DNA of 64,000 nt from Rhizobium sp. ACO-34A (GTDB lineage: Bacteria; Pseudomonadota; Alphaproteobacteria; Rhizobiales; Rhizobiaceae). The notes beneath the pieces were generated by a model, which had not been told where the DNA came from, made no database searches, and saw nothing but the letters and a program-made list of their open reading frames with translations. The translations under genes were made by a program, and so were the position numbers. Where the stretch lies: the NCBI GenBank assembly GCA_002600635.1, contig CP021371.1:685001-749000 (forward strand), read 5' to 3'. Positions 1 through 64,000 of this stretch are shown one piece after another (within the stretch, counting starts at the first letter, position 1; every line of letters starts with the position of its first letter).

Positions 1-1
1 C

Positions 2-430
2 CGCTCCCTGGACCGGAAGAGGATGGAAAAGATCGCGCGGGACAAGCTTTCCGAACTCGGGCTGATGACCATCCAGAACATCAATCAGGCGGTGGAGACG
101 CTTTCGGGTGGCCAGCGTCAGGGGGTTGCTGTTGCCCGTGCCGCGGCTTTCGGCTCCAAGGTGGTCATCATGGACGAACCGACGGCGGCCCTCGGCGTCA
201 AGGAATCCCGCCGTGTTCTCGAGCTCATCCTCGAGGTCCGGTCGCGCGGTCTGCCGATCGTGCTGATCTCGCATAACATGCCGCACGTCTTCGAGGTGGC
301 CGACCGTATCCACATCCATCGTCTTGGACGGCGGCTCTGCGTCATCAACCCGAAGGACTACACGATGTCGGATGCCGTCGCCTTCATGACCGGCGCTCGC
401 CCCGCACCGGAAGAGAGCGTCGCGGCATGA
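2..430 (+). CDS. frcA: Fructose ABC transporter ATP-binding protein FrcA, 3' part
   Basis: This is the C-terminal part of a sugar ABC transporter ATPase; the 5' end lies before the window and the reading frame is open from base 2. Visible motifs are the ABC signature LSGGQRQ, the Walker B segment VVIMDEPTAALG and the H-loop LISHNM, so the Walker A is in the missing part. It would power uptake of fructose (and possibly mannose or ribose) together with a periplasmic binding protein and a permease upstream. The stop codon overlaps the start of the next gene (ATGA), as in the rhizobial frcBCAK operon. The substrate is inferred from the linked FrcK-like gene rather than from the ATPase itself. Confidence 0.8.
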   Translation, partial: RSLDRKRMEKIARDKLSELGLMTIQNINQAVETLSGGQRQGVAVARAAAFGSKVVIMDEPTAALGVKESRRVLELILEVRSRGLPIVLISHNMPHVFEVADRIHIHRLGRRLCVINPKDYTMSDAVAFMTGARPAPEESVAA

Positions 431-1059
431 CGTCAGCCATGTCGGCGGTCGATACACTGGCGAAGGCCATCAGCGAGCAGGCGGCGGGGTCGCCCCGGCT
501 GCTCGTTGCCATCTCGGGTCCTCCGGGTGCCGGAAAGTCCACCCTCGCGGAAGCGCTTGAAAAGGCGCTGATGGCGCGAGGCGTGCCGGCATCCATCCTG
601 CCGATGGATGGTTTTCACATGGATAACGCCGTGCTGGAAGAACGCGGGCTGCTCGCTCGCAAGGGGGCACCCAACACCTTCGACGTCCGAGGGTTTGTCG
701 ATATCGTGCGTGCGGTGAGGGAAGGCGGTGAAGTTCTGGTGCCGGTGTTCGACCGCACACGCGAACTCGCCATCGCCGCCGCCCGTGCAATTCCTGCGGG
801 GCCACGCGTGGTGCTGACCGAAGGAAATTATCTTCTGCTCGAAGACCAGCCATGGTCCGTGCTCGCACCGCTTTTCGACCTGACTGTGATGATCGCACCG
901 CCGGCGGATGAACTCCGGCGTCGGTTGGAGGCTCGCTGGCGCGGTTTTGGCCTCGACGAGGCGGCAGTGGCAGCCAAGGTCGAAGAAAACGACTTGCCGA
1001 ATGGTCGCCTTGTGCTCTCGCGCAGTCGCAAGGCCGATTTCGTCTTCAGCGACAACTGA
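427..1059 (+). CDS. frcK: FrcK-like nucleoside/sugar kinase family P-loop protein
   Basis: A 210-residue P-loop kinase of the uridine kinase/pantothenate kinase-like group. The Walker A is GPPGAGKST at about residues 31-39, followed by MDGFHMDN, a substrate-binding motif of this family, and a late LTEGNYLLL strand. It overlaps frcA by the ATGA junction and so is translationally coupled to the sugar transporter. In S. meliloti the fourth gene of the frc operon, frcK, encodes such a kinase; its physiological substrate is not evident from sequence. The next gene starts almost 250 bp downstream, so this ends the operon. Confidence 0.8.
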   Translation: MTSAMSAVDTLAKAISEQAAGSPRLLVAISGPPGAGKSTLAEALEKALMARGVPASILPMDGFHMDNAVLEERGLLARKGAPNTFDVRGFVDIVRAVREGGEVLVPVFDRTRELAIAAARAIPAGPRVVLTEGNYLLLEDQPWSVLAPLFDLTVMIAPPADELRRRLEARWRGFGLDEAAVAAKVEENDLPNGRLVLSRSRKADFVFSDN

Positions 1060-1087
1060 CGCTCCTTACGATCTTCCCTGTCAGGCA

Positions 1088-1116
1088 GCATTCCCCTTGC
1101 ACGACAAGGGGAATGC
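1088..1116 (+). terminator. Hairpin downstream of frcK
   Basis: A perfect 12-bp inverted repeat (GCATTCCCCTTG / CAAGGGGAATGC) with a 5-nt loop lies 29 bp after the frcK stop. No long T tract follows, so it may be a weak terminator or an mRNA 3'-end stabiliser. Confidence 0.6.
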
Positions 1117-1140
1117 GGAATGTTAGTCAGGTCTAAAAAT

Positions 1141-1155
1141 TTAAGAAGCGATTAA
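1141..1155 (+). promoter_or_regulatory. CtrA-type box upstream of the receiver/hybrid kinase cluster
   Basis: TTAA-GAAGCGA-TTAA matches the TTAA-N7-TTAA(C) recognition pattern of the cell-cycle regulator CtrA, with T in place of the final C. It lies 150 bp before the lone receiver gene. The match is read directly; binding by CtrA is inferred. The surrounding 247-bp intergenic stretch holds this box, the frcK hairpin and no gene I can support. Confidence 0.45.
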
Positions 1156-1305
1156 TGTAGCAACGATTAAAATTGTCGCTAATTGCTTCAACGAATTTCA
1201 GGGTCCGGTTGCTACAACCCCTCCATGAACCAATGAGGAAATTCCCCCGTCCGCAAGCGATATGGGGCCGGTTTCATCGGATGGTACGCTGGAGGACAAC
1301 GGGCA

Positions 1306-1698
1306 ATGACCATTCTGATCGTGGAAGACAATGCGACGAACGCGCTGATCCTGAAGCATCTTGCCGCGAAGGTCACCGACGAGGAAATCCTCATCGAGGC
1401 TGATGGTGCCCGCGCACTCTCCCTTTGCCACAACACCCTCTACAGCATGCTGATCGTCGATCACATGCTGCCCGGCATGACCGGCGTCCAGTTCGTCAAG
1501 GCGATCCGCATGCTGCATCGCTATGACGAAGTGCCTGTCATCATGGTCACCGCCGATCAGGACCCGAAGCTGCGCGAAACCGCGACCGCCACGGGTGTCA
1601 CCGGTTTCCTGACCAAGCCCGTCGATGCCGTCATCTTCCGCGACCTGCTCGCTGCCCATGTCGGCTACAGGCCGGCGGCGCTGGCGGCTGTGCGCTGA
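1306..1698 (+). CDS. Single-domain response regulator
   Basis: A 130-residue stand-alone receiver domain. The acidic pocket is E7-D8, the phospho-acceptor is D52 in LIVDHMLPGMTG, T82 is the switch threonine and K104 sits in FLTKP. There is no output domain, so it should act by protein contact or as a phosphate shuttle, like DivK or CheY. It is the first gene of a signalling cluster with a hybrid kinase and an HD-GYP regulator, and the kinase is its likely partner. A CtrA-type box lies upstream. The partner assignment is inferred from position. Confidence 0.85.
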   Translation: MTILIVEDNATNALILKHLAAKVTDEEILIEADGARALSLCHNTLYSMLIVDHMLPGMTGVQFVKAIRMLHRYDEVPVIMVTADQDPKLRETATATGVTGFLTKPVDAVIFRDLLAAHVGYRPAALAAVR

Positions 1699-1845
1699 AC
1701 ACGGGGGCCGCTGGAACATCCGCATGAACAACCTCTTCAACGCAATCTCGGAAAACCCGGTTCGCTCGCTCCGCCTCGTGGTGCTGCGTAACGGCGAACG
1801 GGCAGTCCGTTGCGTTGGCAAGGCCTTTTATGCCGGAGTTTCGCT

Positions 1846-4077
1846 GTGACCGTTCTTGCCCGCAGCAGCGAAGTCATGAAGAGGGCAGGCAGCACCACCC
1901 TGATCCTGCAGGTGCTGTCGGCTGCCTTCCTCGTGGTGCTGATCATGCTGGCGGTCGAAATCTCCCGCCAGTTCCTTTCCCTGCAGGATGGCGCCGGCGA
2001 GAATGCAGTCTGGACCGTCTACCAGCTCGATCGGGATGTCCGGGCAGTCGGCGCGGCGGCCGAGGAACTGCGTCACCAGCCGGTAGCGGATGATCTTGCC
2101 GATAAGCTCTCGCAGAACCTCGATGCCGTCCGCGTGCAGATCGCGCTTCTTCGCGAGCCGCAGTTCCGTCGCTTCGTTTCCGAGGATGCGGACGCCACTC
2201 AGCTGCTTTCCGAGATCGACGCGACTGTCGCACCCTTGTCGGAAGTCCGTGTGCAGGGCCCGCAGCTCGATACTCTCGCCGCGACGCTGACGGCTCTTTC
2301 CCTGACCAGCGAAAAGCTTCTCGCTCATACCAACACCCAGATTCGCAACGAGCGCGCCGCCGCCCGGGAAAACGTAGTCCGGCTCGAAAGAACCTCGGCC
2401 GTGATGCTCGGCCTGCTGATGGTCTCGGTCGTCTTTCTCGTCGTCACCCTTCGCCGCCAGTTGAAGTCGGTTCGCAAGGCAGGCCTTGAGCTTGAGACGA
2501 TGGCGCGCCAGCTGACCGAAGCTCTGGAAGGCGCAGATGCCGGAAACCGCGCCAAGTCGCAGTTCATGGCGACCATGGGCCACGAGATCCGTACGCCGCT
2601 GAACGCGATCCTCGGCATGTCCGAACTGCTGGAACTTTCCCAGCTTCCGTCCGATGCCATGTCGAGCGTCAAGACCATCCGCTCCTCGGGCGAGGCGCTG
2701 CTCGAGATCATCAACGAGATCCTCGACTATTCGAAGATCGAGCATGGCAAGATGGAGCTCGAGGAGCGCATCGTCGATGTCGCCTCCCTCGCCGAAACCA
2801 CAGTCAGCATCATCCGCGGCCGCGCCGACGATCACGAGAACACGGTTGTCCTCGATATCCCGGAATCGCTCGATGCGCTCTATGTCCGCACCGACCCGAC
2901 CCGTCTACGGCAGGTGCTTCTCAACCTGCTGTCCAATGCCGTGAAGTTCACCAAGAGCGGCACTGTCACGCTGCGGCTGCGCGAATTCTATCGCCACGGC
3001 AAGCTGATGCTGCGCTTCGAAGTCGAGGATACCGGTATCGGCATCGACGAGGCCGGCCTTTCGAAGCTCTTCAAGCCGTTCTCGCAGGTCGATGCCTCGA
3101 TCAGCCGCAAGTATGGCGGCACCGGTCTCGGCCTTACCATCTGCAAGCAGATCGTCGAAAAGCTCGGTGGCGAACTCGGTATGAGCAGCACCGTTGGCGT
3201 CGGCAGCATCTTCTGGTTCGAACTGGCAGTGGTCGCCGTCGGCAAGGACGAGATGCGCCGTCTCTCTGCGGCCAAGAATCAGAAGAGCGACGAGCTTCCC
3301 CGCCTGCGCATCCTTCTCGTCGAGGACAACCGGGTCAACCAGCAGGTCGCAACCCGTTTCCTCAATCACCTCGGCCAGGACGTCACCGTCGCCAACGACG
3401 GCGCGGAAGCGGTCTCCATGGCGTCCGCCCAGAGCTTCGACGTCATCCTGATGGACATGCAGATGCCCGTGATGGACGGCATAGAGGCCACCCGCCGGAT
3501 CATCTCCGAGCGCGGCCCCTGCGCCGCCGTCCCGATCATCGCCATGACCGCGAGTGCCTCCGATGACGACCGCCGCCGCTGCCTGGATGCGGGCATGGCC
3601 GGTTTCGAATCCAAGCCCGTCACCATGGAAAGGTTGCGCAACGTGATCTCGTCGCTGAACGAAACCCTAGCCGTCGAATTCGTCGAGGCTCCCGCCGATG
3701 ACGATGGCCTGCCGGATCCGGTCCTACTCGGCGCCGTGGATCTTCCGGGACTGCCGCAGCTCTGCCCTGATGGTCTTGACGAAGTCCGTTATGCGGAACT
3801 CGTCGATGCTCTCGGTGAGGATGTTTTCCAGGAACTGGTCGAATCCTTCTTCGACGACGCTTCCGCCCTGATCGGCGAACTGCACGGCGCGCTCAGGAGC
3901 CGCGACGTCAACCAAATCGACCGTGTTCTGCACACGATCAAGGGCGCGGCTGTAAACGTCGGCCTTATCGAAATTGCCGGCAAGGCCAATTCGCTGCGCG
4001 AACAGCAGCCGACCATGGCCGATGTCGAAATGCTCAACAATGAAATCGAAACGATGAAGTTCAAGCTGGTTGCTTGA
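1846..4077 (+). CDS. Membrane hybrid sensor histidine kinase with receiver and HPt domains
   Basis: About 743 residues. A first membrane helix (about 20-40), a periplasmic sensor segment and a second helix (about 185-205) precede a HisKA domain with H246 in HEIRTPLNAI. The ATPase has N-box LNLLSNAVKFT, G1 DTGIGI and G2 GGTGLGL. A receiver follows with D537 in LMDMQMPVMDG, then a C-terminal HPt with H696 in HTIKGAA, so it carries a complete His-Asp-His relay. I chose GTG 1846 because GGAG lies 7 nt upstream; an in-frame TTG at 1810 and an ATG at 1876 are alternatives. It lies between two receiver genes, its likely relay targets. Confidence 0.85.
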   Translation: MTVLARSSEVMKRAGSTTLILQVLSAAFLVVLIMLAVEISRQFLSLQDGAGENAVWTVYQLDRDVRAVGAAAEELRHQPVADDLADKLSQNLDAVRVQIALLREPQFRRFVSEDADATQLLSEIDATVAPLSEVRVQGPQLDTLAATLTALSLTSEKLLAHTNTQIRNERAAARENVVRLERTSAVMLGLLMVSVVFLVVTLRRQLKSVRKAGLELETMARQLTEALEGADAGNRAKSQFMATMGHEIRTPLNAILGMSELLELSQLPSDAMSSVKTIRSSGEALLEIINEILDYSKIEHGKMELEERIVDVASLAETTVSIIRGRADDHENTVVLDIPESLDALYVRTDPTRLRQVLLNLLSNAVKFTKSGTVTLRLREFYRHGKLMLRFEVEDTGIGIDEAGLSKLFKPFSQVDASISRKYGGTGLGLTICKQIVEKLGGELGMSSTVGVGSIFWFELAVVAVGKDEMRRLSAAKNQKSDELPRLRILLVEDNRVNQQVATRFLNHLGQDVTVANDGAEAVSMASAQSFDVILMDMQMPVMDGIEATRRIISERGPCAAVPIIAMTASASDDDRRRCLDAGMAGFESKPVTMERLRNVISSLNETLAVEFVEAPADDDGLPDPVLLGAVDLPGLPQLCPDGLDEVRYAELVDALGEDVFQELVESFFDDASALIGELHGALRSRDVNQIDRVLHTIKGAAVNVGLIEIAGKANSLREQQPTMADVEMLNNEIETMKFKLVA

Positions 4078-4094
4078 GAATCTAGGAGGCGTCG

Positions 4095-5183
4095 ATGCGT
4101 ATCTTGCTGGTGGACGATAACAGCACCAACCTGAAGCTCCTGACGAAGCTCGTCGGCAAGCTTGAAGACTGTGAAGCGGTTGCTTTCTCGAGCCCGGACG
4201 AGGTTCTTTCCTCTCTGCCGGATATCGATTTCGACATCGCCATCATCGACTACCAGATGCCGGTCTATAACGGTGTCGAGCTCTACACCGAGATCGTCCG
4301 CTTCGACAAATATGCCGACGTGCCGGTCATCTTCGTCACCGCCGACAAGGACATGACCACCCGTATGGCCGCCTTGAATGCCGGTGCGATCGATTTTCTC
4401 ACCAAGCCGGTCAATCCGGTCGAGTTCCAGGCGCGCGTACAGAATATCGTCAGCCTGTCTCGCGCCCGCCGCCAGCTGGCCGATCAGGCCGAATGGCTGC
4501 GCCGCGAAGTGGATCGCGCCGTCGGCGAACTTCGCCTGCGCGAGCAGGAAATCATTCACCGCCTGACGGTCGCCGCCGGCTACAAGGATCCGGAAACCTC
4601 ACGTCACACTCTGCGCGTTGCCGCCTATTCCGAGGCGATCGCGCTCGAAATGGGGCTTACCCCGGAATTCTGCAACGATATCCGCATGGCCGCGCCGATG
4701 CATGATATCGGCAAGGTCGCGATGCCGGATACGGTGCTTCTGAAGCAGGGCCGCCTGACCGAAGCCGAATATCGCCAGATGCAGGCGCATGCCCAGATCG
4801 GTAGCGATATCCTCGCCCGCTCCCATTCGTCGTTGCTGCAGCTCGCCTCGGAAATCGCAGTCAGTCATCACGAGCGCTGGGACGGGCAGGGCTATCCGAA
4901 CCGGCTTTCCGGTGCCGCCATCCCGATTTCAGGCCGTATCGTCTGCATCGCCGACAATTTCGATGCGCTGACCACCGAGCGACCGTACAAGCCGGCCTGG
5001 AGCTTCGAACGCACGGTGGAGCACATCCTCGGCCGCGCCGGCACCCAGTTCGACCCGGATTGCGTTGCCGCCTTCGAACGCGCGCTGCCGCGCATCCGGC
5101 AGATCATGGAGGACGACCGTCGCGAGCAGGCCCAGGAAGCCATGCAGAAAACGTTCACTCCCTCCAGCGAAAAGGTTGCCTGA
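4095..5183 (+). CDS. Response regulator with HD-GYP c-di-GMP phosphodiesterase domain
   Basis: 362 residues: an N-terminal receiver (phospho-acceptor D in AIIDYQMPVYNG, Lys in FLTKPVNP), a helical linker, then an HD-GYP domain with MHDIGK as the metal-binding HD motif and HHERWDGQGYP as the GYP signature. HD-GYP enzymes hydrolyse cyclic di-GMP, so this should lower c-di-GMP when phosphorylated. A strong AGGAGG lies 6 nt before the ATG, and the gene follows the hybrid kinase by 17 bp, which suggests co-transcription and phosphorelay input from it. A GGDEF cyclase is encoded two genes downstream. Confidence 0.88.
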   Translation: MRILLVDDNSTNLKLLTKLVGKLEDCEAVAFSSPDEVLSSLPDIDFDIAIIDYQMPVYNGVELYTEIVRFDKYADVPVIFVTADKDMTTRMAALNAGAIDFLTKPVNPVEFQARVQNIVSLSRARRQLADQAEWLRREVDRAVGELRLREQEIIHRLTVAAGYKDPETSRHTLRVAAYSEAIALEMGLTPEFCNDIRMAAPMHDIGKVAMPDTVLLKQGRLTEAEYRQMQAHAQIGSDILARSHSSLLQLASEIAVSHHERWDGQGYPNRLSGAAIPISGRIVCIADNFDALTTERPYKPAWSFERTVEHILGRAGTQFDPDCVAAFERALPRIRQIMEDDRREQAQEAMQKTFTPSSEKVA

Positions 5184-5264
5184 AACGCAGCCCCGAAACG
5201 CAGCTTTGATCGGCTGATGGAACATGGTATCTGCGGGCGATAATCGAGGCCCGGAGATACCATC

Positions 5265-6302
5265 ATGAGCACCCTTACCATTCGCCGCCCGGATGACTGG
5301 CACCTGCATCTGCGGGACGGCGCCATGCTGGAAGGGGTGATCGGCGACACCAGCCGGCATTTCGCGCGGGCGATTATCATGCCGAACCTCGTGCCGCCGG
5401 TGGTGACGACAGCCGATGCACAGGTCTATCGCGAGCGCATTATGGCCGCCCTGCCGAAGGGTGATCGCTTCGAGCCGCTGATGACGCTCTATCTCACGGA
5501 AGATACCGATCCCGACGATGTCGAGGAAGGCAGGAAGAGCGGCCTGATCACCGCCGTGAAGCTTTATCCGGCAGGCGCCACCACCAATTCCCACGGCGGC
5601 GTGCGTAACTTCGAAAACGCCATGCCGGTGCTGGAGCGCATGGCGAAGATCGGCTTGCCGCTCTGCGTTCATGGAGAGGTGACGACGCCGGAAGTCGACA
5701 TCTTCGACCGCGAGAAGGTGTTCATCGATACCGTGCTCGATCCCTTGCGCCGCCGCCTGCCGGAACTGAAAGTGACGATGGAGCATGTCACGACCTCGGA
5801 TGGCGTCGATTACATCCGCTCGTCCGACCGTAACATTGCCGGATCGATCACCACGCATCACCTGATCATCAACCGCAACGCCATTCTGGTGGGCGGTATC
5901 AAGCCGCACTATTATTGCCTGCCGGTTGCCAAGCGCGAAAGCCACCGGCTGGCGCTGAGGTCTGCCGCGACGTCGGGGGACACCCGTTTCTTTCTCGGCA
6001 CGGATTCCGCGCCGCATGTCGATCCGCTGAAGGAATGCGCCTGCGGCTGCGCCGGCATCTACACCTCGATCAACACCATGAGCTGCCTTGCCCATGTCTT
6101 CGAGCAGGAAAACGCTCTTGATCGCCTGGAAGCATTCGCTTCGCTGAACGGACCGGCATGGTACGGGCTTGCGCCCAACGACGAAACGATCACGCTGGAG
6201 CGTGGCGAGGAGCCGGTGGAGTTCCCCACGAAGATCGAGACCGGGGCCGGGTCGGTGACGGTGTTCGATCCGATGTTCCCGCTCTTTTGGCGGGTCCGCT
6301 GA
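5265..6302 (+). CDS. pyrC: Dihydroorotase
   Basis: 345 residues, the usual length for class II (E. coli PyrC-like) dihydroorotases, which cyclise N-carbamoyl-aspartate to dihydroorotate in pyrimidine synthesis. The metal ligands HLHLRDG lie near residue 14. The carboxylated lysine is in AVKLYPAG, and further ligands are in LCVHGE and MEHVTT. The C-terminal FLGTDSAPH carries the catalytic aspartate. GGAG precedes the ATG. pyrE, a later step of the same pathway, lies 1.4 kb downstream beyond a GGDEF gene. Confidence 0.95.
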
Positions 6303-6417
6303 ATTGACCGCAGATTGCTAGGATTTTCATAATTCGGGTAACGTTTTGGAGAGAAGCGGCGGTTAGCGTTCGTCAGGGGAGAGATGTGGTTATTTCAGGC
6401 TGAAGAGAACACTTGGC

Positions 6418-7602
6418 ATGATGCTTGATTACAATTCTCTTCTGCTTGCGCTGGGGTTTTCCGCGACTTGTCTGATGGTGACCCTTCTTGGGACCTGGGT
6501 TTCGCGCCGTGCCGATTCCTTCCTGTTGACCCTTGTCGTAGCCCTTCTCTTCATCGTCGTCGGCATCTTTGCCTTCAGTTCCTACACGATGGAAACCGGC
6601 ATGATCAGGGCGTCCGTCGCCTATGTCTTCCTGATGGCCGGTTTCAGCACGATCTATGCAGGTTCCGTCCAGTTCCGGACCGGCGGAAGTCCGTGGATGC
6701 TGTCGTCAGTGCTCTCGATGATGACGATTGCGCCCGGCCTTCCGCTGATGTTGTGGGGGTTGGACGGAGTAGCGATCATCTTCATGAATTTGGCGACGGC
6801 TGCGCTCCTGATCGGCACGGGCTGGCAGTACTGGCGTGCGCGTAGGGAAGCGCCGGGGCCGCTCACCGGCATGGTCTTCCTCTACGTGCTGAGCGGGATA
6901 TCCTTCATCCTGTGTGCCGGTGTCCTGCTCCATGAGCGCCAGTGGGTTCTCGGCCACGCTCCGGATAATTGGGCAGAAACCCTCAATCTGGCGATCTGCA
7001 TCGCCGGCATGTCCGGCATCGGCGCCCTGTCGCTGGCTCTCCATCAGTGGCGGCTTGCGGCACGGCACCGTCACGAGGCGAATACCGATCCGCTGACTGG
7101 CCTGCTCAACCGCCGGGCGCTTTTCGATCGGGTCTCCGGTCGTCCGGTCGGTTCGAAAACCGCGGTCGTCATCTTCGACATCGACCGGTTCAAGTCGATC
7201 AACGACCAGCATGGTCATGCTGCCGGGGACCTGGTCATCAGGATGTTCGCCGAAGAACTGACCAATGGTGCCGGGGGACAGCAGATGGTCGCCCGTCTTG
7301 GAGGCGAGGAGTTCGCCATCATCCTCGCCAACACCCTGCCGGGCCGCGCGGAACGCGTGGCGGGTGACATCGTCCGCAGCTTCGCGGCGCGGGAGATCCG
7401 TATCGGAGACGCGAGGCTGCAATGCACGGTCAGTGCCGGCATCGCATTCGGCACGCAGGATGCCGACAGTTTCGAGATGGTCCTCAATCTTGCCGATGCC
7501 GCGCTCTATCAGGCCAAGCGCAACGGCCGCAACCGTGTGCAGATGGCGGAGTTCCTGCATCGGGTCGAAACGGTGGAAACCCGAAGCAACGCTTCCCCCT
7601 GA
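6418..7602 (+). CDS. Membrane-bound diguanylate cyclase (GGDEF)
   Basis: 394 residues. About six hydrophobic helices fill residues 5-215, followed by a GGDEF domain that begins at DPLTGLLNRRAL and carries an intact active-site loop RLGGEEF near residue 294. The loop is the standard GGEEF variant, so it is expected to make c-di-GMP at the inner membrane. The FDIDRFKSINDQHGH segment provides the metal and nucleotide contacts. No RxxD inhibitory site is obvious just before the loop. It sits between pyrC and pyrE without a functional link to them. Confidence 0.9.
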   Translation: MMLDYNSLLLALGFSATCLMVTLLGTWVSRRADSFLLTLVVALLFIVVGIFAFSSYTMETGMIRASVAYVFLMAGFSTIYAGSVQFRTGGSPWMLSSVLSMMTIAPGLPLMLWGLDGVAIIFMNLATAALLIGTGWQYWRARREAPGPLTGMVFLYVLSGISFILCAGVLLHERQWVLGHAPDNWAETLNLAICIAGMSGIGALSLALHQWRLAARHRHEANTDPLTGLLNRRALFDRVSGRPVGSKTAVVIFDIDRFKSINDQHGHAAGDLVIRMFAEELTNGAGGQQMVARLGGEEFAIILANTLPGRAERVAGDIVRSFAAREIRIGDARLQCTVSAGIAFGTQDADSFEMVLNLADAALYQAKRNGRNRVQMAEFLHRVETVETRSNASP

Positions 7603-7673
7603 AAGCCCGAACTCTCTAGCATCTGAGGGCACATGCTGCTATTCGCCTGATCAGGACGATAAGGAGCGGGCGC

Positions 7674-8366
7674 ATGATCCAGACGACATTTTCCGAACCG
7701 GCCGTGATGGCCGAACTCGTGGCCAGGATGCTTTGGGAGATCAAGGCGGTGCATTTCAATGCAGCCGAGCCCTACAAGCTTTCTTCCGGCATGCGCAGTC
7801 CCGTTTATATCGATTGCCGAAAGCTCCTTTCCTATCCGCGCATTCGCTCGGCCGTAATGGATTTTGCCGCCGCGACCCTCATGCGCAATGCCGGCTTCGA
7901 GCAGTTCGACTGCATCGCCGGCGGCGAGACCGCGGGCATTCCGTTTGCCGCCCTGCTCGCTGATCGCCTCGGCCTGCCGATGATCTATGTCCGCAAGGCT
8001 CCCAAGGGTCATGGCCGCAATGCCCAGATCGAAGGCCATATGCCGGAAGGCTCCCGCGTCCTCGTCATCGAGGACCTGACGACGGCGGGCGGCAGCATGT
8101 TCAAGTTCATCGACGCCGTACGCGCTGCCGGTGGTGTGGTCGATCACGGCATCGCACTCTTCTACTACGGCATCTTCGCCGAGGCCGAGGAACGCTTCAC
8201 CAACGGCAATGTGAAGCTGCACTACATCGCCACCTGGCGGAACGTGCTGGCCGTTGCGCGTGAACAGAAGCTTTTCGATGAAAAGACGTTGTCGGAAGTC
8301 GAGGCGTTCCTCGATGCGCCGCTTGTATGGTCGGGTCGCAACGGCGGCGTCACCGAACTCGCCTGA
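7674..8366 (+). CDS. pyrE: Orotate phosphoribosyltransferase
   Basis: 230 residues. Converts orotate and PRPP to OMP in pyrimidine synthesis. The PRPP-binding loop is [13 protein letters not shown] (about residues 126-138), and [16 protein letters not shown] supplies the conserved lysines of the flexible catalytic loop. AAGGAG lies 8 nt before the ATG. It is transcribed in the same direction as pyrC, but a GGDEF gene and separate spacing suggest its own promoter. A 9-bp inverted repeat lies just downstream. Confidence 0.94.
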
Positions 8367-8389
8367 CGCATCGACCGGAAATGGGGAGC

Positions 8390-8430
8390 CAGAGCGCCGT
8401 TTGTGTGCCTAATGGACGCATGGCGCTCTG
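8390..8430 (+). terminator. Inverted repeat after pyrE
   Basis: CAGAGCGCC (8390-8398) pairs perfectly with GGCGCTCTG (8422-8430) across a 23-nt loop. There is no U tract, so a termination role is uncertain. Confidence 0.4.
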
Positions 8431-8467
8431 CAACGAAAAGCAGTTCTGGCGTTTGCGCGAGAATTGC

Positions 8468-8483
8468 TTTAAATCGATTTAAA
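8468..8483 (+). promoter_or_regulatory. Palindromic operator upstream of fructokinase
   Basis: TTTAAATCGATTTAAA is a perfect 16-bp palindrome with a central CG, 29 bp before the frk start codon. Palindromes of about this length with a central CG are typical of LacI-family sugar regulators. No LacI gene is present in the window, so the regulator is unknown. Confidence 0.6.
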
Positions 8484-8511
8484 TTCGTTCTTGGGAAGGG
8501 AGGATGCCCGA

Positions 8512-9438
8512 ATGATCCTGTGCTGTGGAGAAGCGCTCATCGACATGTTGCCGCGGGAAACGACGCGCGGCGAAAGGGCGTTTTCACCCTATGCCGGCGG
8601 CGCGATTTTCAACACCGCGATCGCGCTCGGGCGTCTTGGCATCCCTACCGGTTTCTTCACCGGCCTTTCCGACGACATGATGGGCGACATCCTGCGTGAG
8701 ACGCTGAAGCAAAGCAATGTCGACTACTCCTTCTGCGCGACCCTTTCGCGGCCGACGACCATTGCTTTCGTAAAACTGGTCGATGGTCATGCGAGCTATG
8801 CCTTCTATGACGAGAACACCGCTGGCCGCATGATCACCGAGGGCGATCTGCCGGTTCTCGGCGATGACTGCGAGGCTCTGCACTTCGGCGCGATCAGCCT
8901 TATTCCCGAGCCCTGCGGCGCGACCTATGAGGCGTTGCTGGTTCGCGAACAGGCAAAGCGCGTCATTTCGCTCGACCCGAATATCCGGCCCGGCTTCATC
9001 AAGGACAAGCAGGCGCATATGGCGCGCATCAACCGCATGGCTGCCATGTCCGACATCATCAAGTTTTCCGATGAGGATCTCGTCTGGTTCGGCCTTGAGG
9101 GCGATCAGGATACGCTCGCCCGCCACTGGCTGAACAAGGGCGCCAAGCTCGTCGTCATCACCCGCGGTGCGGAAGGCGCCACGGGCTACACAGCCGGTTT
9201 CAAGCTTTCCGTTCCGAGCGAACGCGTCGAAGTCGTCGATACCGTCGGCGCCGGCGATACCTTCGACGCCGGCATTCTCGCTTCGCTGAAGCGTCAGGAC
9301 AAGCTTACCAAGGAAAAGATCGCCACGCTTGACGAAGCGGGTGTCGAGGCGGCTCTGCGTCTCGGTGCGAAGGCGGCTGCCGTGACGGTATCGAGGGCAG
9401 GGGCCAACCCGCCCTTCGCCGCCGAAATCGGCTTCTGA
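8512..9438 (+). CDS. frk: Fructokinase, PfkB family
   Basis: About 308 residues of the ribokinase/PfkB family, which phosphorylates sugars with ATP. The N-terminal signature region is YAGGAIFNTAIALGRLG. The C-terminal signature DTVGAGDTFDAG holds the catalytic aspartate and anion hole. I start at ATG 8512, which has GGGAGG 8 nt upstream; a longer TTG start at 8491 would overlap that ribosome-binding site. Fructose specificity is inferred from the neighbouring frc transport genes and the convergent pgi. The palindromic operator upstream suggests sugar-responsive control. Confidence 0.87.
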   Translation: MILCCGEALIDMLPRETTRGERAFSPYAGGAIFNTAIALGRLGIPTGFFTGLSDDMMGDILRETLKQSNVDYSFCATLSRPTTIAFVKLVDGHASYAFYDENTAGRMITEGDLPVLGDDCEALHFGAISLIPEPCGATYEALLVREQAKRVISLDPNIRPGFIKDKQAHMARINRMAAMSDIIKFSDEDLVWFGLEGDQDTLARHWLNKGAKLVVITRGAEGATGYTAGFKLSVPSERVEVVDTVGAGDTFDAGILASLKRQDKLTKEKIATLDEAGVEAALRLGAKAAAVTVSRAGANPPFAAEIGF

Positions 9439-9500
9439 GGCGCGCCGCACTTCTTATCTCAGCGCGCCTAGTTATTCTCTTTTCACAAGTTGGCGCGGCC

Positions 9501-9510
<10 letters not shown>
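9438..9510. terminator. Bidirectional terminator region between frk and pgi
   Basis: Two hairpins lie between the convergent genes. AGGCGCGC (9438-9445) pairs with GCGCGCCT (9462-9469) and is followed on the + strand by a T-rich stretch. GCGCGGC (9493-9499) pairs with GCCGCGC (9504-9510) across CTTA and overlaps the pgi stop. Confidence 0.6.
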
Positions 9511-11126
<1,616 letters not shown>

Positions 11127-11258
11127 CTTCGTTTCCCTGGTTGGCAAAGATGAGGGCGACACTATTCTGGGGAATGCGCCCGATCAAGGCGCACTCCACC
11201 GGAATAGAGCATCGACGGCGAGTGCCGGCTTCACCGGCGGCTCGCTGTTGCAAAGACG

Positions 11259-12974
11259 TTACTTGCTGATCGCGCTGTCGCGAAGTTCACGCCGAAGGAT
11301 CTTTCCGACGTTGGATTTCGGCAGTTCCTGACGGAATTCTATGTAACGCGGCCGCTTGTAATTGGTAAGGTTTGCCGCGCAATGGGCCTTGAGTTCGGCC
11401 TCGGTAAGCGCCGGGTCCTTCTTCACCACAAAGAGCTTGACCGCCTCGCCGGAGTGCTCGTCGGGAACGCCGATGGCCGCGCATTCCAGGACGCCCGGAT
11501 GCATGGCCGCGACTTCTTCGATCTCGTTCGGATAGACATTGAAGCCGGAGACCAGGATCATGTCCTTCTTGCGGTCGACGATCTTCACAAAGCCCCGTTC
11601 GTCCATCATGCCCATGTCGCCGGAGCGGAAGAATCCGTCAGGCGTCATCACCTTGGCGGTTTCCTCGGGCCGCTGCCAGTAGCCGGCCATGACCTGCGGG
11701 CCACGGATGCAGATTTCGCCGACGTCGCCGATCGCAAGCGTGTTGCCGTCCTCGTCGCGGATCTCGATGTCGGTCGAGGGAAGCGGCAAGCCGATCATCC
11801 CGGAGAATTCGTTGCTGTCGAGCCGGTTGACGGTGGCGACAGGCGAGGTTTCCGACAGGCCGTACCCCTCGGTGATCGGGCAGCCGGTCATCTGGAACCA
11901 GCGCTCCGCGACCGGCCGCTGCACCGCCATGCCGCCGCCGAGCACGAGAAGCAGGGACGAAAAATCGAGCGCCTTGAAGTCCGGATTGTTCATCAGGGCA
12001 TTGAACAGGGTATTCAGCCCCGGGAAGATATGCGCCTTGTGCTGCGCCAGTTCCTTGACGAAGGCCGGAATGTCGCGCGGGTTGGCGATCAGCACGTTGT
12101 GGCTGCCGGTTGCGATACCCATCAGCGAATTCACCGTCAGCGCGAAGATATGGTAGAGCGGCAGCGCGCAGATGAAGGTCATCACATCGGGGCGGCCCTT
12201 GGCGGCGTATACCGCCTCCAGCCACAGCGCGATCTGCGTCTTGTTGGCAAGCAGGTTGGCGTGGGTGAGCGTTGCGCCCTTCGAGACGCCGGTCGTGCCC
12301 CCGGTATATTGCAGGAAGGCGACGTCACCGCCCTGAACGCTGGCGGGCTTCAGCTGCAGCCGGGCGCCTTCTGAAAGCACGCGATTGAAGCTCTTGTGAC
12401 CGGGGATAGACCATGCCGGCACAAGCTTCTTGACCTTGCGCACCACGAAATTGACGATGTGGCCCTTGATGCCGAGCATGTCGCCCATGGTGGCGACGAC
12501 CACATGCTTGATTGCGGTATGGGCGACGACCTGCTCGACGGTGCGGGCAAAGTTCTCCAGAACGAAGATGACCTTGGCGCCGCTGTCCTTCAGCTGGTGC
12601 TCCAGTTCGCGCGGGGTATAGAGCGGATTGACGTTGACCACCGTGAAGCCGGCGCGAAGGATGCCATATACGGTCACAGGGTTCTGCAGGATGTTGGGCG
12701 TCATAACGGCGACGCGGTCGCCCTGCTGCAGTCCTTGTGCCTGAAGCCAGGCGCCAATCTTGCGCGACTGCACTTCAAGCTCGCGGAAGGTCATGCCGCG
12801 CCCCATGCTGGAAAAGGCCAGGCGGTCCGCATATCTGGCGCAACTGCTTTCGAACAGGGCGCCAAGCGAGGCATGTTCCAGAGGAGGAATGTCCGCCGGC
12901 ACCATTGCGGGATAAGATGAAAGCCAGATTTTTTCCGCTGCCCGGCCGCTATGGCGGCTGACGAGATCAGACAT
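11259..12974 (-). CDS. fadD: Long-chain fatty-acid-CoA ligase
   Basis: 571 residues of the acyl-CoA synthetase family, which activates long-chain fatty acids with ATP and CoA before beta-oxidation. The AMP-binding P-loop is YTGGTTGVSKGA, with the adenylate motif GYGLSETSP and RSGDMG further on. The C-terminal lysine region FKSNVGKILRR-like (here PKSNVGKILRREL) is present. The start giving MSDLVSRH is preceded by GGGAGGTAATT; the longer ORF start is not supported. An imperfectly spaced palindrome TTGACG-TAAG-CGTCAA lies 127 bp upstream of the start. In S. meliloti, fadD has been linked to swarming and symbiosis. Confidence 0.92.
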   Translation of the reverse strand: MSDLVSRHSGRAAEKIWLSSYPAMVPADIPPLEHASLGALFESSCARYADRLAFSSMGRGMTFRELEVQSRKIGAWLQAQGLQQGDRVAVMTPNILQNPVTVYGILRAGFTVVNVNPLYTPRELEHQLKDSGAKVIFVLENFARTVEQVVAHTAIKHVVVATMGDMLGIKGHIVNFVVRKVKKLVPAWSIPGHKSFNRVLSEGARLQLKPASVQGGDVAFLQYTGGTTGVSKGATLTHANLLANKTQIALWLEAVYAAKGRPDVMTFICALPLYHIFALTVNSLMGIATGSHNVLIANPRDIPAFVKELAQHKAHIFPGLNTLFNALMNNPDFKALDFSSLLLVLGGGMAVQRPVAERWFQMTGCPITEGYGLSETSPVATVNRLDSNEFSGMIGLPLPSTDIEIRDEDGNTLAIGDVGEICIRGPQVMAGYWQRPEETAKVMTPDGFFRSGDMGMMDERGFVKIVDRKKDMILVSGFNVYPNEIEEVAAMHPGVLECAAIGVPDEHSGEAVKLFVVKKDPALTEAELKAHCAANLTNYKRPRYIEFRQELPKSNVGKILRRELRDSAISK

Positions 12975-13100
12975 AATTACCTCCCGGTCAAAGTTTCCTC
13001 CATGCCCGCCCTCCCGTGGCCGGCATGCCCCCTCCTCGACGCGCAAACCGAGCTTATGCCTTTGGCAAGCCGGTTCAAGCCTCAATAGCTCTATATAACC

Positions 13101-13116
13101 TTGACGTAAGCGTCAA
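13101..13116 (-). promoter_or_regulatory. Inverted-repeat operator upstream of fadD
   Basis: TTGACG-TAAG-CGTCAA, 6-bp arms with a 4-nt spacer. Read on the - strand, TTGACG is also a good -35 hexamer, with a TATA-rich stretch shortly after. A related TGACG...CGTCA element sits before the nitronate monooxygenase gene. Together they suggest a shared regulator of fatty-acid or acyl-CoA genes. Confidence 0.5.
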
Positions 13117-13295
13117 TAAACCTCCCCCGAACCTCTCCTCTTTTAGATGGTGCTGTTCCCATCGGCCGCTGGTTGCTGTCGGGGATCGGTTCGGCAAGCC
13201 TTCGAGCCTGGAACACTTTGGGGAGGAACCATGCGCTGACTCTGGCGTTGACCCCAGGCAAGTATCGAGGAACCGTGAAAACAAGGAGGTGCACC

Positions 13296-13688
13296 ATGTT
13301 GCATCAGAACGCACAATCCACAGATCGTGATCCTTATGTGAAGGACACGCCGACGCTGATTGCCAGCGACAAGGTGGACGGCACGGCTGTCTACGGCTCT
13401 GACGGCAAGCGCATCGGCTCCATCCAGCGAATCATTCTGGAGAAGCGCGGCGGTCGTGTCGCATACGCCGTCCTGAGCTTCGGGGGCTTTCTCGGAATCG
13501 GTGACGACTACTATCCGCTGCCGTGGGAAAAGCTCTCCTACGACGAGAATCTGGACGGATATCGCGTCGATCTGACGAAGCAGCAGATCGAGGGCGCGCC
13601 GCGTTTTCGTGACGATGAACGCGACTGGTATCGTGAAAACGGCCGCTCCGTTTACGATTATTACGGCGTGCCGCCTTACTGGATGTAA
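13296..13688 (+). CDS. PRC-barrel domain protein
   Basis: 130 residues. A PRC-barrel (photosynthetic reaction centre H-chain/RimM-like) fold covers about residues 20-85: a DGTAVYGSDGKRIGSI start, then VAYAVLSFGGFLG, then DYYPLPWEKL. It is soluble, with no signal peptide. Such proteins are common in Rhizobiales and often stress-related, but the ligand is unknown. The start at 13296 has a near-perfect AAGGAGGTG ribosome-binding site. A strong hairpin follows the stop, so it is monocistronic. Confidence 0.85.
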   Translation: MLHQNAQSTDRDPYVKDTPTLIASDKVDGTAVYGSDGKRIGSIQRIILEKRGGRVAYAVLSFGGFLGIGDDYYPLPWEKLSYDENLDGYRVDLTKQQIEGAPRFRDDERDWYRENGRSVYDYYGVPPYWM

Positions 13689-13703
13689 TGTCGGCTTGCC
13701 TCG

Positions 13704-13729
13704 GAAAGCCCCGCGAAAGCGGGGCTTTC
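13704..13729 (+). terminator. Terminator after PRC-barrel gene
   Basis: GAAAGCCCCGC and GCGGGGCTTTC form an 11-bp perfect stem around a GAAA tetraloop 16 bp after the stop codon; the 3' arm ends CTTTCT. Confidence 0.8.
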
Positions 13730-13835
13730 TGCATGTCATGCGCACAATGCATTTCCAGTTTCGTTAAGGTTAAGAAAGTAACCACAACGCTTCGCGCGGG
13801 GGGTGCTTGGTTTACGTTTCGCAATGCGGTAAGTG

Positions 13836-13851
13836 TTAACCGGCGATTAAC
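13836..13851 (+). promoter_or_regulatory. Full-consensus CtrA box upstream of ugd
   Basis: TTAA-CCGGCGA-TTAAC is an exact match to the CtrA recognition pattern TTAA-N7-TTAAC, 122 bp before the chosen ugd start. It suggests cell-cycle control of this polysaccharide-precursor gene. Occupancy by CtrA is inferred. Confidence 0.6.
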
Positions 13852-13972
13852 ATTTCTGAGTATCGGTCAGCGGAATGGCCTGTTCTTCGCAAGTCCGTTC
13901 GCCGGGTCTCCCAAGTCGGCGCTGCGGGTAGGCGAGCTGACTGTTCCCCACAAAAATCGAGTGGAGTCTGTT

Positions 13973-15283
13973 GTGCGCATAGCGATTATTGGTACCGGTT
14001 ATGTCGGCCTGGTCTCGGGCGTCTGCCTTTCTGATTTCGGCCATGATGTTGTCTGTATCGACAAGGTCGAAGAAAAAATCTCGATGCTCAATAGCGGCAA
14101 GGTGCCGATTTTCGAGCCGGGTCTTGAAGAACTCATCCAGAAGAACGTTGCTGCGGGACGCCTGAGCTTCACCACGGACCTTGCAGGTCCCGTCGGTGAT
14201 GCCGATGTGGTCTTTCTTGCCGTCGGCACACCGTCGCGCAAGAGCGATGGCCACGCCGATCTGGCCTATGTCTTCGCCGCCGCGCGCGAGATCGCCCGGT
14301 CCGTGAAGGGCTTCACGGTCGTTGTCACCAAGTCGACGGTGCCGGTTGGAACGGGCGATCAGCTTGAGCGCATCATTGCCGAGGAAAATCCGGATGCTGA
14401 CGTCGCCGTCGTGTCCAACCCGGAATTCCTCCGCGAAGGTGCGGCGATCGAGGACTTCATGGCCCCCGACCGCGTCGTTGTCGGTATGAACGACGATCGC
14501 GCCGTGGACATCATGGCCAAGGTCTATGCGGCTCTCGATCCCCAGAAGCACCCGGTGCTCTTCACCTCGCGGCGTACCGCGGAACTGACCAAGTATGCAG
14601 CCAACGCCTTCCTGGCGCTGAAGCTTGCCTACATCAACGAGATCGCCGATCTCTGCGAACAGGTCGGAGCAAACGTTCAGGACGTGTCCAAGGGCATGGG
14701 CCTCGACAGCCGTATCGGTCAGAAGTTCCTCAATGCCGGTCCCGGCTACGGTGGTTCGTGCTTCCCGAAGGACACGCTCGCTCTCGTCAAGACCGCGCAG
14801 GATCATAACAGCCCGATCCGTCTTATCGAGACCATTGTCGGCATCAACGAAACCCGCAAGCGCGCCATGGCTCGCAAGATCGAGCGTGCGCTCGATGGCG
14901 ATATCCGCGGCAAGACCATCGGTATCCTCGGCCTGACTTTCAAGCCCGATACCGACGACATCCGCGAATCGCCCGCGCTCGCCATCGTTCAGGCGCTTCT
15001 GGACAAGGGTGCTGTTCTGCAGGCCTATGACCCGGAAGGCATGCCCGCCGCGCGCGGCATGATGCCGGAGATCAGCTATCGCGATGGCGTTGATGAGGTG
15101 GCCAAGGATGCGGACGCTCTGGTTATCATCACCGAGTGGAAGCATTTCCGCGCGCTCGACTTCGGCAAGCTGAAGTCCCTGATGAAGCAGCCGGTCCTGA
15201 TCGACCTGCGCAACGTATACGTTCCGTCCCAGGCGCTGAGCCACGGCTTCGTCTACGACAGCGTCGGCCGCGCCGATTATTGA
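13973..15283 (+). CDS. rkpK: UDP-glucose 6-dehydrogenase
   Basis: 436 residues. Oxidises UDP-glucose to UDP-glucuronate with NAD for exo- and capsular polysaccharide synthesis. The Rossmann motif GTGYVGLVSG is at the N terminus. The catalytic cysteine is in GPGYGGSCFPKDT, and GLTFKPDTDDIRESPA marks the C-terminal UDP-binding domain. I chose GTG 13973, preceded by GGAG, because it places the Rossmann motif at residues 7-16 as usual; a longer ORF start adds 95 unsupported residues. A CtrA box lies upstream and a good terminator follows. Confidence 0.94.
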   Translation: MRIAIIGTGYVGLVSGVCLSDFGHDVVCIDKVEEKISMLNSGKVPIFEPGLEELIQKNVAAGRLSFTTDLAGPVGDADVVFLAVGTPSRKSDGHADLAYVFAAAREIARSVKGFTVVVTKSTVPVGTGDQLERIIAEENPDADVAVVSNPEFLREGAAIEDFMAPDRVVVGMNDDRAVDIMAKVYAALDPQKHPVLFTSRRTAELTKYAANAFLALKLAYINEIADLCEQVGANVQDVSKGMGLDSRIGQKFLNAGPGYGGSCFPKDTLALVKTAQDHNSPIRLIETIVGINETRKRAMARKIERALDGDIRGKTIGILGLTFKPDTDDIRESPALAIVQALLDKGAVLQAYDPEGMPAARGMMPEISYRDGVDEVAKDADALVIITEWKHFRALDFGKLKSLMKQPVLIDLRNVYVPSQALSHGFVYDSVGRADY

Positions 15284-15333
15284 TGACGGAGGCTTGGAGC
15301 TTCCGGCCGGATGTCTGTAGGAAAATTGAGAAG

Positions 15334-15363
15334 GGGCGCCGCTAATGCTGGCGCCCTTTTTTG
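15334..15363 (+). terminator. Rho-independent terminator after ugd
   Basis: GGGCGCC (15334-15340) pairs with GGCGCCC (15350-15356), extended by A-T pairs, and is followed by a run of T. Confidence 0.88.
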
Positions 15364-15505
15364 TTTGCGGAAGTCGGAGAGGTCGTTATGCGGCGATCTG
15401 TACGTCCGCTGTCGAACTGGCCGCCAAGGCCAACGTTCGAGAACAAGCGGACGTCATCTTATGATGCAGCCGTTCGATATGATCTCTTGCTGATCTTAAA
15501 GGGAA

Positions 15506-15581
15506 TGGTGCCGCTTACGTGACTCGAACACGTGACCCCGTCATTACGAATGACGTGCTCTACCAACTGAGCTAAAGCGGC
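15506..15581 (-). tRNA. tRNA-Thr (CGT anticodon)
   Basis: 76 nt including an encoded CCA end. On the - strand the acceptor GCCGCTT pairs with AAGCGGC. D-arm, anticodon arm CGTCA-TTCGTAA-TGACG and T-arm ACGTG-TTCGAGT-CACGT are all intact. The CGT anticodon reads ACG threonine codons. No integrated element is seen at this gene. Confidence 0.96.
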
Positions 15582-15720
15582 CCGCACGCAACCTGCATGT
15601 CTGCGGTTGCGGCATGTCGGCGCTGATACAGGCATCGCGCCGGAATTTCAAGCGGGGAAATCGGCAATGTTGCGGTTTTCCTTGGGATCGCCGCAGCACT
15701 GCTGTTTTCGATGGCTAGCC

Positions 15721-16680
15721 TCAGAGCGAAAGGCGTGCGCGGGCTGCCTTGTATTCGCTTTCCAGCCGGTCGACGACCTTTGCGACGGGATCGATGGCCT
15801 TCACGGCGCCGATGCCCTGACCGCAGCCCCAGATATCCTTCCAGGCCTTGGCCCCGGTCGTGGCCTTGTCGAAGTCCATCTTGGACGGGTCGGCTTCCGG
15901 CAGGTTGTCCGGATCCATGCCGGCGGCGATGATCGAGGGCTTCAGGTAGTTCCCGTGTATTCCGGTGAAATAGTTGGAATAGACGATGTCGCTGGCATGG
16001 GCGTCCACGATCGCCTGCTTGTAGGCATCGCTGGCGCGGGCTTCCGTCGTGGCGATGAAGGGCGAGCCGATATAGGCCATGTCCGCGCCCATTGCCTGGG
16101 CTGCCAGGATGCCGCCTCCGGTGGAGATCGCGCCGGCCAGCAGCAATGGGCCATCGAACCATTCGCGGATTTCCTGCACCAGCGCGAAAGGCGAGAGCGT
16201 GCCGGCATGTCCGCCAGCGCCGGTCGCAACCGCGATCAGCCCGTCTGCGCCCTTGCGGATGGCCGAATTGGCGTGGCGATTGTTGATGACGTCGTGAAGC
16301 ACGATCCCGCCATAGGAATGCACGGCCGCATTCACTTCCGGCACGGCGCCGAGCGAGGAGATGACGATCGGCACCTTGTATTTCACGCAGAGCATCAGGT
16401 CGTGCTCCAGCCGCTTGTTGGAGGTATGAACGATCTGGTTGACCGCAAAGGGTGCCGCCGGGCGATCCGGGTTCTGTGCATTGTGGGAGGCAAGTTCTTC
16501 GGTGATCTGTGCCAGCCATTCGTCGAGTTGGGCTTCCGGGCGGGCGTTCAGCGCCGGAAAGGCACCGACGATGCCGGCCTTGCATTGCGCAAGCGTCAGG
16601 TCCGGATGCGATATGATGAAGAGCGGGGAGGCGACTACCGGCAGCCTCAGATTTTCGGACAGAACTGGCGGAAGCGCCAT
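15721..16680 (-). CDS. Nitronate monooxygenase (NPD family flavoprotein)
   Basis: 319 residues, an FMN-dependent TIM barrel of the 2-nitropropane dioxygenase/nitronate monooxygenase family. GAGGHAGT carries the catalytic histidine, and AGAISTGGGILAAQAMGADMAYIGSPF gives the FMN-phosphate site (shown only in part as GGGILAAQAMGAD). GGGAGGTAAT precedes the ATG. A TGACGTTT/AAACGTCA inverted repeat just upstream resembles the element before fadD. Nitronate monooxygenase paralogues often neighbour acyl-CoA metabolism genes, so the true substrate could differ from simple nitronates. Confidence 0.85.
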   Translation of the reverse strand: MALPPVLSENLRLPVVASPLFIISHPDLTLAQCKAGIVGAFPALNARPEAQLDEWLAQITEELASHNAQNPDRPAAPFAVNQIVHTSNKRLEHDLMLCVKYKVPIVISSLGAVPEVNAAVHSYGGIVLHDVINNRHANSAIRKGADGLIAVATGAGGHAGTLSPFALVQEIREWFDGPLLLAGAISTGGGILAAQAMGADMAYIGSPFIATTEARASDAYKQAIVDAHASDIVYSNYFTGIHGNYLKPSIIAAGMDPDNLPEADPSKMDFDKATTGAKAWKDIWGCGQGIGAVKAIDPVAKVVDRLESEYKAARARLSL

Positions 16681-16695
16681 GATTACCTCCCAATA

Positions 16696-16715
16696 TGACG
16701 TTTACGGAAACGTCA
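16696..16715 (-). promoter_or_regulatory. Inverted-repeat operator upstream of nitronate monooxygenase
   Basis: TGACGTTT-ACGG-AAACGTCA, 8-bp perfect arms, ends 16 bp before the start codon. It resembles MerR-type (LiuR-like) operators of lipid and branched-chain catabolism; that family link is inference. The rest of the 300-bp stretch up to 16,984 holds no gene I can support. Confidence 0.5.
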
Positions 16716-16983
16716 ATTTTCTATCAGAGACAAAGGGTGAGGAAAAGGGCATCCACGTTCGACAGGCGCATTCGTCGCAATCCCGTGTTGCCGTCGAAAC
16801 ACCCGTAAGGGCCGGTCGCCAAACGGCTTCTGTTCTTTTCTCACTTCCTTCCGTTCATTGATTTCTGCCAGGTATCGGTGGGAAGCGAAGGGGCGGGGCT
16901 TGCAGATCGGCCAAGCAGCCGTTACCGAATCGTTAAGAACGGGTCTTGGCGGCATCGTACCGCCTCAAGGAGCAGAATAGCCA

Positions 16984-18204
16984 GTGAACGGATTGGAAAC
17001 GGCCATCAGAAACGCTCTTGAGCGGTCGGATCGCACCAATGCGGAAACCCGTGCCCGCATCTATCAATCGGCGCGTCAGGCGCTCGAAAGCGGGTTGCGC
17101 AAGCAGAATGTCAACGACCCGGAAACCGTTGCCTATCAGCGCCACCGTCTTGAGACGGTGATCCATGCCATCGAACTCGAGGAGCGCGCCCGCATCGATG
17201 TGCAGGTTGCGCCGCCGGCTCCGGCTCCTTCCATCCCGGTGTCTCCGATGGCAGCACCGGTACAGGCTTCGCCCGCGCCAGCATCCCCGGCATCGCGCGG
17301 CGGCATGCGCGAGGAACCGAGTTTCGCAGAGCCGCCCGCCGCCGTGCGGCACACGGAGGAGCGGCGTGTTGCCGAGCCTTCCTTCGATGTGGAAGCCCCT
17401 TCGCGGGAAGCCGATCCGTGGCTGGACGATCCGTCTGATCGAATCGAACCCGAACCGGAAATCAGGGCCGGTGAGGCCTCGGAACGCGATCATGGTCTCA
17501 AGCTCGATGTGCGCCCCGAAGCCGTCGTTCGCCGCCGTGCTCGGCGCGGTTTTTATTCCCGGCTCTTCATTTCTCTCACCCTGCTTGCGTTTCTCGGCAT
17601 GGGAGTGTGGTGGGTCTATACCTCGGGGGTCCTGCTGACTGCTGCCGAGCGGGATACCAGCGTACCCAATCCTCCGCCCCGTGCGGAAGCCGAGGATTTC
17701 GACGAACCCCGGCAGACCCTGGAGCCGAAGGCGCTCGACGCTCGCAGCGGCTTCTCCGATGACTGGATCGAGATTTTCGAGCCGAAGCAGATTTCCGCAA
17801 TCCGTCCCCGCAGCAATGCTCTGGTCGATGTCGTCAACGCCAGCGACGGTACTGCCGTGCGCGTGGTGTCGCGCAGCGGCGATGCGGATGGCAGCGTGGA
17901 GATCACCGTGCCACCGGAGGTTCTGAGGGAAATGGCGGGACGTACCTCGACCATTGCGCTGACCTTGCAGTCTGCCGACGAAAAGCAGGTGCAGATTTCG
18001 GTGTCCTGCGATTTCGATCGGATGGGAGATTGCGCCCGCCATCGCTTCACGGCCAATCCCGAAAAAACGGACGCCCTGTTTCGCGTATCGTTCGAGCGCG
18101 CCATGGCGCCCGGCACGCCCGGCCGTCTCGTTCTGAACGGCGATCTGGCCGGCACGGGCCGCGGCATCAATCTCTACTCGGTGCGTGTGCTGCCGGGAGA
18201 GTGA
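16984..18204 (+). CDS. Conserved single-pass membrane protein of unknown function
   Basis: 406 residues from a GTG start with AGGAGC upstream. The N-terminal 70 residues are charged and helical (LETAIRNALERSDRTNAETR). A proline/alanine-rich linker (about 75-100) and an acidic stretch lead to one transmembrane helix near residues 188-210 (LFISLTLLAFLGMGVWWVY). The C-terminal part (about 240-406) looks like a beta-rich periplasmic domain. The orientation suggests a cytoplasmic N terminus. I do not recognise a named family. It precedes the convergent ppk2 gene, separated by a bidirectional terminator. Confidence 0.75.
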   Translation: MNGLETAIRNALERSDRTNAETRARIYQSARQALESGLRKQNVNDPETVAYQRHRLETVIHAIELEERARIDVQVAPPAPAPSIPVSPMAAPVQASPAPASPASRGGMREEPSFAEPPAAVRHTEERRVAEPSFDVEAPSREADPWLDDPSDRIEPEPEIRAGEASERDHGLKLDVRPEAVVRRRARRGFYSRLFISLTLLAFLGMGVWWVYTSGVLLTAAERDTSVPNPPPRAEAEDFDEPRQTLEPKALDARSGFSDDWIEIFEPKQISAIRPRSNALVDVVNASDGTAVRVVSRSGDADGSVEITVPPEVLREMAGRTSTIALTLQSADEKQVQISVSCDFDRMGDCARHRFTANPEKTDALFRVSFERAMAPGTPGRLVLNGDLAGTGRGINLYSVRVLPGE

Positions 18205-18216
18205 TGCCGCCCGTTA

Positions 18217-18245
18217 GAGGCTTTCAATGTAACCTTGAAAGCCTC
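18217..18245. terminator. Bidirectional terminator between the membrane protein gene and ppk2
   Basis: GAGGCTTTCAA pairs with TTGAAAGCCTC, an 11-bp perfect stem with a 7-nt loop, between two convergent stop codons. Confidence 0.75.
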
Positions 18246-18253
18246 GGGGAAGC

Positions 18254-19141
18254 TTATTTCTTCGACAGGAAGTCCGGGCCGGAGCCGATGATCTTGCGGT
18301 CGATCTTGCCGATCTTGCCTTCATCCTTGCCCTCGTAGTCGATCGACAGCAGGATGTGGCGAATGACGTTGAGGCGGGCGCGGCGTTTGTCATTAGCCTT
18401 GACGATGGTCCACGGCGCATAGTCGGTGTGGGTTTCCTTGAGCATGCGGTCGCGCTTTTCGGTGTAGTCGTCCCACTTGTTGAGGGCGGCGATATCCATT
18501 GGGGAAAGCTTCCAGAGCTTTAGCGGATCGTGCCGGCGGTCGTGGAAGCGTTCGAGCTGCATCTTGCGGCCGATATTCAGCCAGAACTTGAAGAAGTGAA
18601 TGCCATCCTGCTCGATGAGCTTCTCGACGCGCGGAGCCTGCTTCAGGAAGTCTTCGTACTGTTCCTTGGTGCAGAAGCCCATGACCGGCTCGACGCCGGC
18701 CCTGTTATACCAGGAGCGGTCGAACATTACGAATTCCCCACTTGTCGGGAAATGCGAGACATAGCGCTGGAAATACCATTGGCCGCGCTCGGTCTCGGTC
18801 GGCTTGGTCAGGGCGACGACCCGGGCGGAGCGGGGATTCATATAGGCGAGCGTGGCATGGATCGTGCCGCCCTTGCCGGCGGCGTCGCGGCCCTCAAGCA
18901 GGGCCATGACCCGCCTGCCGGTCTTCTGCTGCCAGAACTGCAGCTTTACCAGCTCGATTTGAACCTTCTCCAGTTCGTCCTCGTACTGCTTCTCGTCCAT
19001 CTTCTTGTCATAGGGAAAATCACCGGATGCGAGAGACTCGTCATCGATCCACTTGGGCAGCTTGGGGTCGTCGATGTCGAAGATGCGGCTCTGCCCATCG
19101 ATGATGAGCGTGACGGCGCGGCTTTCCTGTCCCGTTTCCAT
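18254..19141 (-). CDS. ppk2: Polyphosphate kinase 2
   Basis: 295 residues, single-domain (class I-like) PPK2, which transfers phosphate between polyphosphate and nucleotides. The Walker A is [12 protein letters not shown] near residue 82. The lid and Walker B regions are FQRYVSHFP and [11 protein letters not shown], and KFWLNIG and KLSPMD are further conserved blocks. It adjoins phoR and the pst genes, fitting phosphate storage, but is transcribed divergently from phoR. Confidence 0.93.
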
Positions 19142-19305
19142 GTTCTTTTCACTCCCGGCTCTGCGACGATATCGTTTTCAATCCCGCAAAGGGGGCATAT
19201 TTGCCGCGATTTTTCAAGATCTTGCTGAAATATGTGCGGCGTTGCCACATGCTGCTGTCAGGCATGGGGATAACCGGGGGCAATGATGGCATGCCTCGCA
19301 TAGAT

Positions 19306-19323
19306 CTGTCATGAATCGTCGAT
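19306..19323 (+). promoter_or_regulatory. Possible Pho box upstream of phoR
   Basis: CTGTCAT-GAAT-CGTCGAT has one perfect CTGTCAT half and a weak second half in the 7+4+7 Pho-box arrangement, 49 bp before the phoR start. PhoB control of phoR would give autoregulation. Weak match. Confidence 0.35.
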
Positions 19324-19371
19324 ATCACGGCTGTTTGACGATCGGGCAGGCATCCATCAGGCGAGGTTTCA

Positions 19372-20631
19372 GTGGCAGAGGGTTCATTCGAGTGGCGCAG
19401 GCTTTTGCGGCGGATTCGATCCGGTGGGGCATATCTGCTGGCTGCGTTTCTGATTTCCGTGGCCGCCTATCTCTCTGGTGCCGACCCCGTATTCGCCGTC
19501 ATTCTCCTTATCCTCGGCGTCCTTGCAATTCTGGTGCAGCAGGGCGACGAGCAGGCCGCGCCGCTGGCCGCTGTGCCGGAGCAGGCCGTTACGGATGAGG
19601 ATGCTGAGCCGCTCTTTCCCGCTATCCTGTCAATGCTTCAGGCGTTGGACCTGCCGGTATTCGTCATCGGACGGGACGGTATGCTGCGCGGTCAGAACCG
19701 TTCGGCGCAAAAGGTCTTCGGCGAGCTTTCGCCGGGGCAGCATATTTCCGCGCGCTGGCGTTCTCCCAGCATTCTCGACATGGTGCGCGAGACGATCGCT
19801 ACGGATGAGCCGAACCAGATCGAGCATTCCGAACGGCTGCCATCCGAACGCGTCTATATCGTCCGCATCGCGCCGGTGCCGCTTTCGGAGGAAAGGGGCG
19901 ACGAGGCCCTCTTTCTTCTGTCGTTCAGGGATATCTCCGAGCTGAGGCGACTGGACCGCATGCGCAGTGATTTCGTCGCCAATGCCAGCCACGAATTGCG
20001 CACGCCGCTCGCATCGCTGCGCGGGTTCATCGAAACCATGCAGGGACCGGCACGCGGCGATCCGAAAGCGCAGGAGCGCTTTCTTGCCATCATGCTGGAT
20101 CAGGCCAACCGGATGAGCCGTCTGGTGGACGACCTTCTGTCGCTCTCCCGTCTCGAACTCAAGGCGCATCTCGCGCCCGACCAGAAGGTCGACCTTGTGC
20201 CCGTGATCGGGCATGTGCGGGATTCCCTTGCTCCATTGGCCAAGGATCTCGAGGTGGATATCCGCCTTCATCTGCCGGAGGAGAAGGCGGAGGTTCTGGG
20301 TGACCGCGACGAACTCGTGCAGGTTTTCGAGAATCTCATCGAAAACGCCTGCAAGTACGGGCAGGAAGGACGTGTCGTCGATGTCTATGTCCGTAATCCG
20401 CCGGGTGGTCCCGTGGAGGTGAGCGTACTCGACTTCGGCCCGGGCATCCCCGCCGAACATGTTCCGCGACTGACCGAACGCTTCTACCGCGTCAGCGTGG
20501 CGGACAGCCGTTCCAAGAAGGGAACCGGGCTCGGCCTTGCGATCGTCAAGCACATCCTGACCCGGCATCGCGCTCGACTGATCGTCAAGTCGGCCGTAGG
20601 CGTCGGGACGGAGTTCACCGTCCGCTTCTGA
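19372..20631 (+). CDS. phoR: Phosphate regulon sensor histidine kinase
   Basis: 419 residues from GTG 19372. Two adjacent membrane helices (about residues 20-55) are followed by a PAS-like domain (about 85-185). H207 in NASHELRTPLASLRG is the phosphorylation site, and the ATPase has N-box ENLIENACKYG and G boxes DFGPGIP and KKGTGLGL. There is no periplasmic sensor domain, as in PhoR proteins that sense phosphate through PstSCAB-PhoU. It opens the block phoR-pstSCAB-phoU-phoB; its partner PhoB is the last gene. Confidence 0.93.
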   Translation: MAEGSFEWRRLLRRIRSGGAYLLAAFLISVAAYLSGADPVFAVILLILGVLAILVQQGDEQAAPLAAVPEQAVTDEDAEPLFPAILSMLQALDLPVFVIGRDGMLRGQNRSAQKVFGELSPGQHISARWRSPSILDMVRETIATDEPNQIEHSERLPSERVYIVRIAPVPLSEERGDEALFLLSFRDISELRRLDRMRSDFVANASHELRTPLASLRGFIETMQGPARGDPKAQERFLAIMLDQANRMSRLVDDLLSLSRLELKAHLAPDQKVDLVPVIGHVRDSLAPLAKDLEVDIRLHLPEEKAEVLGDRDELVQVFENLIENACKYGQEGRVVDVYVRNPPGGPVEVSVLDFGPGIPAEHVPRLTERFYRVSVADSRSKKGTGLGLAIVKHILTRHRARLIVKSAVGVGTEFTVRF

Positions 20632-20744
20632 CGGGTTTTTCGCCGTTGGCCCTTTCAGGGGCTGAAATGTTGCAGCGTTTGTAACAAAACCTGCACATTG
20701 GCCCGTCGTCGTCTGAAAAAGACATTAAATTTCAACTATTTGAT

Positions 20745-20784
20745 GTGTCATAAATGTTTCACCGTACTGACATAAAAGGGTGAG
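20745..20784 (+). promoter_or_regulatory. Pho boxes upstream of pstS
   Basis: GTGTCAT-AAAT-GTTTCAC (20745-20762) fits the tandem 7-mer Pho-box layout (CTGTCAT-AWAW-CTGTCAY). A second, weaker unit CTGACAT-AAAA-GGGTGAG follows at 20767-20784, 22 bp on, roughly two helical turns. A looser TTGTAAC-AAAA-CCTGCAC lies near 20680. The 247-bp gap between phoR and pstS holds only these elements. Confidence 0.6.
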
Positions 20785-20878
20785 TGAACAGGGGCTAATA
20801 AGGGCCTGCCGATCACGACGACAATGAGTGCCGTTGGCGGTCGCATCGACACACAAGCCCACTGACGGGAGATTTTGT

Positions 20879-21904
20879 ATGAACATCCTCAAGCTTTCGG
20901 TTGCAGCTCTGGTTGCCTCCGTCGCCTTTGCTGGCGCCGCTGCTGCCCGCGACCAGGTCCAGATCGCCGGCTCCTCGACCGTTCTGCCGTACGCAAAGAT
21001 CGTCGCTGAAACCTTCGGCGAGACCTTCTCCAACTTCAAGACCCCGGTCGTCGAATCCGGCGGCACCGGCGCTGGTCTGAAGGAATTCTGCAAGGGCGTA
21101 GGCCCTGACACCATCGACATCGCCAACGCTTCGCGCAAGATCAAGGACGACGAAGCTGAAGCCTGCAAGGCCGCTGGCGTAACCGACTTCCAGGAAGTCA
21201 AGTTCGGCTACGACGGTATCGTCTTCGCTGTCGATGCTTCCAACAAGGACCTCGCCCTGACCCCGTCCGACCTGTATCAGGCTCTGGCGGCTGAAGTCGT
21301 CGTCGACGGCAAGCTGGTTGCCAACCCCTACAAGAAGTGGTCGGAAATCAACAAGGACCTGCCGGACGCCGAGATTGCCGCCTTTATCCCGGGCGAAAAG
21401 CACGGCACCCGTGAAGTCTTCGAAGAAAAGGTCATGACCCCTGGCTGCAAGAGCACCAAGGCTCTCGACGTCATCAAGACCCTGGTTGACGAAAAGACCG
21501 CTCCGAAGAAGTGCGTTGCAGTTCGCAAGGACGGCAAGGCTGTCGACATCGACGGCGACTACACCGAAACGCTCGCTCGCATCGACGCCAACAAGACCGC
21601 TATCGGCGTGTTCGGCCTGTCCTTCTACGAAAACAACGCCGACAAGCTGAAGGTTGCCACCGTCAGCGGCATCAAGCCGAGCGTTGAAACCGTAGCTTCC
21701 GGCGAATATCCGGTTTCCCGTCCGCTGTTCTTCTACGTCAAGAAGGCTCACCTGGGCGTTATCCCGGGCCTGAAGGAATACGTAGAATTCTTCCTCGACG
21801 ACCAGATGGTTGGTCCGGAAGGCCCGCTCGCTGCTTACGGCCTCGTTCCGGCCCCCGACGCAGAGCGCGATGCCGCTCGCGCCAAGTTCGCCGAAGGCAA
21901 GTAA
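20879..21904 (+). CDS. pstS: Phosphate ABC transporter substrate-binding protein
   Basis: 341 residues with a signal peptide (cleavage expected after the AGAAAA segment). The mature protein starts near RDQVQIAGSSTVLPYAK, whose SST loop binds phosphate. GEKHGTREVFEEK and SGGTGAG supply further phosphate contacts. It is the periplasmic receptor that feeds PstCAB. The ATG at 20879 gives the proper signal peptide; the longer ORF start does not. A hairpin directly after the stop may reduce expression of the downstream membrane genes relative to PstS. Confidence 0.95.
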   Translation: MNILKLSVAALVASVAFAGAAAARDQVQIAGSSTVLPYAKIVAETFGETFSNFKTPVVESGGTGAGLKEFCKGVGPDTIDIANASRKIKDDEAEACKAAGVTDFQEVKFGYDGIVFAVDASNKDLALTPSDLYQALAAEVVVDGKLVANPYKKWSEINKDLPDAEIAAFIPGEKHGTREVFEEKVMTPGCKSTKALDVIKTLVDEKTAPKKCVAVRKDGKAVDIDGDYTETLARIDANKTAIGVFGLSFYENNADKLKVATVSGIKPSVETVASGEYPVSRPLFFYVKKAHLGVIPGLKEYVEFFLDDQMVGPEGPLAAYGLVPAPDAERDAARAKFAEGK

Positions 21905-21912
21905 TCAATGGC

Positions 21913-21940
21913 ACCGGCGCGGCGATTTCGTCGCGCCGGT
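21913..21940 (+). terminator. Stem-loop between pstS and pstC
   Basis: ACCGGCGCG(G)CGA pairs with TCGCGCCGGT with one bulged G; TTTC follows. It probably acts as a partial terminator or 3'-end stabiliser that keeps PstS in excess of the permease. Confidence 0.65.
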
Positions 21941-22075
21941 TTCATGCATGGATATTGTGGCCGTCCCGCTAATGCTCCGGCCCTGGCTTTTAGCCCCATT
22001 TTTAAGTCGTGATCAGGTGAAACTTCGAGCAACGGACGCATGGCAGGTCAGGCCTGCAGGTCCGGGGAAGTGACG

Positions 22076-23563
22076 ATGAGTACATCTCTTCTGCTGCTGA
22101 TAGTGATCGTCATAGGGATTGTCGCCTATGTGATCGGCTCTTCGAGAGCTGCAAGTCTCGCTGCAGGCAAGCCCTCCAGCCTCCATTCCCGTTTTGGCTA
22201 TCACGGTGCGTTCGCCGCGCTTGTGGCCATTCTGCCTGCGCTGCTGCTGATGGCCGTCTGGTCCGCAGTCACGCCGGCCATGATTCAGAGCCGCGTTGTC
22301 GCGACTTTCCCTCAAGAGGTCCAGGCGCTGCCCGAGGCAACCCGCAACCTCAACTACGGGATGATCTCCTCGATCGCTAACGGTCTGCGTCAGCTCGACG
22401 ATGCCGGCCGTTCCGCTGTCGAAGCCGCGTCTCCTTCCGAGGTCCGCGCGCTTCTGGCCGAACGTGGCGTGGCCATCGCCGACGATCCGCAGCCCTACAT
22501 GATGGCCGCCGCGGAAACGATGGTCGATTTTGCCAATGCCAATCGCCTGGCAATGGTCGTCGTCGTCCTGGCGGTCTCCATCCTCGGTGCCCTCGTGAGC
22601 CAGCGTTTCATCGCGCCGCGCTTCCGGGCGCGAAACCGTGTCGAACAGGCGATCCTGGTGGCCCTGATCGTGGCGTCGTCGATCGCGATCCTGACCACTG
22701 TCGGCATTGTGCTCTCGATGCTGACCGAAGCCATCCACTTCTTCCGGATGGTGCCGGCCTGGGAATTCTTCTTCGGAACGGTCTGGGATCCGCGTTTCGC
22801 TGCCGCCGGCTCGACGGACTCCTCCGGCCAGTTCGGTCTTTTGCCGCTTCTTCTCGGCACGCTGTACATCGGCTTCGTGGCGATGCTGTTCGCCGTGCCG
22901 GTCGGTCTGTTCTCGGCAATCTACATGGCCGAATACGCCACACCGACGGTCCGCTCCGTCGTCAAGCCGCTGCTTGAAGTGCTCGCCGGCATTCCGACCA
23001 TCGTCTACGGCTTCTTCGCCATGACCACGGTCGGCCCGTTCCTGCGTGATCTTTCGACGCAGCTCGCCGGGTTGACGACGGGCAATTACGTCACCTTCAT
23101 TCAGGCGCAGAGCGTTCTGACCGCCGGCTTCGTCATGGGCATCATGCTGATCCCCTACGTTTCCTCGCTGTCGGACGACATCATCACCGCCGTTCCCCGC
23201 GCGCTGCGCGACGGTTCGCTCGGCCTTGGTGCCACGCGTTCCGAAACGGTGAAGCGCGTCATTCTGCCGGCAGCATTGCCGGGCATCGTCGGCGCGCTGC
23301 TGATGACGGCATCCCGCGCCATCGGCGAAACCATGATCGTGGTGCTTGCCGCCGGTGTTGCCGCCCGCATGCAGCTTAATCCCTTCGAGCCGATGACCAC
23401 GGTAACGGTCAAGATCGTCAACCAGCTCACCGGCGACCTTGAGTTTACCTCGCCGCAGACGCTGGTGGCCTTCGCGCTCGGCATCACGCTCTTTGCGATT
23501 ACGCTTTGCCTCAACATCTACGCGCTCTACATTGTGCGCAAATACCGGGAGCAGTACGAATGA
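22076..23563 (+). CDS. pstC: Phosphate ABC transporter permease PstC (long form)
   Basis: 495 residues, longer than the E. coli protein (about 320) because of an N-terminal extension with two extra helices and a periplasmic segment, usual in rhizobia. The permease domain occupies about residues 240-490 with the EAA-type loop ALRDGSLGLGATRSETVKRV. GGGGAAG precedes ATG 22076. Its last codons overlap pstA (ATGA), so the two permease subunits are translationally coupled. Confidence 0.93.
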   Translation: MSTSLLLLIVIVIGIVAYVIGSSRAASLAAGKPSSLHSRFGYHGAFAALVAILPALLLMAVWSAVTPAMIQSRVVATFPQEVQALPEATRNLNYGMISSIANGLRQLDDAGRSAVEAASPSEVRALLAERGVAIADDPQPYMMAAAETMVDFANANRLAMVVVVLAVSILGALVSQRFIAPRFRARNRVEQAILVALIVASSIAILTTVGIVLSMLTEAIHFFRMVPAWEFFFGTVWDPRFAAAGSTDSSGQFGLLPLLLGTLYIGFVAMLFAVPVGLFSAIYMAEYATPTVRSVVKPLLEVLAGIPTIVYGFFAMTTVGPFLRDLSTQLAGLTTGNYVTFIQAQSVLTAGFVMGIMLIPYVSSLSDDIITAVPRALRDGSLGLGATRSETVKRVILPAALPGIVGALLMTASRAIGETMIVVLAAGVAARMQLNPFEPMTTVTVKIVNQLTGDLEFTSPQTLVAFALGITLFAITLCLNIYALYIVRKYREQYE

Positions 23564-24888
23564 GTCAGGTCGTAACCCCCGCTTCGACTACGGTCGCCGG
23601 TGCGGCCGGTGCCGGCAACCGTCGCGATATCGGCATCAAGCGTCGCTATGCCGCAGAACGCCGCTTCCGGGCCTATGGCATTGCTGCCATTGCCTTCGGT
23701 CTGCTGTTCCTGTTCCTCCTGCTGTTTTCGGTGATTTCCAAGGGCTACACTGCCTTTGCGCAGACGATGATCACCGTTCCGATCGAGTTTTCGGAAAAGG
23801 TCATCGACCCGAACAACAAGCGGGCCGAGAGCCCGAACGTGCTGCAGATGGCGAACTATCCGGTTCTCGCCCGGGATGCGGTAGCCAAGGTTCTTGGCGT
23901 CGACACGAGCGACCGTACGCAGGCTCGCGCGGTCCAGGACATGCTGTCCGATGGTGTCCGCGTGACGCTCCGGGACATGGTTCTCGCCGACCCGTCGATC
24001 ATCGGAAAGACCGTTCCGGTGACGTTGCTCGCCAGCGCCAGCATCGACTCCGCCTATAAGGGACAGATCGATCTTTCGGTTGCCGAGCAGAACCGCAAGG
24101 TCTCCGACCAGCAGGTCGGCTGGATGAACCAGCTCGCCGAAAGCGGCACCCTCGGTGGTCACTTCAACACCGGCATCTTCGTCAACGGCGCATCGAGCCG
24201 TCCGGAAGCCGCAGGTGTCGGCGTTGCCCTCATCGGCTCCGCCTACATGATGTTGATCGTGCTGGTGCTTGCGCTGCCGATCGGTGTCGCCGCCTCGATC
24301 TATCTCGAGGAGTTCGCTCCCAAGAACCGCTTCACCGACCTGATCGAAGTGAACATCAACAACCTTGCGGCCGTTCCCTCGATCGTGTTCGGTCTTCTCG
24401 GTCTCGCGGTGTTCATCAACTTCATGGGCCTCCCGCGTTCGGCTTCGATCGTCGGCGGTCTGGTGCTGACGCTGATGACGTTGCCGACGATCATTATCGC
24501 CACCCGTGCGGCTCTCAAGGCTGTGCCGCCGTCGATCCGCGCCGCGGCTCTTGGCCTCGGCGCCTCGAAGATGCAGACGGTCTTCCATCACGTGCTGCCG
24601 CTTGCCATGCCAGGCATTCTGACGGGTACGATCATCGGTCTGGCGCACGCTCTTGGCGAAACGGCGCCGCTGCTGCTGATCGGCATGGTGGCCTTCGTCG
24701 CCAACTACCCGGGCACCCCGCTCGATCCCTCGACCGCCCTGCCGGTGCAGATCTACCAGTGGGCGAACGAGGCCGAACGTGCCTTCGTTGAACGTACTTC
24801 GGGAGCGATCATCATCCTGCTCCTGTTCCTCCTGGTTATGAATGTGGGCGCAATCCTGTTGCGTCGGCGCTTCGAACGGCGCTGGTAG
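23560..24888 (+). CDS. pstA: Phosphate ABC transporter permease PstA (long form)
   Basis: 442 residues. An N-terminal helix (about 50-75) and a long periplasmic segment precede the permease domain (about 225-440) with the EAA loop [19 protein letters not shown]. It pairs with PstC to form the phosphate channel. It starts within the pstC stop codon. The extended N terminus parallels that of PstC. Confidence 0.93.
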
Positions 24889-24901
24889 AGGGAGAATTGA
24901 C

Positions 24902-25717
<816 letters not shown>

Positions 25718-25764
25718 TGTCGCCGCGCCGGTGATCGATTTTCCAATTCAGGGATACAAAGAAC

Positions 25765-26478
25765 ATGTCTTCATCGCATATCTACTCGGCTTATGACGAG
25801 GAACTGAAGTACCTGATGCGCCGCATCTCCGAGATGGGCGGCCTTGCCGAACAGATGGTCGGCGACAGCGTCCGCGCGCTCGTCAACTCCGACGCCGCCC
25901 TTGCCCAGAAGGTCATCTCCGACGACGTCATCATGGACGCCGCCGAACGCGAGATCGGCGACAAGGCGATTGTCACCATCGCCCGCCGCCAGCCGGTTGC
26001 CGCCGACCTGCGCGAGATCATCGGCGCGCTGCGCATCGCCAACGACCTGGAGCGCGTTGGCGACCTCGGCAAGAGCAATGCCAAGCGCGTGATGGCCGTG
26101 CAGGCCACCGGCGTGCCGCGCAAGCTTGCCCGCGGCATCGAGCACCTGTCCGAGCTTGCCCTGGTGCAGCTCAAGGAAGTGCTCGATGTCTACACGACGC
26201 GCTCGCCCGAAAAGGCCAAGTCGATCCGTGATCGCGACGAGGAAATCGATGCCATCTACACCTCGCTCTTCCGCGAGCTGCTTACCTACATGATGGAAGA
26301 TCCGCGCAACATCACCAGCTGCACGCATCTCCTGTTCTGCGCCAAGAACATCGAGCGCATCGGCGACCACGCCACCAACATCGCCGAAACGATCTATTAC
26401 ATGGCGACCGGTGCCCAGCCGGAAGGCGAGCGCCCGAAGGAAGATCTGACCGCCACTGTCGGCGCTATCGCCGAGTGA
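25765..26478 (+). CDS. phoU: Phosphate transport regulator PhoU
   Basis: 237 residues, all helical, with the two repeated three-helix halves typical of PhoU. Metal-cluster-type motifs are present in both halves (RVGDLGKSNAKR and RIGDHATNIAE). It links PstB to PhoR and represses signalling when phosphate is plentiful. It lies 47 bp after pstB and 33 bp before phoB. Confidence 0.95.
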   Translation: MSSSHIYSAYDEELKYLMRRISEMGGLAEQMVGDSVRALVNSDAALAQKVISDDVIMDAAEREIGDKAIVTIARRQPVAADLREIIGALRIANDLERVGDLGKSNAKRVMAVQATGVPRKLARGIEHLSELALVQLKEVLDVYTTRSPEKAKSIRDRDEEIDAIYTSLFRELLTYMMEDPRNITSCTHLLFCAKNIERIGDHATNIAETIYYMATGAQPEGERPKEDLTATVGAIAE

Positions 26479-26511
26479 ACCTGCAGGCATTGTGAGAGGT
26501 AATCGAAGTCG

Positions 26512-27195
26512 ATGTTGCCCAAGATTGCTGTCGTTGAAGATGAAGAAGCACTGAGTGTGCTTCTTCGCTATAATCTCGAGGCGGAAGGCTACGAAGTGGA
26601 GACCATCCTTCGTGGCGACGAGGCTGAACTGAGACTGCAGGAACGGGTTCCCGACCTGTTGATCCTCGACTGGATGCTTCCTGGCGTCTCCGGCATCGAG
26701 CTCTGCCGTCGGCTACGCATGCGCCCCGAGACCGAGCGTCTGCCGATCATCATGCTGACGGCCCGCGGCGAGGAAAGCGAGCGCGTACGCGGGCTCGCGA
26801 CGGGCGCTGACGATTACGTCGTCAAGCCCTTCTCGACCCCGGAACTCATGGCCCGTGTCAAGGCGATGCTCCGCCGTGCGCGTCCCGAAGTCCTGTCAAG
26901 CGTCCTGCGCTGCGGCGACATCGAACTGGATCGCGAGACCCATCGTGTCCACCGCAAGAGCCGCGAAGTGCGTCTCGGGCCGACGGAATTCCGCCTGCTG
27001 GAATTCCTGATGGCCTCGCCCAGTCGCGTATTCTCGCGTTCCCAGCTTCTGGACGGTGTCTGGGGCCACGATATCTACGTGGACGAGCGCACTGTCGACG
27101 TGCATGTCGGCCGTCTTCGCAAGGCGCTCAACTTCTCCAACATGCAGGATGTGATCCGCACCGTTCGCGGCGCGGGCTATTCCATGGAAGCCTGA
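26512..27195 (+). CDS. phoB: Phosphate regulon response regulator
   Basis: 227 residues. The receiver has E10-D-type acidic pocket residues (VVEDEEA), phospho-acceptor D53 in LILDWMLPG and Lys in VVKPFS. The OmpR/PhoB winged helix occupies about 130-227 with LLDGVWGHDIYVDERTVDVH as recognition region. It binds the Pho boxes found before pstS. It closes the operon, followed by a strong bidirectional terminator. Confidence 0.96.
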   Translation: MLPKIAVVEDEEALSVLLRYNLEAEGYEVETILRGDEAELRLQERVPDLLILDWMLPGVSGIELCRRLRMRPETERLPIIMLTARGEESERVRGLATGADDYVVKPFSTPELMARVKAMLRRARPEVLSSVLRCGDIELDRETHRVHRKSREVRLGPTEFRLLEFLMASPSRVFSRSQLLDGVWGHDIYVDERTVDVHVGRLRKALNFSNMQDVIRTVRGAGYSMEA

Positions 27196-27230
27196 CGGCT
27201 CTTCTGGAAGACAGCTCTACTGGTAACAAA

Positions 27231-27254
27231 AAAACGGGCCGAAAGGCCCGTTTT
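27231..27254. terminator. Bidirectional terminator between phoB and gcrA
   Basis: AAAACGGGCC-GAAA-GGCCCGTTTT, a 10-bp perfect stem with a tetraloop, has A/T runs at both edges and so works for both convergent genes. Confidence 0.9.
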
Positions 27255-27288
27255 GCATTTCCCGTATTTGCCTTCAGCAAACCGGCCC

Positions 27289-27819
27289 TTACTTGGCCGA
27301 CTTGCGACGATCGCTGACCGGCTGATAGGCGAGCTTTGCGTGATAGTTGCAGTAGGGCGAGCTGTCCGAGGACTCGCAGCCGCAGAAATGGAAGTCGTCC
27401 TTCATCGGATCGCCGATCGGCCACTTGCAGGTGCGCTCGGTAAGTTCGGTCAGCGCCAGCCGGCGCGAGATCGGAACGATCACGTTGCGCGACGTCGACG
27501 GAGCGATTTCGATCTCCTCGATGCCGTCGATCTCGATCTCTTCCTTCAGCATGTTGGCGCCGACGGGCCGGGTGACCGTGCGGGTAGCGACGCGCGGTGC
27601 GTAGGCCGGAGCCCGCGGTGCCGTCGGTGCGCGCTTGGCGGCGCGGGCGGTTGTGGCGTTGCCGCCGGCCTTGGCCCGGCCCGGAAGGCTGAGACGGTGA
27701 ACCTTGCCGATAACAGCATTGCGGCTCACTCCGCCAAGTTGCGCGGCAATCTGGCTCGCGCTCAAGCCTTCGGCCCAAAGCCGTTTCAGCTTTTCTACTC
27801 GCTCGTCTGTCCAGTTCAT
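27289..27819 (-). CDS. gcrA: Cell cycle regulator GcrA
   Basis: 176 residues. The N terminus MNWTDERVEKLKRLWAEG begins the GcrA helix-turn-helix, with SASQIAAQLGGVSRNAVIGK as recognition region. A basic alanine/proline-rich linker and a conserved C-terminal domain (CKWPIGDP...FHFCG) follow. GcrA is an alphaproteobacterial sigma-70 co-activator that recognises CcrM-methylated GANTC sites. I start at the family-typical ATG 27819; the ORF could begin 8 codons earlier. Confidence 0.92.
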   Translation of the reverse strand: MNWTDERVEKLKRLWAEGLSASQIAAQLGGVSRNAVIGKVHRLSLPGRAKAGGNATTARAAKRAPTAPRAPAYAPRVATRTVTRPVGANMLKEEIEIDGIEEIEIAPSTSRNVIVPISRRLALTELTERTCKWPIGDPMKDDFHFCGCESSDSSPYCNYHAKLAYQPVSDRRKSAK

Positions 27820-28120
27820 GCCATTATTCTCCGCCGATAGCATTTAGCGCTGGCAGAATCGCTCACCGTTGCTTCGAAAAATTCCGAAACAAACTCGCCT
27901 CGATACTGTCGGTGACTATTTCCGCCGCATGCAATTTCTTTATTTGATGTTAACCTAGTGTGAGGCTGACTCCGTGACAAGAGTCGGCGGAATCATCGGG
28001 AATCGATTTCCGAGTTTTCCCCAACTTGCTACCTCGGCGCGCTCCGTCTCCCTGATGTTTCCGCGCAAGTCTCCGATGCCTCCCGATGTGCCGAAAAATC
28101 CGCTTTTCTGCGGTGTTTCG

Positions 28121-28171
28121 TTGACAGGCATGGGTGAAATGTCGATAGTGCCACCGCCGCCGCAAGGCGGC
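28121..28171 (+). promoter_or_regulatory. argD promoter with hairpin at the predicted transcript 5' end
   Basis: TTGACA (28121-28126), a 17-bp spacer and GATAGT (28144-28149) form a good sigma-70 promoter. The predicted start lies at about 28156. There GCCGCC (28156-28161) pairs with GGCGGC (28166-28171) around GCAA, followed by ATTTTTGATTTTT. The mRNA would begin with a tight hairpin and a U-rich tail, about 100 nt before the argD start. The rest of 27,844-28,120 contains no gene I can support. Confidence 0.6.
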
Positions 28172-28259
28172 ATTTTTGATTTTTCGGGCTTGGCTGTGCG
28201 TATTTGCGGCCGGCTCCCACCAGACAAGACAGATGCTCTTCCGAAAGGAGATTTTCGCC

Positions 28260-29471
28260 ATGGCCGAGGCCTCTCCGCTCTATCAGACATACATGCGCGC
28301 GCCGCTGCGTTTCGAGCGAGGCGAGGGCGTGTGGCTGATCACGGAAAACGGAGAGCGATATCTCGATTTCGCAGCCGGTGTCGCCGTGAACTCGCTCGGA
28401 CATGCGCATCCCCATCTGGTTGGCGCGCTGCGTGAGCAGGCCGACAAGGTCTGGCACCTGTCGAACCTCTACGAGATCCCCGGCCAGGAAAAGCTGGGCA
28501 AGCGTCTTACCGAGGCAACCTTCGCGGATCGGGTGTTCTTCACCAATTCGGGTGCCGAAGCGCTCGAATGCGCCATCAAGACGGCGCGCCGCTATCAGTT
28601 CTCGAAGGGACACGGCGAGCGGTTCCACATCATCACGTTCGAAGGCGCCTTCCATGGCCGTACGCTGGCGACGATCGCCGCCGGCGGTCAGGCCAAGTAT
28701 CTCGAAGGCTTCGGTCCCAAGGCTCCCGGTTTCGATCAGGTGCCCTTCGGCGATCTGGATGCCCTGAAGGCCGCGATCACCGACGAAACTGCGGCCATCC
28801 TCATCGAGCCGGTTCAGGGCGAGGGTGGTATTCGCCCGACGCCTGCCGGCTTCCTGAAGGAGCTGCGCAAGCTCTGCGACGACAACGGCCTCCTGCTGAT
28901 CTTCGACGAGGTGCAGTGCGGCGTCGGTCGTACCGGCAAGCTGTTCGCCTATGAATGGTCGGGCATCACGCCCGATATCATGGCGGTAGCCAAGGGCATC
29001 GGCGGCGGTTTCCCGCTTGGCGCCTGCCTTGCGACCGAGGAAGCAGCCTCCGGCATGAAGGCTGGCACCCACGGCTCCACATATGGCGGCAATCCACTCG
29101 CCATGGCGGTCGGCAATGCCGTGCTCGATGTCATCCTCGCCGATGGCTTCCTCGAGCATGTACGCGATGTGGCGCTCGTCTTCCGTCAGGGCCTTGCCGA
29201 ACTCAAGGATCGTTTCCCCGATGTGATCGAGGAAATCCGTGGCGAAGGCCTGATGCTCGGCATCAAGGCGAAAGTCCCTTCCGGCGAATTGCTGCAGGCG
29301 ATGCGCGACGAACATATCCTCGGCGTTCCTGCCGGCGATAACGTCATCCGCCTCCTGCCGCCGCTGGTCACCACGGCGGAGGAAGCCCGGGAAGGTTTGA
29401 ACCGGGTTGGCCTTGCAGCCGAAAAGGTTCAGGCGACGCTCGACACGACCGCCCGGAATGAAAGCAGGTAA
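28260..29471 (+). CDS. argD: Acetylornithine aminotransferase
   Basis: 403 residues of the class III PLP aminotransferases. It converts N-acetylglutamate semialdehyde to N-acetylornithine in arginine synthesis. [14 protein letters not shown] binds the PLP phosphate, [13 protein letters not shown] holds the ring aspartate and K245 in [10 protein letters not shown] is the Schiff-base lysine. AAAGGAG precedes ATG 28260. argF follows after 4 bp, so the two arginine enzymes form an operon. Confidence 0.94.
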
Positions 29472-29475
29472 CAGC

Positions 29476-30393
29476 ATGGCATCCCCAAAGCATTTTCTCG
29501 ATCTTTCAGCGGTCAGTTCGTCCGATCTGCGTCTCATCATGGAGGACGCAAAATCTCGCAAGCAGGCTACGAAGGCAGGCACCGCCGACAAGCCGCTGGC
29601 CGGCAAGATGCTGGCGATGATCTTCGAAAAGCCGTCGACGCGTACGCGCGTGTCCTTCGACGTGGGCATGCGCCAGCTTGGCGGCGAGACGCTTTTCCTG
29701 TCCGGTACCGAGATGCAGCTCGGCCGCGCCGAAACCATCGGTGACACGGCAAAGGTTCTTTCGCGCTATGTCGACGCCATCATGATCCGTACGACCGATC
29801 ACACTCGTCTGCTGGAAATGGCGGAACATGCGACCGTCCCGGTCATCAATGCGCTGACGGACAGCACGCATCCCTGCCAGATCATGGCCGACGTGATGAC
29901 CTTCGAGGAGCATCGCGGACCGATCAAGGGCAAGACGCTGGCCTGGACCGGCGACGGCAACAACGTGCTGCACTCTCTCGTCGAGGGTTCCGCCCGCTTC
30001 GGTTATCGCATGAACATGGCGGTTCCACTCGGTTCCGAGCCGGACGACAAGTTCCTGAACTGGGCTCGCAACAATGGCGGCGAAGTCATGCTGTGCCATG
30101 AGGCAGAGCGCGCCGTCGATGGCGCCGATGCCGTGATCACCGACACCTGGATTTCCATGAACCAGGAGCACAAGGCGCGCGGACACAATGTCTTCCAGCC
30201 TTTCCAGGTCAATGGTCCGCTGATGAAGCGCGCCTCGGCGGATGCTCTGTTCATGCATTGCCTGCCCGCCCATCGTGGAGAGGAAGTGACCGACGACGTG
30301 ATCGACGGGCCGCAATCCGTGGTATTCGATGAGGCGGAAAACCGTCTTCATGCCCAGAAGGCAATCCTTGCATGGTGCCTCGGCGCCATCTGA
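29476..30393 (+). CDS. argF: Ornithine carbamoyltransferase
   Basis: 305 residues. Carbamoyl phosphate plus ornithine gives citrulline. The carbamoyl-phosphate loop is STRTRVSF (about residues 54-61), DSTHPCQ is the second binding loop and [12 protein letters not shown] holds the ornithine-side cysteine. The ATG at 29476 lies 4 bp after argD and is the family-typical start. Confidence 0.95.
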
Positions 30394-30531
30394 CCGCATC
30401 CCGTGTCGGATTGCCGCCAGCGGCGATTATCCCGGCATTCGCTTGACCTTGTTGCAGAACGACCCCATTTGTGCGGAAAATGGGGCGTTCGCCCTGCATC
30501 TTTATGCGCTTCGGCGCCAGGAGTTCATGAC

Positions 30532-31521
30532 ATGCAAAGCAGGCCTGCCGAACTCGGCGAATTCGGTTTCGCCGGAGACGATCGCGTTGTTCCCTTCCAG
30601 GTGGAAGGGCTCGACGTGCGCGGCCGAGCCGTCCAGCTCGGCCCGTTGCTCGACACCATTCTCGGACGGCATGATTATCCGCAGCCGGTAGCGCGCCTGC
30701 TTGCGGAAGCGATCGTGCTCACCGTACTGATCGGAACCTCGCTGAAGTTTGAAGGCAAGTTCGTCGTCCAGACAAAGGGCGATGGCCCCGTCGATCTTCT
30801 GGTCGCCGATTTCTCGACGCCGGAAAACCTGCGCGCCTATGCCCGGTTCGACGAAGAAGCGCTGGCGGCAGCCGTTGCAGCCGGACGCACCTCGCCGCAG
30901 GAACTGCTTGGTAACGGCATCCTCGCCTTCACCATCGACCAGGGCAACTTCATGCAGCCCTATCAGGGCATCGTGCCGCTGGACGGCGCCTCGCTCGAGG
31001 ATATTGCCGGGGTCTATTTCCGCCAGTCGGAGCAGATCCCGACCCGCGTCCGCCTTGGTGTGGCAGAGCTCTTTGATCGCGACGAGGAAGGTCGCCCGCG
31101 GCGCGGCTGGCGCGCCGGCGGCGTCATCGCTCAGTTCCTGCCGGATGCTCCGGAGCGCATGCGCCATCCCGACCTGCATGGCGGCGACGGTGATACGGGA
31201 GAGCAGGCACTTGCCGAGGACGATACGTGGTCGGAAGCCCGCATGCTCGTCGATACCATCGACGCGGACGAACTCACCGATCCGCAGATCGGCATCGAAC
31301 GCCTGCTGTTCCGCCTGTTCCACGAGCGCGGTGTCCGGGTCTACGATCCGCAGGCGGTCTATGATCGCTGCAGCTGTTCGCGCGAGAAGGTGAAGGGCGT
31401 TCTGAAGGGCTTCTCCGACGACGATATCGCCGCGAGCACCGAAGACGGCAAGATCACCGTCACCTGCGAGTTCTGCTCGACCGTCTACCGCTACGAGGCG
31501 GAAGAAGTCCGCGACGTTTGA
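30532..31521 (+). CDS. hslO: Redox-regulated chaperone Hsp33
   Basis: 329 residues. The C-terminal zinc centre has the four cysteines of Hsp33 in YDRCSCSREKV and TCEFCSTVY (CxC and CxxC). Oxidation releases zinc and activates the holdase. The N-terminal chaperone domain starts near DRVVPFQVEGLDVRGRAVQLG. I use ATG 30532 (AGGAG upstream); the ORF extends 43 codons further 5' but without family similarity. It follows argF by 138 bp. Confidence 0.92.
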   Translation: MQSRPAELGEFGFAGDDRVVPFQVEGLDVRGRAVQLGPLLDTILGRHDYPQPVARLLAEAIVLTVLIGTSLKFEGKFVVQTKGDGPVDLLVADFSTPENLRAYARFDEEALAAAVAAGRTSPQELLGNGILAFTIDQGNFMQPYQGIVPLDGASLEDIAGVYFRQSEQIPTRVRLGVAELFDRDEEGRPRRGWRAGGVIAQFLPDAPERMRHPDLHGGDGDTGEQALAEDDTWSEARMLVDTIDADELTDPQIGIERLLFRLFHERGVRVYDPQAVYDRCSCSREKVKGVLKGFSDDDIAASTEDGKITVTCEFCSTVYRYEAEEVRDV

Positions 31522-31529
31522 TAAGGGGC

Positions 31530-31544
31530 AGGCCCTCCGGGCCT
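31530..31544. terminator. Small hairpin between hslO and apaG
   Basis: AGGCCC-TCC-GGGCCT between the convergent stops. Short stem and no T run; possible weak terminator. Confidence 0.4.
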
Positions 31545-31566
31545 CGCCTGTCGGGGGGAGGATGGT

Positions 31567-31959
31567 TCAGTTGAGGATGCGCTGCATGCCCGGCGCATCG
31601 AGAGAGAATGCCGGGATGGCGACGTCGAATTCGTCGCCGTCATCCGTCTCCATCCGGTAATGGCCGAACATCATGCCTGACGGAGTGTCGAGCGGGCAGC
31701 CCGAGGAATACTCGTAGGTGTCGCCGGGACGCAGGCGAGGTTGCTCGCCGATGACGCCCGGTCCGCTGACCTCATCGACCTGACCGTTCTGGTCGGTGAT
31801 GTGCCAGTAGCGATGGGTGAGGCGGACCGACATCCTGGAGTGGTTGGCGATCACGATCCGGTAGCCCCAGACATAGCGGCTGTCGTCCGGATCGGATTGC
31901 TCCTCCAGATAATACGGCTCGACGCAGACCTCTATATCTCGTGTCAGGGCGCGATACAT
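31567..31959 (-). CDS. apaG: ApaG family protein
   Basis: 130 residues, the ApaG length. The immunoglobulin-like core is seen in [43 protein letters not shown] and YEYSSGCPL. ApaG proteins are linked to Co2+/Mg2+ homeostasis in enterobacteria, and the fold also occurs in F-box proteins; the rhizobial role is unknown. Convergent with hslO. Confidence 0.92.
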
Positions 31960-32093
31960 GCACCAGACCTTCTTAATGCCTCACTTACCATAGCTTACAG
32001 CATGCGGCCCGGCACTGGAATTCAATAATGCCGGAAAGGTTACCGGCCGTCTTGAGTGCCGCCATTAAGGATAACGGTTGCACCCTGAAACCG

Positions 32094-32122
32094 TTCCGGG
32101 CGGTTACAGGGACCGCCCGGAA
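32094..32122 (-). terminator. Strong hairpin after metZ
   Basis: TTCCGGGCGGT pairs perfectly with ACCGCCCGGAA (11 bp, 7-nt loop) 39 bp beyond the metZ stop. No clear U run on the - strand. Confidence 0.55.
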
Positions 32123-32160
32123 ATATCTCACCGGCGACCTGTCGGCCGCCGAAATAACAC

Positions 32161-33345
32161 TCAGGCCGGGACCGACTTCAGCGCGCGGGCAAAGTCTTCG
32201 AGAAGATCGTCGGTATCCTCGATGCCGCAGGAAAGGCGCAGGGTTCCACCCGAAATTCCGAGTTCGGCGCGAGCCTCGTCGGTCAGGTTCTTGTGGGTGG
32301 TGGTGCCCGGGTGCGTGATCAGGCTCTTGGCGTCGCCCAGATTGTTGGAAATCTTCACGACCTCGAGCGCATTCTGCAATGCAAAGGCAGCAGCCTTGCC
32401 GCCCTTGAGTTCAAGCGCGACCAGCGTCGAGCCGCCCTTCATCTGCTTGGCGACGATATCGGCCTGCGGATGGTCGGCGCGGCCCGGATAGATGACCTTG
32501 GCGATCTGCTTCTGCTCGGCCAGGAAGTCGGCGATGCGGGCGGCGTTGCGGGCCTGCTGGCCGATGCGCAGCGGCAGCGTCTCGACAGCCTTCAGTAGCG
32601 TCCAGGCGTTGAACGGCGACATGGACGGGCCGGTGTGGCGGAAATAGTCCTGGAAGTTCTCCTCGATCCATTCCTTGCTCGAAAGCACCACGCCGCCGAG
32701 GCAGCGACCCTGTCCGTCGATATGCTTGGTGGCCGAATAGACGACGACGTGTGCGCCAAGTTCGAGCGGGCTCTGAAACAGCGGCGTTGCAAAAACGTTG
32801 TCGACCACCACCTTGGCGCCGATCTGGTTGGCAAGCTTTGCCACGCCGGCAATATCGACCACTTCGAGTGTCGGATTGGTCGGGCTTTCGAGGAACATCA
32901 CCTTGGTGTTGGGACGGATCGCCTTTTTCCAGTTTTCCAGGAAGCGCCCGTCGACCAGCGTGCATTCGATGCCGTATTTGGGAGCAAGCGTCTCGACGAC
33001 CCAGCGGCAGGAGCCGAACAGGGCGCGGGCGGCAACGATGTGATCACCGGCCTTGAGCTGGCAGAGGATGGCGCCGGCGACGGCGGCCATGCCGGAGGCG
33101 GTGGCGCGAGCTTCCTCGGCGCCTTCGAGCAGGCACATGCGCCTTTCGAACATGTCGTTCGTCGGACTGCCGTATCGGGCATAGATGAAACCGTCAGTCT
33201 CGCCCTTGAAGCGGGCTTCCGCCGATTCCGCCGTTTCGTAGACGAAGCCCTGGGTGAGATAGATCGCCTCTGAGGTTTCGCCGAACTGTGAACGGAGAGT
33301 GCCGCCATGTACCAGCTGGGTTGCCGGACGCCAGTTCTTGCTCAT
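32161..33345 (-). CDS. metZ: O-succinylhomoserine sulfhydrylase
   Basis: 394 residues, Cys/Met-metabolism PLP enzyme. It makes homocysteine directly from O-succinylhomoserine and sulfide. The Schiff-base lysine is in YSATKHIDGQGRCLGG; RYGSPTND and ASGMAAV contact the cofactor phosphate. It is preceded by a SAM-II riboswitch and an intrinsic terminator, so it should be switched off when S-adenosylmethionine is plentiful. Confidence 0.93.
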   Translation of the reverse strand: MSKNWRPATQLVHGGTLRSQFGETSEAIYLTQGFVYETAESAEARFKGETDGFIYARYGSPTNDMFERRMCLLEGAEEARATASGMAAVAGAILCQLKAGDHIVAARALFGSCRWVVETLAPKYGIECTLVDGRFLENWKKAIRPNTKVMFLESPTNPTLEVVDIAGVAKLANQIGAKVVVDNVFATPLFQSPLELGAHVVVYSATKHIDGQGRCLGGVVLSSKEWIEENFQDYFRHTGPSMSPFNAWTLLKAVETLPLRIGQQARNAARIADFLAEQKQIAKVIYPGRADHPQADIVAKQMKGGSTLVALELKGGKAAAFALQNALEVVKISNNLGDAKSLITHPGTTTHKNLTDEARAELGISGGTLRLSCGIEDTDDLLEDFARALKSVPA

Positions 33346-33370
33346 GCCATTGCGCCTTTCAAAAACAAAA

Positions 33371-33398
33371 AAACCGGCCGCGATAAGCAGACCGGTTT
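33371..33398 (-). terminator. Intrinsic terminator of the metZ leader
   Basis: On the - strand AAACCGG and CCGGTTT form a 7-bp stem followed by a run of T (TTTTTTTG). The stem's 5' arm is also needed for an alternative hairpin with the riboswitch 3' end (AGACCGG at 33389-33395 with CCGGTCT at 33403-33409), so the two structures exclude each other. Confidence 0.85.
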
Positions 33399-33400
33399 CA

Positions 33401-33462
33401 CCCCGGTCTCTTTAGCCACTTGTTTAACGTGGCTGCAAGCCGACCGGCCAAATCACCACGGG
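33401..33462 (-). ncRNA. SAM-II riboswitch
   Basis: Read on the - strand, the conserved SAM-II core is present. It starts CCCGTGGTGATTTGGCCGG, continues with GCTTGCAGCCACG-TTAAACAAG, and ends GCTAAAGAGACCGGGG. The pseudoknot elements GGTGATTTG and GCTAAAGA fit the metA/metZ leader family of alphaproteobacteria. It sits 56 nt before metZ with a terminator in between. Control by transcription termination on SAM binding is inferred from the overlapping hairpins. Confidence 0.93.
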
Positions 33463-33542
33463 ATAAGGCTGCATTACGCCTATCTCGGGCTTGCGTCAAT
33501 TCCTTGGGTTTGCTTTTGTCGGCTCCGAAAAGGATGGGCAGA

Positions 33543-34640
33543 ATGATCAGGAAATCGGGGATTTTGGCGGATCGCGCCATCGGCGCATTGTTCGCGGAAG
33601 GTCGGCTGAAGAGCGAGGCTGCGCTTGACGACGACCAGATCCAGCCGGCGAGCCTCGATCTGCGTCTCGGCTCCAAGGCCATGCGCGTGCGTGCGAGCTT
33701 CATGCCGGGCCGCGCCCATACGGTCGCCGAAAAGCTCGAACGGCTGACCCTCCATGAGATCGACCTGCGGGAAGGGGCAGTTCTCGAAACGGGTTGCGTC
33801 TACATCGTGCCCCTGATGGAAAGCCTTGACCTGCCGGACGAGATTTCGGCGTCGGCGAACCCGAAAAGCTCGACCGGCCGGCTCGACATCTTTACCCGCG
33901 TGATGGTCGATCATGCCCAGGAGTTCGACAAGGTGCCTGCGGGTTACCAGGGGCAGCTCTATCTGGAAATCAGCCCGCGGACGTTCCCGATCATCGTGCG
34001 GCGCGGCTCACGCCTGTCGCAGATCCGCTTCCGCACCGGCCATGCGTTGCTCAACGAGACGGATCTTCTCGGCCTGCACGCAGCCGAAACCCTTGTTGCG
34101 AGCGATGCTCCCAACGTTTCCGGCGGTGGCATCGCGCTTTCCATCGACCTCAAGGGGTCCGGCAGCGACGGCCTGATCGGTTATCGCGGCAAGCATCATA
34201 CCGCCGTGATCGATGTCGATCGCAAGGACGCCCACGACATTCTGGATTTCTGGGAACCGCTCTACAGCCGCGGCGGCAACGAGCTGATCCTCGATCCGGA
34301 TGAATTTTATATCCTTGTCTCGAACGAGGCGGTTCATGTTCCGCCGCTGTATGCGGCCGAGATGACGCCCTATGACCCGCTGGTCGGCGAATTCCGCGTG
34401 CATTATGCGGGCTTCTTCGATCCCGGCTTCGGCCACGCGGCGGCCGGCGGCTCCGGCAGCCGGGCGGTTCTTGAGGTGCGCAGCCATGAAGTACCCTTCA
34501 TCCTAGAGCACGGTCAGGTGATCGGCCGTCTGGTGTATGAGCACATGCAGGAGCATCCGCAGGGGCTCTATGGCACGGGCGTCGGCTCCAACTATCAGGC
34601 GCAGGGCCTCAAGCTATCCAAGCACTTCCGCAGGGGCTGA
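33543..34640 (+). CDS. dcd: dCTP deaminase, long alphaproteobacterial form
   Basis: 365 residues, about twice the length of E. coli Dcd, of the 2'-deoxycytidine 5'-triphosphate deaminase group with two dUTPase-like domains. The first contains QIQPASLDLRLGSKAMRVRAS and ANPKSSTGRLDIFTRVM, where the SxxxR and glutamate-like catalytic region lies. It supplies dUTP for thymidylate synthesis. I start at ATG 33543 after AAAAGG. Its 3' end overlaps the convergent channel gene by 27 bp. Confidence 0.85.
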   Translation: MIRKSGILADRAIGALFAEGRLKSEAALDDDQIQPASLDLRLGSKAMRVRASFMPGRAHTVAEKLERLTLHEIDLREGAVLETGCVYIVPLMESLDLPDEISASANPKSSTGRLDIFTRVMVDHAQEFDKVPAGYQGQLYLEISPRTFPIIVRRGSRLSQIRFRTGHALLNETDLLGLHAAETLVASDAPNVSGGGIALSIDLKGSGSDGLIGYRGKHHTAVIDVDRKDAHDILDFWEPLYSRGGNELILDPDEFYILVSNEAVHVPPLYAAEMTPYDPLVGEFRVHYAGFFDPGFGHAAAGGSGSRAVLEVRSHEVPFILEHGQVIGRLVYEHMQEHPQGLYGTGVGSNYQAQGLKLSKHFRRG

Positions 34641-35423
34641 CCGACCCTCGGCGCGCATCATCGCGACCTCGCGGCGCAGGGCCTGCAACTCGTCGAGGAT
34701 CTGCCGCTGCTCTTCAACCATCCTGTCCTGCGCGTGCTGGGTCGGGATTTCGTGTTCGGATTGCATCGAGGATACGATGATGCCGATGAACAGGTTGAGC
34801 ACGGTAAACGACGTCGCCACGATGAAGGGGATGAAGAACACCCAGGCAAGCGGGTGCAGCGCCATGATCGGCCGCACCACGTCGCTCGTCCATCCCTCGA
34901 GCGTCATCACCTGAAACAGCGTGAAGGCGGATGCGGCGATGGACCCGAAGAGATCGGGAAAATCCGCGGCAAACAGCTTCGTGGCCGCGACCGACGAGAC
35001 GTAGAAGACAAGGCTGAGCAACAGGAAGATCGAGCCCATGCCGGGCAGGGCGGAGAAGAGCCCGCCCACGACCTTCCGCATCGAGGGAACTGCGGAGATA
35101 AGCCGGAAGATCCGGATCACGCGCAGGGCGCGCAGGATGGAGATGCTCTCGGTTGCCGGAACGATTGAGATCGCGATGACGCCGAGATCGAAGATGCGCC
35201 ACGGCTCGCGAAAGAAGTCCCGTCGATAGACCACAAGCTTTGCCAGCAATTCCAGCACGAAGAGGGCAAGCAGCAACTGGTCTGCCAGATGCAGCAGATG
35301 ACCGAAGCGCCCCATCAGCTCGGGCGAGGTCTCAAGCCCCAGCGTCAGCGCATTGGCAAGGATCAGCGTGGTAATGGCGGATTCGAAAGCGTGGGACTCG
35401 ATGAGCCGGCGCAATGCATTCAT
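34614..35423 (-). CDS. Voltage-gated sodium-channel-like ion transporter
   Basis: 269 residues with six membrane helices, a single-domain (NaChBac-like) voltage-gated channel. S4 carries four arginines three residues apart (R98, R101, R104, R107 in LRALRVIRIFRL). The pore loop is QVMTLEGWTSDVVRP (about 171-185), compared with LESWAS in NaChBac. S6 (about 196-220) is followed by a C-terminal coiled coil suited to tetramer assembly. I start at ATG giving MNALRRLIES. Ion selectivity is not certain because the filter serine is replaced by glycine. Confidence 0.83.
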   Translation of the reverse strand: MNALRRLIESHAFESAITTLILANALTLGLETSPELMGRFGHLLHLADQLLLALFVLELLAKLVVYRRDFFREPWRIFDLGVIAISIVPATESISILRALRVIRIFRLISAVPSMRKVVGGLFSALPGMGSIFLLLSLVFYVSSVAATKLFAADFPDLFGSIAASAFTLFQVMTLEGWTSDVVRPIMALHPLAWVFFIPFIVATSFTVLNLFIGIIVSSMQSEHEIPTQHAQDRMVEEQRQILDELQALRREVAMMRAEGRSAPAEVLG

Positions 35424-35592
35424 GATGAAACCGTAGTAGCAGAAAGACGAGACAATATCGGGCCGCATCCTGACGTCCCGAGGTTAATATCTTCCCTCAC
35501 GGGCGTGTTGCGCGGACATCCCGGGAGTTCGCCTCATCCACGGGTTTCGCTCTTGACATGACGCGGCAACTGTTGGAACTGTGCGGGCCGTC

Positions 35593-35666
35593 GCGGGTGT
35601 AGCTCAATGGTAGAGCAGCAGCTTCCCAAGCTGAATACGAGGGTTCGATTCCCTTCACCCGCTCCA
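35593..35666 (+). tRNA. tRNA-Gly (CCC anticodon)
   Basis: 74 nt with encoded CCA. Acceptor GCGGGTG pairs with CACCCGC, the anticodon arm is GCAGC-TTCCCAA-GCTGA (one mismatch at the first pair) and the T-arm is AGGG-TTCGATT-CCCT. Anticodon CCC reads GGG. The prophage integrase begins 137 bp downstream, so the 3' half is the likely attachment core. TTGACA at 35553 may be its -35. Confidence 0.95.
35627..35666 (+). other. Probable left attachment core (3' half of tRNA-Gly)
   Basis: The 3' half of the tRNA (anticodon loop to CCA) is where tyrosine integrases of this kind recombine, and it keeps the tRNA intact. The exact crossover cannot be fixed without attR. A direct repeat of this end is expected at the right prophage border. 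Confidence 0.55.
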
Positions 35667-35730
35667 AAATTTGCCTCCTGAATTTCTTCTAAGCCATTGA
35701 AAATAAATAACATATTTTTTTAATCTCACA

Positions 35731-35788
35731 GTGGCACTTGCGTATTCTGGCAATTCTGTGCCACATATTGAGCCCCATAACGTGCCAC
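35731..35788 (+). repeat. Three 7-bp repeats before the integrase gene
   Basis: GTGGCAC (35731-35737), its complement GTGCCAC (35758-35764) and a second GTGCCAC (35782-35788) lie between the attachment site and the integrase start, spaced 27 and 24 bp. Candidate integrase arm-type or excisionase sites. Confidence 0.5.
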
Positions 35789-35802
35789 AGGAAGATCAGC
35801 GC

Positions 35803-37173
35803 ATGGGGCGCATTCGGAAATCTCACGTCGATCAGGACCGGTATCTGACCAGGCGTGAGGGGGTATATTACTACAAGCGGCGTGTCCCGGCCGAGATGGT
35901 TGATGCCGACCACCGGGGCGAGCACGTCCGGATTTCGCTGAAGACGAGCGATCTCGCCCGGGCCCGCGCGATGCGCGACATTTACGAGATGGCTGACGAC
36001 GAATTCTGGAGCGCTCTGGCCGGCGGGCAGGAACAGGACGGCGCGCGGCGACGGTATCAGGCAGCGGTGAAGCGGGCTAATGCATTGGGCTTTTTCTACC
36101 GGCCATCGCAAGAAATCCTCCGCGACGACATCGACACGATCCTGCAGAGGATTGAGGCTATCGGCAGCCCGCAGACAGCGCTGCCGGTTGTGCGCGCAAC
36201 TCTGGGGATGGTCGACCAGCCAGATGTTCTTCTCAGTGATGCGTTCTCGGTTTACAAGGACGAGATCGTGCCGCATGAGCTGGCTGGAAAGAGCGCCGGT
36301 CAAAAGAAGCGCTGGACTAACGGCAAACAGCTTTCCGTCGATAGTTTCATTGAGGTTGTCGGAGATCTTCCGATCGGCAACATCAGCCGCGACGATGCCC
36401 GTGTCTATTACGATCACTGGATGGCGAGGATAGCGCCGAAGAAGGGTGCTGCGACGCATTCCGCCTCGTCAGGCAACAGGCGCATCGGCGATCTCCGGGT
36501 GCTGTACCGGGACTACTATCGGCACATGGGCGAGCCCGACAGGCGCAATCCGTTCGACAAGATGAGCTTCCGTGAGAAGACAAAGAGGAAGCGCAAGCGA
36601 CCGTCATTCCCGCATGAATGGATCGTAGACACAATCCTCAAATCCGGGAAGCTGAAACGCCTCAACGATCAGGCGCGCGGCGTGGCGCTGGTCGTGGCCG
36701 ATATCGGTGCCCGGCCAAGCGAAATCTGTAACCTTACCGCAGATCGCATCGTGCTCGACCACGACATTCCCCACCTGAAGATCGAGCCGCGCGATGATCC
36801 GGATGATCCCCGCGAGATCAAGACGGAATCGTCCATTCGCATCGTTCCCTTGACCGGCCTGGCGCTTGCGGTCATGAAAAAACACCCTCACGGGTTCCCG
36901 AAATACATGGACAAGGAAAGCAATCTGTCCGCGGCGCTGAACAAGTTTTTCCGGGAAAACGGCCTGTTCCCTCCGGGCGGACGGCACACGATCTATTCGT
37001 TTCGCCACGCGTTCGAAGATCGAATGAAGGAGGCTCGCATAGATTCGGAGCTTCGTCGCATTCTGATGGGGCACACGGTAGACCGACCGGAATACGGGGA
37101 GGGCGGGTCGCTGAAGTTGCGGCTGGAGGAGGTCAGCAAGGTTTCGCTGCCGTTCGACACCTCGATCGTCTGA
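35803..37173 (+). CDS. int: Phage tyrosine recombinase (integrase)
   Basis: 456 residues. An N-terminal arm-binding region (YLTRREGVYYYKRRVPAEM), a core-binding domain (about 170-270) and a C-terminal catalytic domain. Visible catalytic residues are Arg in VADIGARPSEICNLT, the HxxR box SFRHAFEDRM, His in LMGHTVDRPEYG with the tyrosine a few residues on. I start at ATG 35803 with AGGAAG upstream; a GTG at 35731 would read through the repeat region. It should integrate the prophage at the adjacent tRNA-Gly. Its 3' end overlaps the last gene of the leftward operon by 41 bp. Confidence 0.92.
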   Translation: MGRIRKSHVDQDRYLTRREGVYYYKRRVPAEMVDADHRGEHVRISLKTSDLARARAMRDIYEMADDEFWSALAGGQEQDGARRRYQAAVKRANALGFFYRPSQEILRDDIDTILQRIEAIGSPQTALPVVRATLGMVDQPDVLLSDAFSVYKDEIVPHELAGKSAGQKKRWTNGKQLSVDSFIEVVGDLPIGNISRDDARVYYDHWMARIAPKKGAATHSASSGNRRIGDLRVLYRDYYRHMGEPDRRNPFDKMSFREKTKRKRKRPSFPHEWIVDTILKSGKLKRLNDQARGVALVVADIGARPSEICNLTADRIVLDHDIPHLKIEPRDDPDDPREIKTESSIRIVPLTGLALAVMKKHPHGFPKYMDKESNLSAALNKFFRENGLFPPGGRHTIYSFRHAFEDRMKEARIDSELRRILMGHTVDRPEYGEGGSLKLRLEEVSKVSLPFDTSIV

Positions 37174-37372
37174 CGCGTTCATGTACGGCGGCGAGCTGAT
37201 CCTGTGTCTCGCGGAGAGAATCGAGTTCGTTCTCGAGCCGTCGATAGATCGGCAGGAGGCGGGTTCCTTCCGGACCAAGATCGACGATCACCTCGGCCAG
37301 TCGATCGAGCGCCCGTTCGAGACGCTCAACAGTGACTGGCCTGGGTGCGCGGACGAAGGCGGGCGTGTTCAT
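37133..37372 (-). CDS. Small helical phage protein, unknown
   Basis: 79 residues, helical (VERLERALDRLAEVIVDLGPEG, ENELDSLRETQDQLAAVHERV) with a basic cysteine-containing tail. GGGAGG precedes the ATG. It is the last gene of the leftward early operon and overlaps the convergent integrase 3' end; its position next to int would suit a recombination accessory, but it lacks a recognisable excisionase fold. Confidence 0.6.
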   Translation of the reverse strand: MNTPAFVRAPRPVTVERLERALDRLAEVIVDLGPEGTRLLPIYRRLENELDSLRETQDQLAAVHERVRRSRCRTAAKPC

Positions 37373-37536
37373 CCGGCCTCCCTACTCTTCATGATGGCAT
37401 TTCGGCTGGTGACCATCGTGTATCCATCGGCGAACCGAACGCAGCACGAATTCATCGTTCCGCGCGCAAGCACTTCACAGGGCTGGCCTTTGCGGCCCTG
37501 CCGGTTCCAGCGATAGATGTAGGGCAGGGCCGTCAT
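37369..37536 (-). CDS. Small phage protein, 55 residues, unknown
   Basis: Starts MTALPYIYRWNRQGRKGQP and ends KSREAG. Both ends overlap neighbours by ATGA: its start lies in the stop of the DUF5131 gene and its stop in the start of the next gene, strong evidence that it is translated. Contains a CEVLARG segment and a CC pair. No family recognised. Confidence 0.65.
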   Translation of the reverse strand: MTALPYIYRWNRQGRKGQPCEVLARGTMNSCCVRFADGYTMVTSRNAIMKSREAG

Positions 37537-38672
37537 CGTCCGGTCACCGGGAATGCGTTGTGCTCGACGCCGTCGAGAAGGCGGCCGGCGACACTTCTTG
37601 GGGTGCGGCGCATCACGTGGAAGCGTTCGCCACGGAAGCCGGTACCTCCTTGGAGGTTAATCCATCGGATGTCCTCATGAACGTCGGAGAGGCTGCGGCT
37701 GTAGTCGGCGCGCCAGTCCGGATCGTCAGCCTCGCGATCCAGTATCGACGTCCATGCCCCCCATTGCTTGAACAGGAACGGAACTCCAGCCGCTGCGCAC
37801 TGGTCTCGGATGGATCTCGCCCAGTCCGGATGCATCGGCCGGGCGCCGAGGCCACTCTCGCCGCCGGCGACGACCCAGTCGAGCGCTGACCTGATAACGG
37901 ACAAAAGGAGGCTGTCTGAACATCCAACCGATTGCGGTTTGTAGATGATCGTCTGAAAATATTCGGCAACATTCAAAGGCCCAAGCAGCGGCTCCGCGCT
38001 GATCCAACGGATTGCGGCCGGTGTGTCGAGCAGGATCGGGATGCGTTCGTCGGCGCGCTTCTGGTCCTCGACGGAGACGCCGAGCCAGACATTGGGCAGG
38101 GGCCAGAGCAGTTCATCCCGAATATCTCTTTCGAACTCAGCGATCTGACCGAATGTTCTGACGTGTGCGGGCACCTTGATGTTGCGCGGCAGGCGAATGG
38201 CGAGTTTTCCAGCCGCTTCAGCGATGAAGTACGTTGGACGTTCATCTTGCCCCCAATCAAGGACTGGTCTCCAGCGAGGCCGTGTCAGATATTCCCGCAT
38301 CCGCTTCGGCCGCTTGGTCAGCACCTGAAACGTGTGCTGCGGGGCGAGCGCCATGATGGCGAAGACATGGTCGATCCATTCGTCGGGCACGCCTTCGGCG
38401 AAGAGGTCTCCATGGGCGCAGACGAAGATCATGCGGGGTTTCGACCATTCGAGCGGCTGGGTCAGCCATTGCTCGTTGAACCGGACTTCGCCTGTCCAGA
38501 CTGGCCCGCCCTTCGATTCCTTCGTCAGGCCGGCGCGGCTTTCGTGATGCTTCAGGCGGGTGCCGGCGAGTTTCATGGCGTAGCAGTTGGTGCAGCCGGG
38601 AGAGACGATGGAGCATCCGGTGATCGGGTTCCATGTCGCGTCGGTCCATTCGATCTTGGTATTGTCGGCCAT
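37533..38672 (-). CDS. Phage Gp37/Gp68 (DUF5131) family protein
   Basis: 379 residues. The N terminus KIEWTDATWNPITGC leads into a CxxxxxxCxxCY cluster (CSIVSPGCTNCYA) like that of radical-SAM proteins, followed by family blocks MIFVCAHGDLF, FQVLTKRPKRM, VWLGVSVEDQ, RWISAEPLLGP and WVVAGGESG. These are hallmarks of the Gp37/Gp68 family, common in mycobacterial and rhizobial phages. The reaction is unknown; an Fe-S cluster is likely. Upstream stop and start are 2 bp apart; downstream it overlaps the 55-residue gene. Confidence 0.85.
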   Translation of the reverse strand: MADNTKIEWTDATWNPITGCSIVSPGCTNCYAMKLAGTRLKHHESRAGLTKESKGGPVWTGEVRFNEQWLTQPLEWSKPRMIFVCAHGDLFAEGVPDEWIDHVFAIMALAPQHTFQVLTKRPKRMREYLTRPRWRPVLDWGQDERPTYFIAEAAGKLAIRLPRNIKVPAHVRTFGQIAEFERDIRDELLWPLPNVWLGVSVEDQKRADERIPILLDTPAAIRWISAEPLLGPLNVAEYFQTIIYKPQSVGCSDSLLLSVIRSALDWVVAGGESGLGARPMHPDWARSIRDQCAAAGVPFLFKQWGAWTSILDREADDPDWRADYSRSLSDVHEDIRWINLQGGTGFRGERFHVMRRTPRSVAGRLLDGVEHNAFPVTGR

Positions 38673-38674
38673 GG

Positions 38675-39106
38675 CTAAAGGCTCCGCACGGCTGAGGTTT
38701 TGATGAAGTCACGAAATGTCAGGTCGCACCGGAAGTCACTGACTCTCAGGAATGCATCGTAGCGGGCTTTTGCCCGCGACTGTGCGGCGATGACGGAAGG
38801 GTAGCCTTCGAACCAGATCTCGAAGCGTTTCCATGGGCGCTCCAGCGCCAGCAGGAATTGGGAAAGAGCCTCTTTCCCTACCTGACTGACACTGAAGAAT
38901 GCCATGCCGTCTCTCTCGCCCATCTTCTGCCAATGCGGCGAGGCCGCAAATGCCGCGGCCTGAGTGCAGGATGCGTCTATCGCGTAGTGGTTGCGGTAAG
39001 TGGGCAGGAGTGGATCTGCCGGGCGCCCGAGGGCATGGTCCATGCAATCCATAGCCTTGTCAGTGAAATAGCGGTTCACGGAGGGATTATTCAGCGTCTC
39101 AGACAT
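38675..39106 (-). CDS. Hypothetical phage protein, 143 residues
   Basis: Begins MSETLNNPSVNRYFTDKAMD; GGGAGG lies 8 nt upstream. The middle (YRNHYAIDASCTQAAAF) and the C-terminal aromatic-rich half (RPWKRFEIWFEGYPSVIAA) show no family I recognise. Overlaps the ASCH gene by 8 bp within the leftward operon. Confidence 0.6.
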   Translation of the reverse strand: MSETLNNPSVNRYFTDKAMDCMDHALGRPADPLLPTYRNHYAIDASCTQAAAFAASPHWQKMGERDGMAFFSVSQVGKEALSQFLLALERPWKRFEIWFEGYPSVIAAQSRAKARYDAFLRVSDFRCDLTFRDFIKTSAVRSL

Positions 39107-39566
39107 CGAAGAGACCTCCCTGCGAAACAGGTTTGGCGACAATCCGCTCGGCATCGTGGATGATGCGCGGGCGCCAGTCGAAGAAGCCGAGTGCGCCCTT
39201 GACCTGGATGAAAGCGACCGGGCGGGTGTCCTTCAGAACGAGGCCGACCGGGCCGAAGAACCATTCGCTGTCATGGGTCGTCACCACATCGATGATGGTG
39301 GTGACGCCGACGATGCCGCCGCGACGGAGTTCCTCGAAGGCGGGAACATTGGGAATGCCGATCGACAGGATGAAGTGGCGGGCGTCGGCATATTCGGCCC
39401 GCGTCATCCCGGCCGATGCATGCAGGCAGACGCGGCCGCGAAACTTCAGGCCGGGGTTGTTGGGCTTCCAGTCGCGATTTTCCACCGGCTTGCCGGCGTG
39501 GACGATGGCCCATGTCCAGGGCTGGCGGATGGAGAGCGCGAGCTTGGGGAGGGTGGTGTCGATCAT
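39099..39566 (-). CDS. ASCH (PUA-like) domain protein
   Basis: 155 residues. The ASCH signature LSIRQPWTWAIVHAGKPVEN opens the protein, followed by RGRVCLHAS, GGIVGVTTIIDVV and a final FIQVKGALGFFDW. ASCH domains are PUA-like RNA- or nucleotide-binding folds; in phages they have been proposed to act on RNA or modified bases. Overlaps the next gene by ATGA. Confidence 0.8.
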   Translation of the reverse strand: MIDTTLPKLALSIRQPWTWAIVHAGKPVENRDWKPNNPGLKFRGRVCLHASAGMTRAEYADARHFILSIGIPNVPAFEELRRGGIVGVTTIIDVVTTHDSEWFFGPVGLVLKDTRPVAFIQVKGALGFFDWRPRIIHDAERIVAKPVSQGGLFDV

Positions 39567-40129
39567 GCGCCACCGCCTTCCAGCGCGGAACGGTCGAGGC
39601 GTTCGATCTCAGCGATGATAAGGGCTGCCGCGCGGATTAGATCCTCACGGCGAGTTTTTGGTTTCCACCATTCTTTGGACCATGGCCAAATCAGCTTCCG
39701 CCAAGGCAGGAACCGTTTCCCGTCCTGAACTGCGCCCGTCAGTTCTTGCTGTCCGAGGCAATACGCCGCTGCGGCTCGGGCCATTTCACCATTCGCATGA
39801 CTGTCGTCATGCTCTGCCGACCAGCCCTCAGCTTCAATCTGACGAAGGCGCTCGGCTATCGCCTCTGCAAGCGCCTGCCGTTCCAAGGCCTTGACCTTGA
39901 TGGCTGCCGGCTGCGGTGCGGCGTAGAGAGGTATCCACCCGTCTTTGCTGAAGTCCATCCCTGCGGGGTAATTATCCAGCCGCCAGATAGAGCCAGTCGG
40001 ATGCATGTAAGCCACCGGCCCCGATACGGCTGCTCTTTCAAATTCGGCATTGCGCGCTTGCAGTTGGGTCAGGATCTTGTCCTGTTTCTCGATCCTGGCG
40101 TGCAGGCGCTCGATCACGTCGGTAATCAT
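39563..40129 (-). CDS. Hypothetical phage protein, 188 residues
   Basis: An N-terminal coiled-coil (VIERLHARIEKQDKILTQLQ), then a PVAYMHPTGSIWRL segment and a tail with AERLRQIEAEGWSAEHDD and DLIRAAALIIAEIERLDR, a combination seen often in rhizobial and enterobacterial phage early regions. Function unknown. ATGA overlap with both neighbours. Confidence 0.65.
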   Translation of the reverse strand: MITDVIERLHARIEKQDKILTQLQARNAEFERAAVSGPVAYMHPTGSIWRLDNYPAGMDFSKDGWIPLYAAPQPAAIKVKALERQALAEAIAERLRQIEAEGWSAEHDDSHANGEMARAAAAYCLGQQELTGAVQDGKRFLPWRKLIWPWSKEWWKPKTRREDLIRAAALIIAEIERLDRSALEGGGA

Positions 40130-40317
40130 GCCTTCTCTCCCTTGGTGCTTGTTGACTTCCGGTCGAGCACGGCGATGGCCTGGCGGATGTCGGATATGGC
40201 GGCTATGGCGGCGCGGCCCTGTTCGACGGAACGCAGCGCCTTGCGCACCGAGGCGATGAACTGGGCGCGGGCGGAACCGACGGTTTTGCCGAGGGGGATG
40301 GGCTGGTCAGCCTGCAT
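40126..40317 (-). CDS. Hypothetical phage protein, 63 residues
   Basis: Begins MQADQPIPLGKTVGSARAQF with GGGAGG upstream. Helical, basic end (DRKSTSTKGEKA). The ORF extends further upstream but the ribosome-binding site favours this start, which overlaps the MazG-like gene by 11 bp. Confidence 0.55.
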   Translation of the reverse strand: MQADQPIPLGKTVGSARAQFIASVRKALRSVEQGRAAIAAISDIRQAIAVLDRKSTSTKGEKA

Positions 40318-41014
40318 CGGAGGCCTCCCGTTCCAGCCGCCGTAGTTGGCCCTCGCTGTAGATATGGCAGAAGCTGCCGCCACCATCGGCGACCTCGTGC
40401 TCGACCACATAGCGCAGCGCGCCCTGTTTCATGGCGAAGATACCGCGCACCTCGCCGCGGGCGCGGTAGTCGCCGGTGAACTTCTCGACCGGGTCGCCGA
40501 CCGTGAATTTGTTTTCAAGGCTCACGACACAGGTGCCCGACAGTTCGTCCATCAAATCGCGTCGGGCCTGTTCCCTCACGCGGTCGAGTTCGAATTTCAT
40601 GCGCCGCGCGCTGTAGCGCGGGCGGTCCATGTCGTAACCGTTCTGGGGATCGGACGTCGCCACCGGCAGGGCGGAACCGTGGGGTTTTGCTGCCTGTTTC
40701 TCGCGGATCTTTTCGACCTTGCCCCATACGCGGAGCAACTCGTCTTCGCCTGCCACCTGCATGGACAGCCCATGGGCTTCGCAGAAGGCTGCGAGGGTGA
40801 GCATCACGCCTCCGAGTTCCTGATGGTTTTCGCCGACAGGTCGTGAGTAGACGTAATCTTCGAGTGCGCCGATGCGCTCGCGCGGGTATTCAACGGATTG
40901 AAGCAGCTCCAGAACTTCTTCGACGAAGCGGTCGGCGCGTTCCAGCCTGTCGGCCGAGACCTCGGGCCCGAAGCATACCAGCATCCATTCCTGTACTTTT
41001 TTCTGAAATGTCAT
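40307..41014 (-). CDS. MazG-like NTP pyrophosphohydrolase domain protein
   Basis: 235 residues. Residues 20-105 resemble an all-alpha NTP pyrophosphatase: RADRFVEEVLELLQS carries the E32-E33-E36 metal residues, and HQELGGVMLTLAAFC holds E66 on the next helix. The C-terminal half (KFTVGDPVEKFTGDYRARGE) looks like a small beta-barrel of the SH3/Tudor type. Phage MazG proteins clean up or alter nucleotide pools, including ppGpp. The activity is inferred. Confidence 0.65.
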   Translation of the reverse strand: MTFQKKVQEWMLVCFGPEVSADRLERADRFVEEVLELLQSVEYPRERIGALEDYVYSRPVGENHQELGGVMLTLAAFCEAHGLSMQVAGEDELLRVWGKVEKIREKQAAKPHGSALPVATSDPQNGYDMDRPRYSARRMKFELDRVREQARRDLMDELSGTCVVSLENKFTVGDPVEKFTGDYRARGEVRGIFAMKQGALRYVVEHEVADGGGSFCHIYSEGQLRRLEREASDAG

Positions 41015-41024
41015 AACTCTCTCC

Positions 41025-42131
41025 TCAAACGCACATGGGCATCAGGACGATCAGGTTTTCGGCGTGGTCGCCATCGGCGCGGAGAACGGCGGGGGAGCCG
41101 GCCTCGCCGAGATAGATGTTGACCGTCTGTTCCGAGAGGTTCGCCAGCGCATCGTTGACGTATTTGGCGTTGAAGCCGGTCTCGAGGTTGGCCTCGCCCT
41201 CATAGGCGATCTCGTCCTCGGCATTGCCGGCGTCCGGGTTGTTGACCGTGAGCCTCAGCACTCCGTCGGCGAAGGTGAGCTTTACGGCGCGGCCGTTTCC
41301 GGTGGAGACGGTCGAGACGCGATCGATGGCGGCCGAGAGCGCCTTGCCCTCGACCTCGATGAATCGCTCGCAGGCGGGGATGACGCGGCGGTAATCCGGG
41401 AAGGTGCCGTCGATCAGCTTCGACACCAGCAGCATCTCGCCTATCATCACGCGGATCTTGGCGTCGGAAACCTGCAGCGTGACGTCCTCTTTCGGCATGT
41501 GCTTGATCAGCACCTCGACGGTTTTCCTCGGCACGATGACGCCCGGCATGGCCTGCGGTACGCCTTCGAGCGGGATGAAGCGTTTCGATAGGCGGTGCCC
41601 GTCGGTCGCGACCAGCGTCAGCCCGCCCTCGGAGGGGTGGAGATAGATGCCGTTGAGGTAATAACGGGTCTCCTCGGTGGAAATGGCGAAGCGCACCGCG
41701 CCGATGGCGCGCTCCAGAGCTGCGCCCGAAACCTCGATGGCGAACGGCATTTCGCCGGCATCGAGCGACGGGAAATCCTGCGGCGGCAGAACCTGAAGAC
41801 GGAATCGGGAACGGCCGGATTTGAGGGTGACGCCGGAAAGTTCTGCATCGGCGGCATCGACGCGGATATCCGCGCCATCGGGCAGCTTCTTGACGATCTC
41901 CATCAGCAGATGCGCGGGCACGGTGAAGCCGCGAAAATCGGTGTCGATGCTGGCCGCGAACGGAATGGTGGCCTCGATATCGAGGTCGGTCACCCGGGCC
42001 GTCAGCTTGCCGGTCGTGCCCAGCCGTTCGAACAGCACGTTCTGCAGCACGGGAATGGTGTTGCGGCGCTCGACGATCTGGCCCACCAGCTTCAGGGCGT
42101 CGAGCATGGCGGATTTGCTTGCGGTGAACAT
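41025..42131 (-). CDS. dnaN: DnaN-like DNA polymerase III sliding clamp
   Basis: 368 residues, three repeated clamp domains. It opens MFTASKSAMLDALKLVGQIVE and ends LIVLMPMCV, like the conserved C terminus of bacterial beta clamps (VLMPMR). ATDGHRLSKRFIPL and IPVLQNVL are further beta-clamp blocks. It would form a ring dimer on DNA and recruit polymerase. A host copy is normally elsewhere in the genome; this one lies in the prophage early operon between MazG-like and hypothetical genes. Confidence 0.9.
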   Translation of the reverse strand: MFTASKSAMLDALKLVGQIVERRNTIPVLQNVLFERLGTTGKLTARVTDLDIEATIPFAASIDTDFRGFTVPAHLLMEIVKKLPDGADIRVDAADAELSGVTLKSGRSRFRLQVLPPQDFPSLDAGEMPFAIEVSGAALERAIGAVRFAISTEETRYYLNGIYLHPSEGGLTLVATDGHRLSKRFIPLEGVPQAMPGVIVPRKTVEVLIKHMPKEDVTLQVSDAKIRVMIGEMLLVSKLIDGTFPDYRRVIPACERFIEVEGKALSAAIDRVSTVSTGNGRAVKLTFADGVLRLTVNNPDAGNAEDEIAYEGEANLETGFNAKYVNDALANLSEQTVNIYLGEAGSPAVLRADGDHAENLIVLMPMCV

Positions 42132-42472
42132 CAGGGCTTCGCCTCCTCTTCAATGAGGGAGGCGGTGATGTCTCCGGATATTTCGGCCTTGGCCTTTTCC
42201 GTCAGGATATCGATCGCTGCTCGTCTCGTGGCAATGTGGGCCTTGACGATCGGCTCCGCCAAGACCCAGGGGACGTTGAACAGTCGGCGGCTACCCCCGG
42301 TGGATGGAACTCCAAGTTCAAGTCCGGCGGCCTGCCGACCGAATGCGTCTCTAATATCGGGAGCCCGCCCGCGGGAGACTTCCTCTGTAACCTGCTCCAG
42401 AAGCTCTTGCGCTACCTCGATCTCGCGATATGCAAGCGCAATATCCATTGCGGTGTCTTTGCTGATTGGCAT
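42131..42472 (-). CDS. Hypothetical phage protein, 113 residues
   Basis: Helical protein with YREIEVAQELLEQVTEEV and a terminal DILTEKAKAEIS segment. GGGAGAT precedes the ATG. Its stop shares a base with the clamp gene start (TGATG), so the two are coupled. Function unknown. Confidence 0.6.
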   Translation of the reverse strand: MPISKDTAMDIALAYREIEVAQELLEQVTEEVSRGRAPDIRDAFGRQAAGLELGVPSTGGSRRLFNVPWVLAEPIVKAHIATRRAAIDILTEKAKAEISGDITASLIEEEAKP

Positions 42473-42520
42473 GGTAATCTCCCTTGGGTGGAGGCGGCGC
42501 GCGAAGCGCCGCCTTGTGGG

Positions 42521-43438
42521 TCAGGCCGACATTTCCGGCGTGCCGACGAACTTCGGCAGTTCGGTTTCGTCCGCCGCCGTCTGGAGGTTGCGCAGCACCT
42601 CCTGGGTGATGAACACGTCCGGGCGGTAGAGGAGAACGGTCCAGCTCAGCGCGCCGGCGCGAACGCGGTAGCGCAGGCGCACCGGGATGCGCATGGTCTC
42701 GCCCATGTGGAAGGCCGGGATCGACAGGATGAACAGGCCGGGCACGGAGAGCTTGTTGCCGGCCGCGTCCTTGTGCTCCTCGTCCCAGGTGATCTCGCCT
42801 TCGCCGGACTGGAGCACCAGGTTGGACTTCACGCGGGTCTCTGTGTGGACGGCGAGGCCACGCGACAGCGCCACCAGCTCGTTCGGATAGGCCACCTTGA
42901 AGCCGAACTTCGTGCGGAAATCCTCTTCCTCCATCGTGTCGGGGGCGGAGAGGTCGGCAATGTGATCCTCGATGAACTCGGCGAAGGTCGCCTGGTCGAG
43001 CGACTGGCCATGAATGCCGGCCCATGCCTCCCATTCCTGCGAGCGCGGGAATTCATAGAGCACCCGATGCCTGCCGTTGTCAGCCTGTCCCTCGCTGGCA
43101 TTCTCGTGATAGTCGATCACGGCGGTGAGCGACGGTTTCTGCCAGTCGGTTTCGGCGAAGATCACGCTGTCGGGGGTCTTGTGGCGATTGACGAGCTCGA
43201 CGAAGCTTTCGAGCGTGGTCACCCTAGCGGTGCCGGACTTGCGCTGCGGCCTCTGGCGCCATTCCTCGATCAGCGGTTTCAGGCTCCTGGCCGCGCCGCT
43301 CCTGGCATCGAGGATGACGGGGACGAGGCCGGGCAGGCCTTTGACGCTTTCGGGCACCGGAATGTTCTGCCAGTCGAATGCGGTCTGGGCGCTGAGGTCG
43401 GCAATCGCCTTGACCGCGGTTTCGGATAGCTGGTCCAT
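42521..43438 (-). CDS. DUF2303 (YfdQ-like) phage protein
   Basis: 305 residues. The order of conserved blocks (RVTTLESFVELVNRHKTPDSVIF shown in part as TTLESFVELVNRH, TAVIDYHENASEG, WEAWAGIHGQSLDQATFAEF, FGFKVAYPNELV) fits the DUF2303 family of phage early regions, related to E. coli YfdQ. Function unknown; such genes often lie near recombination and single-strand-binding genes, as here. Confidence 0.8.
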   Translation of the reverse strand: MDQLSETAVKAIADLSAQTAFDWQNIPVPESVKGLPGLVPVILDARSGAARSLKPLIEEWRQRPQRKSGTARVTTLESFVELVNRHKTPDSVIFAETDWQKPSLTAVIDYHENASEGQADNGRHRVLYEFPRSQEWEAWAGIHGQSLDQATFAEFIEDHIADLSAPDTMEEEDFRTKFGFKVAYPNELVALSRGLAVHTETRVKSNLVLQSGEGEITWDEEHKDAAGNKLSVPGLFILSIPAFHMGETMRIPVRLRYRVRAGALSWTVLLYRPDVFITQEVLRNLQTAADETELPKFVGTPEMSA

Positions 43439-43465
43439 GAAGATGTTTCCTTTTTCCTGAGGGGT

Positions 43466-43825
43466 TTACTGGCTGGTGAGCGGGGAACGGCTGCGGTCGA
43501 CTTCGCGCGGGCCGGGGAACATGTCGTGCTGCTGGGGATGTTCGGTCGAAAGGCGTCCGCCATCGACCACCCAGTACATCGAGGACTTGCGCGGCAACTT
43601 GGGCAGCTTCGGCGGAGGGATCTCGGCATTGATCTCGACCATGCCGTTTTTCACGGCGAGGCCGAGCTTCAGGCTGACCTCGCCCTTGTAGGTGACGTTG
43701 GGTCGCTCGTTGGAAAGATCGAGCAGCTTCTGCAGCACGGTCTGCAGGGTCTCGGACACCTCGTTGTTGAGGTCGCCGCTTTCCAGCATGCCGAGCAGGG
43801 ACTGCGCATCGCGAATGAGTTGCAT
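43466..43825 (-). CDS. Hypothetical phage protein, 119 residues
   Basis: A helical N terminus (LLGMLESGDLNNEVSETLQ), then GEVSLKLGLAVKNGMVEI and a proline-rich PPPKLPKLPRKS. This type regularly accompanies DUF2303 genes. Function unknown. Confidence 0.6.
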   Translation of the reverse strand: MQLIRDAQSLLGMLESGDLNNEVSETLQTVLQKLLDLSNERPNVTYKGEVSLKLGLAVKNGMVEINAEIPPPKLPKLPRKSSMYWVVDGGRLSTEHPQQHDMFPGPREVDRSRSPLTSQ

Positions 43826-43867
43826 GGGTTTTCTCCGTTGGAAGGCTGTCAGAAGGGCCGCGCGTCG

Positions 43868-44368
43868 CTAAAAGGGGATGTCGTCGTCGAGGTCGCGGGA
43901 GAAGGATCCTGCGCCGGTCTGGCTGCCCACGGCGCGGGTGGTGCTGCCGGAGGCCCGATCGCCGTCGAGGCCGTAGTCGCCGGGGCCATCGCCGCCCTGG
44001 CGGTAGCCGGAGCCTTCCGAGCGATCGAGCAGGAGGAGGCTGGCGTTGAAGCTCTGCAGCACGATTTCGGTCGAGTAGCGGTCCTGGCCGTTATTGTCCT
44101 GCCACTTGCGGGTGGCGAGCTGGCCCTCGACGAAGACCTTCGACCCCTTCTTCAGGTATTGCTCGGCCACCTTGGCGAGCGCCTCGTTGAAGATGACGAC
44201 GGAATGCCACTCGGTCTTTTCCCGGCGCTCGCCGCTATTGCGGTCGCGCCAGGTCTCGGAGGTCGCGACGCGCAGATTGGCGATCGGTCGTCCGTCCTGG
44301 GTGCGGCGGATCTCGGGGTCGGCGCCGAGATGGCCGATGAGTTCGACCCTGTTGCGGGAACCGGCCAT
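43868..44368 (-). CDS. ssb: Single-stranded DNA-binding protein
   Basis: 166 residues. The OB fold runs from [21 protein letters not shown] to about residue 110 with WHSVVIF and [12 protein letters not shown] glycine-rich linker and the acidic tip DLDDDIPF follow, the tail that docks host replication and repair partners. I start at the ATG giving [10 protein letters not shown]; it shares one base with the stop of the upstream gene (TAATG). Confidence 0.93.
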
Positions 44369-44727
44369 TACACACCCTCCGCAATCGCCGGGGCCGTGGG
44401 CAGCGGCCATGCCATGGATGCGCCGAGTAGCGCGGTGGCAAGCAGCAGCCCGCCACCCGGCTCGGTCATTGCCCGCTGGTCGCCCTCGACGATGCGGGCG
44501 GCGAACTCGACGGCGGCCCAGAAATCCACCGGACCGGCGGCGCAGCTGCCATCGCTGTTCTTCAGCGCGACGGCGCCATCGGAAAAGCTGCGGGTGAGGG
44601 GCGAGCCATCCTTGTGGGTGCCGCCGATCAGGCTGCCGGCCTCGTCCGTCAGGCAGAGGCTGCGGCCGGAGAGGGGAAACTCCCGGATGGTGATGACGCT
44701 GATTGCAGGAGCGGGAACGAGCATCAT
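44368..44727 (-). CDS. Hypothetical phage protein, 119 residues
   Basis: [20 protein letters not shown] at the start; a hydrophobic [17 protein letters not shown] segment near the C terminus could be membrane-associated. No family recognised. ATGA overlap with the upstream gene. Confidence 0.5.
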
Positions 44728-44876
44728 GCCGCCTCGCTTTCGCGGATGCGCTTCACCTTGCGGATGATGCCGTCATGGGCGGCGCGCGCCTGCTCGGTCG
44801 CGGACTTCGTGTCCGCCGCCTCGATATCGATCTTGTGGCCGTCCTCGAAATGGACGCGGAAGGGGAAGGTTGCCAT
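44724..44876 (-). CDS. Hypothetical phage protein, 50 residues
   Basis: Starts [20 protein letters not shown] with GGAAGG upstream and ends with a helical [17 protein letters not shown]. The start abuts the stop of the preceding gene, which supports this short start over a longer ORF. Confidence 0.55.
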
Positions 44877-45352
44877 CACGCCACGCCTTCCAGCTTCACA
44901 AATTTCGCGGCATCGCCCTCGACCACGAACTGCCAAGGGAAGCCTGTATCCGACCACCACCAGATTTCGATATCGTAGGATGAGCCGGGATCGATCTCGC
45001 TGCACCCGATCAGGTCGGGGATATTATCCGTCATCGATTCGTAATCGCCCGACATGGCGAAGCAGTTGGCATAGTCGGGATAGTCGCCGTCCACGTCCCA
45101 CTCGCCCTCGTCGTCGACGTAAAGGATGAAGGAACCGAAGTTGCGGTGTTCGTGAAACATGACGGTATCGCCGTGCCTGACGCGGATAGGAGCAAAGCTT
45201 TCTAAATCCTCGGCATCGTCTTCGGCGGCGGGACGAAGTATCCAGTCTTCACCCTCGCGGATAATGAAGGCGTCCGGCGTTAGCTGTGGGGTAGGGGTAA
45301 CCTCATCAGCCCACTGATCCGGGACGTATTTCAGTTCGGCACTACTCTGCAT
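44876..45352 (-). CDS. Acidic hypothetical phage protein, 158 residues
   Basis: Strongly acidic (AAEDDAEDLESF, VDDEGEWDVDGDYPDY) with many tryptophans near the C terminus (IEIWWWSDTGFPW). It could mimic DNA or bind a basic partner, but I recognise no family. Overlaps the HD gene by 11 bp. Confidence 0.55.
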   Translation of the reverse strand: MQSSAELKYVPDQWADEVTPTPQLTPDAFIIREGEDWILRPAAEDDAEDLESFAPIRVRHGDTVMFHEHRNFGSFILYVDDEGEWDVDGDYPDYANCFAMSGDYESMTDNIPDLIGCSEIDPGSSYDIEIWWWSDTGFPWQFVVEGDAAKFVKLEGVA

Positions 45353-46121
45353 GGCCTATTCCTTGTCTTGGCTGACGAGTGGGCGTCTTGCTTGAAACGG
45401 GTTTGGAGTCGCTGGTCGCCACATGGGCGGCGTGTAGGGCTCGGGCGCCGGTGCGGCGCTCGATGCCGATCAGTCGGTCGAACAGGTCGAGGAAACGAAA
45501 CTCCGCATCGGCCGCGCCCCATGGCTTTGCCGGCGAGCCCTTGAGCTTCGGCGGCGCCCAGCGCGGCTGGGTCTTTACCCAGTCGACGGCTTTGGTACCG
45601 AACAGGGCGAGCGCTTCCGCGCAGAGCATGCGTTCGTCCATGCCGGTGACGCGGGAGCGCATGCGATTGGTCCAGGCGGAAGGGGCGGGCAGGCCGGCGG
45701 CGGCATAGATCGCCTCGTCCCACGCCGTCTTGATATCGGCGATGACGGCGCGGATCTTGAAGCCCGTGCCCGGCCCGAAGCGGGCATCCATCATTTCGGC
45801 CAGCATCATCTGGAACGGCCGCGTCTTGTCGCCGATCAGATATTCATGCCCGTCATGCAGCAGGAAGAGCGCCGCGATCAGGCTGTCCTCGCCTTCGTTG
45901 AGCAAGGCCTCCGTGCCCATCACGGAATGCTGGGCAACGGAAAAGGCGCCGGCCTCGGGCGCGCCGTTGAACCGGGCGATGCGCGACAGGCGGCCAGCCA
46001 TGGCGCAGAAATCGATTTCCTCGACCATGGGCCGGGCGAGATCCATCAGGCTGCCATCGGAGCGGAAGCTCTCGACGACGGCGGGGCAGAGCGGCGGGAA
46101 GCTGACGGGCGCGGCCTTCAT
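45342..46121 (-). CDS. HD-domain phosphohydrolase (YfbR-like)
   Basis: 259 residues. HD residues are H65 (SVAQHSVMG) and H89-D90 with H92 (LLHDGHEYLIGD), the arrangement of YfbR-type 5'-deoxynucleotidases and phage HD hydrolases. Likely acts on nucleotides, in line with the nearby MazG-like gene. GGGGAGG precedes the ATG. The basic C-terminal tail (about 235-259) is extra. Confidence 0.78.
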   Translation of the reverse strand: MKAAPVSFPPLCPAVVESFRSDGSLMDLARPMVEEIDFCAMAGRLSRIARFNGAPEAGAFSVAQHSVMGTEALLNEGEDSLIAALFLLHDGHEYLIGDKTRPFQMMLAEMMDARFGPGTGFKIRAVIADIKTAWDEAIYAAAGLPAPSAWTNRMRSRVTGMDERMLCAEALALFGTKAVDWVKTQPRWAPPKLKGSPAKPWGAADAEFRFLDLFDRLIGIERRTGARALHAAHVATSDSKPVSSKTPTRQPRQGIGHAE

Positions 46122-46399
46122 GCGACCTCCCCGGTCAGTTCGAGGATCTTGCGGCGGCGATAGGCCGGCCATTCGGGCCAGCGATTGCTGAGTTCGGCGC
46201 TGTCGCAGATGAAGAAATCGATGAGAAACGAATTGGCCCCGTTTGCTGCCGGATGGTCGACCGAGAACTTCACGGCCGCCCGCCTTTCGGCGAGATAGAA
46301 TTCCAGATGCTGCGACAGCTTCAGCGTCGCCCGCACCCAGAGCGTGAAGAAGATGGCGGCGGCCCACCATCCGGAGACGAGAAGGATCTGGTCCGTCAC
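46118..46399 (-). CDS. Small membrane protein, 93 residues
   Basis: One N-terminal transmembrane helix (LLVSGWWAAAIFFTLWV) followed by a charged cytoplasmic part (RRAAVKFSVDHP, RWPEWPAYRRRKILEL). ATGA overlap with both neighbours. Function unknown; small membrane proteins in this position could act in superinfection control, which is speculation. Confidence 0.55.
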   Translation of the reverse strand: MTDQILLVSGWWAAAIFFTLWVRATLKLSQHLEFYLAERRAAVKFSVDHPAANGANSFLIDFFICDSAELSNRWPEWPAYRRRKILELTGEVA

Positions 46400-46617
46400 A
46401 GCCGCACCTCCAGAGCGATGCGCCGGTCGATCCCGGCCATGCGGTTCTGCGCCGCGATCAGCTGCACCGAGAACAGGGCGGCGATGGCGAGCAGGGCGAC
46501 GGAAAGCGCGAGGCCGAACACGACAAGGCCGAACACGCGCGGCGATGCGGCGCGGGAGGGGTAGGCGGGGAAGGGCTCGATGGCGGGAGCGGCCGTTGTC
46601 TTGTCGTGGCCGCTCAT
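46396..46617 (-). CDS. Small membrane protein, 73 residues
   Basis: A proline/alanine-rich N terminus and one transmembrane helix (FGLVVFGLALSVALLAIAAL) before a short basic tail. Start chosen at MSGHDKTTAA, which overlaps the upstream stop by ATGA. Second of two adjacent small membrane proteins. Confidence 0.55.
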   Translation of the reverse strand: MSGHDKTTAAPAIEPFPAYPSRAASPRVFGLVVFGLALSVALLAIAALFSVQLIAAQNRMAGIDRRIALEVRL

Positions 46618-46943
46618 AGCAATATCAACCCATCGAAATCCTTTGCCTGCAAGCAACTACGTTGGCGGATTCTCCTCTCACTATCGGTCTCTCCCCGAAA
46701 GTCGTTTGCCAAAACCAGTGCATTGGCGGCGTCTTGCATGAGCCAACCATAGATGCCCCCGGTTCTGATTGCGGCGGCAATTTCTTCGAGAAGGTCCGCC
46801 GTCGCAGCACGCTGGTTTTTCTTGGCGCTTAGCTCATAATTGTGACTGAGCGAGACAGGCACTACTTCATCATCTTCATCGATCTTCGCCCCGTTGAGGC
46901 TCACGATGAGATTGATTTCGAGAAAGTCGTTGATCGTTTTCAT
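46614..46943 (-). CDS. Hypothetical phage protein, 109 residues
   Basis: Starts MKTINDFLEINLIVSLNGAK with GAGGA upstream. An acidic first half and a mixed helix LLEEIAAAIRTGGIYGWLMQ. No family recognised. Confidence 0.55.
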   Translation of the reverse strand: MKTINDFLEINLIVSLNGAKIDEDDEVVPVSLSHNYELSAKKNQRAATADLLEEIAAAIRTGGIYGWLMQDAANALVLANDFRGETDSERRIRQRSCLQAKDFDGLILL

Positions 46944-46945
46944 GC

Positions 46946-47182
46946 TTAGTTCCTCGCGGTCTGGGTCACGGCCTTGCGGCGGGCGATCTCGCGGGCTTCG
47001 GGGGCGAGGCGCTTGATCGTGTCGACTGTCCAGCCGCACTCGACAAGGGTCTCAAGGCTGACATTGCGGCCGGCAAAGGCCAGCTCGCGCATGTCATCCG
47101 CCATCCTCTCCTGCAGGGAGCGGATGCAGCGCGACGGCTGCGGGACTGGGGTGGGGTCGGGTATCCGTTGAAAGCGGATCAT
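46946..47182 (-). CDS. First gene of the leftward early operon, 78 residues, unknown
   Basis: MIRFQRIPDPTPVPQPSRCI, then a helical segment with a possible helix-turn-helix-like stretch (LETLVECGWTVDTIKRLAPE) and a basic tail. It is the first gene after the left promoter and leader hairpin, the place where lambda N would be, but the protein does not look like a known antiterminator. Confidence 0.6.
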   Translation of the reverse strand: MIRFQRIPDPTPVPQPSRCIRSLQERMADDMRELAFAGRNVSLETLVECGWTVDTIKRLAPEAREIARRKAVTQTARN

Positions 47183-47211
47183 GGCTTGTCCTCGCTGCCC
47201 TCCTCCTTCAA

Positions 47212-47251
47212 GCGCGGCCGCGAACCACAGGGGATGGTTCAGCGGCCGCGC
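47212..47251 (-). promoter_or_regulatory. Large stem-loop in the leader of the leftward operon
   Basis: GCGCGGCCGC-GAACCA (47212-47227) pairs with TGGTTC-A-GCGGCCGCGC (47235-47251): 16 bp with one bulged A and a 7-nt loop CAGGGGA. It lies between the left promoter-operator and the first gene. No U tract follows on the - strand, so it is not a simple terminator; an antitermination or attenuation element is possible. Confidence 0.6.
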
Positions 47252-47298
47252 CCGATATCCCGCGGGCCTGGGAGGAGGTGGATCGTGCGGGATGATGT

Positions 47299-47330
47299 TA
47301 TGGGTACAATATATACCAATATGTAGTCAA
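47299..47330 (-). promoter_or_regulatory. Left promoter-operator unit (operator A)
   Basis: On the - strand: TTGACT (47330-47325), 5 nt, then TTGGTATATATTGTACCCAT and one more A (47319-47299). The 21-bp operator is identical to that of the right unit at 49565-49585 and has the symmetric core GGTA-N7-TACC. It should control the leftward operon and bind the repressor. Confidence 0.75.
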
Positions 47331-47334
47331 GATG

Positions 47335-47357
47335 AATTGGTGCAAATAATACCAATT
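47335..47357. promoter_or_regulatory. Operator B of the immunity region
   Basis: AATTGGT-N9-ACCAATT, perfect 7-bp arms, with the core GGTG-CAAATAA-TACC, the same GGTR-N7-TACC pattern as the other operators, 36 bp from operator A. On the + strand it could overlap a promoter for the secreted/WYL-TerB cassette. The remaining 150 bp up to 47,505 holds no gene I can support. Confidence 0.65.
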
Positions 47358-47504
47358 CGATATTGATGGGAAAAAGTGGGTGGAAAACGTCACCGCTGAG
47401 GGTGTTTTGATTCGCTGGCAGAAGCGTGGATCGGCCACGTCGCATGGGTTGACCTGCAAAAAGCCGAAGGTAATTTGAGGTTGAGGGCTTGAAAGGGGAT
47501 TGGC

Positions 47505-48008
47505 ATGCTTAGGGTATTGGTGACGCTTGTTTCGGTGGCGGCGTTTTCGTCTGCCGCGTGGGCCGGGTTCGACAGCTGGACGGCGGAGGTTGAGAACGAT
47601 CCTTTCTCCGGCGGGCAGCGGGTGACGGTCGGAATTACGACCTCGATGCGGTCCGGTGTGGTGATTTTCTGCGACACGTCGGAGAAGGGGCTTACCGTCC
47701 GTGCCATTCCGGGCTTCGCATTCGAAAGTGGCATGACGGGTTTCGCGCCGGAGATGGAGTTCGCCATTGACGGAGAACGTTTGCTTGGTCAGTCCGGAGA
47801 GACTGGTGCGGTCGGAGATAATATCGCCGTCTCGGAGGTGAAGCTGTCGCCGGAGAACGCCAAGCGCTTCATGGACGCCTTCGCAGCCGCCAAGAAGCAG
47901 ATCGCCATCAAGGACGGCATCAGCGATCGTCCGCACCTGATGCCTGCGCGCGGAACGACGAAATCCGGTCAGGCGCTGTTGGGTTGCATGGGCAAGCAGG
48001 CACCGTGA
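47505..48008 (+). CDS. Secreted protein of unknown function in the immunity region
   Basis: 167 residues with a clear signal peptide (MLRVLVTLVSVAAFSSAAWA, cleavage after AWA) and no other membrane helix, so exported to the periplasm. The mature part is beta-rich with two cysteines (VVIFCDTS and LLGCMGK). AAAGGGG precedes the ATG. It is followed after 1 bp by the WYL-TerB gene and lies between the left operators and the repressor, where lysogenic-conversion genes often sit. No family recognised. Confidence 0.75.
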   Translation: MLRVLVTLVSVAAFSSAAWAGFDSWTAEVENDPFSGGQRVTVGITTSMRSGVVIFCDTSEKGLTVRAIPGFAFESGMTGFAPEMEFAIDGERLLGQSGETGAVGDNIAVSEVKLSPENAKRFMDAFAAAKKQIAIKDGISDRPHLMPARGTTKSGQALLGCMGKQAP

Positions 48009-48009
48009 T

Positions 48010-48867
48010 ATGGCGCTCTTCCTAACAACGGCTATTGCTGTCGCGCTTGCGGCTGCCATCGTTTACTGGCTGAACGGCCGGGGCTCCCGGACGGTGGGTC
48101 CGGAGGAGGATCTTCCGCCGTTGCGCCAGAGGGAAAGCATTGAGCTTCGGCGTGACCGTCGCCCGGCTCCGTTTGTGGCTCCCGCAGGCATGCCGGTTCT
48201 GGCGGATGCCGCGAAAACGGCTTCACGTCCTGTCGGTTCCCTGACGTTCGACCTGCTCTATCGCGATGCGAACGGCGAGGTGAGTGCGCGGCGCATCGAT
48301 ATCGAGGAGGTCTCGCGCAATTTCGATACCTACTACATCGAGGCGTGGTGCCATCTGCGCCGCGCAGGACGAAGCTTTCGTGTCGACAGGATCCTCGAGC
48401 TTGCCAGCGCGGAGACCGGCGAGGTGATGAGCCCGCCAGTGGAAGGGCTGCGCCGGTATATCCGGGAACAGAATGATCCTGGCCCGGATTTCGGCTCGGT
48501 GATGGGCAAAGCGAGGAAGGGACTGACCGTCCTCATCTGGATCGCCCGCGCCGATAACGATATCTCCGAGAGGGAGGCGGACATTCTTGTCGCCTATATC
48601 GTCGAGCGGGACGCCATGGGAGCGAGATCGAAGGGCGCGCGGGTGTGGAAGGAAGCGGCCGCCCGCAGCTGGATCGACTATCAGCGCCCAACCATGGAGG
48701 ATGCGGCCGGCGCGCGGGCGACGATGGCGTTCTCCGGCAAGGAAGACGCGCTTTGCGCGCGGTTCATCGAGCAGCTGGTTGCCTGCCAGCCGGAGGACGT
48801 TGCAGGAAAGGTCGCCGGGCGCGCAAAAAGGCTCGGCTATGCCTTTCCGGAGGTCAGAAGTCGATGA
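48010..48867 (+). CDS. Membrane-anchored WYL and TerB-like domain protein
   Basis: 285 residues. An N-terminal membrane anchor (about residues 3-20), a linker, then a WYL-like domain at about 76-137 (FDLLYRDANGE, YIEAWCHLRRAGRSFRVDRI). A helical TerB-like domain follows at about 167-260 (IWIARADNDISEREADILVA). WYL domains are ligand-binding sensor modules frequent in phage-defence regulators, and TerB domains are linked to stress and phage-defence systems. There is no DNA-binding domain, unlike WYL regulators. It ends 14 bp inside the convergent repressor gene. The domain names rest on sequence patterns that I recognise and need a profile search. Confidence 0.72.
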   Translation: MALFLTTAIAVALAAAIVYWLNGRGSRTVGPEEDLPPLRQRESIELRRDRRPAPFVAPAGMPVLADAAKTASRPVGSLTFDLLYRDANGEVSARRIDIEEVSRNFDTYYIEAWCHLRRAGRSFRVDRILELASAETGEVMSPPVEGLRRYIREQNDPGPDFGSVMGKARKGLTVLIWIARADNDISEREADILVAYIVERDAMGARSKGARVWKEAAARSWIDYQRPTMEDAAGARATMAFSGKEDALCARFIEQLVACQPEDVAGKVAGRAKRLGYAFPEVRSR

Positions 48868-49504
48868 TGGAGCGGCGAACGCGGCCGATGACCGTTACGG
48901 CTCCATCGAAATCGGGTGCGGGTATTTCCTTGTAGGAAGCTGGCTGGAAGGGCGGATTGTCATCCGGTCGATAGCGCTTGTAGGTTGCTCGCCCATGCTC
49001 GTCGGCGACGACATAGCAGCCGTTCGGGACAAGTCGCCTGTCCCGGCGGTTGACGAATATGATTGAGCCCGGCGGCGAGATCTTGTTCATGGAATCGCCC
49101 TCGACGCGCAATGCGATCCAGTCGCCATCCGGGAGGTCGAGGACGGAGATGGTGGGAAAATCGGACAGGCTTGTCACTGTCGCCTGCTCGCCCAACGCTC
49201 CGGCGCTGATCCACGACATCAGCGGAACATCAATGGCGACAGGAGGGGCGACCGTATCCTCATCCTCAGGTTGCCCTATGCCCAGATAGAGCCATTGGTA
49301 GGATACGCCGAACGCCCTCGCATAGGCGCGAGCATCGGCCGTGTCGAAACCATTGCGGCCGCTCTCGTGCGCCTTGTATGTGTTTTCCTTCCAGCCGAAG
49401 CGGGCGCAGACCTTCCGGACGCCACCGAAGCCGGCTTTTTTTCGCGCTTCGAGCAGGCGCACCGCGCGCGCTTCCCTGTCGATCTGTTTCCGTCCGTCGT
49501 TCAT
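48854..49504 (-). CDS. cI: CI/LexA-type phage repressor
   Basis: 216 residues. The N-terminal helix-turn-helix (VRKVCARFGWKENTYKAHES) is joined to an S24 peptidase domain with S138 (VEGDSMNKISPPGS) and K176 (RATYKRY). The cleavage site A101-G102 lies in WISAGALG. It should repress both early operons and be inactivated by RecA-stimulated self-cleavage. The ATG at 49504 directly abuts an operator, and the predicted -10 (TATAAA on the - strand, 49517-49512) is 7 nt from the ATG, so the message is probably leaderless. An in-frame start 8 codons upstream is less likely. Confidence 0.9.
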   Translation of the reverse strand: MNDGRKQIDREARAVRLLEARKKAGFGGVRKVCARFGWKENTYKAHESGRNGFDTADARAYARAFGVSYQWLYLGIGQPEDEDTVAPPVAIDVPLMSWISAGALGEQATVTSLSDFPTISVLDLPDGDWIALRVEGDSMNKISPPGSIIFVNRRDRRLVPNGCYVVADEHGRATYKRYRPDDNPPFQPASYKEIPAPDFDGAVTVIGRVRRSIIDF

Positions 49505-49544
49505 GGTGCAATTTATACCCTTGCGCATGGGTACAAATCACAAC
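49505..49544. promoter_or_regulatory. Operators D and E before the repressor gene
   Basis: GGTG-CAATTTA-TACC (49505-49519) matches the GGTR-N7-TACC core. GGTA-CAAATCA-CAAC (49530-49544) keeps one good half-site. Operator D covers the predicted repressor -10 and so could give autorepression. Confidence 0.65.
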
Positions 49545-49553
49545 GAAATGCTG

Positions 49554-49585
49554 TTGACAGATTGTTGGTATATATTGTACCCATA
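49554..49585 (+). promoter_or_regulatory. Right promoter-operator unit (operator C)
   Basis: TTGACA (49554-49559), 5 nt, then the same 21-bp operator as the left unit (49565-49585) with core GGTA-TATATTG-TACC. The ATG of the Cro-like gene follows 5 bp after the operator, leaving no room for a ribosome-binding site. Confidence 0.75.
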
Positions 49586-49590
49586 TCGAT

Positions 49591-49812
49591 ATGACCCATG
49601 CTGGCATCATCAATCTCTGGCCGTCGCTGGCGGCATTCGCCGCCGATATCGGCGTATCCTACGAGACCGCGAAGGCGATGCGTCGCCGTGGTTCGATCCC
49701 GTCCGGATACTGGGTTCGCGTCGTGTCCGCTGCATCCCGGCGCGAGATTGGCGATGTCTCGTTTGAGCGGCTGGCGGAGCTGGTCGCGGTCGGTCAGGAG
49801 GCTGCCGAATGA
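49591..49812 (+). CDS. Cro-like small DNA-binding protein
   Basis: 73 residues with a helix-turn-helix (LAAFAADIGVSYETAKAMRR) and RRGSIPSGYWVRV, similar to small Cro/YdaS-type regulators. It is the first gene of the rightward operon and divergent from the repressor. No Shine-Dalgarno sequence precedes the ATG, so it is likely leaderless. Expected to compete at the GGTR-N7-TACC operators. Confidence 0.75.
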   Translation: MTHAGIINLWPSLAAFAADIGVSYETAKAMRRRGSIPSGYWVRVVSAASRREIGDVSFERLAELVAVGQEAAE

Positions 49813-49935
49813 TGTCGCCTTGTCTTCCTGTCTGGTTGTCATGTTGCGGTCCCCCGTGATGCTAATGCTGCGCTTCAGGTTCTCCTGACAAGCGCTTCGA
49901 ACACCACAGCTTCTATCTGTTGCCGCGCCCGGGTT

Positions 49936-49966
49936 CAGCGAAATTCCGGGGCAATGAATTTCGTTG
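49936..49966 (+). repeat. Inverted repeat before the CII-like gene
   Basis: CAGCGAAATTC and GAATTTCGTTG form an 11-bp dyad with one G-U pair and a 9-nt spacer, ending 10 bp before the GAGGAGG ribosome-binding site. It may be an operator or an RNA hairpin that affects translation. The stretch 49,813-49,935 holds no gene I can support. Confidence 0.5.
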
Positions 49967-49984
49967 ACTTTTCGAGGAGGTGGC

Positions 49985-50440
49985 ATGCGCCCCAGCACCG
50001 AACATGACAGGGCCAGACTGAAGGCCTCGACCCGTGCGGCGATCATCGCGGCCGGCAAGGCGAAGCAGCTTTCAGCCTGCTCACGGGTCAGCGAGGCCCA
50101 GATCAGCCGCTATGTCGGCGATTATCCAGACTTCATTCCGGTCGACGTGATGCTCGACTGCGAAATGCTGGCGGGACAGCCGGTGATTACCGCTGCGCTC
50201 GCCGACATGCAGGGATACCGGTTGGTGCCGATTGCAGGCGAGGATGGCGTCGGCCTGACATTCGATCATGTTCTCGACGCGGTTCACACGGTCGGAGAGC
50301 TGTTGAGGGCGTACCGCGACGGGCATGCCGACGGTCACCTCAACGAGGCCGAGAGGCGGGAAATCACCAATTGCTTCATCGAAAGCCTGAAAAGCTTGCA
50401 GGACGGCCTGCGGGCTCATACGGGAGGGGCCGCACGATGA
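49985..50440 (+). CDS. Putative phage regulator, CII-like position
   Basis: 151 residues. A possible helix-turn-helix (GKAKQLSACSRVSEAQISRY) in the first third, then VDVMLDCEMLAGQPVITAAL and a helical C-terminal half with LNEAERREITNCFIESLKSL. Excellent GAGGAGGTGGC ribosome-binding site. Position right after the Cro-like gene resembles lambda cII, but function is inferred only from that. Confidence 0.65.
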   Translation: MRPSTEHDRARLKASTRAAIIAAGKAKQLSACSRVSEAQISRYVGDYPDFIPVDVMLDCEMLAGQPVITAALADMQGYRLVPIAGEDGVGLTFDHVLDAVHTVGELLRAYRDGHADGHLNEAERREITNCFIESLKSLQDGLRAHTGGAAR

Positions 50441-50628
50441 GCGACCGCCCCGATCAGCATTTCGTCGAGGGATACGCGCCGAGCGAAATCGGTTGTCTGG
50501 CGATCTGGATTATTGCTCGAGGCCATCCGGTCGACATCGCCGCGCAGATGTGTGTCGAGCGCGATATCGACTGGCGCAAGCCGGATAGCAAGCGCTGCCC
50601 GCGTTTTGTCGGGGAGGGCGCCCGATGA
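50437..50628 (+). CDS. Hypothetical phage protein, 63 residues
   Basis: MSDRPDQHFVEGYAPSEIGC; ATGA overlap at both ends. CLAIWIIARGHPVDIAAQMC could be a helix-turn-helix. Function unknown. Confidence 0.6.
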   Translation: MSDRPDQHFVEGYAPSEIGCLAIWIIARGHPVDIAAQMCVERDIDWRKPDSKRCPRFVGEGAR

Positions 50629-51197
50629 ACGAGGCCATCCACGCACCTGCCGCGCCCAATGCGCTGATCTGCCCCTGCTGCCAGCAGGCTGTCGAGGGCC
50701 GGGAGTTTCTCGCGGATCCCGCGACATCGACGATCACCAATGGAGCGATCACCGTGCGGTTCACGCCGCGCGGCTTCGGCGTGGCGAAACATCTGATCGA
50801 CGCGTTTCCCCGGATGGCGACGAAAGACGCCATCTATGACGCGATCTTCTGCGACGCCATCGGCGACGGGCCCGAAATGAAGATCATCGACATCTACATC
50901 TGCAAGATCCGCCCTGCCATGGCCGAGCTTGGCCTCGTGATCGAAACCGTGTGGGGCAAGGGGTGGCGGCTGGTCGAGGCCGACGCCACCCAGGCGAACG
51001 CGATCCGCGACGCCGGCATCCATTCGCTGCGCGGCCGCGTCCAGCGCTGGTCGCCACAGGACGATGAAACCCTGATGGATCTGATCCGCCGCAGGATGAA
51101 ACCCGCCCAATGCGCCTCGATCATGCGCAAGCCCTACATGAGCGTCGAGCGGCGCTACAAGCGGCTGGAAGCCTCTCTGGACGGGGGGGCAGCGTGA
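50625..51197 (+). CDS. Transcription regulator: zinc ribbon, PhoB-like winged helix and C-terminal HTH
   Basis: 190 residues. Residues 17-20 CPCC (ICPCCQQAVEG) resemble half a zinc ribbon. Residues about 45-120 follow the PhoB/OmpR winged-helix pattern (KHLIDAFPRMATKDAIYDAI, then YICKIRPAMAELGLVIETVW, then GKGWRLVE) but no receiver is present. The C-terminal RWSPQDDETLMDLIRRRMKP and MSVERRYKRLEA look like a second SANT/GcrA-like helix-turn-helix. Probably controls phage or host promoters. TGATG overlap with the next gene. Confidence 0.65.
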   Translation: MNEAIHAPAAPNALICPCCQQAVEGREFLADPATSTITNGAITVRFTPRGFGVAKHLIDAFPRMATKDAIYDAIFCDAIGDGPEMKIIDIYICKIRPAMAELGLVIETVWGKGWRLVEADATQANAIRDAGIHSLRGRVQRWSPQDDETLMDLIRRRMKPAQCASIMRKPYMSVERRYKRLEASLDGGAA

Positions 51198-53884
51198 TGG
51201 ATTACCAGAGCTTTCTCGAAGCGAAGGTGCCGGCCGCCCGCGTTCTCGGTTTCGAGGTCGAGCCATCCACCGTCAATCCGCTGCTGAAGCCGATGACGCA
51301 GGCGATCGTACCATGGGCCTGCCGGGGCGGAAGGCGCGGGCTGTTCCTACGGTTCGGCCTGCACAAGGGCTCGACGCAGATCGAGGTCGGCCGGCAATGC
51401 ATGATCCATGCCGGCGGGCGTGGACTGATCGTCGCGCCACTCGGCGTCAAGCACGAATTCTTTCTGGAGCAGGCGCGTTATCATCCCGGCGTCAGGCTGA
51501 AATTCATTCGTCGCACGGACGAGATGGAAGAGGAGAACGCCGCCGGCCCAGGCGAAAAGCTTCTCTACGTCACCAATTACGAGACGATCCGCGACGAGAA
51601 GATCGACTGCGCGAAGCTGACCTTCATCACGCTCGACGAGGCGGCGGCGCTGCGCGGCTTCGGCGGCAGCAAGACCTTCCGCTCCTTCATGGCCCACGCG
51701 GCCGGCGACAACCGCGAGACCGGCATCAGGACGGACGGCGTGCCCTATCGGTTCGTGGCCACCGCCATTCCGGACCCGAACGAATATATCGAGCTTCTCG
51801 CCTATGCCGCCTTTCTCGGCATCATGGATGTCGGCGAGGCGAAGACGCGGTTCTTCAAGCGAGACTCGACCAAGGCCGACAGGCTGACGCTGCATGCCCA
51901 CAAGGAAGAGGAATTCTGGCTGTGGGTGGCAAGCTGGGCACTGTTCGTGCAGAAGCCGTCAGACCTCGGCTTCTCCGACGAAGGTTATGACCTGCCGCCG
52001 CTCGATATCCGCTGGCATGAAATCCCGGCCGATCACAGTCAGGCCGGATATGAACGCAGCGGGCAGGGCAGGCTGCTTGCCAATTCCTCCCATGGCGTGG
52101 TCGAGGCGAGCCGCGAGAAGAAGCGATCGCTCGATGGTCGGATCGAGAAGATGCTGGAAATCCGCGCCGAGGATCCCGATGCGCACCGTATCGTCTGGCA
52201 CGATCTGGAAGACGAGCGGCGGGCGATCGAGGCTGCCATCCCGACGGTCAAATCCGTCTGGGGCTCACAGGACCTCGACGAGCGGGAAAAGCGCGTCGTC
52301 GGTTTCGCCAATGGCGAATTCGCCGAGCTCGCGACCAAGCCCGTGCTCAACGGCTCCGGCTGCAATTTCCAGCATCATTGCTGGAACAACATCTATCTGG
52401 GCATCGGCTTCAAGTTCCACGATTTCTATCAGTCGCTGTTCCGCACCCAGCGATTCGGCCAGACGCACCAGGTGCGCGCCGACCTGATCTATACCGAGGC
52501 CGAACGCGAGACCCGGCGCGAACTGGAGCGCAAGTGGCGCGAATTCGAGGCGCAGGCCGAGAAGATGGCGGCGATCATCCGCCGCTACGGTCTCGGGCAT
52601 GAAGAGATCGCGCAGGCCTTCGGCCGTCAGATGGGTGTCGAGCGTCGGGAAGTGACCTTCGGCGATGACGGGCACGGCGGGCCGCTCTGCCGCCTCGTGC
52701 ATAACGACACCGTTATCGAAACCCGCGAGATGGAGGCCGACAGCGTCGACCTGATCGTCACCTCGATCCCGTTTTCGACGCAGTACGAGTACACGCCCTC
52801 CTATCACGATTTCGGGCATACCGACGACGACCGGCATTTCTGGCGGCAGATGGATTTCCTCACCGGCGAACTGTTGAGGGTGCTGAAGCCCGGTCGCCGC
52901 GCCGTGATCCATGTGAAGGACCGGATCGTGCCGGGCGGTATCAACGGGCTGGGTTTCCAGACGGTTTCGCCGTTCTCCGACGATTGCGTCTCCCATTTCC
53001 GCCGTCACGGCTTCGCCTTCCTGTCGCGCGTCACCGTCGGCACGGACGTGGTGCGCGAAAACAACCAGACATACCGGCTCGGATGGTCCGAACAGTGCAA
53101 GGATGGCACGCGCATGGGCCACGGCATGCCGGAATATCTTCTGGAGTTCCGCAAGCCCCAGTCGGATCTGTCGCGCGGCTACGCAGACGATCCCGTGACC
53201 AAGGACAAGCCGGATTTCGTGACCGTGTTCGACGGACGGCCGGTATCGCCGGGTGACGACGATTTCGACGAAAAGCGCATCCGGCCAGTCGCCGGCACGG
53301 GCTATTCCCGCGGCCGCTGGCAACTGGATGCCCATGGCGTCTGGCGATCCTCAGGAAACCGACTGTTGCTGCCGGAAGAACTGGCGCAGCTGGTGCGGGC
53401 TGATCCGAAATCGGTCTATCGCGGCTGGAAGGCCTGGTGCCTGGAAAACGTCTACGATTTCGAGACCCATGTCGCCTTCTGCGAGGCGCTGGACGAGGCG
53501 GGGCGGCTGCCGCCGACCTTCATGATCGCGCCGCCGCATGTCGACCATCCGGAGATCGCCACCGATGTGGCCCGCATGCGCACGCTCAACATGCTGCAGG
53601 CGAAGAAGGGCCGGGAAATGCATCTCTGCCCGCTGCAGTTCGATATCGTCGAGCGGGCTGTCAGGGCCTACACCAATCCCGGCGAGGTGGTTTTCGATCC
53701 GTTCGGCGGGATCATGACCGTTCCCTATATCGCGGTGAAGATGGGAAGGAAGGCGGTCGCGACCGAACTCAACCCGGACTATTTCCGCGACGGCTGCACC
53801 TATGCCGAGGAAGCGGCTGCCGGCCGCGCCATGCCCGGACTGTTCGACCTGGTCTCGGCCGAGTTGCCGGAGGCGGCGGAATGA
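51197..53884 (+). CDS. SNF2-like helicase fused to a DNA methyltransferase
   Basis: 895 residues. The N-terminal half resembles an SF2/SNF2 helicase: motif I region RFGLHKGSTQIE (about 52-63, a degenerate Walker A), motif II TLDEAAA (about 146) and motif VI-like FRTQRFGQTHQVRADL. The C-terminal half is a beta-class amino-methyltransferase: motif IV VTSIPF near residue 520 and SAM-binding motif FDPFGGIMTVPYIA near 833, then ATELNPDYF. It probably methylates phage DNA at adenine or cytosine amino groups while tracking along it. Motif IV reads SIPF rather than the usual [DNS]PP[YFW]. Confidence 0.82.
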   Translation: MDYQSFLEAKVPAARVLGFEVEPSTVNPLLKPMTQAIVPWACRGGRRGLFLRFGLHKGSTQIEVGRQCMIHAGGRGLIVAPLGVKHEFFLEQARYHPGVRLKFIRRTDEMEEENAAGPGEKLLYVTNYETIRDEKIDCAKLTFITLDEAAALRGFGGSKTFRSFMAHAAGDNRETGIRTDGVPYRFVATAIPDPNEYIELLAYAAFLGIMDVGEAKTRFFKRDSTKADRLTLHAHKEEEFWLWVASWALFVQKPSDLGFSDEGYDLPPLDIRWHEIPADHSQAGYERSGQGRLLANSSHGVVEASREKKRSLDGRIEKMLEIRAEDPDAHRIVWHDLEDERRAIEAAIPTVKSVWGSQDLDEREKRVVGFANGEFAELATKPVLNGSGCNFQHHCWNNIYLGIGFKFHDFYQSLFRTQRFGQTHQVRADLIYTEAERETRRELERKWREFEAQAEKMAAIIRRYGLGHEEIAQAFGRQMGVERREVTFGDDGHGGPLCRLVHNDTVIETREMEADSVDLIVTSIPFSTQYEYTPSYHDFGHTDDDRHFWRQMDFLTGELLRVLKPGRRAVIHVKDRIVPGGINGLGFQTVSPFSDDCVSHFRRHGFAFLSRVTVGTDVVRENNQTYRLGWSEQCKDGTRMGHGMPEYLLEFRKPQSDLSRGYADDPVTKDKPDFVTVFDGRPVSPGDDDFDEKRIRPVAGTGYSRGRWQLDAHGVWRSSGNRLLLPEELAQLVRADPKSVYRGWKAWCLENVYDFETHVAFCEALDEAGRLPPTFMIAPPHVDHPEIATDVARMRTLNMLQAKKGREMHLCPLQFDIVERAVRAYTNPGEVVFDPFGGIMTVPYIAVKMGRKAVATELNPDYFRDGCTYAEEAAAGRAMPGLFDLVSAELPEAAE

Positions 53885-54315
53885 CCGTCGCCCTCTTTCT
53901 CGTCACCGACAGGCCGCAGGCTGCAATCCCGGCGCTGTTCGGCTTCTCCGCGGCGCATGCCCCGGCATGGCTCGCCGTCATCTCGTCCATCGAGGATCTC
54001 GCGGGCATTCCGACCGGCGCACCGGTGCTGTCGCTGTGGTTCAGCGATGGCAGCACCATCGAAACCGTGTGGCGCGAGGAGCGTGCCAGCAGGGCGTTCG
54101 ATCTCGATTACCAGCGCCATGCCGACCGCATTGCCGACTGGCTGGCCCGGCGCGATGCGGCCGAGCGGGAATACTGCGCCGAGGCGCGCCGAGCGGAACT
54201 GTCCGTGCTGAGCGGCGGACCGGTCGCGCCGGAAACCCCGGCCGCTGAAACGCCCGAACCTGCGGGGCTGAAGAACGCCTCCCGAACCTCACCCCTGACA
54301 TCGAAGTGGAGCTGA
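53881..54315 (+). CDS. Hypothetical phage protein, 144 residues
   Basis: A compact mixed domain (VALFLVTDRPQAAIPALFGF, LSLWFSDGSTIETVWREE) and a proline/alanine-rich tail. Starts within the preceding stop (ATGA). No family recognised. Confidence 0.55.
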   Translation: MTVALFLVTDRPQAAIPALFGFSAAHAPAWLAVISSIEDLAGIPTGAPVLSLWFSDGSTIETVWREERASRAFDLDYQRHADRIADWLARRDAAEREYCAEARRAELSVLSGGPVAPETPAAETPEPAGLKNASRTSPLTSKWS

Positions 54316-54319
54316 TCCG

Positions 54320-54817
54320 ATGGCGCTATCCGCATTCGGCGATTTCACCATGACGGCGCAGCGCTTCGAGGCGCTGCTGCCGCATGAACAGACGGAAATG
54401 GCGTTGCTGCTTCAGGAGCGGCTGGACGAGGAGGGGACGCGCCGCCGACTTGGCGATTCTATCGCGGCCCATGCCGGCAAGGTGCATGCCTATGCCCTGC
54501 CTTCTGTCGGCGGGGAATCTCTGGTGCCGAAGGACGTCGTCGCCAAACTCACGGGCGCGGCGCGCACCACGGGATCGTGGTCGAAGCTGGCGGTCGCGGT
54601 TCTTTCCGCCATCGACCGGTCGAATGACGGCATTCTGCGGGCAACGCGGGGCGAGATCGGCGCGCGGTTCTGCGTGACCGAGAGCGTGGTCGAGCGGACC
54701 ATGGGCGGGCTGATCCGGGATGGCCTGGTGCGTCGCTGGGGAAAGACCTCCAACTGGGCGCTGACCGATCTCGGCCGCACGGTGATCGCCGATCTCGATG
54801 CGAGGGCGGGCCAATGA
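54320..54817 (+). CDS. Winged-helix phage protein
   Basis: 165 residues. The C-terminal half has a MarR/HTH-type winged helix (ATRGEIGARFCVTESVVERT, then LIRDGLVRRWGKTSNWALTD). The N-terminal helical part (FEALLPHEQTEMALLLQERL) is not recognised. Could be a regulator or replication accessory. Confidence 0.6.
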   Translation: MALSAFGDFTMTAQRFEALLPHEQTEMALLLQERLDEEGTRRRLGDSIAAHAGKVHAYALPSVGGESLVPKDVVAKLTGAARTTGSWSKLAVAVLSAIDRSNDGILRATRGEIGARFCVTESVVERTMGGLIRDGLVRRWGKTSNWALTDLGRTVIADLDARAGQ

Positions 54818-55134
54818 AGGAGACCCCTCGCATCCTGCTGGTGATCGCGCCGTCGTTCAACGAATGCCGCCGCACGGCAATCGAGTTCGATCTGGATTTC
54901 GACAAGGTCGAGCGCATGCGCTTCCTTCACCGCGTGCCGCAGCTGCGCGGCTGGACCCATGGCACGCCATTCATCGCGCTGCGCCGCGACCGCTGGCCGC
55001 AAGACCTCGACGACACGCTGCACGCCCTGCAGGTCAAGGGTCAGCTGCGCATCGCCAACGACAAGGATTTGGCGGATCTCGTGAAATCCGATGCCTCGCT
55101 GCCGGCGCTGGCCATGGCGGGGAGGCTTGGATGA
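54814..55134 (+). CDS. Hypothetical phage protein, 106 residues
   Basis: Starts MKETPRILLVIAPSFNECRR; mixed alpha/beta pattern with FIALRRDRWPQDLDDTL. ATGA overlaps at both ends. No family recognised. Confidence 0.55.
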   Translation: MKETPRILLVIAPSFNECRRTAIEFDLDFDKVERMRFLHRVPQLRGWTHGTPFIALRRDRWPQDLDDTLHALQVKGQLRIANDKDLADLVKSDASLPALAMAGRLG

Positions 55135-55274
55135 TCCTGACCTGTCACGACTGCCCGAAGCAATTGACGTTTCCCGGCTCCAATCGCGACCGCTTCGCCA
55201 TCCTGTTCGGCTGGGTCGTAAAGGGGGGGCGCTATCGCTGCGTCTCCTGCGCGGAGGTGAGCCATGAAAGCTAA
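55131..55274 (+). CDS. Small zinc-finger-like phage protein, 47 residues
   Basis: Starts MILTCHDCPKQLTFPGSNRD and contains a second pair in RYRCVSCAEV, giving a CxxC...CxxC zinc-binding pattern. Starts in the previous stop codon and overlaps the next start, so it is translated within the operon. Confidence 0.6.
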   Translation: MILTCHDCPKQLTFPGSNRDRFAILFGWVVKGGRYRCVSCAEVSHES

Positions 55275-57144
55275 GCTTCTGAAGTTGCATGGCGCAAACC
55301 ATAGCTTCGCTCTCGACAACAGAATGACCATCGTTCTGTTCGCCGGCATGGGCGGTGGATGTGACGGGTTGGAGCAGGCCGGGTTTCCCGTTCACCTCGC
55401 GATCAATCATGATCCGATCGCTGTCGCGGTTCACAAGGTGCGCCATCCGCACACGCGGCATGAACGCTGCGACGTTTTCGAAGTGTGCCCGAAAGCGGCG
55501 ACGAAGGGGCGTGGCGTTCGCGCGCTTCATGCCTCGCCGGACTGCACGCATTTTTCCGTTGCCAAGGGCGGAAAGCCGGTCTCCAGCCGGCGTCGTTCGC
55601 TGGCATGGGTGGTCTGCCGTTGGGCGGGCCAGGTCGAGCCTGAGACGATCACGCTTGAGAATGTGCCTGAAATCCAGACGTGGGGTCCGCTGATCGCCAA
55701 GCGCTGCCCGAAGACGGGCCGCGTCATGCGGCTTGATGGCTCTGTCGCCGCCAAGGGTGAGAGGGTTCCCGTTCAAGAACAATGGCTGATCCCGGACCCG
55801 AAGCATAAGGGCAGGATCTGGCGCGCTTGGCTCAAGCACATGGCCGGATTGGGCTACAATTTCGAGGGCCGTGTTCTGGTCTGCGCGGATTATGGCATTC
55901 CGACCATCCGCAAGCGCTATTTTGGTGTCGCGCAATACGGCGATGCTCCGATCGTCTGGCCCGAGCGGACGCATGCGCCGCGCAAGGACGCGAAACGGCT
56001 CGGCCTCAAGCCGTGGGTCGGCGCGCACACCATCATCGACTTTTCGCTGCCGGTGAGATCGATCTTCGGGCGCAAGAAGGATCTGGCGGAGGCGACGCTT
56101 CGCCGGACGGCGCGCGGCGTCATGCGCTACGTCGTCGATGCGGCGAAGCCGTTCATCGTGCCGATCACGCATACCAAGGGATCCAATCAGGCCCGTTCCA
56201 CCGACGAGCCGCTTTGCGCCATCACCACGGCAAAGGGCGGGGAAAACATGGTGGCCGTGCCCCATGTCGCCGTCATGCGCAACAGCGGCAAGCCGTATAG
56301 CGCCGGCAACGAGCCTTTGCAGGCTTTGACGGCGGGCGGGGCGACTCCGGCTCTTGTTTCCACATCGCTGGCGCCGATGATCATGGGCGTTGGTGGTCGC
56401 GCTGCGCAGACGGAAACGCGCGACCCGCGCGACCCACTTGGCGCTGGCACCACGAAGGAGGATCGCGTCGTCATCGCCGCGTCGTTGCAACGGCAGTTCG
56501 GCGAAAGCAATGGCGCGGATGTCGAAGAACCGGTTCCAACGCTTGTGGCGGAAGGGCAGGGCAAGACGGCTCTCGTCTCGGCATTCCTTGCGCAGCACAA
56601 CGACGGGCCAAGGGCGGGAATTTCGGCGCGTGACGCGCTTGACCCGGTTTCGGCGCTGACGACGACCGGCTCGCAACAGGGTGTCGTCGCCGCCTCGATG
56701 CTGAACCTGCGCGGCACGGATAAGACGGGCCGGGATATCCGCGATCCACTATCGGCCGTGAGCGCCGGCGGAAACCATGCCGGCCTGATCCTTGGTTTCC
56801 TGCAACACTATTACGGCACGGGAGGTCAGGATCAGTCATTGGCCGATCCGCTCGGAGCACTCACGGCAAAGGCCCGGCACGGTCTGGTTACCGTAAAGCT
56901 GGGCCGGGAAACCTATGTCATCACGGACATCGGCATGCGCATGCTGGAACCGGAAGAAGGGGCGGCGGCCCATGGCTTCGCGAAGGGTAGCTTGCCGGAC
57001 GCGATCGAGCTGGATGGCAAGGTCGTAAAGCTCACCAAGGCGCAAAAATACCACCTGGTCGGCAACAGCGTTCCGCCGAAGATGATCCGGCTGCTGGCGG
57101 AATGCAATGTCCGGCGGGAGTTGGTGATGGAGGCGGCGGAATGA
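55264..57144 (+). CDS. DNA (cytosine-5) methyltransferase with tandem repeats
   Basis: 626 residues. C5-methyltransferase motifs: I at 25-40 (LFAGMGGGCDGLEQAG), IV with catalytic C94 in SPDCTHFS, VI ENVPEI (132-137), and X GNSVPPKM (600-607). Between residues 314 and 545, seven imperfect units of about 36 residues with the core [DE]P-[LV]-x-A-[LIV]-[TS] and a following L-V segment fill the region where the target-recognition domain lies. GGAGGTGAG precedes the ATG. It should protect or mark phage DNA together with the helicase-methyltransferase upstream. Confidence 0.88.
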   Translation: MKAKLLKLHGANHSFALDNRMTIVLFAGMGGGCDGLEQAGFPVHLAINHDPIAVAVHKVRHPHTRHERCDVFEVCPKAATKGRGVRALHASPDCTHFSVAKGGKPVSSRRRSLAWVVCRWAGQVEPETITLENVPEIQTWGPLIAKRCPKTGRVMRLDGSVAAKGERVPVQEQWLIPDPKHKGRIWRAWLKHMAGLGYNFEGRVLVCADYGIPTIRKRYFGVAQYGDAPIVWPERTHAPRKDAKRLGLKPWVGAHTIIDFSLPVRSIFGRKKDLAEATLRRTARGVMRYVVDAAKPFIVPITHTKGSNQARSTDEPLCAITTAKGGENMVAVPHVAVMRNSGKPYSAGNEPLQALTAGGATPALVSTSLAPMIMGVGGRAAQTETRDPRDPLGAGTTKEDRVVIAASLQRQFGESNGADVEEPVPTLVAEGQGKTALVSAFLAQHNDGPRAGISARDALDPVSALTTTGSQQGVVAASMLNLRGTDKTGRDIRDPLSAVSAGGNHAGLILGFLQHYYGTGGQDQSLADPLGALTAKARHGLVTVKLGRETYVITDIGMRMLEPEEGAAAHGFAKGSLPDAIELDGKVVKLTKAQKYHLVGNSVPPKMIRLLAECNVRRELVMEAAE

Positions 57145-58352
57145 TCCAGCCCACGCTTTTCGAAGGGTCAAAGCGTCTCGTCTATGACGAGGCCGTCGAA
57201 CTGACGCTGCAATCCATGCAGGCCTACGGGTCGGTGCATGATCATTGGGTGTTCGCATTCTCCGGCGGCAAGGACAGTACTGCGACGCTGACCGTCATCA
57301 TCCATTTGATCGACGCCGGACGGCTCGCTCCGCCGAAGTCGATCACGGTGCTCTATGCCGACACTCGCATGGAGCTGCCGCCGCTCTCGATCGCCGCCCA
57401 ACGTCTGCTCGACCGGCTGCGCCTGCGCGGGATCCATTGTGAAACCGTATGCGCACCGCTCGATCAGAGATTCCTCGTCTACATGCTCGGGCGCGGTGTG
57501 CCCCCGCCGAACAACAACACGTTCCGTTGGTGTACCCGGCAAATCAAGGTCGATCCGATGACGATGGCGCTGGAGCGCCGCATCAACGAACTCGACGGCT
57601 CTATCTTGATGATCACCGGCGTTCGTCAGGGCGAAAGCGCGATCCGCGATGGCCGCATCGCCATGTCATGCGGCAAGGACGGCGCGGAATGCGGTCAGGG
57701 CTGGTATCAGCAGGTCGTGCCGGAGGCGAGGGGCATTCGCGGCCGGATCGCCACGCTGGCGCCCCTCCTGCACTGGCGGGTCTGCAATATCTTCGACTGG
57801 CTGAAGATCTATGCCCGCATGCAGGAATACGGCGCGTGGGACACCGGTCCCGTCGTCGATGCCTATGGGGGCGACGAGGCGCAGGAGATCAATGCGCGAA
57901 CCGGCTGCAACGGCTGCCCTCTGGCGGCGCGGGATCTGGGTCTGGAGACGGTGCTTCGTGTTCCATACTGGTCCTACATCGCTCCGCTGCTCGGGCTGAA
58001 GCCGCTCTATCGCGAGCTTCGGGAGCCTCGGAACCGCCTGAAAAAGACGGGTATCGACGGGAATGGCGATATTGCCAGGGCGAAGAACAAACAGCGCATG
58101 GGGCCGCTGACGTTCGACGCTCGCCTGATGGCGCTCGACCGGGTGCTTTCCATTCAGTCGGAAATCAACCTTGAGGCCATGCGTCTCGGACGGCCGCCCG
58201 TCGACATTCTCAACGCCGAGGAAGAGGCGAGGATCCGGGAGCTGATCGCTCTCAAGACCTGGCCGAACGGATGGGACGGCGATGAGCCGACCGCGGACAC
58301 GCCGATGGATGCCGTCTTTGCGGACGGCTCCATTCAACGGTTGCTGGTATGA
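57141..58352 (+). CDS. PAPS reductase/DndC-like PP-loop protein
   Basis: 403 residues. The PP-loop AFSGGKDSTATL (39-50) marks an adenylating N-type ATP pyrophosphatase. RWCTRQIKVDP (C131), GVRQGESAIRDGR and a C-terminal CNGCP (C256, C259) follow the pattern of DndC and phage PAPS-reductase homologues, with C177 and C184 extra; an Fe-S cluster is plausible. DndC takes part in DNA phosphorothioation, but no dndD or dndE partner is visible here. Starts in the C5-methyltransferase stop codon. Confidence 0.8.
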   Translation: MIQPTLFEGSKRLVYDEAVELTLQSMQAYGSVHDHWVFAFSGGKDSTATLTVIIHLIDAGRLAPPKSITVLYADTRMELPPLSIAAQRLLDRLRLRGIHCETVCAPLDQRFLVYMLGRGVPPPNNNTFRWCTRQIKVDPMTMALERRINELDGSILMITGVRQGESAIRDGRIAMSCGKDGAECGQGWYQQVVPEARGIRGRIATLAPLLHWRVCNIFDWLKIYARMQEYGAWDTGPVVDAYGGDEAQEINARTGCNGCPLAARDLGLETVLRVPYWSYIAPLLGLKPLYRELREPRNRLKKTGIDGNGDIARAKNKQRMGPLTFDARLMALDRVLSIQSEINLEAMRLGRPPVDILNAEEEARIRELIALKTWPNGWDGDEPTADTPMDAVFADGSIQRLLV

Positions 58353-58361
58353 GGTGGTAAC

Positions 58362-59636
58362 GTGAGCACCATCGTCGATGAATTCGTCGCCAATGCCCGC
58401 GCTGTTGCCTTCGATGCGGCGGCCGATCGGCTGCATGTTCCCGAAACGCCGAAGGGCAAGCCGGAATACCAGGGGCCGTGCCCGCGCTGCGGCGGCAATG
58501 ACCGGTTCGCGGTCAATCGCAAGAAAGGCGTTTGGGTCTGCCGCGGGGCGGATGGCGGGCGCGATGGGATCGGCCTTGCCGCACACCTGCTGCATCTCGA
58601 TCTTCGCCGCCGCGAGGAATTCCTCGAGGCCTGCGCTGCCGTGCTGGGCGAGGAGGTGCCGGAAGGCGCCGAACGCGAGAGCGAGGAAGACCGGGCGGCC
58701 CGCCTGACACGGATCGCCGAAGCGGAAGAGAAGGCGCAGGCCTCGCGGGATCAGAAAGAGCGCAAGCAGGCGGATTTCCGCGAAAAGGAAGTCAACAAGG
58801 CGCGGGGTATCTGGCTCAATGCGGTGGATTGCCGCGCGGATACGCCGGACGCTTTCGAGGGTGCCAGGATCATCCCGGCATACCTGCAGGCGCGCACCGG
58901 CTTCGTGCCCGCCGGCGGTATCTTTGAAAACCTGCGGTTCGTTCCCCGCTGCACCTACTGGCACGGGCAGGACGATTTCGGCCGGCCGCTGGCGCTCCAT
59001 GAGGGGCCGGCGATGATCGCGCCATTCGTCAATGCCGAGGGACGGATCATCGGCTGCCACCAGACATGGATCGATCTCGGCCAGTTGCCGAAGCGTCGGC
59101 CGGTGCTGGTCGGGACGGATGGTGAAAGCCTGCCGACCAAGAAGATGCGCGGAACGAAAAAGGGCGGGTTGATCCCCGTCTGCGGCGATCCGGGCGCAAC
59201 GCGCTGGATGGGCGGCGAGGGGATCGAGACCGTCTGCGCCGTCGCCTCGCCGGAAGGATGGCGCGCCGACACCTTCTATTTCGCTGCCGGTGATATCGGC
59301 AATCTCGCCGGCCCCGCCGATCCGAAATCGGCGTTCAATCATCCGACACTGAAGAAGGAATACACGGCCGGGAGGCTGCGGGCCGTCCGTGTGCAGGGCC
59401 CGGTTCCGCGTGCCGATTCCGATACGGGCGATGTGCTGCATGTGCCCGAGCACGTGACCGAGCTGGTGCTGCTCGCCGATGGCGACAGCGAGCCTGTGGC
59501 GACCGCCTCGGCCATGGCGCGGGCGGAAGCCCGCCATGCGCGCGAGGGCCGGCAGGTCACGACCTGGTGGCCGCCCGAGGGGATGGATTTCGCAGAGGCG
59601 ATGGTGGCGGCGATGGGAGGGGCTGAAGATGTGTAG
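58362..59636 (+). CDS. DnaG-type phage primase
   Basis: 424 residues from a GTG start after GAGGTGG. An N-terminal CHC2-like zinc domain (CPRCGGNDRFAVNRKKG then WVCRG) is followed by a helical linker and a Toprim-like domain with LLADGDSEP and GGEGIETVCAV. It should make primers for phage replication with the helicase encoded just downstream, like the split of a P4-type primase-helicase. Confidence 0.88.
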   Translation: MSTIVDEFVANARAVAFDAAADRLHVPETPKGKPEYQGPCPRCGGNDRFAVNRKKGVWVCRGADGGRDGIGLAAHLLHLDLRRREEFLEACAAVLGEEVPEGAERESEEDRAARLTRIAEAEEKAQASRDQKERKQADFREKEVNKARGIWLNAVDCRADTPDAFEGARIIPAYLQARTGFVPAGGIFENLRFVPRCTYWHGQDDFGRPLALHEGPAMIAPFVNAEGRIIGCHQTWIDLGQLPKRRPVLVGTDGESLPTKKMRGTKKGGLIPVCGDPGATRWMGGEGIETVCAVASPEGWRADTFYFAAGDIGNLAGPADPKSAFNHPTLKKEYTAGRLRAVRVQGPVPRADSDTGDVLHVPEHVTELVLLADGDSEPVATASAMARAEARHAREGRQVTTWWPPEGMDFAEAMVAAMGGAEDV

Positions 59637-59796
59637 GTGGGCATTCCTGCCGTATTTCCTGCCGATCGAGGAGCGTTGGTTTTGCCTTCCGATCCTCGAA
59701 TATCTGGTTGGCTACTGGCCAGCGATGGCCATTCGTAGCGCGTTGGCGCTCGTCCTGATTATTCTCGTACTGCACTGGCATCGAAAGAATGGCTGA
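59629..59796 (+). CDS. Small membrane protein between primase and helicase, 55 residues
   Basis: Starts MCRWAFLPYFLPIEERWFCL with GGAGGGG upstream; hydrophobic AMAIRSALALVLIILVL forms a transmembrane helix ending HWHRKNG. Overlaps both neighbours by 8 bp. Function unknown. Confidence 0.55.
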   Translation: MCRWAFLPYFLPIEERWFCLPILEYLVGYWPAMAIRSALALVLIILVLHWHRKNG

Positions 59797-61597
59797 TACC
59801 AAGAAACCGAACATTCCTGACGCCGTCGCGCGGATCCTTGCCGAGGCGCAGGCGCAGCGGGCGGGCTATGGTGAAAACCCCGAAATCCCTGATGGCCCTG
59901 CGGGCGAGCCGGTCGCGGCCATCGCAGGTGATAGCGATGCCGATCCCGCCGTCGTCGAGTTCTGCGCCGAGTTCGACCATTCCGATACCGACAACGGCAA
60001 GCGGCTCAGGCTTCACTTCGGTGACGACCTGCTGGTGGTCGCGCAGGAGAAGGGCAAGACGCCGACATTCGCGGTCTGGACCGGCTCGCACTGGGACGTG
60101 GCCAATGGTGGGCCGAAGTCCAAGGCGATTGCGCAGCGGCTGGGAGACAGGATCGCGGCCGAGACGGCTTTCATCCGGCCGAACCCCTATGAACAGATGG
60201 TGCTCGACCAGGCCGACGAGGCGAGACGGAAGCCGGAGGCTGAGCGCACGGCGCAGGAAAAGAAGCTGGTCGCAGAGGCCGACAAGGCTGACGAAGGGCA
60301 TGGGAAGCGGGTCAAGCGCCGGCTCGACCATGCGGTGACCTCTAAAAACGTGGCGAAGATCAACGCCATGCTGGAAAGCATCGCGCCCCATATCCTGCGC
60401 AGCCCTGACGATTTCAATGCCGACAAGTGGATGGTGGCGGTCAAGAACGCCACGCTGAAATTCGAGCGCAGCATGGCCAAGCGGAAGAACCCGCGCCATT
60501 TGAGCCTCGAGGAGACGCCGGATGCGCCCGAGTTCATCGACGTGTGCACGGATTTCCGCCTGAAGGTGATCGAAGGTCACCGGCGAAAGGACCTGATTAC
60601 CAGCGTCGTGCCGGTGGCCTATGACAGCAGGGCCGTCTGCCCCCGCTGGGATGCCTTCATTTCCAGCAAGCTGCCGGATGAAGCCGTGCGGAGGCTGGTG
60701 CAGGTCAGTTCCGGTCTCAGCATGCTGGGCATTACTGTCCAGTACCTGTTCTTCCATTATGGCAATGGTGCAAACGGCAAGTCCGTCTACATGGAAACGC
60801 TCTGCCGGGTGCTGGGCGAGGCGGCGGTGACGCTGCCATCCACCAGCATCATCGGCGAGGGCGGATCGTCGGGCAGCGCAAGCCCCGATCTGGCGCGGCT
60901 CTATGGCAAGCGCATGCTGCGCGTGAAGGAGCTGCCGGAGGGCGAGGATCTTCGCGAAAACCTCGTGAAGGAATTGACCGGTGGCGAGACCGTCACCGCG
61001 CGCGACCTGTTTTCCGGCTATATGGATTTTGAGCCGAAGTTCATCGCCATGATGAGCGGCAATGGCTATCCGCGCATCAGCGGCACGGATGATGGCATCT
61101 GGCGACGCATGGCCGTGGTGCATTGGCCGCGCCAGATCGCCAAGGAAGATCGTCGCGAGTTTCAGGACGTGATCGCATCCTTCGAGCCGGAATATCCGGG
61201 CATTCTGAACTGGCTGATCGAGGGCGTGAAGATCTATCTGCAGGAGGGGCTGGTCATCCCCGATGCCGTCGTCGAAGCCACGCAGGCCTATCGTGACGAC
61301 ATGGACCGCACGGCCGCTTTCGTTGCCCGTTGCATCCAGCGCGACGACAGCGCGCCGCCTGTCGAGGGCAAGGTACTCTACCAGTCCTATTGCGATTTCA
61401 CCATCGACCAGGGCGGCAGGCCGATGAACAACACCGCCTTCGGGCGCGACATGGGCAAGAAGTTCCAGAAGGACCGATCGTCTGGCGTGGTGCTCTATCG
61501 CGGCATCCGCCTCGTCAACGTGCCCCATGTCGATCGCGGTAACGAGCCTCCGCCCGGCCGCTTCGAAGAGCCTTTCCCGGATGATTTTGGAGGATGA
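59789..61597 (+). CDS. D5/P4-family phage replication helicase
   Basis: 602 residues. A D5-type N-terminal domain leads to an SF3 helicase with Walker A GNGANGKS (near residue 330) and further motifs ELPEGEDLRENLVKELTGGE (lid and B region) and MMSGNGYPRISGTDDGIWRR (sensor). A C-terminal helical domain follows. It unwinds DNA at the phage origin; the repeat array that starts 30 bp after its stop is the likely place. Overlaps the small membrane gene start by 8 bp. Confidence 0.9.
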   Translation: MADTKKPNIPDAVARILAEAQAQRAGYGENPEIPDGPAGEPVAAIAGDSDADPAVVEFCAEFDHSDTDNGKRLRLHFGDDLLVVAQEKGKTPTFAVWTGSHWDVANGGPKSKAIAQRLGDRIAAETAFIRPNPYEQMVLDQADEARRKPEAERTAQEKKLVAEADKADEGHGKRVKRRLDHAVTSKNVAKINAMLESIAPHILRSPDDFNADKWMVAVKNATLKFERSMAKRKNPRHLSLEETPDAPEFIDVCTDFRLKVIEGHRRKDLITSVVPVAYDSRAVCPRWDAFISSKLPDEAVRRLVQVSSGLSMLGITVQYLFFHYGNGANGKSVYMETLCRVLGEAAVTLPSTSIIGEGGSSGSASPDLARLYGKRMLRVKELPEGEDLRENLVKELTGGETVTARDLFSGYMDFEPKFIAMMSGNGYPRISGTDDGIWRRMAVVHWPRQIAKEDRREFQDVIASFEPEYPGILNWLIEGVKIYLQEGLVIPDAVVEATQAYRDDMDRTAAFVARCIQRDDSAPPVEGKVLYQSYCDFTIDQGGRPMNNTAFGRDMGKKFQKDRSSGVVLYRGIRLVNVPHVDRGNEPPPGRFEEPFPDDFGG

Positions 61598-61629
61598 ACA
61601 CCCCGCAACCCCCTTTCGGCTCGGATCTA

Positions 61630-61891
61630 ACCGTCAGAAATCCCGAAAACTGTCTGACAGTTCTGACAGTTGAACTGATAGTTCAACGGATAGTTTGAGG
61701 CGAAAAATGCGAATGAAAACAATGCTTCCTGACAGTTCGGATAGTTTTTTCTCGCCTATATGTAAAGGGCGTGGGGAGGTTCGGAGATCGCTATAGGTGA
61801 TGCGGAAACAACTGTCAGAACTGTCTAACCTGTTGAAATGTAATAATTAAACTATCCGAACACTGTCAGGTTAACTGTCAGAAACTGTCAG
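61630..61891. repeat. Iteron-like inverted-repeat array after the helicase gene
   Basis: At least eleven copies of CTGACAG or its complement CTGTCAG, including near-matches, fill the 307-bp non-coding stretch 61,598-61,905. Left half (mostly ...CTGACAGTT): 61648-61662 AACTGTCTGACAGTT, 61663-61671, 61675-61683, 61687-61695, 61729-61746. Right half (AACTGTCAG): 61810-61818, 61819-61827, 61850-61858, 61862-61869, 61873-61881, 61883-61891. The two halves are inverted, so the whole array is a large dyad centred near 61,795. An AT-rich segment lies at 61,835-61,853. Candidate replication origin or operator array. Confidence 0.7.
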
Positions 61892-61905
61892 AAAGGGTTT
61901 TGACC

Positions 61906-62703
61906 ATGAAAACCGTGTCCATTGAGAAACTTCTGATTTGGGCTTTTACGCAGGAATTGCCCAAGGTGGGAAGCGGAGATTTGAGCCTCGGTATCGGTCT
62001 CAGCAGCGCCTGGGCGATGACGCGGGATTTCGCGGTGCTGGGAACGCTGATCGACCGTTCTCCCAACATCTACGGCGTGGTGCCGGATTTCGTCGAATAT
62101 GGCGAGCCCCATCCGGATGCGCTGGCCGCCGGCGCTGCGGTCCGGGCGCTGGCCGAAATGTCGTTCTCGATCCCGGAAGGCTGGCAGCCATTCCCCGAAT
62201 GGTCGGACGAACATGGTCTGATCGCCGCCGAAGTTGGGCGAGTGGTGGAAGAGCAGCGTCTGAAGGGCGATCGTCTCTCGGGCCGTTACGTCGTTGCGCT
62301 GGTCACCGGCTCCGCCATCCTCGGCTTCGGCCCGGACTGGCGGGCCGACAAGCCGAAGGTGCAGGAAGTCACGCATGCCGGAAAGCCGGCCTGGTTCGTC
62401 ACCCGCAAGACCCGCGATGCGTTCGGCCGGGTCTATGAATACGAGACGGATGGGTTCGACCGCCGCAAACAGCGGCCGGTGAAGGGGGCATTTCGCAAAT
62501 ATGCGCTCTCCGAGCCGATCCGCGGGGCGATCCTGTCGCGGCTGGAATGGGAGCTCTGGCAGGATGCGCTCGCATACCTCGCCAGATCGCTTGCAAATCG
62601 CCTCGAAAGCCACGCGATTGCGGCCTTCGTTCCCGACCGGCATCCGTGGAGAAGGCGGGCGCGTTCTGCAAATTCCTCGCAAGCTGTTGATATGGCAGGT
62701 TAA
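61906..62703 (+). CDS. Hypothetical phage protein, 265 residues
   Basis: Starts MKTVSIEKLLIWAFTQELPK with AAAGGG upstream. Mixed alpha/beta pattern; VVALVTGSAILGFGPDW and a basic tail (HPWRRRARSANS). It lies alone between the repeat array and the late region, a place where late activators or antiterminators sit, but I recognise no family. Confidence 0.6.
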   Translation: MKTVSIEKLLIWAFTQELPKVGSGDLSLGIGLSSAWAMTRDFAVLGTLIDRSPNIYGVVPDFVEYGEPHPDALAAGAAVRALAEMSFSIPEGWQPFPEWSDEHGLIAAEVGRVVEEQRLKGDRLSGRYVVALVTGSAILGFGPDWRADKPKVQEVTHAGKPAWFVTRKTRDAFGRVYEYETDGFDRRKQRPVKGAFRKYALSEPIRGAILSRLEWELWQDALAYLARSLANRLESHAIAAFVPDRHPWRRRARSANSSQAVDMAG

Positions 62704-62773
62704 GTTTTTCTGGAATGGGCCTTGAGGCGCGGCAGTCGGTTGACATAGTATAAGCACACTGAAAAAGGTAGGA

Positions 62774-62811
62774 AAAACCCGCTAGGCAAGCGCCCGGCGG
62801 GTTTTGCTTTT
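62774..62811 (+). terminator. Terminator before the late genes
   Basis: AAAACCCGC (62774-62782) pairs with GCGGGTTTT (62797-62805); inner GGC/GCC pairs extend the stem and TTTTGCTTTT follows. The rest of 62,704-62,889 holds TTGACA at 62740-62745 and no gene I can support. Confidence 0.85.
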
Positions 62812-62889
62812 CCGGGCCGGATATCGAGCCGATGGAGGCTGTCATGAACCCCGCCGCTGTAATGGCGGCTTCTCCGAAAGGTTTGATCG

Positions 62890-63423
62890 GTGTCTGACGT
62901 CGTCTTCGATGCGTCCGAGATCGAACAGCTGGGCAGGGCAATTGCCAATCTGCCCGGCGAGATCAAGGGCAAGGCCATGGCGCGGGCGATGAGCCGCATG
63001 CGCGACATGGCCAGAACCCGGATCGTCAGGCGAAGCGCCGAACGCGTCGACATGCCGGTCGGAAAGATCCGCCAGTTGACCACTGCGTATTTCAACGCGG
63101 GCAGCAGCACGATCGAAGTCATCGAGAAATCGGGGTGGATACCGCTCTATCAGCTCGGCGCACGCCAGACGAGGTCGGGCGTATCGGTCAGGCTCAGAGG
63201 GTCTTATCGCTCCGCATTCATCGCCGAGATGAAGTCCGGTCACCGTGGCGTCATGAAGCGTCAGGGCAAGGGGCGATTGCCCATTCGTGAACTGTTCGGC
63301 CCGAACCCGGCACACGATGTCACGAACAACCCGGAAGTGTTCCTCAAGGTGCTGGCGGAACTGATCGAGGATCATCTCGCCCCGCGCATCCTCCACGAAC
63401 TCGACCGCCTCCTCCCTCGATGA
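62890..63423 (+). CDS. Minor tail protein Z-like phage protein
   Basis: 177 residues from a GTG start after AAAGG. The pattern MARTRIVRRSAERVDMPVGK and GRLPIRELFGPNPAHD near the C terminus is that of the prophage minor tail protein Z group. It would join the tail tube during assembly. It is the first late gene, upstream of the packaging gene, an unusual place for a tail protein. Confidence 0.75.
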   Translation: MSDVVFDASEIEQLGRAIANLPGEIKGKAMARAMSRMRDMARTRIVRRSAERVDMPVGKIRQLTTAYFNAGSSTIEVIEKSGWIPLYQLGARQTRSGVSVRLRGSYRSAFIAEMKSGHRGVMKRQGKGRLPIRELFGPNPAHDVTNNPEVFLKVLAELIEDHLAPRILHELDRLLPR

Positions 63424-63446
63424 GGGTCGATCACCCCTCAAAGGGC

Positions 63447-63590
63447 GGGGGTACCCCCCCCGGGTCAAGGGACCGTACCCCGAAAAACACCCCTGCGGGC
63501 CGGGGCGACCCCGAAATCTCGCCAGTCTGACCCTAAATTCGAAGCCTAAAGTTCTAAAGAACGGCTAAAGAGCTAAAGAGCGCGGTAAAG
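63447..63590. repeat. GC-rich palindromes and CTAAAG repeats before the terminase gene
   Basis: GGGGGTACCCCC (63447-63458) and GGTC-AAGG-GACC (63463-63474) are followed by six copies of CTAAA/GTAAA at 63533, 63546, 63554, 63565, 63573 and 63585, spaced 8-13 bp. A GC-rich palindrome plus direct repeats right before a terminase small subunit gene suggests a cos or pac packaging site. Confidence 0.5.
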
Positions 63591-63595
63591 TCGGA

Positions 63596-64000
63596 ATGGA
63601 AGCCTCTGTCACCAAAGGTGAATTCGCGGCTCTGATCGGCGTTTCCCCTGGTCGGGTCAGCCAGTATCTGACAGAGGGCAAGATCACTCAGGCCGCACTG
63701 GTCGGGTCGGGTCGTAACGCCAAGATCCGTGTTGAGCAGGCGAAGGAGGATCTTCGGCTGACGCTGGATGTTTCCCAGCGGCTCGGTAATGGAATCGATA
63801 CTCAGATCGATGCTGGCAGCCAGTCGGTTATCGATGCTGGCAACGCAGCCGGGGCTGGCGCTCCGCCGCCGCTCCAGCAGAGCGGTATCGACTACGAGAT
63901 CAAGCAGCAGAAGCTTGAGGCGGCTCGCCGGGCAAACAGGAATGCAGCTATCAGCGAGGCTCGAGATCGCGGGCAACTGATAGACACCGACACGGCGCGA
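63596..64000 (+). CDS. Phage terminase small subunit, 5' part
   Basis: Open from ATG 63596 to the window end, at least 135 residues. The N-terminal helix-turn-helix is KGEFAALIGVSPGRVSQYLT, typical of Nu1-like DNA-packaging proteins, followed by a glutamine/alanine-rich linker and a coiled-coil region (IDYEIKQQKLEAARRANRNA). It would recognise the packaging site just upstream. The 3' part is outside the window. Confidence 0.75.
   Translation, partial: MEASVTKGEFAALIGVSPGRVSQYLTEGKITQAALVGSGRNAKIRVEQAKEDLRLTLDVSQRLGNGIDTQIDAGSQSVIDAGNAAGAGAPPPLQQSGIDYEIKQQKLEAARRANRNAAISEARDRGQLIDTDTAR

Follow-up and report, generated by a model that had tools for sequence, protein, structure and literature searches.

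Paired promoter-operator units beside a prophage repressor in Rhizobium: a probable lambda-like immunity switch

RESULTS

An exact inverted pair of putative operators flanks a prophage repressor

The repeated sites described here very probably constitute a prophage immunity switch, built like that of the temperate phage lambda. We found that TATGGGTACAATATATACCAA at positions 47299–47319 of the 64-kb window (the whole stretch of DNA analyzed) is the exact reverse complement of positions 49565–49585, where an order-1 model gives an expectation of 4.5e-11 second copies of this 21-mer. The original prediction of a 21-bp element present twice on opposite strands was thus borne out, as was the placement of TTGACW 5 nt upstream of both copies (TTGACT on the minus strand and TTGACA on the plus strand). 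Of three further sites named there, those at 47339–47353 and 49505–49519 match GGTR-N7-TACC exactly and that at 49530–49544 with one mismatch. The repressor and the Cro-like gene had both been placed between the copies; this holds for the repressor (49504–48854, minus strand) and is wrong for the Cro-like gene, which starts at 49591, to the right of the pair. The interval contains, besides the repressor, two plus-strand cargo genes (47505–48008 and 48010–48867). The proposed features are as follows.

35650–35666, plus strand: 17-bp att core, 3' end of tRNA-Gly (35593–35666); second copy outside the window
43868–44410, minus strand: single-strand binding protein (SSB) gene, leftward operon; PF00436
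47299–47319, minus strand: left 21-bp copy with OL1 (core 47303–47317); exact repeat, matrix rank 1 (tie) in 104 kb
47325–47330, minus strand: TTGACT, predicted –35 of the leftward promoter PL
47339–47353, minus strand: OL2 operator; matrix rank 4 in 104 kb, spacing to OL1 of 36
47505–48008, plus strand: cargo gene 1, 167 aa, apparent signal peptide at its start (by eye)
48010–48867, plus strand: cargo gene 2, 285 aa, WYL domain
48854–49504, minus strand: prophage repressor, 216 aa, XRE-type HTH and S24 self-cleaving peptidase domain
49505–49519, no strand: OR3 operator, abutting the repressor ATG; matrix rank 3, same position in 20 distinct loci
49512–49517, minus strand: TATAAA, predicted –10 of PRM (promoter of the repressor gene), 7 nt upstream of the ATG
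49530–49544, no strand: OR2, one half degenerate, overlapping the predicted PRM –35 region; matrix rank 5
49554–49559, plus strand: TTGACA, predicted –35 of PR
49565–49585, plus strand: right 21-bp copy with OR1 (core 49567–49581); exact repeat, matrix rank 1 (tie)
49578–49583, plus strand: TACCCA, predicted weak PR –10
49591–49812, plus strand: Cro-like gene, 73 aa, predicted leaderless
49985–50440, plus strand: CII-like regulator gene; phrog_101 at E 5.2e-12, PF06892 below cut-off

The window covers the left part of a prophage of about 54 kb seated in a tRNA-Gly gene, and the 17-bp repeat of the 3' end of this gene occurs at 35650–35666 and again about 54.4 kb away in the 4.75-Mb contig. The repressor matches PF00717 above the cut-off, PF12844 (HTH_19) slightly below its cut-off, and phrog_4; its residues A101–G102, S138 and K176 are invariant in 10 of 10 aligned sequences (the window and nine others). 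The predicted fold of the 73-aa Cro-like product is nearest to Cro proteins. Sequence searches against solved structures gave no match at E 0.01 for the repressor and two weak ones for the Cro-like protein, a glutamate receptor fusion (E 0.013) and 'protein XPH1' (E 0.27). In the leftward operon, whose first gene would encode an antiterminator in a lambda-type region, the gene at 46946–47182 has as its sole match phrog_31312, a family without assigned function. The CII-like gene downstream of the Cro-like gene is identified by the phrog_101 match listed above, its Pfam match lying below the cut-off. We found the arrangement characteristic of lambda-type switches, namely a divergent repressor and cro around several related operators, a second operator set at the leftward early promoter, a repressor with HTH and S24 domains, and a CII-like gene downstream of the Cro-like gene. 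The gene order thus fits a lambda-type reading, given the HTH/S24 repressor, the predicted Cro-like fold, the CII-like gene and the SSB gene in the leftward operon.

Deposited phages gave no match at the DNA level and distant ones at the protein level; in a collection of 50,697 phage genomes, 11 records matched at E 1e-5 or better, all with less than 60% identity. Elsewhere, the prophage carries a DNA polymerase III beta clamp (41028–42131) and, at 57102–58349, a phosphoadenosine phosphosulfate reductase-like gene (phrog_12882) that adjoins a DNA methyltransferase gene, a possible DNA modification module.

Specificity belongs to the fuller palindrome

The bare motif GGTR-N7-TACC has 126 strand-wise matches (55 + 71) in the 6,284,736-bp genome (reversed control, 364 + 375), and with at most one mismatch it has 51 matches in the window, where 28.6 are expected. 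Random scatter over the genome had been named in advance as evidence against the motif, and GGTR-N7-TACC as written fails that test, being scattered genome-wide; we therefore rejected it as an immunity signature. The fuller form GGTRYA-N3-TRYACC, derived by aligning the window with L011, L012 and L021, has 4 genomic occurrences (2 for the control), and OL1, OR3 and OR1 of the window account for three of them. The claim of a specific recognition sequence therefore falls for the bare motif and stands for the fuller palindrome, as which GGTR-N7-TACC is better written and to which alone the specificity belongs.

Since this palindrome was picked with the window in view, a weight matrix trained elsewhere is a fairer test. 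We built such a matrix from 50 distinct sites of 18 relatives, with the window and its closest relative (L011) excluded, and scanned 104 kb. The five proposed sites ranked 1–5, at 24.1, 24.1, 22.3, 20.8 and 15.1 bits, and the next position scored 10.2.

The operator layout is conserved with the DNA-binding domain of the repressor

We searched for repressor relatives at three taxonomic levels, counting the window's own genome at each. Matches were obtained in 18 of 63 genus genomes at E 0.001, in 35 of 394 family genomes at 1e-15 and, with the N-terminal part as query, in 26 of 397 order genomes at 1e-8. Genome contigs (one scan) and viral contigs (three scans) were also covered. Among 105 loci with a repressor match, repeat fetches included, 30 rows fit the layout, corresponding to 20 distinct loci including the window and 10 repeats (the window four times; L011, L012, L046, L047, L048 and L075 once each). 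Repeats were recognized by handle, contig name or identical values, and letter by letter only for L012 versus L022. Seven Bacillus loci (L013–L019, 27% identity) and L001–L010 (places with the bare motif, and neighboring chromosome) were left out of the counts.

In all 20 fitting loci, the N-terminal domain of the repressor is at least 50.6% identical to that of the window, OR3 ends at the repressor ATG, TTGAC lies 47–49 nt and the start of OR1 58–62 nt from the start of OR3, and the ATG at the Cro position follows OR1 by 8–10 nt and TTGACx by 28–31 nt (in six loci a later ATG was chosen over an earlier one). OR2 has 1–3 mismatches to the palindrome in 19 loci, being near-perfect in two loci, and 6 in L012. 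All 18 loci of sufficient length have an OL pair, with a spacing of 34–37; the script accepted two sites at a distance of 32–39 nt, with a total of no more than 3 mismatches and located within 3 kb of the repressor stop. The remaining two loci (L032 and L057) are truncated too early for a decision. Between OL2 and OL1, 14 of the 18 loci carry TTGAC, and L012, L021, L045 and L075 carry TTGCG, TTGAT or TTGCC; a possible third OL site was seen in L021 and L075. Moreover, five loci fetched after the motif and layout had been fixed (L105–L109) all fit. Looking for the motif beside the repressor genes of related prophages, as the original prediction had proposed, thus yielded the operator layout in 20 distinct loci, window included, and this layout together with the gene order supports the predicted lambda-type immunity switch with twin promoter-operator units.

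The script found the full layout in none of the other 75 loci. Inspected by eye, L081, from another family of the order, shows the layout with a one-base shift, its repressor being only 33% identical overall. L054 has a stray 2-mismatch site, L080 has single sites at –58 and downstream, and L084, with a short repressor match of 52.9%, has no sites. In 13 of the 75, the repressor is 50–62% identical over the aligned part and its N-terminal domain is less than 35% identical or unmatched; these loci, divergent in the N-terminal domain and lacking the layout, indicate that operator and DNA-binding domain go together. What is observed directly is the sequences, the way they are conserved and their association with this domain. 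In the more distant loci L094, L096, L059 and L030, palindromes near NGTACA-N3-TGTACN occur close to the repressor, suggesting a related operator class.

Conservation also bears on the possibility that the two 21-bp copies arose from a recent duplication of a promoter and are neutral to regulation. The copies are identical over 21 bp and partially similar over a 43-bp stretch around them (77% complementary), as a duplication would leave them. However, L011, whose repressor is 89% identical, keeps both cores: its sites agree at 43 of 45 OR and 29 of 30 OL positions, whereas the aligned columns beyond the sites, end gaps counted, agree at 34 of 41 and 69 of 123. In distant relatives the two copies differ in their letters yet keep palindrome and spacing. 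We consider a neutral duplication extremely improbable.

The repressor is the probable reader of the sites

Cro proteins often share operators with the repressor, and the binding of the repressor to the sites is here a prediction; their reader might thus be, instead of the S24 repressor, the Cro-like protein or some other regulator of the phage or the host. However, the sites are present in L047 and L048, whose loci gave no BLASTP match to the Cro-like protein of the window, which points to the repressor as the reader; they track the DNA-binding domain of the repressor across the 105 matched loci (repeats included); and the refined motif has a single other place in the genome. Reading by a protein other than the repressor is accordingly very unlikely. 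The RNG motif is absent from the recognition region in L012, L021 and L075. In these loci 18 of 24 half-sites are TA-flanked, compared with 2 of 128 in the other 17 loci. This contrast, based on three loci, suggests that types of recognition helix mark immunity subgroups.

Predicted promoters and leaderless starts

The predicted –10 of PRM is the hexamer that stops 7 nt short of the repressor ATG: its average in the 20 loci is 4.65 matches out of 6 to TATAAT, compared with 2.95 at the best other offset (0 to 29). The –10 of PR has less support: TAnnnT has its maximum (2.0 of 3; next, 1.6) at 7 nt upstream of the ATG at the Cro position, but when the whole hexamer is scored this offset (2.1) is surpassed by others (2.75 at 14 nt). 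TATATT was rejected as the –10 of PR, since a mere 11 nt separate it from TTGACA. A better argument for PR than the –10 score is that TTGACx and the ATG keep a constant distance. Together with the PRM –10 at 7 nt, this constancy leads to the prediction that both mRNAs start at or next to the ATG; this geometry suggests that the repressor and Cro-like mRNAs are leaderless.

OR2 of the window spans about –26 to –40 from the repressor ATG and thus lies over the predicted –35 region of PRM, which makes self-activation by the repressor in the manner of lambda doubtful. A variant of the immunity switch proposed here is therefore one working by repression only, with the repressor unable to stimulate PRM in the way that lambda CI stimulates its promoter. 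The position of OR2 favors this variant, as does its outer half, which on the repressor strand reads ATTAC or GTGAT in 13 of the 20 loci (by eye). However, the promoter positions are predicted, contact with another face of RNA polymerase is possible, and in two loci OR2 is near-perfect. We regard repression-only control as a distinct possibility, although a somewhat improbable one.

Proposed working and comparison with known switches

We infer operator binding, promoter activity, leaderless mRNAs and induction from the sequences. In the lysogen, repressor dimers would bind the 15-bp palindromes, and OL1 and OR1, lying on the spacer and –10 predicted for the two early promoters, PL and PR, would shut both operons. 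OR3 would cover the –10 of the repressor's own promoter up to the start codon and hence set the repressor level; it would also be where the Cro-like protein turns the repressor gene off. Upon DNA damage, self-cleavage of the repressor at A101–G102 would release both operons together.

In lambda, the –35 of PR lies between OR2 and OR1, OL is located on the leftward early promoter, and OR2 is not known to lie over the PRM –35 region. The window resembles lambda in having cro divergent from the repressor gene, three sites at OR, a predicted PR –35 between OR2 and OR1, and OL sites on the leftward early promoter, but differs in that OR2 lies over the predicted PRM –35 region. The window also has 15-bp sites and an OL pair, whereas lambda has six 17-bp operators (PMC4997575).

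In the immB region of N15 and phiKO2, three operators separate the divergent repressor and cro genes, and a further two (OL) stand upstream of a different operon; the repressor binds each of the five, and phiKO2 Cro binds OR3 only (PMC4997575). The window shares this five-operator plan (three OR and two OL). However, the N15/phiKO2 operators are 16 bp with TA-N10-TA, and self-cleavage residues are reported as not detected in the repressor (PMC4997575), whereas the present 15-bp sites read TA-N7-TA, or a degenerate version of it, rather than TA-N10-TA, and the cleavage residues are present. N15-type prophages are linear plasmids (PMC4488713), unlike the present prophage in a tRNA gene. The same paper reports that the cI and cro mRNAs of PY54 are both leaderless by RACE, proven there and suggested by geometry here, and describes a single recognizable operator, OR3, compared with five here. 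Sinorhizobium (Rhizobium) phage 16-3 has a C repressor with oL1, oL2, oR1 and oR2 (PMC12429752) and is alike in rhizobial host group and in left and right operator pairs.

The five-operator plan and dual leaderless mRNAs are thus already known from N15, phiKO2 and PY54, close precedents that place the switch in a known kind, and the general picture of how such switches work is unchanged. We found no description of this operator among the papers listed by our literature searches, which covered only a minority of subscription journals. The results provide a readable immunity recognition sequence for a prophage group without a close match among the 50,697 phage genomes, so that immunity groups could be assigned from sequence, a set for comparing recognition helix with operator, and a further candidate case of dual leaderless control. 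We propose only tentatively, and consider rather unlikely as a whole, a distinct Rhizobiaceae prophage immunity group that fuses the operator to both promoter and start codon, with OR3 ending at the repressor ATG and OR1 preceding the Cro-like ATG by 8–10 nt. In such a group both transcripts would be leaderless, control would be by repression only via OR2 on the –35, and cargo genes would be exchanged in the slot between the repressor and OL.

A slot of variable cargo between the repressor and OL

In the window, this slot extends over 47354–48867. Measured in 18 loci, the repressor stop and OL2 are 71 to 1646 nt apart. Four loci with slots of 71–109 nt, among them L021 (71 nt) and L012 (109 nt), have no ORF there; other slots carry differing ORFs, among them a GNAT-like protein in L058 (by eye), and L049 and L075 encode small proteins that apparently have signal peptides. 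In the slot of L011, only cargo gene 1 is intact, and the 3' end of cargo gene 2 is apparently retained (by eye). The slots of L046, L047, L048, L105, L106 and L107 contain a similar ORF-like stretch (...NSRADEAQRRGKRKSLSALSENQDEGEANGPSG...) starting about 30 nt from OL2. A structured RNA was considered for L046, L107 and L109 and rejected, there being no Rfam match.

Cargo gene 1 (167 aa) had no Pfam match. It matched 126 proteins including the window's own, none functionally named among the 120 matches listed, and some of the listed relatives lie on long rhizobial contigs; it is possibly a host-derived moron. Cargo gene 2 (WYL) had two relatives among 8000 candidates scored. As members of a named defense system both genes were rejected, no model matching gene 1 and only WYL-domain models matching gene 2. 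The position of the slot is comparable to that of lambda rex, but both cargo genes of the window run opposite to the repressor.
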